From: Amoebophrya sp. AT5.2
Lineage: Eukaryota > Sar > Dinophyceae > Syndiniales > Amoebophryaceae
Reading direction: 5' to 3'
Length of the DNA: 23,039 nt
Assembly: GCA_005223375.1 (NCBI GenBank)
Contig: RXOD01004392.1
Span: 1-23,039 of the forward strand
Shown here piece by piece: positions 1-23,039 of this stretch. Numbering within the stretch: position 1 is the stretch's first letter; each line of letters opens with the position of its first letter. The notes under the pieces are model-generated. The model saw nothing but the letters and a program-made list of their open reading frames with translations, was not told where the DNA came from and did not search any database. The position numbers and the translations under genes were made by a program.

Positions 1-81
1 CCACCTAGAGCAATCCGCCACTAAAGGAGACCCATCGCGAAGTACTTACCAGTTCCCCACTTACCAGCTGGTCCCTCCATA
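1..81. mobile_element. Introner-like element, right end only (left part outside window)
   Basis: Read on the reverse strand from base 81, the segment starts TATGGAGGGACCAGCTGG, then GTAAGTG, then AACTGGTAAGTACT. The same order of blocks begins the element at 21567, and the first 18 bases match the ends of the ARP1 intron element at 5439-5845. So bases 1-81 are one terminus of the same inverted-repeat family, cut by the window edge. The flank after CATA (78-81) is CGCAT; the partner flank is not visible, so a target duplication cannot be tested. It lies directly upstream of the thioredoxin gene, in its leader or in an intron of a neighbouring transcript. Confidence 0.75.
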
Positions 82-118
82 CGCATCCCGGAGCTCATCA
101 AGCAGCTGCAGGAACGTC

Positions 119-1418
119 ATGGCTCCCTCAAAAGCCAGAAACCCAGCTGCTCCCCGACCAAGGCTGAATCCCGTCACCAGAAAAACGACCGCCGCTCGTC
201 TCTTACTTCTCGCGGGCACGACTACCAGCATGCTCGGGGGCGCCTCTGCCGTGGATCTGAACAACCCGGTGATGGAGATCCAGTCGGGAAACTTCGAATC
301 GCACATGAAGAGCGGCCACCGCTACTTCATCAAGTTTTTCGCCCCTTGGTGCACGTACTGCAAACGGCTGAAAAGCACGTGGGAGGACCTAGCGAGCCAG
401 GTGCACGAGCAAGACACCCTGGAGACGCGCATCGCCGAAGTCGACTGTACTAAGCACCCCGATATCTGCACAAAAGTGGGCGTCAAGGTACCACCGGATG
501 CTGTTATTGTTGGTGTACTTGTTGAGCCAATTAATAGGCTCCCACGAGGAATGTAGTTGCCAGAATGAATCGAATGAGTGAACTGAATTTGTATTTGATC
601 AAGTGAAATGGTATATTCTAATTTTTGACCCTGGAAGTCGTGCAAGTGAAGTCAAGTGGAAGTGCAACGAACCTAACCAACTATATATAATTGCCCGGAG
701 TCGAGCGCAACAGCAACTCCACTGACGACTCCACTCGCACCAGGGTTACCCGACTTTGTTGTACGCGGACGAAAACGGTGAGATGTACAAATACAGCGGG
801 GGAATGAAGCTCGACGTTTTCAAAGCCATGGTTGTGCAGCAGGTTGATGCCAAGGCGGTCACCTCTGGCGAGAGCTTCACTCTGACGAAGCAGGGCGCCT
901 CGTCACCACAACCGGTGTGGGGCGCTGCAGCGAGTGGGCGTGCACCATCAGGAGGTGAAAGTGCCGCTGCGACTACAAGCTCAGGTAGCCAGGAGAAGCC
1001 TGCAGCTTCAACCGGAGGCGCTGGTGGTGGTAGCGCGATCGGGTCCAGGGCACAAATAGAAGCCGCGGTATCTGCGGGTATGGCGAACATGGTCAACAAC
1101 TTCGTGGCAGCAGAGAAATTCGTCGTGCAACAACTGCTGCCTCTGGTGGGAGGCACCGAGTTCCTGTACTTCCTTGTGCATTTTCCAACAATTTTCATCG
1201 TCGTGAATGACTGTTTCTGTTTGATCTCCAATGAATAAATCTCCGACAATCTTCCCCAACAAACCTACAACTTCAGGGACTTCTTGCGTGGCAAGAGTGA
1301 GCTGAATGACGACCAGTATTGGGACTTCGTATTCTACCTTTATGCCGTCGGCCTGACCAGTATCATCGTCGGGGTGTCCCTTCTGTGGTATGCGATTCCC
1401 AGCTGGTGGTCGCCGTGA
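119..1418 (+). CDS. Thioredoxin-domain protein with signal peptide and C-terminal membrane anchor (PDI/TMX-like)
   Basis: Exons 119-487, 744-1165 and 1277-1418 give 310 residues. A basic start (1-25) leads into a hydrophobic core ending near ASA (about 42-44), read as a signal peptide. The thioredoxin fold follows, with active site WCTYC (cysteines 78 and 81) and the cis-proline motif GYP (124-126) restored exactly across intron 1. Residues about 165-210 are Ser/Gly/Ala-rich. The last exon encodes a hydrophobic helix (YWDFVFYLYAVG... to SWW) and stops just after it. Both introns are GT-CAG (256 and 111 nt, donors GTACCA and GTACTT). The architecture fits an ER-lumen disulfide oxidoreductase anchored by a C-terminal helix, like TMX proteins; the exact orthologue is not recognised. 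ATG 119 follows CTGCAG by 7 nt. An upstream coding exon cannot be excluded, because an introner end sits at 1-81. Confidence 0.88.
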
Positions 1419-2808
1419 AAGTTTGGTGCTGCGAATTCAAAGGGGCCCGACGGCGTCCTCGACCTGCAATGCGAGTACGCGCAGGAACTGGAACACACGC
1501 CCATTTGATTGTCGCAGGAAATCGGCGCGCGATTTGTTCTTGTTTATGTTGTATTTGACGTTGTTAAAGACCGACGCTTGATGTTTGTGGCCGCATGTGC
1601 GATCCCGCTACTATCGCACCGAGGGCCGCGGCGGCGGAGGGGGAGGCCTGGTGCCAGGAAGCGACAAAATAATCGACGCCCCACACCCCCTTCTCAGATG
1701 AATGTACTAAGTACACGTGGCTCTGACAAGAAACCTGAAAGCGACCGGCGACACCGAGCTGTAGGTGGGTGGCTTCTTTATTAAGCCGATAGCGATACTG
1801 TACGAAAAACTGCCACATTTTTTTTTGGAAGCTTCTGGTCTTCCTTTGCCGCCAGGATCGAAATGTGGGTCGTTGGACGTTGTTCTCGCTTGTTTCGGAA
1901 GGATGAAGCGGCTACCACGAAGGTGTGTTGAGAGTCGATAACGATATCAATGAAACAGAACGCATCAAAGAAAAAATATGAATATGTTGATAAAAAAATA
2001 TACAAACTCGGGCTGAGAGGCAGTGCTCCCGAGACGGGCTGACTAAACCAAACATCTTACGAGCATACCTGTTACGAGAGACAAGACGAAACTAAGCAAC
2101 AAAGATGCTGGAACCATATACGTACATCAAATTTATCGAGCCCAGTATACCATCCAGGTTGCCACTGCCTTCCCCATAGAGCTAGACCAGGAAGAGATCG
2201 AATCGCGCCCCTCGCGACAATACGGAAGCTTGTCGGGGCGGGGGCTTACGAAGACTGGACGCAACAGAGTGCCTTAGGCACAAACTAACTCCCTAAAATA
2301 CTAGTGCCGCTTCATCGTCGTGCTACGACTACGCGTTGTTGAGAAGAAGTTTTTTGCTCGCACTCGATTCCAGTTCGTTTCCGGAAGTCTTTTAAACGAT
2401 ACCCTCACCAACGCCAAGCGGATTCTCTCCCGGACCATCGACGCTACCATCTCTCGCATAGCGTGAGTCATCGGCTCTGGTGTCGGAGGAGCAACTGCCG
2501 GGTAACGGCGAGCCAGCCGACAACACAAAGACAAACGGCGCTCGACGAGCAGGTGCAGGAGCGCAAGGCGATACTTGATTTTGCTCAATATCAAATCGGA
2601 CAGAATCAGACAGTTTTGGCACAACCCCAACGAGACCACGACCGAGCCTGAGCCAGCAACCGAGTGTCGCACGGTTCAATCATCGACGTTCAAGGAACTG
2701 CGAGGAGCGTTCGTTCTTGCACCACACAAGTGCCACTTCTTCGTCGCCGGAGTGGTAAAGGTGGCACTACGATTACCAGGGACGAATACCAGGAGCTGGG
2801 CGAGGAAG
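1419..2808. other. Intergenic region, 1.4 kb
   Basis: No long frame with gene-like composition on either strand, apart from the possible exon at 2305-2462 listed separately. Codon-like GC bias is absent from about 1780 to 2290, and A/T runs are common around 1810-2000. No RNA gene, tandem repeat or introner end was seen. The region should contain the 3' end of the thioredoxin transcript and the leader of the SHP-box protein. Confidence 0.6.
2305..2462 (+). other. Possible upstream coding exon of the SHP-box gene
   Basis: A 52-codon stopless stretch runs from just after ACTAG (2300-2304) to a consensus donor GTGAGT at 2463. It reads as a helical basic peptide (for example NDTLTNAKRILSRTIDATIS). 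Its phase (two leftover bases) fits a join to a CAG acceptor at 2791-2792, which would enter the frame of the next gene as ASWARKMVIPMP. It contains no ATG, so it would need a further 5' exon that was not found. The opposite strand is also open here. One match of three phases is weak evidence. Confidence 0.25.
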
Positions 2809-3755
2809 ATGGTGATACCAATGCCCGCCGGCATGGGCGCAGCCATGAATGGCGACCCACCCGAACAAGTCTTGCCACATCTGCAGAAGATAAAGTAATA
2901 TATGAACTCCCTTTAATCAATGCCACACTTCTGCCTTGCTTTGTACTTCGTATTAAATCAACGCAACGACGTTGCTCAGGTGGACCGTCGTCGCGGTTTT
3001 CATCGGCAGCATAGGGAAAATAGTAAGCGGCGGCCTGCCCTTCAACGAGATATTCTACGTCATATCCGGCATTTTTCTCATGAAAGACGACAAGATAACA
3101 GGAAGAGCATACCAGTGCCTCCTTGGGACACCACTCAGCGCATGCGTCGGTACAACCTCTACCTGTTTCGTCGAATTTTGCTTTGTTTTTTTCATTTCTT
3201 TATTGCATCCGACCAGCACTCTGACTATGTACTTGTTCACTGAACAGTGAGTATTAGAATACAACTTGATTCATTCTCAGGACCATCCGGCGGCGGGCTG
3301 TCCTGTTTGACACCAGTGATGTTTCTCGGTGGCATAAACGTTCTCTTTGGTCTGTTCAACCCCTTTCTCCTGGAGCCATTCAACCTGATATGTATTTTTT
3401 GTTTTTCTTGGTTTGCTATAATGAATCAGGTCTCATTTCCATTTTTCTTTAGGTCCGCACCGCATTAAATTCGCTGCGCCCCCACTACAACTTACAGCTT
3501 CCTTGATTCGCAACAGGTTTGGTCTCCCAGTTGGTGGGTGTATTTTTTGCGTATCAGACGTGGTCCTACTTGCGGGGCGAGTCGGGGCCGACAGGAGCTT
3601 TGCCCGGCGGGTTTGCGGGGAACACAACCTACAATCCGCCCGGACCAGCGACGCTGTCCTCTTCCACAACAGCGGACAGAAATGCGCCGACCACACCGCA
3701 GACGAATTTCGTTGCGTTTCAAGGGGAAGGGAACAAACTCGGGAACATACCATAA
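2809..3755 (+). CDS. Multi-pass membrane protein with C-terminal SHP-like p97/Cdc48-binding box
   Basis: Exons 2809-2894, 2980-3149, 3281-3391 and 3517-3755 join in frame to 201 residues. The introns are 85, 131 and 125 nt, all GT-CAG. A short N-terminus (MVIPMPAGMG) precedes hydrophobic segments: KWTVVAVFIGSIGKIVSGG, then NEIFYVISGIFLM, then LTPVMFLGGINVLFGLF, then FNLICLVSQLVGVFFAYQ. A linker with CVGPSGGGLSC lies between the second and third. The tail is Pro/Thr/Asn-rich and ends NFVAFQGEGNKLGNIP. FQGEGNKLG (190-198) resembles the SHP box by which derlins, Ufd1 and p47 bind the p97 N-domain. Four membrane segments, about 200 residues and an SHP tail recall derlins, but no rhomboid-fold motif is recognised, so ER-associated degradation is only an inference. 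ATG 2809 has good context (AAGATGG) and follows a CAG by 16 nt. Confidence 0.72.
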
Positions 3756-4888
3756 CGGAATATTTATGAAAAACCAAGATGGACGGAGGGGGAGGCATGG
3801 TTGTGCACTGGATTCAGGCCAGTACCACTATGCGGGCCGCTCCTGTCCGGCGCTGGCACTCATGAACATGAACGAAATGCTAAAAGGCTAAGTAACGGTA
3901 ACGCGCGCTCGCCTCCGCTCCGTGACACCTACTTACTTTCTTAGTTTTCACTGGCATGGTGCCGATCCCACTCGCACTTGCTTCGACGTCCACGAGATGC
4001 GTCCGGAGAAAAAAACGATATCTTGACGCGCACCGCAAAGCCGCATTCTGAGAGTTTCCTCGAGGTCGGGGAGGCCACTTGGACCATGTTTGTAATCACA
4101 AACAAATTCAATCTTCATCGTCTCTCTCCTGCGCATTCGCGACGCGTGGCATCAGTGCTTAAAAATGGCAAGTGCATAAGCCTGTTCTACCTTTAGTATA
4201 CGTGTTCGGAAGTGCAATTATCCTCAACAATTTCGAAAAGCTGACACGCGCGCCTCCAACGTCGAATTGGCTGCCTTTGTAGCAGGTGCGAGCAGTCTTA
4301 GTGCCGCCTTTGTTTTCTTTCTCGTGATTCTGTTGATCACATGACTTAGATTTCATTCGTGACCCTGTCCCTGGGCCGTAGTAGTGATCTAAGTGCTGTC
4401 ACTGTAGTTTCTTTGTTTTTAAAAGACCATCTACCCACCTATAGCAAGTTGCGGCTGTAATACTTACTACTGGTACTGACTAGGTAGATCTAGATGACGC
4501 AACGGCAACGAGTATACTGAGACCGACGCACTTGTTGCAAGCAGAAGGCTCCACCTAAAGATGGCTGATCGTCGGCGCGGCCGGCAAGACAGTCTCTTGC
4601 GGCAAGAAGTAGGTCCTGGGCTGGGTTGCGCCAAACTGCCATTCGTGTGGGCCTAGAAGGGGCCGTACGATCGAAGCTGACCGAAGCACCGCCACAAGCC
4701 AGCACTCGTCTACTCCGTACCCTGGGGCGGCTGGGCTGCATTTCGTCCGCCTACGACGAGTCGTGAGCATCTTTTTTATGCATCGCCGTCGTAGTTTCAG
4801 AAGCTAGGACGAGAGCGCTTGCTTCCACCTGTGCCTCCCGCAGGAGCTGACCGACGGTCGTGACGTCTCTTACGTCAAGAGCATCAAA
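3756..4888. other. Intergenic region, 1.1 kb
   Basis: The spacer lies between the SHP-box gene and ARP1. Short open frames exist on both strands (for example 4490-4741 on the minus strand and a 31-codon ATG frame at 4561 on the plus strand), but none shows domain structure or splice continuity. T-rich tracts near 4300-4420 look like ordinary untranscribed or untranslated sequence. No RNA gene was recognised. Confidence 0.6.
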
Positions 4889-7184
4889 ATGGCAGCGGTG
4901 ATAGCGAATCAGCCGGTCGTAATCGACAACGGCTCCGGCGTGATGAAGGCGGGGATTGCGGGCGACGAGGCCCCGAAGTGCGTGTTTCCCAATTACGTCG
5001 GCAGGCCAAAGCACGAGCGCGCCATGGCCGGGGCCGCGGAAGGCGAAATCTTCATCGGGGACAGCGCGACCCACTTGAGAGGCCTGCTGACGTGCAACTA
5101 TCCGGTGCAACACGGAGTGGTCGAGGACTGGCTCGAGATGGAGCAGATATGGCACCACGTACTAACTCATGCTTTTTTTCGTCTGATATTTTCAACATGC
5201 CACAGCAACCTCTGTCCCTGTCCGACCTGTTCACCGCCGCATCATAACTACGTACGAGATTCAAACGCTGCTTTCATCGATCAGGTCTACAACGAGATGA
5301 AGATTGCGTCCGAGGAACACCCGGTCCTTCTGACCGAGGCGCCGCTGAATCCGGCGCGGAACCGCGAGAAGGCCGCGGAAGTTTTTTTTGAGAGCTTCAA
5401 CACACCGGCATTGTTTGTGAGCGCTCAAGCCATCCTCTTATGGTCGGACCAGCTGGTAACGGTAAGTGTCAAAACAAGTGGTAATGTGGAATTGGGGACC
5501 GGGTCTCCGGTGTGCCTTCGTGTGTCCTGGAAAAAACATCTGCAGTAGGTGTAGAAAGGCGGCGTTCCGCCTGGTCGGCTGTTCTTGCGCCTCTGTCTCC
5601 TGCTTCTTCTGCAGCCCCAGCCTACAGCTGACAATAGACCGACGCACCAGGCTCTTGTTTTTGCAGCCTCGTTTTCAGGCGGCCCTATCGCCATGTCTTG
5701 TCACTACGACTACGGTTTCCCTCTACCACCTCCTCCCAAGAATTCATTGCTCGGAGGAGGATTCATTCTCGCAGCATCTCACTTTTACAACCAGTCGAGT
5801 CCTCTGCCACTTGACTTCCATCAACCTCCAGCTGATCCGTTCATACCTCTCTCTGTACGCTTCCGGGCGGACAACGGGCGTGGTGTTGGACTCTGGAGAC
5901 GGCGTCTCGCACGTCGTCCCCGTGTACGAGGGCTTCGCTCTCGGTCACGCGATCCAGCGAATGGACGTGGCTGGCAGGGACGTCACAGACTCGCTGGTGC
6001 TGCAGCTGCGAAGGCAGGGACACGTGTTCCACACAAGCGCCGAAAGAGAAATCGTACTACGCCTTGGCAATTAATTTAGTTTGTTTTCAATACGGTTCGT
6101 TCGGTTCAGTTTCAGATGAGCGTCGATCAGCACCACCTTCGGATGTATGATGCCACTTCTGCACTTCGCGTGCTCGTCTGCGTAGTCGTGGTAGAGGTAG
6201 TTCCATGGTTGTACTAAACTCCACTTTATTTTGTTTCTTGTACGCATTGATGAAAACTGAAATGACAGGTCCGCGAGATGAAAGAGCGTGTGTGCTATGT
6301 GGCGTTCAATCCGGTAAAGGAGGAGACGAGTCCCGAAAACCAACCAACCGTTTACAAACTTCCTGATGGGCAGACCATCAATCTCTCCGCCGAACGCTTC
6401 CGCGCACCCGAAATTCTGTTTCAGCCGAACTTAGTTGGGCTCGAGTACCCAGGAGTGCACGAACACCTCTTCACGGCGATAAGTACAATTCATTTGTTTG
6501 TAGTCATACTCATATCTGATTTTTTTTAAATGAAAATTTAATTTGGGGCACGTACGATGAGGAAAATTTTTTTCGGCCTGCCCGTTATTTTCCACCGACG
6601 TCAGCGTCTATTTATACAAAAATAAATTCGACATCGACAGATCGCAGCGACCTGGATTTACGCAAGACCTTGTACTCGCAGATTGTGCTCTCGGGCGGCA
6701 GCACCATGTTTACTGGCTACGGAGACCGACTGCTCAACGAAATGCGGAAACTCGTGCCGAAGGATTGTACCGCTTGTTTCGTTTTTTCAATGATACTACG
6801 ATAGAATAAGACAGACGTTTTTTATAATTGAAAAACAGTTTGGTGGGGCACTCCTGTATTAAGGCTCCACGCGGATTGGAGCAGATGGTGAAGGTTACTC
6901 CTGGGCCGGTGATCCATGACGCAATGACGGATTGAATGAAAAACAGTTTGGTTTTGACCGACATCAAGGTGAGTCCTCCGTGTGCTGCGTGCCCCCGCAT
7001 CATTATCATTCGTAACATCATCGCTGCAGGTAAAATCCGAATATCGGCCCCGCCAAGTCGTCAGCTCTCCACGTGGACCGGAGGCAGCATTCTGGCGAGT
7101 CTTGCGACTTTCAAGACGATGTGGGTATCGCGCGAAGAGTACGATGAGGAAGGGCCCGGCGTGATGCACCGCAAAACTTTCTGA
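4889..7184 (+). CDS. ARP1: Actin-related protein 1 (centractin), dynactin filament subunit
   Basis: Exons 4889-5158, 5285-5438, 5851-6053, 6269-6482, 6641-6766 and 7030-7184 give 373 residues, against about 376 for animal centractin, colinear throughout. Diagnostic stretches are [14 protein letters not shown] (phosphate loop 1), [37 protein letters not shown] (phosphate loop 2), [35 protein letters not shown] and the terminal MHRKTF. The IANQPV start, VGRPKH and HRKTF ending separate Arp1 from conventional actin. Arp1 forms the short filament of dynactin, which links dynein to cargo. Introns 1, 3, 4 and 5 are GT-CAG (126, 215, 158 and 263 nt). Intron 2 is a 407-bp introner plus one 5-bp duplication, and only its precise non-GT-AG removal restores [11 protein letters not shown]. 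At the exon 5/6 join, PKDCKIRIS carries Cys where animals have Val. Confidence 0.96.
5434..5438. repeat. Target-site duplication, left copy (CCTCT)
   Basis: CCTCT immediately precedes the TATG start of the ARP1 introner and recurs directly after its CATA end at 5846-5850. Keeping one copy gives GCC ATC CTC TCT CTG TAC, the conserved AILSLY of actins. Confidence 0.8.
5439..5845. mobile_element. Introner element (407 bp) forming intron 2 of ARP1
   Basis: The left end TATGGTCGGACCAGCTGG and the reverse complement of the right end TATGAACGGATCAGCTGG match at 15 of 18 bases, forming terminal inverted repeats. The element is bracketed by the direct repeat CCTCT. It sits between codons of the most conserved actin-fold helix (QAIL / SLYASGR), so it must be spliced out. 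The excised unit (element plus one CCTCT, 412 nt) begins TA or CC and ends TA or CT depending on register, never GT-AG. The interior shows no transposase-like frame, so it would be a non-autonomous, MITE-like insertion. Confidence 0.85.
5846..5850. repeat. Target-site duplication, right copy (CCTCT)
   Basis: Direct partner of 5434-5438, directly after the CATA terminus of the introner. Exon 3 of ARP1 is taken to begin at 5851, using the left copy as coding; splicing at any register within the repeat gives the same mRNA. Confidence 0.8.
6829..6844. repeat. 16-bp direct repeat, copy 1, inside ARP1 intron 5
   Basis: TGAAAAACAGTTTGGT recurs without mismatch at 6937-6952, 108 bp downstream in the same intron. 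Each copy carries an ACAG that could act as an acceptor. Confidence 0.85.
6937..6952. repeat. 16-bp direct repeat, copy 2, inside ARP1 intron 5
   Basis: Perfect second copy of the repeat at 6829-6844. It is followed at 6969 by an unused consensus donor, GTGAGT, so 6947-6968 could be a 22-nt cassette exon. Inclusion would shift the ARP1 frame. Confidence 0.85.
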
Positions 7185-8039
7185 CGAACGAGGGCCAGGA
7201 GCGTCGAGAATCAGCTCCTTTGACGACTGCGAAGCTTGTTCTCACGAACGACTGCTAGTTGCCCAATCCAAGATCAAGTTCGAGCATTTTCTAAACCGGT
7301 ACAGCGCTTATCACATTTCTGAGCGAGGCAGAAGTAGACCCTTCGGACCACATTCAAAGAAATGTTGGGTCCGTGGTTGTCTTCAGCTCCTCAAATTATT
7401 CTGCAGACTGACAGATGAATGCACGTTTCTGAGCTCTGATGCTGATTGTCAATGCGCTTCACAGAATCGCAGCCAGTAGCGATGCCCAAAATGAATCGAT
7501 GAGAATGCTGGCCAGTCGCCTGATCATGGGGCGACCCTCTTTTTTTATCTTTTTCTCATCCTCATCGCATGCGCATCGAACCGCTCATATTCATTAGGAT
7601 TAGTTTTAGTTCGCGTTGCAGAGTCCAACTCCAAGCGCGACAGCGTACTCCTTGTTCCATAATCCATAAATTTGGCTGACACCAAACTCGAATTTCGCTT
7701 CCGTTCTTCGTGCTGATCAAACAAGGGACCGTGCATCGGAATCGTTCTGAGGTGGACGAGGAGCGTCAGCGTCTATAGGATATTGCAACTATATGCCCAT
7801 CATGTTTTACATGATCTCTGATCAATGCATGAATATGGATACTCATACATGTTCCTCTTTGTTCACCGCATACTTTACAACTAAGACCACGACTCCTGAA
7901 ATCCAGTTCCAGGTCTACTGTTCATTTTCAGTTCTGGCTGCACGACCAACTCTAACGTGAAAGCAACCTTACCTATAGCTACTATCGGCATCTCAGGTTG
8001 TCGCATAGCTGTAGAAACACCCCTTCAGCGACCAAACCC
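7185..8039. other. Intergenic region between ARP1 and LSM8
   Basis: No supported gene on either strand. The sequence is of mixed composition with several short T runs (near 7540-7560). The last part contains TTCAG at 8024-8028, 11 nt before the LSM8 start, a candidate trans-splice acceptor. No tRNA-like cloverleaf or snRNA motif was recognised. Confidence 0.6.
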
Positions 8040-8327
8040 ATGGCCCTTCTCGAGGATTTCGCGGAGGCGAAGGTCTCTGTGCTAACGAACGACGGAAAGT
8101 ACTTCGTGGGGATACTATCAGGGTTCGACCAAGCCACGAACGTGATCCTCACGCAGTGCGAAGAGCGGGTGTACCATGCGGATGCAGAGGGCGAGAAGCT
8201 CTATATGGGCTTGTACGTCATCCGCGGTGACACGATCGCGATGGTGTCAGAAATAGACGAAAAAACGGACGATCAAATCGACGTCGAAACGATCAGAGCA
8301 GCACCCATGAAACCAGTGGTCCATTGA
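8040..8327 (+). CDS. LSM8: U6 snRNA-associated Sm-like protein Lsm8
   Basis: An intronless frame of 95 residues, the normal Lsm8 length (about 96). The Sm1 motif reads GKYFVGILSGFDQATNVIL (about 19-37) and the Sm2 motif GLYVIRGDTIAMV (about 56-68), with the Arg-Gly-Asp that shapes the RNA-binding pocket. The lead-in MALLEDF and the tail following EIDE (DVETIRAAP) resemble other Lsm8 proteins and not Lsm1. Lsm8 defines the nuclear Lsm2-8 ring, which binds the 3' oligo-U of U6 snRNA and supports splicing. The frame stays open upstream to about 7998, but ATG 8040 (CCCATGGCC) matches the family start. The 3' flank holds AATAAA at about 8766. Confidence 0.95.
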   Translation: MALLEDFAEAKVSVLTNDGKYFVGILSGFDQATNVILTQCEERVYHADAEGEKLYMGLYVIRGDTIAMVSEIDEKTDDQIDVETIRAAPMKPVVH

Positions 8328-8976
8328 AGAGATGAAGGAAACCGCCAGAACTGATGAAGCTTCTTGCTGCGGTTGCAGCTACATCGCCGCACGTTAAAGG
8401 TGTGCTCAACTACATCCTCATCACCTCCATCGATTAATTCATTGCGGAGCACTCACTCCCAAGAAAAGGCAACGAGCGACAGTCACACAGTTTCTGCTGC
8501 TTCTAACGGTTAAGCCGCGTACGCATTGCAAGAGTGCTACATGTCCACATCCGGAAACAGTCAAAAAGCACAGATTTAGCTTCGATGAGGAGGGAACGCA
8601 AAACGACGGGGAGCCATCAAAGCGAAAATACGAGCGAATAAAACCGAAGTCAGATCGATGTAGAGCATTCGGCATCGTAGCCCTTGATTTCTTATGTTAC
8701 AGTTACATAATCATAATAATGTATCAGCAGTCATAGCGTCAGCGTCCTCCCAATCGAAAGTTTTAAATAAAGTATAGTGTCAGCTTTTTCGTGTTTCTCG
8801 TTTTTTTCTACTTGCTTCGTAGTAGATTCGGAACACACTACTAGTGTGACACTAGATTTTCCTGCGCGACACGTTGTGGCGCGATTCGCTTTCAAATCCA
8901 ACATCAGCATAAAATAACTTCAACTTCTTCTAAATTGTTATTGTGTTTTACTACTTCTAGTCGACCACCTTCCTTA
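8328..8976. other. Intergenic region downstream of LSM8
   Basis: No supported gene. It contains AATAAA near 8766, a possible polyadenylation signal for LSM8, and a small perfect hairpin CACACTA-C-TAGTGTG at 8834-8848. It ends with a T-rich tract and TTCTAG at 8955-8960, 16 nt before the next start codon. Confidence 0.6.
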
Positions 8977-10632
8977 ATGATGGCAGACCTCCTTGACGCC
9001 GACCCCGTCTTTTCCGCCGACGAAAAGAGCAGCTTGGCTCACTACACTCGTTCTATTCAGCTCGGGTATAGGGCGGCAGATGCCAAACGAGACGCAGCAA
9101 AAGCACTCTTGCGGTCTCGCATTGTCGGGTTCGAGCGGAGTGTGGTACAGAAGGGTGGCGCCTTCAGCCTCGTCGCGCCCTCAGTGCAGCCTTCTATTTG
9201 TGTCGGAACGGCAAGCACACGCACGGGTGGCGGACTCGCGTCTTCTCCAGTCATGCCGACACGGACGAAAATAAACGGAACTTTTTTCGGGGAAGGTGTT
9301 TCAGCATCTTCTTCGAGGATGTCGATGTCTGCTACGATGCCGGCTTTTTCTGCTTCGACGACAACCACAAAGACAACTAGCAGCTCTTCTAGCTTGTCCT
9401 CATCGTCATTCTGCAGAGGCTCCTCTAAAAGTGGGGACTTGGCCGCAGCTTTGTGCGAAGCTACTGGTCGGAGATCGCGGAGCCACGTTTCGGAAGAAGT
9501 CCAGCAGCAGCCGGGGAAAAGCAGCGACGCATCCGCATCGGAACTGCCCCAGGATCCGGCTAGCGCTTTCTTTCGCACGGCGCCACTGTCGCCCGCAGAT
9601 GAAGACAAGGGCGCGACTGTGTCCCTTCGACGCCCCAGCGTCCGGGTGCTCACCACGGAGGATGTCGAAGCCACGTTGGCGTCGGGGGACGAGACGGAGG
9701 AGAGCACCACCCGCGACGAAAACGCGATGGTGGAAAACGGATACCCGTACTCAGATTCAGTTGCAGGAGAAAAAACGAAAAATCGGGTTGCTGAGCGCGC
9801 AAAGGCTTTTGCCGTCTGGGAAGCAACCGAGGCGGAGCGGCTCAAGAGCGAAATCGTGGCCATGAAGGCGGAAGTGGAGGAGGTAGCTACTGTTGCAGAA
9901 AAACAATAAAAAGTTAAAGTTTCTTAGGCTGCTCTTAGCTGCTACTTCCGCGGCTTGGTCTTGAAGTTTTGAAGTTCAGGTCCCGCAGAACAAGCCCTGA
10001 CTCTGACCAGAGCCAGACCCAGACTGTCGCGCTTCTTGTGGCGAGGCCTCCCTTTCCCTTTATCAATCTGCCTAGTACTTCGTTCAAGTTGTTGCAACGA
10101 ACCATGCAAATGCATTACAAAACGGTCACTTCTCATCCAAATTCAGGACGAGCTTGCCGTCGCAACGCTGGAAGCCATGGCGCGGGATTACGGCCTGAAA
10201 AAAGAAGAGATCCGTCGCGACACTCGTGATCGCATCCGCAAGATGTCAGAGGAGCTCCGCAAAGCAAAGCGAAGGCACGAAAGGCAGAAGGAAAAGCTAG
10301 CCGCCGACCTGTCGTTTCCCGCGTTTGGCGCATACGGTGAAGACGACGTCGATCGAATTCAGGGCGGACCGGAAGTAGAAGAGGTCAACCAGCGAGACAA
10401 CTTCGCTAAGATGGGTAGTTCGTCAGAGGATTTTTACGCAGATAGCGAGCTGGGCCACGACTACGATTCGCAGTTGTTCAGGAGGGCGGGTGCCGCTAAC
10501 GCTGATGGTGTGCCGCAATTGGAATCCATACATCGCAACCAAAGAAGCATGACCTCGGGGTCGGCGTTACTGGAGAATGGGATAACATGCATCCTCGAAG
10601 AAGGCGAGGATGACTTCGACGAGGAATTCTGA
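8977..10632 (+). CDS. Coiled-coil protein of unknown function, 463 residues
   Basis: Exons 8977-9882 and 10147-10632, with a 264-nt GT-CAG intron (donor GTAGCT, phase 0). The N-terminal 50 residues (MMADLLDADPVFSADEKSSL...) look helical. The middle is Ser/Thr-rich, with an almost pure serine run near residues 126-146. From about residue 265 a charged coiled coil runs across the splice site (ERLKSEIVAMKAEVEE then DELAVATLEAMARDYG), continuing to KRRHERQKEKLAADL near 350. The C-terminus is acidic (EEGEDDFDEEF). The uninterrupted heptad-like pattern over the junction supports the model. No known family is recognised; a structural or cytoskeletal part is possible but unproven. A TAG lies 16 nt upstream of the start. 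Confidence 0.75.
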
Positions 10633-11100
10633 AGAACAGAAGAAACATTATAAATTTATGCATGATTTCTGAGTTTTTGCGCGCTCCAAAAAGCGATTTC
10701 ATATCTTTGAGGCAGATCCGATGGAGGGTTATCATCGACCGGCATTTGCATTTTCGACTCTCTACATTTCAGATGGTTTGTTGAGCGATGGATTCTTCGC
10801 ATTGGCATCCAAGTAAGTATTCGTAATCGCTGCGCTTGCAGGCAGTATAAGTATTTCGTGGTCGTTGGTCGTCGCTGGAGGGAGACGAGAGGCTTGTACA
10901 ACTTCGTACGTGGTAAAGCTTGGAAAAAAGAACGACTTTCGAATGAAAATGATGCACGTGGACCCTAACGCATAACCATTACAGAATATTGCAGCACGCA
11001 AACCTAAAGAGAAGACACGAACAAGTTCGGCTGTGGCTGGAGCCCCTTACATCGGACGACCTCTAGTAGTACCAAAGTCGTCATATTTCGCAAAGATCAA
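10633..11100. other. Intergenic region, 0.47 kb
   Basis: No supported gene. A/T-rich just after the upstream stop (TTATAAATTTATG near 10650), as expected for a 3' untranslated region; nothing else stands out. Confidence 0.6.
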
Positions 11101-13939
11101 ATGTCGCGGCCTTTCCCCTATGAGCCAAGAGAGGACTATCTCGCCGGCGAGAAGGTCGCTTCATCCGGTACTACTACGTCGTCGCCCTCTGGCGGTGTGA
11201 GGAATCGGAGTGCTCTCTCGCGCAAATGGGCAGCACGGGCCGAGAACCAGCTGAGCAACGAGGAACGGCTCCTGCTCGCCCGCAATCGCCGCGTACGATC
11301 GGAGTACCAGGCGATGGGACCGCTTGTAACGCCTGCATCGAGGAGAGGACCTCCGACGGGCCGCGGTGACGTCGCTTCTGGGCGCCGATTCCTCTTTGCA
11401 CCGACGGGCCGCAAAAGCGGAGTGGGTAGTACAGCATCTGCTGCGATTGTGGTTGGGCAAAGAAATACGAGGCAGACGAACCTGCGCGTCGGAGGTGGGA
11501 GCGCGCTTGGTCGTCGAGGTGGAGCGACAGGCGGGGGAGGGGGGCGGATCAAGAACTTGGCGGCGATGCTGGACGGCGCAAATCACGATGTCGAAGATCA
11601 AGATGAAGCTGCGCAACTACGGCTACCGCGGCCGCGGCGCCGCTACACTAAAGCAGACAAAAATGGTGATGACGGCTACTCTGCCCAGTACCGGCGGGTC
11701 CGCGCACAGAAAGATCTGCTGGCAAGCGGGGGCGGTACGTCTTCCGACGGAGCTGGAGTCGGAAAAAAGCAGGTGCGAGTGCCGAAGAAAATACGAGAAC
11801 AAGATAGTAGAAAACATCAGAGCGAGGCCGACGAACAAGAGGAAGAGGAAGCTGAAGACAGGGACACCATCGCTCGCAGTGGCGCTGCGGCAGCTGAAGC
11901 AGATTTGGCTACGTTTCTGCGGGCACCTCTGCTGGAAAAGTTGAAGTCCGAGGCTGCGGGGAAAAATTTAAAGAAAAAGGAGGCCGCGACAAAGACTGCC
12001 GTCAACCTCCGAAAGCTCCTAGAGGCGGCAACAGATGGATCGAGACCAGCGTCGGGAGGCGCTGGTGCGGCATCTTCATCCTCACGACGGCGAGATCGTG
12101 GTGCTGGTGGACAAAAGAAATATGGCGGCCGTACTAGTACGGGGAGATATCCGCAAGAGCAAGAGCAACCGGAAGAAGACTCCCGGCGCAAACAGGCCCG
12201 ATCCGAAGCCAAGTTCCGTGCGGGACGGCTAGAAGCGGCGCTGTACGAGAACAAGCGCTCGCTCCGGTTGCACGACGTGGATGCCGCCATGCCGTCGCAC
12301 CTGAAATACGCACAAACGTTCGAAGTGGTCTTCGCAAACTACCTCACGACAAGCAAACCACTCCGAGACTTCCTCTTCCAAAATGTGCAGCAAGTGAAGG
12401 TTCGTCAAATAAATGCAAGGCTAGTTGTATCCCGTGTACTTGAACTTGTACGTACTAGAATTTCAAATCGGTATCCGAAGGATGTTTCAACCATAAACTT
12501 TCAAATTCAATCTCTATGTGAATAAAAACCAGGTTTCCGCCCTCACTTTCGACGCTATCGAGCTTGCTCCAGCCCTTGTTCGCTGGATTCGCGCCGCCGC
12601 TACTCCCTCCCCGTCTCGACGAGGCCAGCAGCCGCTTTCTGTCTGCGACGTCTGTTACTTGTTCGTCTTTTGTCTCACGCAGCGCAAGAGCACCTTGATG
12701 GTGAGTGCCGACCAGATGGGCGAATTCGTGTTCGACGTTCTGATCGAGTTGCGAGACGCAGAACGGCGCCCGCTGGAGCTTTCAGAGCTGCTTTCCATCG
12801 CGGAAGACGCGTTCGTTCTCCTGCAACAGTACACCAAGCTCGATAGATCGGTGCTCAAGTTGTGGGCCCGTCGGACGGAGAGTATGCTCACAACACCGAC
12901 AGCATCTTCGGCACTACCGTCGGCGGGTGGTCCTCGTCGCGCTGCGGCATCTACTTCTCCAGGTGGAGCGGACGACGCAGCTGCTGACATCAGCGCTGTA
13001 GAACGAAAACAAGTTGTCGCTACTTCGGCGCGACGACCACTCCGCGAGGCCGTCATCGTCGAAGTAGATGGCGACCCGACTAATGAGCGCGCAGCCGAGT
13101 CGGTAGCCCTTCCCCCCGCACCCAGAACACAGCATAGCCAGAGTTCTCCGACGAGCACCGTGAAGTTCCAAGAACAAGCACGCAGCGCTCTTGAAGGTGG
13201 CGGGAGGCTCATCGTCCGTGACGACGAAATTGGTGGGCCAGGAGCGTCTCCGGTACTAGGTTTACGAAGAGATGCCGAGGAGAACATCGCTGTCATCAGT
13301 CTTGCGTCGCAGTCTCCAGTGCGTGTTATACGCATTCAGGAGTCGGCACCCGCTTCGCCCGCGCCGCCTTTGCAGTTACAGCGCCAACTTAAAACCTCAT
13401 CAACTTCCTCCGCTCCACCACCAGAAGGCAGTGACCTGCTTCGCGGAAAGTACCTCATGACTGCGCGCAACCTGGACGTTGCGAAGGTAATGCGCGATGC
13501 GGAGCAGATGCCTGCCGCCGGCGTGCGAACCGGCAATCTCGAGCGAACGAAACCGCTGGCGCAGCGTACCATGGACCCAAACTTCTTTGCAGGGGGCGGG
13601 GGACGGATGTCGGCGTCGTCTACGTACAATACCAACACGCAGCTGCTGCAGGAAGACGGCTTCACCACGACGTCCTTCGGAAGGATAAAGAACATGGCAG
13701 GAACTGAGTCGGCGACAGCATCATCTTTAATATCGACTTCGTACCTAGACGACATTGCAATACGTCGCGGGCGGGGGGCGTGTAATCCGCCAGGAGGAAT
13801 AGCCTTTTCAGCGTACGGGAAGTACATCTCGGGACCAGAAATGGAAACCTCGATGATCGCGATGGAGAAGGAGCACGCACTTTCCCGAGCTCTGAAAAAA
13901 GCTAACCCAATTCTGGCGAAGAAAACCGACCTCGTGTAG
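11101..13939 (+). CDS. Large low-complexity protein of unknown function, 901 residues
   Basis: Exons 11101-12399 and 12533-13939 join in phase 0 around a 133-nt GT-CAG intron (donor GTTCGT, the only one here without A at +3). Residues 1-390 are Arg/Gly/Ser-rich and probably disordered, with an acidic patch (EQEEEEAEDRD near 250) and basic runs. A well-ordered helical region spans about 399-540: HLKYAQTFEVVFANYLTT, then after the junction ALTFDAIELAPALVRW, CDVCYLFVFCLTQRKSTL, MGEFVFDVLIELRDAERR and ELLSIAEDAFVLLQQY. The rest is again low complexity, ending with PEMETSMIAMEKEHALSRAL. No family was recognised; the helical block would be the segment to compare with databases. The start ATG is the first in the frame. 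Confidence 0.75.
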
Positions 13940-14540
13940 AATAAAAAAATACACTCAGAATTCAGAAGTTGTACTCGAAAATGCATTGCGAAGGTGAAGG
14001 TCAAGGGAAGACCAAGTCTTGGAACTTTTCCTGCGTACTCACACACGTCACACCGCTTGCTTGGCATGTTTGTATCTATGCGCGACCGCGAGCACGAGTG
14101 TCGGTGTACTATGTATCCGTTGTTTTCTCACTCTCTTCGGTCATGAAGATCAATGTTCCCCTGGCTGCGTTTTGTTTCCCCATGATTGATGGCCTACTGA
14201 CTTCGTGCTTGTCTCATTTTTCTTTGTGAAGATTCGCCACCGCAGCCTGGTTTTGGCGTAGAGGTTGTTTTTTTCTGCTGCTTTGCCTTGGTCGAGTTTT
14301 TTTGGTTACTCTGATGTACATGTGGATATACTGCTTGTCGTGGTACCGTGCTACTGCTACCAAGCCGAGCTCTGTCCTGTTGGAAGGGATACAAACATCA
14401 CGGCGAAATGCAGCGTGCTGCGCCACCCTGAGCCTTACGCGGAACCCTTTGTTTTGACATCAACTTCAACACTGGTTTTTTAACACTTAAATTGGAAGTT
14501 AGTTTTGCCTCGGTAATTCATTAAGGTCAGTAAAACGAAG
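13940..14540. other. Intergenic region, 0.6 kb
   Basis: AATAAA lies right after the upstream stop (13941-13946), a candidate polyadenylation signal. Short frames occur on both strands without any domain-like content. GGTCAG at 14525-14530 lies 10 nt before the next start codon and could be a splice acceptor. Confidence 0.6.
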
Positions 14541-17500
14541 ATGATGCTGATGCAAGGCGCGCCGCGGAGCAGCGACCGCGAGCCCGTGGACATGCAGCTT
14601 TTGCGCGGGATGTTCCACATCATTCGAGACGGGGCTCGCTCAGAGACAGAGTACCAGAAAATTGCCGTGCTAATCGACGAAAAGCAACGCCAGGACGCGG
14701 CCGAGAAATGTAGTTTTTGTTTTACTTTTAGGTTTTTTAGTACTTCGTTCTAGTAGAGGTGCTGGGCTCTTCTATTTTTATCCTGAAAAATATTGATTCT
14801 TTCAGACGACGAGTCAGCGTCAGCATCTGATGCTGATCTTCATTGTTCTATACCTCTAACTATTCCATGTCAGCTTGGACTTGCAGCCCCGAGCATTGTA
14901 CCCCAGATAAACTACATTAAGTCAGCCTTATCCTTGTTCGCACTCTCAATCTACTGCAAGAGCGCGCTGCAACTGCATATATTGCTACGTATATCACAGC
15001 CCAGCTCGCCGAGCTCCAGTCCCGGGTGCAGGCTCTCGAGCAGCAGAACCACGCGCTGCACACCCAGCTGCAGTCTTCCGCCATGTCCCAAGCCGGAAAC
15101 CAGGCTACTTCCGACCTCATGAAGGGATTCAGTAATGCGTCGTTGGAAATTCTCAAGATGGGCACGCACCAACAGACTGCGCAGCTCGCTGAGCAGATGG
15201 CGGAGCAAATGGCGAAGCGGCACGGGTTGCACGAGATTCAGCTGCTGCAGAACGAGCTGAAGGCGTTCAAGGAGGAGATTCAGCCGGAGCTGAAGCACCT
15301 GAACACGGTTCTGGGCGCCTGCGAGCGGGACCTCACCGACTTCTCCTCCGCGATGGAGGCCATCAACGTGGAACTGGACGAGCAGAAGACCCGAAGCGAG
15401 TTCCTCACCGCGCAGCGGATGAAAAGTGTGGAGGAGAAATTCCACGCGGAGCTCGGCGACTGCGAGAAGGAGGTGGTTTTGCTGAAGCAGGCGTTTGCGC
15501 GGCACGAGGACTGGATGAACAACGAGGTCGTGCCGTCCGTGAACAAGCTGGACGCGCGCGTGAACGAGACCCAGTCCGAGGTGGCCACGAAGATGGCCGA
15601 CAGCTTCCACAATTTGGAGCAGCAAGTGAAATCGGAAGCGGAGAAGACGCTGCACATGAAGTCCGAACTCGAGCAGCAGTTGCAGCAACTCAGCGAAGTC
15701 TCCTCGGACCGGTCCAGCGAGTTCGACTCGCAAATTTCCGCCCTGTCGGAGCAGATGTTTGGGCTGAAACTGGAGTTGTTGAACGTGGTGAATGCGTCGA
15801 GAGATGTGATGAAGGACTTCGAGGAACAGGAGATCACGAAGGTGCAAACGCTGGCGCAGCGGGACGAAGACCTGCGGGTGCTGGCAAGGGACATCAACAA
15901 ACTGAAGAGCACGATGCTGCTCTGCGACGCGGAAGACAGCTTCGGGTCGAGCGGAAGCAGGCGGTTTTCCTTCTACACAGAGGCGATGTCGAGGGAAGAC
16001 GAGAATATATTGCAGCGGGACGGGTATAGCTACAGTGTTGGTGATGGCCGCAGCCGTTGAACCTGCCAGGTTCTTCGTGTTTGACTTTGATCATCGTGTA
16101 CTAGTGTTGACTGTTGAGTGCATCAGAATCTGAGTATGAGTCCCAACTACCGAATACCCCTTCAGCGCCCCTTCGGTGCAGCAGAACAACGACTCGGAGC
16201 TGGAGCGCAACACCCGGCAGAATGGCGGTCGCCAAACCTCATCCTTCAACAACGATACAACCGCCCCCGCACCACCCGCCCAGAGCCCGTTCCGCACCGA
16301 CTCCAGCTTCGGAAACAAGTTCCACTCCTCGAACAGCACGAGCGCTGGTGGGGGCGGTCCCCACACGACTACCATCGACAAGACGTCCAGTGTCTCCTCC
16401 GTGCCCACGAACGCCGATACTTTCGCCGACCGCATTTGCGCTTTGGTTCGCGACAGGCTGCAGCTCGACCAGAAGATGGGGCACATCGAGGCCAGTCTCC
16501 AGTCCCTGCACCAGTCGATGACGGAGCACGCGCGCGTGGGGCAGAAGACGGCACTGCAGATTTCGGGCCTAGGCAGCGGCATGGAGGAGTGCCGCAAGGA
16601 CGTCTTCGTCGCCAAGGACCAGGTGCAGAATCTCGCGGAGAACTTCAAGCGCGCGTTTGCGCACCCGATGTTCTCGCATTTTGGCGGGGCGGCGTACAAG
16701 AACTGGAATCCGCTAGCGGACCCGCGCGGCGGCAACGCGGGATCGGTTGGGCCGATGCCGAGCTTGAGCCTGCCTGGCATCCGGTCGCCCAGCGAGCTGG
16801 GCGGCTCCAGCCCGATGCCGATGATTAATAACGGCGGACCATCTAGTACTTCCTTGGCTGGGGCTGTCACGGGAGTAGGCGACCGCGTGTTGGGCGCGCA
16901 GAGCAACAGCAGAATCGCGTCGCCGCGCTCGCCGCGAGGGAACGCTGAAGTACTTTTCTACTTGTTTGTCCACTCACTTTCACTTATGTCGATCGAGAGC
17001 TTGAGCTGGACTAAATAAGTTAGTACTTTCTTAAAAGCAGATCTTAGCTCGTGGTCATTACATCTTCAACATTTGCCTCTCCGCCCCCCTTGCTTCTGCT
17101 ACTGCGTTCGTACTCGACGTAGCTCATCTCTTTATTACTCTTTTCGTCGGTACATCTCCAGCAGAATGCAGTTCAGGCACAGGTGGCAGAAGAAACACCG
17201 AAAGATGTCTTCGAATTCAACAGAAGTGCGTGTTGTATGTCTCCACCTGCTCCTCCAATGTTGGATCATCTTCATCTGGAACTGGATAGTACTTTACGTG
17301 AAGCAACAAAAAAATTCGTTTCTTCGACAGATGGCTGTCGGAGGTTCCGAGCAGCAGACCTTCTCCGGGCAGCACCCACAGCAGGACATGGAGGTGTCCG
17401 GCATGTTCCACTCTTTCGAGCAGTACTTCACGCATCACATCTCGCAGCAGGTTAGCCACGCTTTCTCGGAGAAGATCGCTTTTCTCCAGAAACTCCTCGA

Positions 17501-19205
17501 AGACAAGGTGAACCTGAAGAAATTCGACGAACTCGCGAAAACCACCGAGCACGTCTCCGAGGGCGTCAGCAAACTGGCACAGATCACGGGCGTTATCCCC
17601 TACAAAAACAACCACGGTGGAGAACAGATGGGGGCTGGAGATGGTGCGAATGCGATGCTGACTGGCGGAGTGATGAACGGCAACAGCAACGGCAATTCCA
17701 ATTTGCTTCTCGACGGAAGTTTCAGCAACGTCCTCCCACAGAAGCAGCACGACGTTGAGCAGCTGCACGCCGATGTGGATCTGTTCTCCGCGATGTGGCG
17801 CGAGCGAGCGCGCACGCTCCCCACGCGGATGGAGAAGGTGTGGCGCGCGCGGTGCGCCAACAAGTGCCGCAACGTGCTGGATATGGTCGGGAAGAAAGCG
17901 GACTTGGGGCTGTTGAAGCTCCTACAACAGTCCGTGCAGGATGTGGAGCTGCAAATCCTCGCCACGTCGCGCAGCTTCGGAATGAATCAGCAGCTGCATC
18001 TGCAGCAGCAGATGCAGAACATCGGAGGAGTCGTGTACCCAAATGCAAATGCGGGACTTCTCGGCGGGGCGGTGTCGTCGTCCTGGAACCGGAGTGCGGA
18101 GGAAGCTGGTGACCGCCGCACCGCGGACCAGCAGCCAGGAGGAAACGGGGCACACAGAAGAATGCAGTCCCAACGTACCGACTTTCGAAGCAACACCACT
18201 CGACGGACTGGTGGAGCTGGACCAGTTGGCGATGTCAAATCTTCTGATTTTTCTTTGAGTTTGTAGGTCGTGTTTGACCTTTGTATGTACAGTAGTGCCG
18301 ATAGATACCACGACAAAAATCGTTGAACCTCAGCTCCGGCGCGGCCCCGCAGCGCAGGAACTGCTCATCCGCATCCGGCGTCCGAAGGGCAACGTATCGC
18401 TGCGCATCCGACGTACCCATCGGGAGACCCACACCAGAATCACTATTCGGGGCCGGCTCCTCCGTCTTCGTCTACCACCTGGCGCGGACGTGACATCGAG
18501 GACGCATCCGGCAATGTTGTCCACGTTGCTGAGCCGCGCAGCAACAGCTTCACCCGAAGTGACACAGCGAACAGGAACACCACGTCCTCAAAACCGACGC
18601 AGCACCACAACCGGAACTACGGCCACGGGGGGTATGGTCACCACGCGGACCACATGGAGCCGCATCACCCTTCGCAGCAGCGTGGAGCCAGCTTCCCCTC
18701 CGCGCAACAGCAGGGGCACGGACAAGTGCACGCACAAAGATTCGGGCAGCACCAGCTGGAGCAAGACCAGTTGACGAGTACAAACAAGGGCATTCTGGAG
18801 GGGCCGCCGCCCTCGGGTTTTCGTGGAATTCTGGATTCATCCCACCACCAGCACTACAACTACAGCTCGTCCCAGCAGCGCCACGAACTCGCGTCGCCGC
18901 AGTTTGGCGGGGGTAGCAACATTACCCCTTGCGCGGGAAGCAACACCACGCGGACATTCGCAAGTCAAGGCCGAAGTGAGGGCGCGGTGCCCAGCGTGCG
19001 GGTAAACCAAATGCACCCACAGCGCCCGGTCGTCGGCGGCCGAACACTCAAGCAACCTAGTACGGCAATGGCGTGATGCGGAACTGACTCCTAAATTTCT
19101 GTTTTTGGTGGATCTGGGCAGGACGACGAGAGCTACGTACTGAACTGCTTCGTCCCCATCAACAACTACAGCAGGGCGGTGCGTGGGCACGTCGGCATCG
19201 CTTGA
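14541..19205 (+). CDS. Giant coiled-coil protein of unknown function, about 1190 residues
   Basis: Six exons are proposed: 14541-14709, 15000-16023, 16166-16949, 17331-18174, 18334-19001 and 19122-19205. All phases agree, and the five GT-CAG introns run 120 to 381 nt. Residues about 40-390 form a long coiled coil (for example QLAELQSRVQALEQQNHAL, KSEAEKTLHMKSELEQQL). Exon 3 adds a Ser/Pro-rich linker and a second helical block (ICALVRDRLQLDQKMGHIE). Exon 4 has SFEQYFTHHISQQVSHAF, KIAFLQKLLEDKVNLKK and MEKVWRARCANKCRNVLD. Exons 5 and 6 are His/Gln/Asn/Ser-rich, ending SYVLNCFVPINNYSRA. No family was recognised; a scaffold or cytoskeletal role is plausible. Uncertain points: an optional exon 14806-14897 in the first intron, a possible exon near 17165-17225, and the last junction (a donor at 19179 with a CAG near 19264 would give another ending). 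It could be two genes. Confidence 0.6.
14820..14836. repeat. Perfect short hairpin in first intron of the giant coiled-coil gene
   Basis: TCAGCATC, one base, then GATGCTGA. It lies just after an unused TTTCAG acceptor at 14805. Its codon use (A/T third positions) differs from the neighbouring exons, which favours intron sequence. Confidence 0.6.
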
Positions 19206-20252
19206 ACACTGTTTAACGTCCATCTTCATCATCTCATATTTTTATTTTTTTGCTCTACCATCAGCTTTTTATCGTATCATGAGTGTAGTAGGCGTGAGCA
19301 GTCACTCCCGCTTTCCGCCTGCATGATCAAGGTAAAAAATTTTTAAGATGAATCTAAATTCGAAGCCATCAAGTAAAATGTAAATGTCGAAAAAGAAGTG
19401 TGAAAGCCGAACAACTGACGTGATGAAAAGTTAGCCGCTATAATTTTAGCGCCAGCTGCAGGAACAGCAACAGTGCCACGACTCCACACTCCAACTCCTT
19501 CTTGTTTCCATTGAATTGATAAACGTCCAAACGCAAACGCCTTCGAAACTGTAATACCAACGACAACGTCGAGAAAGAATGAACGCTTACAAGTACAACG
19601 AACGCATTTTAGTCACCAATGACACGTCGCAACTTTCTGGAAAACTAACACATCCAGACGTTGACGTGGCCTCCTTGACCTTGGTCCCACTTGCATAGAA
19701 AGCAAAACGAAATTCGAAAGTCAAACATGAGACGATCATGACGAACAATGAAAGACTCGATCAACATAAACAAAACACTGGGAGGGGACAAAAAAAAACA
19801 CAGAACACAAGTGACCGCATACCAGTTTCATCGCAGCTTTCGTAGGCACTGTCGCGCAAGCGCATTCGACACAATCTTCACAAGAATTGATTCATATAAA
19901 ACGCAACCAAGACATGAAGATCACGATCGTCGCGCGTTCAAGCTGAAGCACATCCGAGCCGAAAGCCTAGCTCCCCAGGGAGGAGGAGACTGGTCGCGGA
20001 GGATGCCCCACTTCTGCCCGAGTCTTCGATCTTCAAGAAGTCGCGGCGCCATCTTCATCGGTCTTTTTTTTTCTGGCCAAGCAGGCAAAGGAGGCAGTCA
20101 CTCGCTTGTTTGGGTAGTTCGCGTTGGAAGAAGTTTTGGAGGCGCAACTTGGGAGCACTCGCTCCTCACCCTCTCTACTCATAGCATAAGTAAGCAAGTG
20201 CAGCAGCACCAGCGCCGTACTATCACATTCACAATATCAAAGCTAAACAAAG
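19206..20252. other. Intergenic region, 1.05 kb
   Basis: A stopless frame from 19748 runs past 20252, but its content is not gene-like and it enters the phosphatase gene in a wrong frame. The segment from about 19985 to 20085 (MPHFCPSLRSSRSRGAIFIG) could be an N-terminal exon of that phosphatase, but no phase-consistent splice was found. T-rich tracts occur at about 19240 and 20067. No RNA gene or repeat was recognised. Confidence 0.5.
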
Positions 20253-21566
20253 ATGCATCAAGGGTGTCACAACAGTCGTCTTTTTGCAGGCGTATCGCAA
20301 GCAGTTCTGTCTGCCTTGGGTTGTTCCTCTGCATCGACGCCTGCGACGTCGTCGTCCACCCGATACGACGACGAAACACCGACGAGGAAGCTGCGCCTTC
20401 TACACACGAAACCACGACGGAACAGGTTCTCTCCTGTTCCTACTGGGGGAGGAAAAGGAAATGTTCATGGAACGGATGAAGCGCAATCGCAAACGAGCTA
20501 CCTTGTTCAACGTCGAACAGGCTCTGGTGGCACTCTGGTTGCTCCATCAACTTCTCACCACGTGTTCCGTCGGGGCGGACGAGGACATCGGAGCCTGGTA
20601 GCGTGCGAAGATGACCGAAGGCATTTCTCAATCCGGCGGTCGCTTCGGTCACGCAGCTGCTTCACACACGAGAAGATTCACGTTGCGACCGCCGACGCGA
20701 ACTCACCGCCCGAGGACACGTACTCTCTTCGGCGCATGCCGCGGCTCGCAGATGCGGATTCGATCGGCGCCAGTTTTCCCGACGCACCAGCACGCCGTGG
20801 TCTGAAAGACATCTTCTCATGCTCTGGTGGTTCGACTTCGAGCTCGCCTTCGTCTTCATCTAGCACGGGGTCTCTCGATTCGGGAACAAGCCATGTTGAT
20901 GAAGATTGCGTTTCCTTCATATCGGTCTTCGACGGGCACGGTGGCCCCCAGGTGGCGCATTTTGCCGCGGAGAGAATGGGCGAGATGCTGCAACAGAAAC
21001 TCAAGCACAAAGGAGTACGACTAGGACCGGCAGCCAGAACGGGGACAACATCAGTAGACGAGCTTGCCGCTCACCTCCGGGACGCGTACCGTGAGGTCGA
21101 TGCCATGTGCTGGGAGATGTGCTCTCCGTGTTGCGACCTTGGGTTCTCGAATGTCGCACGCGTCGGGTCGTGCGCTGTGTCAGCCGTGCTGACCGAGAAT
21201 GCAGTGGTTGTCGCAAACGTCGGCGATTGCCGGTGTATGCTGGGCAGGAGTAGGACGAATTCGAATACGAAGGAGCACGCAGGAGCGACTGTCCGCTTCG
21301 TCCCCTCGGCGATGGTTCAACACTCCGAGTACAACAGGCTGATGGAGTCGCTTCCGCGCAAGTGGATGACTAGTGCGGGCGGTAGTGTCGAAGGAACGAT
21401 GCTGACAACACTGCACAACGCGAACGATCCGATGGCGAGGGAGATCATGCGCAGGGATTTTCCCGACGACCCAGACGTTGTGCAATGCATCCAGGGCTGG
21501 CAGGACACGGTCACCGGGCAGGTCTCGCGGCTACGGCCGCTGATGGCCACGGGCGGTGGCTTGGGT
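20253..21566 (+). CDS. PPM/PP2C-type protein phosphatase, pyruvate dehydrogenase phosphatase-like, 3' part missing
   Basis: A single open exon gives 438 residues before an introner. The N-terminal 140 residues are basic and Ser/Thr-rich, compatible with a targeting region. Catalytic motifs: ANSPPED (149-155) matches the PDP form of the first metal-binding motif; VFDGHGG (225-231) is the PP2C signature with both metal and glycine positions; RVGSCAVSAVL (about 302-312); ANVGDCRCMLG (about 319-329). LHNANDPMAREIMRRDFPDD corresponds to the DHNAQNE region of PDP, with Leu for the usual Asp. The family's RAFGD motif and the C-terminal DG-WD metal ligand are not found before or after the element. 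A family member should have about 150 more residues. The frame enters the element as YDGTRW and meets TAA. ATG 20253 is the first in frame; an upstream exon is possible. Confidence 0.82.
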
Positions 21567-22058
21567 TATGACGGGACCAGATGGTAAGTGACCAACTGGT
21601 AAGTACTGCGTAACTGGTTCCCTTGGGTGACGAGTGCGTCAAGGCGCTGTGAAGTCTGCCCGGGTGTGAAACACCCGGGCGGTTTCAGAGATGCCTCAGG
21701 CGATGGGGGTAGAGGGCAGATGAGGCTTAGGGCGGGGGGTAGGGTGGGGGGTCCGACGCACGTCGGGAGGGAAGCCGTTGGGAGGTCGGGGGAGGCGGTA
21801 GTGGAAAGCCACGGACTACAATGAATGATGCTCGGGCCTCAAAGCAGGACAAAATATAGCGCCTAGGGTTGCGATTTATTGCCAGCTGCAGGGGGTAGCG
21901 GAGCTGTGGGCGCCCCCATTTTCGCCGAACGCTGTCGCGGGTGGCCGCTTTTCTGCACCTACTGCCAGCCTCTTCTTCGGAGCATCGCCAAAGGGGACCC
22001 CAAAAATAAGCCCCCAGAAATTTCACTTAAGTACCACTCACCATCTGGTCTCGCCATA
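21567..22058. mobile_element. Introner element (492 bp) joining the PP2C gene to an opposite-strand gene
   Basis: The left end TATGACGGGACCAGATGG and the reverse complement of the right end TATGGCGAGACCAGATGG differ at 2 of 18 bases, and both continue into G-T-purine-AGTG. The next block, AACTGGTAAGTACT (about 21594-21607), matches the partial element at 1-81. The flanks GGCTTGGGT and GCAGGCCAGG show no direct repeat, unlike the ARP1 copy. The interior is G-rich from about 21700 to 21800, with a small hairpin CCGGGTGT-GAA-ACACCCGG at 21660-21678; no transposase-like frame is visible. Plus-strand phosphatase coding ends exactly at its left edge, and minus-strand coding ends exactly at its right edge. 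Confidence 0.82.
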
Positions 22059-22546
22059 GCAGGCCAGGGCACGTAGTAACTGTGTTTGCCCCGGTACGGT
22101 CGCCGCCACTCCATCATGTTGTAGGTCCGGTTCGATTTCAGCCTCACCCGCTGGTACCTGATTTGGTAGATGTTCATGCAATCCCACTGATCGAAGCCCG
22201 CCGATTTTGCCACGTCTCGATTCATTTCCACCACGGCCATCTTGGTGCGGCAGAGCGGCAGGATGTGGTCCATGAAGCGCTCCCGCGGGTCTTGTTTCTG
22301 GTAGAAATTCGCGGTCGGCTGCTCGGAAACCTTGGCCAGATAGTTTAGATGTTGGGAGCTGGTGCCGGCGCGGACTGTGAAGAACGCTGTGTTTTGCGCC
22401 CCCGTGCCCGGGTACAAGTCATCGCTGCCGGGCGGGAAGAACTCCGGGGGCACCCAGTATTTGGACTTCTGCATGGGCGACATCAGGTGGTGTGCCACAG
22501 TGTCCTTCTCCGGCCCATAAATTACAGCCGCTACAAAAAAGTGCAT
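22059..22546 (-). CDS. Unknown aromatic-rich protein, partial, cut by the introner
   Basis: An open exon of about 162 codons reads leftward and ends with two leftover bases (PWPA) at the edge of the element. It has good composition: WVPPEFFPPGSDDLYPGTG, YQKQDPRERFMDHIL, CRTKMAVVEMNRDVAKSAG, DQWDCMNIYQIRYQRVRL, YNMMEWRRPYRGKHSYY. It is rich in Tyr, Trp, Arg and Met with no membrane segment. No family was recognised; a mitochondrial-complex or ribosome-associated subunit would fit the composition, but that is only a guess. The first ATG is at 22546. However, the sequence TTTTTTGTAG just inside it looks like an intron end, so the true exon may begin at about 22531 with AVIYGPEKD, and a 5' exon would lie to the right. 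The 3' part of the gene is not beyond the introner, where the phosphatase lies. Confidence 0.55.
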
Positions 22547-22579
22547 CTTTTATTAATTTAAAACATCTTAAAAAAAGGA

Positions 22580-22618
22580 CCGCGAGGATCACGCACTCCC
22601 TCAGCCATCGGATGTTGG
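22580..22618 (-). repeat. Degenerate copy of the endonuclease-like segment
   Basis: Closely matches 22981-23016 (CCGCGAGGATCACG-ACTCC-TCAG then ATGTTGG), 401 bp away in the same orientation. On the minus strand it reads NIRWLRECVILA, against NIDLKEYVILAG in the other copy, then loses the GDFN motif. It looks like an old fragment of the same repeat family. Confidence 0.6.
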
Positions 22619-22678
22619 TGCCCCGACACCCTCGCGCCCGATGCCGGACGGGGGGGAAGGCGAAGATGTCGGGGCACC
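22617..22678. repeat. 12-bp perfect inverted repeat
   Basis: GGTGCCCCGACA at 22617-22628 is the exact reverse complement of TGTCGGGGCACC at 22667-22678, with 38 nt between. It directly abuts the degenerate endonuclease-like copy and could be the end of a small nested element. Confidence 0.7.
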
Positions 22679-22840
22679 GGGAGATGAGCCATTAGGGAGT
22701 GGAGGCGAGGAGCCATCATTCATAGGAGAACTACAGCTCGAGAATGAAATAGGAAGGAAAACGGGAGAGAGGGCCAGGATCCAGGACCAGGAGTCGACAG
22801 GTCGTAGCATGGTCCCAGCGAGGTGCCACTTTTGTCCCTA

Positions 22841-23014
22841 CTAACTTAGCTTTAGCGTCGCCTCTTCAGGGTCGCGTATGGTCTCATCTGCTGTTCTGGC
22901 GGCAGCACGTCCTCGTGATAGGGGAGGCCAAAAAGCGCGCATTTTTTTGAGATGTAAATAATAATCCAAGTTAAAGTCCCCCGCGAGGATCACGTACTCC
23001 TTCAGGTCGATGTT
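22841..23014 (-). pseudogene. LINE-type (APE-like) endonuclease fragment
   Basis: The minus strand reads NIDLKEYVILAGDFNLDYY and stays open for 57 codons to a TAG at 22841. The ILAGDFN core is the hallmark of the endonuclease/exonuclease/phosphatase fold, as in the nicking endonuclease of non-LTR retrotransposons. Upstream it is replaced by a foldback at the window edge, and no reverse transcriptase follows, so this is a remnant. A host nuclease of the same fold cannot be excluded from so short a piece. Confidence 0.5.
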
Positions 23015-23039
23015 GGAGGAGTACGTGATCCTCGCGGGG
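22979..23039. repeat. Perfect 23-bp foldback at the window end
   Basis: Bases 22979-23001 and 23017-23039 are exact reverse complements around a 15-nt loop. The arm is the EYVILAG-coding part of the endonuclease-like fragment, so the DNA turns back into an inverted copy of itself at the last base. Confidence 0.9.

Follow-up and report, generated by a model that had tools for sequence, protein, structure and literature searches.

How might an Amoebophrya gene yield a conserved protein when a transposon-like insert, whose exact borders offer no GT-AG pair, interrupts its coding sequence? The gene in question, ARP1, lies in a stretch of 23,039 nucleotides of contig RXOD01004392.1 (Amoebophrya sp. 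AT5.2), the whole of which was analysed and is called the window here. The removal of non-GT-AG introners is an open question. In Amoebophrya strains A25 and A120, introns of this kind carry inverted repeats of 8-20 nt and direct repeats of 3-5 nt, have RNA-seq support and fall into strain-specific families, and a similar layout is seen in 1% (A25) and 15% (A120) of canonical introns (PMC7789003). ARP1 offers a clean test case, being conserved, found once and provided with four GT-AG introns plus one such element per transcript. Judging from sequence, we consider it likely that the insert belongs to a high-copy DNA transposon family (introner), and that its stem-loop would be removed together with one target-site copy, exactly, at the RNA level and without GT-AG.

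Removal of the four GT-AG introns, the insert and one CCTCT from positions 4889-7184 (Table 1) gave a 373-aa protein whose best relatives in the PDB were dynactin ARP1 chains (E 6e-166), aligned gap-free at the junction. This bore out an earlier note on this DNA, which had claimed that taking out the element plus one repeat restores the conserved protein. The insertion site falls in a conserved stretch of ARP1, which shows no gap there after exact removal, and retention of the insert shifts the frame and leads to a stop. ARP1 was found once in the 50.7-Mb assembly and is intact over six exons; next closest to it come two actin genes that lie side by side, with 49-61% identity over the matched pieces. 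An ancestral intron at the same position was considered and rejected by eye: the nearby GT-AG intron of the actins splits the Q and A of IQ/AVMSLYA, which is another site.

Table 1. Features of ARP1, of the element inside it and of related copies in the window (positions counted from the first nucleotide of the window).
Feature	Positions	Strand	Basis or remark
End repeat of a third copy, truncated by contig start	64..81	-	
ARP1 exon 1	4889..5158	+	homology
ARP1 GT-AG intron	5159..5284	+	inferred from homology
ARP1 exon 2	5285..5438	+	homology; 3' border ambiguous by the 5-bp repeat
Target-site duplication CCTCT, left copy (exon side)	5434..5438	+	
407-bp introner-like element inside ARP1	5439..5845	+	excision restores ARP1
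Left terminal inverted repeat TATGGTCGGACCAGCTGG	5439..5456	+	matched without mismatch at other genomic sites
GTAAGT, resembling a 5' splice site, close to the inner edge of the left repeat	5462..5467	+	
Right terminal inverted repeat, minus-strand reading TATGAACGGATCAGCTGG	5828..5845	-	
Target-site duplication CCTCT, right copy	5846..5850	+	
ARP1 exon 3	5851..6053	+	homology
ARP1 GT-AG intron	6054..6268	+	inferred from homology
ARP1 exon 4	6269..6482	+	homology
ARP1 GT-AG intron	6483..6640	+	inferred from homology
ARP1 exon 5	6641..6766	+	homology
ARP1 GT-AG intron	6767..7029	+	inferred from homology
ARP1 exon 6, including stop codon	7030..7184	+	homology
Second family copy, flanks mismatched (TGGGT / GCAGG)	21567..22058	+	

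The insert measures 407 bp and is bounded by 18-nt terminal inverted repeats, which are complementary at 15 of 18 positions, stand 371 nt apart and are flanked directly by the two CCTCT copies. A repeat search thus confirmed the layout that the earlier note had described for positions 5434-5850. Across the whole window, only the ARP1 site combined an 18-nt inverted pair (at least 15/18 matching) with an exact 5-bp flanking repeat at a distance of 100-1000 bp, and the same combination was absent from all 60 Markov-resampled windows. The window also holds four weak candidates for an inverted repeat plus duplication, at 10/12, where shuffles gave 0-3. Rfam, searched over the whole window at gathering thresholds, returned no match.

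The repeats belong to a large family. With up to three mismatches allowed, the left repeat matched the 50.7-Mb genome 653 times (322 + 331), compared with 34 matches (9 + 25) for the reversed pattern; the search proposed in the earlier note thus turned up matches in the hundreds, contrary to the outcome that it had named as refuting, an absence of the ends elsewhere in the genome. Among 30 loci cut around repeat matches, 14 ended less than 200 nt from the repeat, with similar inner sequence, as would be expected where an assembler stops in near-identical copies. From the retrieved loci we extracted complete copies, 28 at first and then 42, ranging in length from 252 to 968 bp. Every one of the 42 interiors had a relative among the rest at E ≤1e-5 (best identity 65-83%, in some cases over a short part), and the 42 copies occupied 42 different 5-bp target sites. 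Complete copies were chosen for at least 4/5 matching flank bases; the fair test of the duplication is a set of 24 repeat pairs picked regardless of their flanks, in which 15 had an exact 5-bp duplication, five matched at 4/5 positions and four at three or fewer. Shifting the comparison by 1-4 bases either way gave no exact 5-bp match in these 24 pairs, and the duplication is thus confined to offset 0. Together with the excess of repeat matches, this supports the DNA-transposon-like insertion that had been suggested from the ARP1 site. The 20 pairs with a recognizable duplication showed 5 mismatches in their 100 positions (a single mismatch in five of the 20), from which it follows that some insertions of the family are not new; the divergence of the interiors also includes divergence that preceded insertion.

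The ends of the first 28 copies have TATGGTSGGACCAGVTGGTAAGT in common, and TA stands at both ends of all 28. GTAAG was present at positions 15-40 in 43 of their 56 ends, versus 1 of 352 interior windows. The ARP1 copy, which had been called intact, falls slightly short of that: this inner GTAAG is missing from its right end. Copies lay in either orientation relative to the gene (11:10 among 21 scored) with no dependence seen, as expected if the symmetric ends are what is read. The anatomy of the family is that of a DNA transposon with terminal inverted repeats (TIRs) and a 5-bp duplication, probably non-autonomous. Its members resemble MITEs and other non-autonomous TIR transposons in being short and dispersed, with inverted repeats and a target-site duplication of fixed length and varied sequence; unlike MITEs, the ARP1-family element is apparently removed from the gene product.

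Exact removal from ARP1 can be written in six equivalent registers (CC-TA, CT-AC, TC-CC, CT-CT, TT-TC and TA-CT), none of which is GT-AG. We extended this comparison to a coding set of 29 copies, made up of ARP1 and of all copies whose arms reach 80 codons; the strand with the longest stop-free arms was taken as sense, arms of at least 80 codons being present on both strands in L064, L069, L072, L085, L092, L102 and L104, and in two frames of one strand in L061. Exact GT-AG removal in any register was ruled out for ARP1 and throughout the coding set (29/29). It was possible in 3 of the 42 copies, all of them among the 13 copies without a long frame. Registers for exact removal with GC-AG or GA-AG were likewise absent from the 29 coding copies, one of which had an AT-AC and one an AT-AG register, and 24 of the 29 had no AG in their last 24 nt.

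The statement in the earlier note that no GT-AG pair can restore the protein therefore stands for exact removal in all six registers, but in-frame GT-AG paths that alter the protein do exist. At ARP1 these include GT5456-AG5831 (+12 aa) and GT5462-AG5831 (+14 aa), among others, and GT5417-AG5831 (-1 aa, with LIRSY in place of VSAQAI), all in frame and stop-free. The insert could on this basis be a GT-AG spliceosomal introner whose ends are kept in the mRNA, using a GTAAC or GTAAGT donor in the left repeat (or the donor at 5417) and the acceptor AG at 5831. GTAAGT is a strong donor-like motif, the +12-aa product still matches Pfam Actin (404.3 bits, versus 421.9 for the exact form), and for Aureococcus, introners have been reported that lengthen the transcript by 12 bp (PMC9860276). 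When all pairs near the borders are tried, some in-frame GT-AG pair with a length change of at most 2 aa also exists in 16 of 19 coding copies, ARP1 included; with so many trials, such pairs would be expected to arise often by chance. We regard a protein-changing GT-AG intron as unlikely here, on account of the conserved stretch that aligns gap-free upon exact removal and of 6 of 19 copies in which the donor of the repeat gave no in-frame path within 120 nt of the right border. The missing 3' AG in most coding copies likewise speaks against such alternatives at ARP1.

Exact excision also fits the reading frames of the wider family. For the 40 copies whose two flanks each reached 400 nt (two of the 42 had shorter flanks and were left out), the flanks were joined minus one duplication and the stop-free arms measured. 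Exact excision produced the best frame for 34 of 40 copies (P 2e-11, with one third as the null). In this frame the stop-free arms reached 90 codons in 25 of 40 copies; the corresponding counts were 11-13 for the two alternative frames and 507 of 1560 for cross-joins, and upon retention the frame stayed open in none of 24 coding copies. Host proteins were compared with Pfam for 16 of the 42 copies and with the PDB for 6; for 10 of 17 proteins compared, no Pfam family was found. Pfam matches run across the junction in ARP1 (Actin), in a SPC25 protein (residues 131-236 matching 8-116 of the profile, with the junction at 180) and in a protein with the CCDC81 HU2 domain (residues 185-253 matching 1-68, with the junction at 198). 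In the PDB, VPS15 chains aligned gap-free to the L053 protein at its junction (residue 325), which its Pfam HEAT matches do not reach, and in a YprA-like helicase the Helicase_C match begins at the junction itself, residue 500. L098 gave a very weak CNNM match that spans its junction (Pfam E 0.0076, below the cut-off; PDB E 0.19, with one gapped residue beside the junction), a weak match of L085 to MTHFR lay clear of the junction, and L101 had no match in the PDB comparison. L094 and L098 have right arms of only 57 and 67 codons and stand outside the 29 coding copies.

Such continuity of frame and protein records the state before insertion, and removal can be read from it only for an old insertion or a needed gene. 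A transposon that merely hit ARP1 and other genes, knocking them out unspliced, would leave flanks that still look intact, and the many loci that break off near the repeat in similar inner sequence are a sign of recent, near-identical copies. We nevertheless hold a plain knock-out to be very improbable. The ARP1 copy is itself diverged, being 75-76% alike to its two longest relatives and differing between its two ends at 3 of 18 places, and it sits in a gene that is single in the assembly with all six exons intact; in the family, target-site copies have diverged in a quarter of the recognizable pairs, yet 24 coding copies keep long open arms. Insertion age and gene need thus both hold in part. 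At hairpins that stand between direct repeats, reverse transcriptase might in principle create RNA-seq junctions as artefacts. Published support for non-GT-AG introners consists of RNA-seq junctions (PMC7789003); the evidence from DNA presented here (frame, conserved proteins and duplications) is independent of RNA methods and favours real, exact removal.

We propose the following course for exact removal at ARP1. A non-autonomous DNA transposon (introner element) would have inserted into the gene and given rise to the 5-bp duplication. In the pre-mRNA, its terminal inverted repeats would pair into a stem rooted at the two copies of the target site; this stem-loop, along with one of the two copies, would then be cut out and the exons joined exactly, which would bring back the ARP1 message as it was before insertion, the exact position of the cut being hidden by the duplication. 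We infer that removal takes place at the RNA level and is guided by the stem, perhaps with a part played by the spliceosome; where the earlier note says "recognised by its ends", or speaks of an insert "spliced without GT-AG", we read it in the same conditional sense.

In the predicted minimum-energy fold of the ARP1 insert the repeats are paired, with the helix closing at 5439/5845, and the fold of the whole insert is only modestly better than those of shuffled sequences (z -1.75), of which 4 in 100 did as well. Predicted folds of 41 copies (one of the 42 was left out for its length) paired at least 8 of 23 end positions in register in 40 cases, whereas after permutation of the right end none of the 41 did so. 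Pairing in register follows from the inverted repeats and, as a model result, would indicate that a stem is possible, not that it is used. Covariation between the ends was rejected as proof of pairing, since the two ends of a copy agreed overall no more often than shuffled ends (18.29 versus 18.32 of 23). Position 15 agreed above expectation (27 versus 18.4 of 42, P 0.002), whereas positions 5 and 6 agreed below it (10 and 6 of 42 versus 21.0 and 14.7), one end reading GT/GC and the other mostly AA/AC/TC; these signals may partly reflect ascertainment, as the copies were fetched by such ends, or descent within subfamilies.

We lean towards a removal that reads paired ends rather than GT and AG, and GTAAG in most ends hints at some role of U1 or the spliceosome. 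A search of the genome with a U1 RNA model found nothing, but the control panel was likewise silent, hence the result is no evidence that U1 is absent; U6 gave two matches in the genome (with the control panel silent too). Single genomic matches were obtained for a U1C-type zinc finger, to which the control panel also responded, in E. coli, and for the U1-70K N-terminal domain. The 3' repeat contains ACTTACC, a string found also at the 5' end of U1 snRNA. Speculatively, and with more doubt than confidence, we consider a hairpin-directed, orientation-independent removal system that would stand apart from GT-AG splicing and act on hundreds of copies. In such a system ACTTACC of the 3' repeat would pair with GGTAAGT of the 5' repeat, either hiding it from U1 or replacing U1 in cis, and the place of the cut would be fixed by the foot of the stem, which lies at the target-site duplication.

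The same symmetry could suit removal from DNA, in the manner of the internal eliminated sequences of ciliates, by a transposase-derived enzyme that would produce an expressed genome. TA at both ends of 28 copies, exact excision and independence of orientation would all accord with this idea, to which we give hardly any credence: the assembled genome contains the element, and we know of no two-genome system in this lineage. Comparable elements of Amoebophrya are, moreover, supported as introns by RNA-seq (PMC7789003).

Removal at the RNA level would place the ARP1 element beside those described from A25 and A120. With its 18-nt repeats, CCTCT direct repeat, genomic family and, assuming exact excision, non-GT-AG borders, it is well supported as a new family of the known, still unexplained, non-canonical introner type of these strains. 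The features in common are inverted repeats at the ends, direct repeats, borders other than GT-AG, a hairpin that draws the exons together (predicted here) and a repeated family (PMC7789003). The repeats reported for A120 consist of TAT, seven less conserved bases and at least three conserved A at the end (PMC7789003). The ARP1-family repeat also begins with TAT but continues with GGTSGGACCAGVTGGTAAGT, leading into GGTAAGT and not into a run of A, the A120 form being a trait of A120 families and not of the whole kind, and its duplication is 5 bp, compared with the 3-5-nt direct repeats of A25 and A120 (PMC7789003).

Introners with GT, GC or GA 5' splice sites have also been described (PMC9860276). 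As would be the case here, a non-autonomous DNA transposon creates an intron in coding sequence there, with inverted repeats or a target-site duplication in many families; in the examples given in that source the element either brings its splice sites along or takes them over from the target site, whereas none of our 29 coding copies has a GT-AG, GC-AG or GA-AG pair in exact register. GT/GC-AG borders that restore frame and protein exactly, the mark of a canonical introner, were accordingly not found at ARP1. The nonconventional introns of euglenids share variable non-canonical borders, terminal pairing (here predicted), a suspected transposon origin and the presence of ordinary introns alongside (PMC6221363, PMC11170887). 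They are described there as having no U1-complementary 5' sequence, unlike the GTAAG near most ends here, and their lineage is unrelated. CCAGG/CCTG motifs occur both in euglenid introns and in the ARP1 family, at differing distances from the borders, and the resemblance is probably due to chance.

A 2025 study of Amoebophrya ex Karlodinium describes introns that are mainly GT-AG and suggests that only part of the genus carries the unusual elements (PMC12005148), and a 2024 review repeats the A25 and A120 findings and gives 99.98% GT-AG for AT5 (PMC11453091). Our literature search named no paper for the ARP1 repeat family, within titles and beginnings of abstracts, which do not show repeat sequences. 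If the host lies outside the A25/A120 group, such elements are more widely spread than the current literature says. The exact dinoflagellate spliced-leader sequence has 18 matches in the genome and another 15 at one mismatch, compared with 0 for the reversed pattern. Published G+C contents are 55.92% for AT5, 51.2% for A120 and 47.8% for A25 (PMC7789003), and an AT content of 54.5 is listed for AT5 (PMC12005148); over all loci retrieved here, G+C was 55.5%.

The two ends of a family copy, terminating in the 18-nt inverted repeat shared with the ARP1 insert, tended to differ at positions 5-6 of that repeat: across 42 complete copies, one end typically carried GT or GC and the opposite end AA, AC or TC. 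Within a copy, these positions were unlike more often than expected, and they may mark left versus right transposon ends. By eye, GTAAGTG was repeated ~15 nt deeper inside several copies (e.g. loci L060, L061, L069, L071, and L072), giving the subterminal pattern GGTAAGT..AAGTGGTAAGTG. This recurrence resembles iterated binding sites, a putative reading based on visual inspection of the sequence.

The contig harbors a second copy with two good end repeats, overlapped at its ends by two reading frames (see table). Its unmatched flanks may have arisen when family copies recombined ectopically, or the assembly may have been wrongly joined here. A third copy is truncated by the contig start; among 30 loci cut out around genome-wide matches to the left repeat, 14 likewise stopped ≤200 nt from an end repeat.

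Features on contig RXOD01004392.1 and on contig C39 of the same assembly
Feature	Position	Strand	Remarks
End repeat, third copy	64-81	-	
Last ARP1 intron	6767-7029	+	GT-AG, placed by homology
Small LSM-domain frame	7956-8327		adjoins ARP1
PP2C frame	20247-21587	+	stops just within left end of second copy
Second copy	21567-22058		flanks TGGGT / GCAGG
Frame	21959-22549	-	enters right end of second copy
Adjacent actin genes (L090, L091)	C39:42600-44450 and C39:45650-47550		

In both actin genes, inspection by eye showed IQ and AVMSLYA to be separated by a GT-AG intron, whose sequence has diverged between the two. The last ARP1 intron contains GAAAAACAGTTTGGT twice and an internal GTGAGT...CTGCAG stretch (both seen by eye), possible signs of a nested or duplicated intron. 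The product of the neighboring LSM-domain frame appears, by eye, to be an LSm8-like protein.
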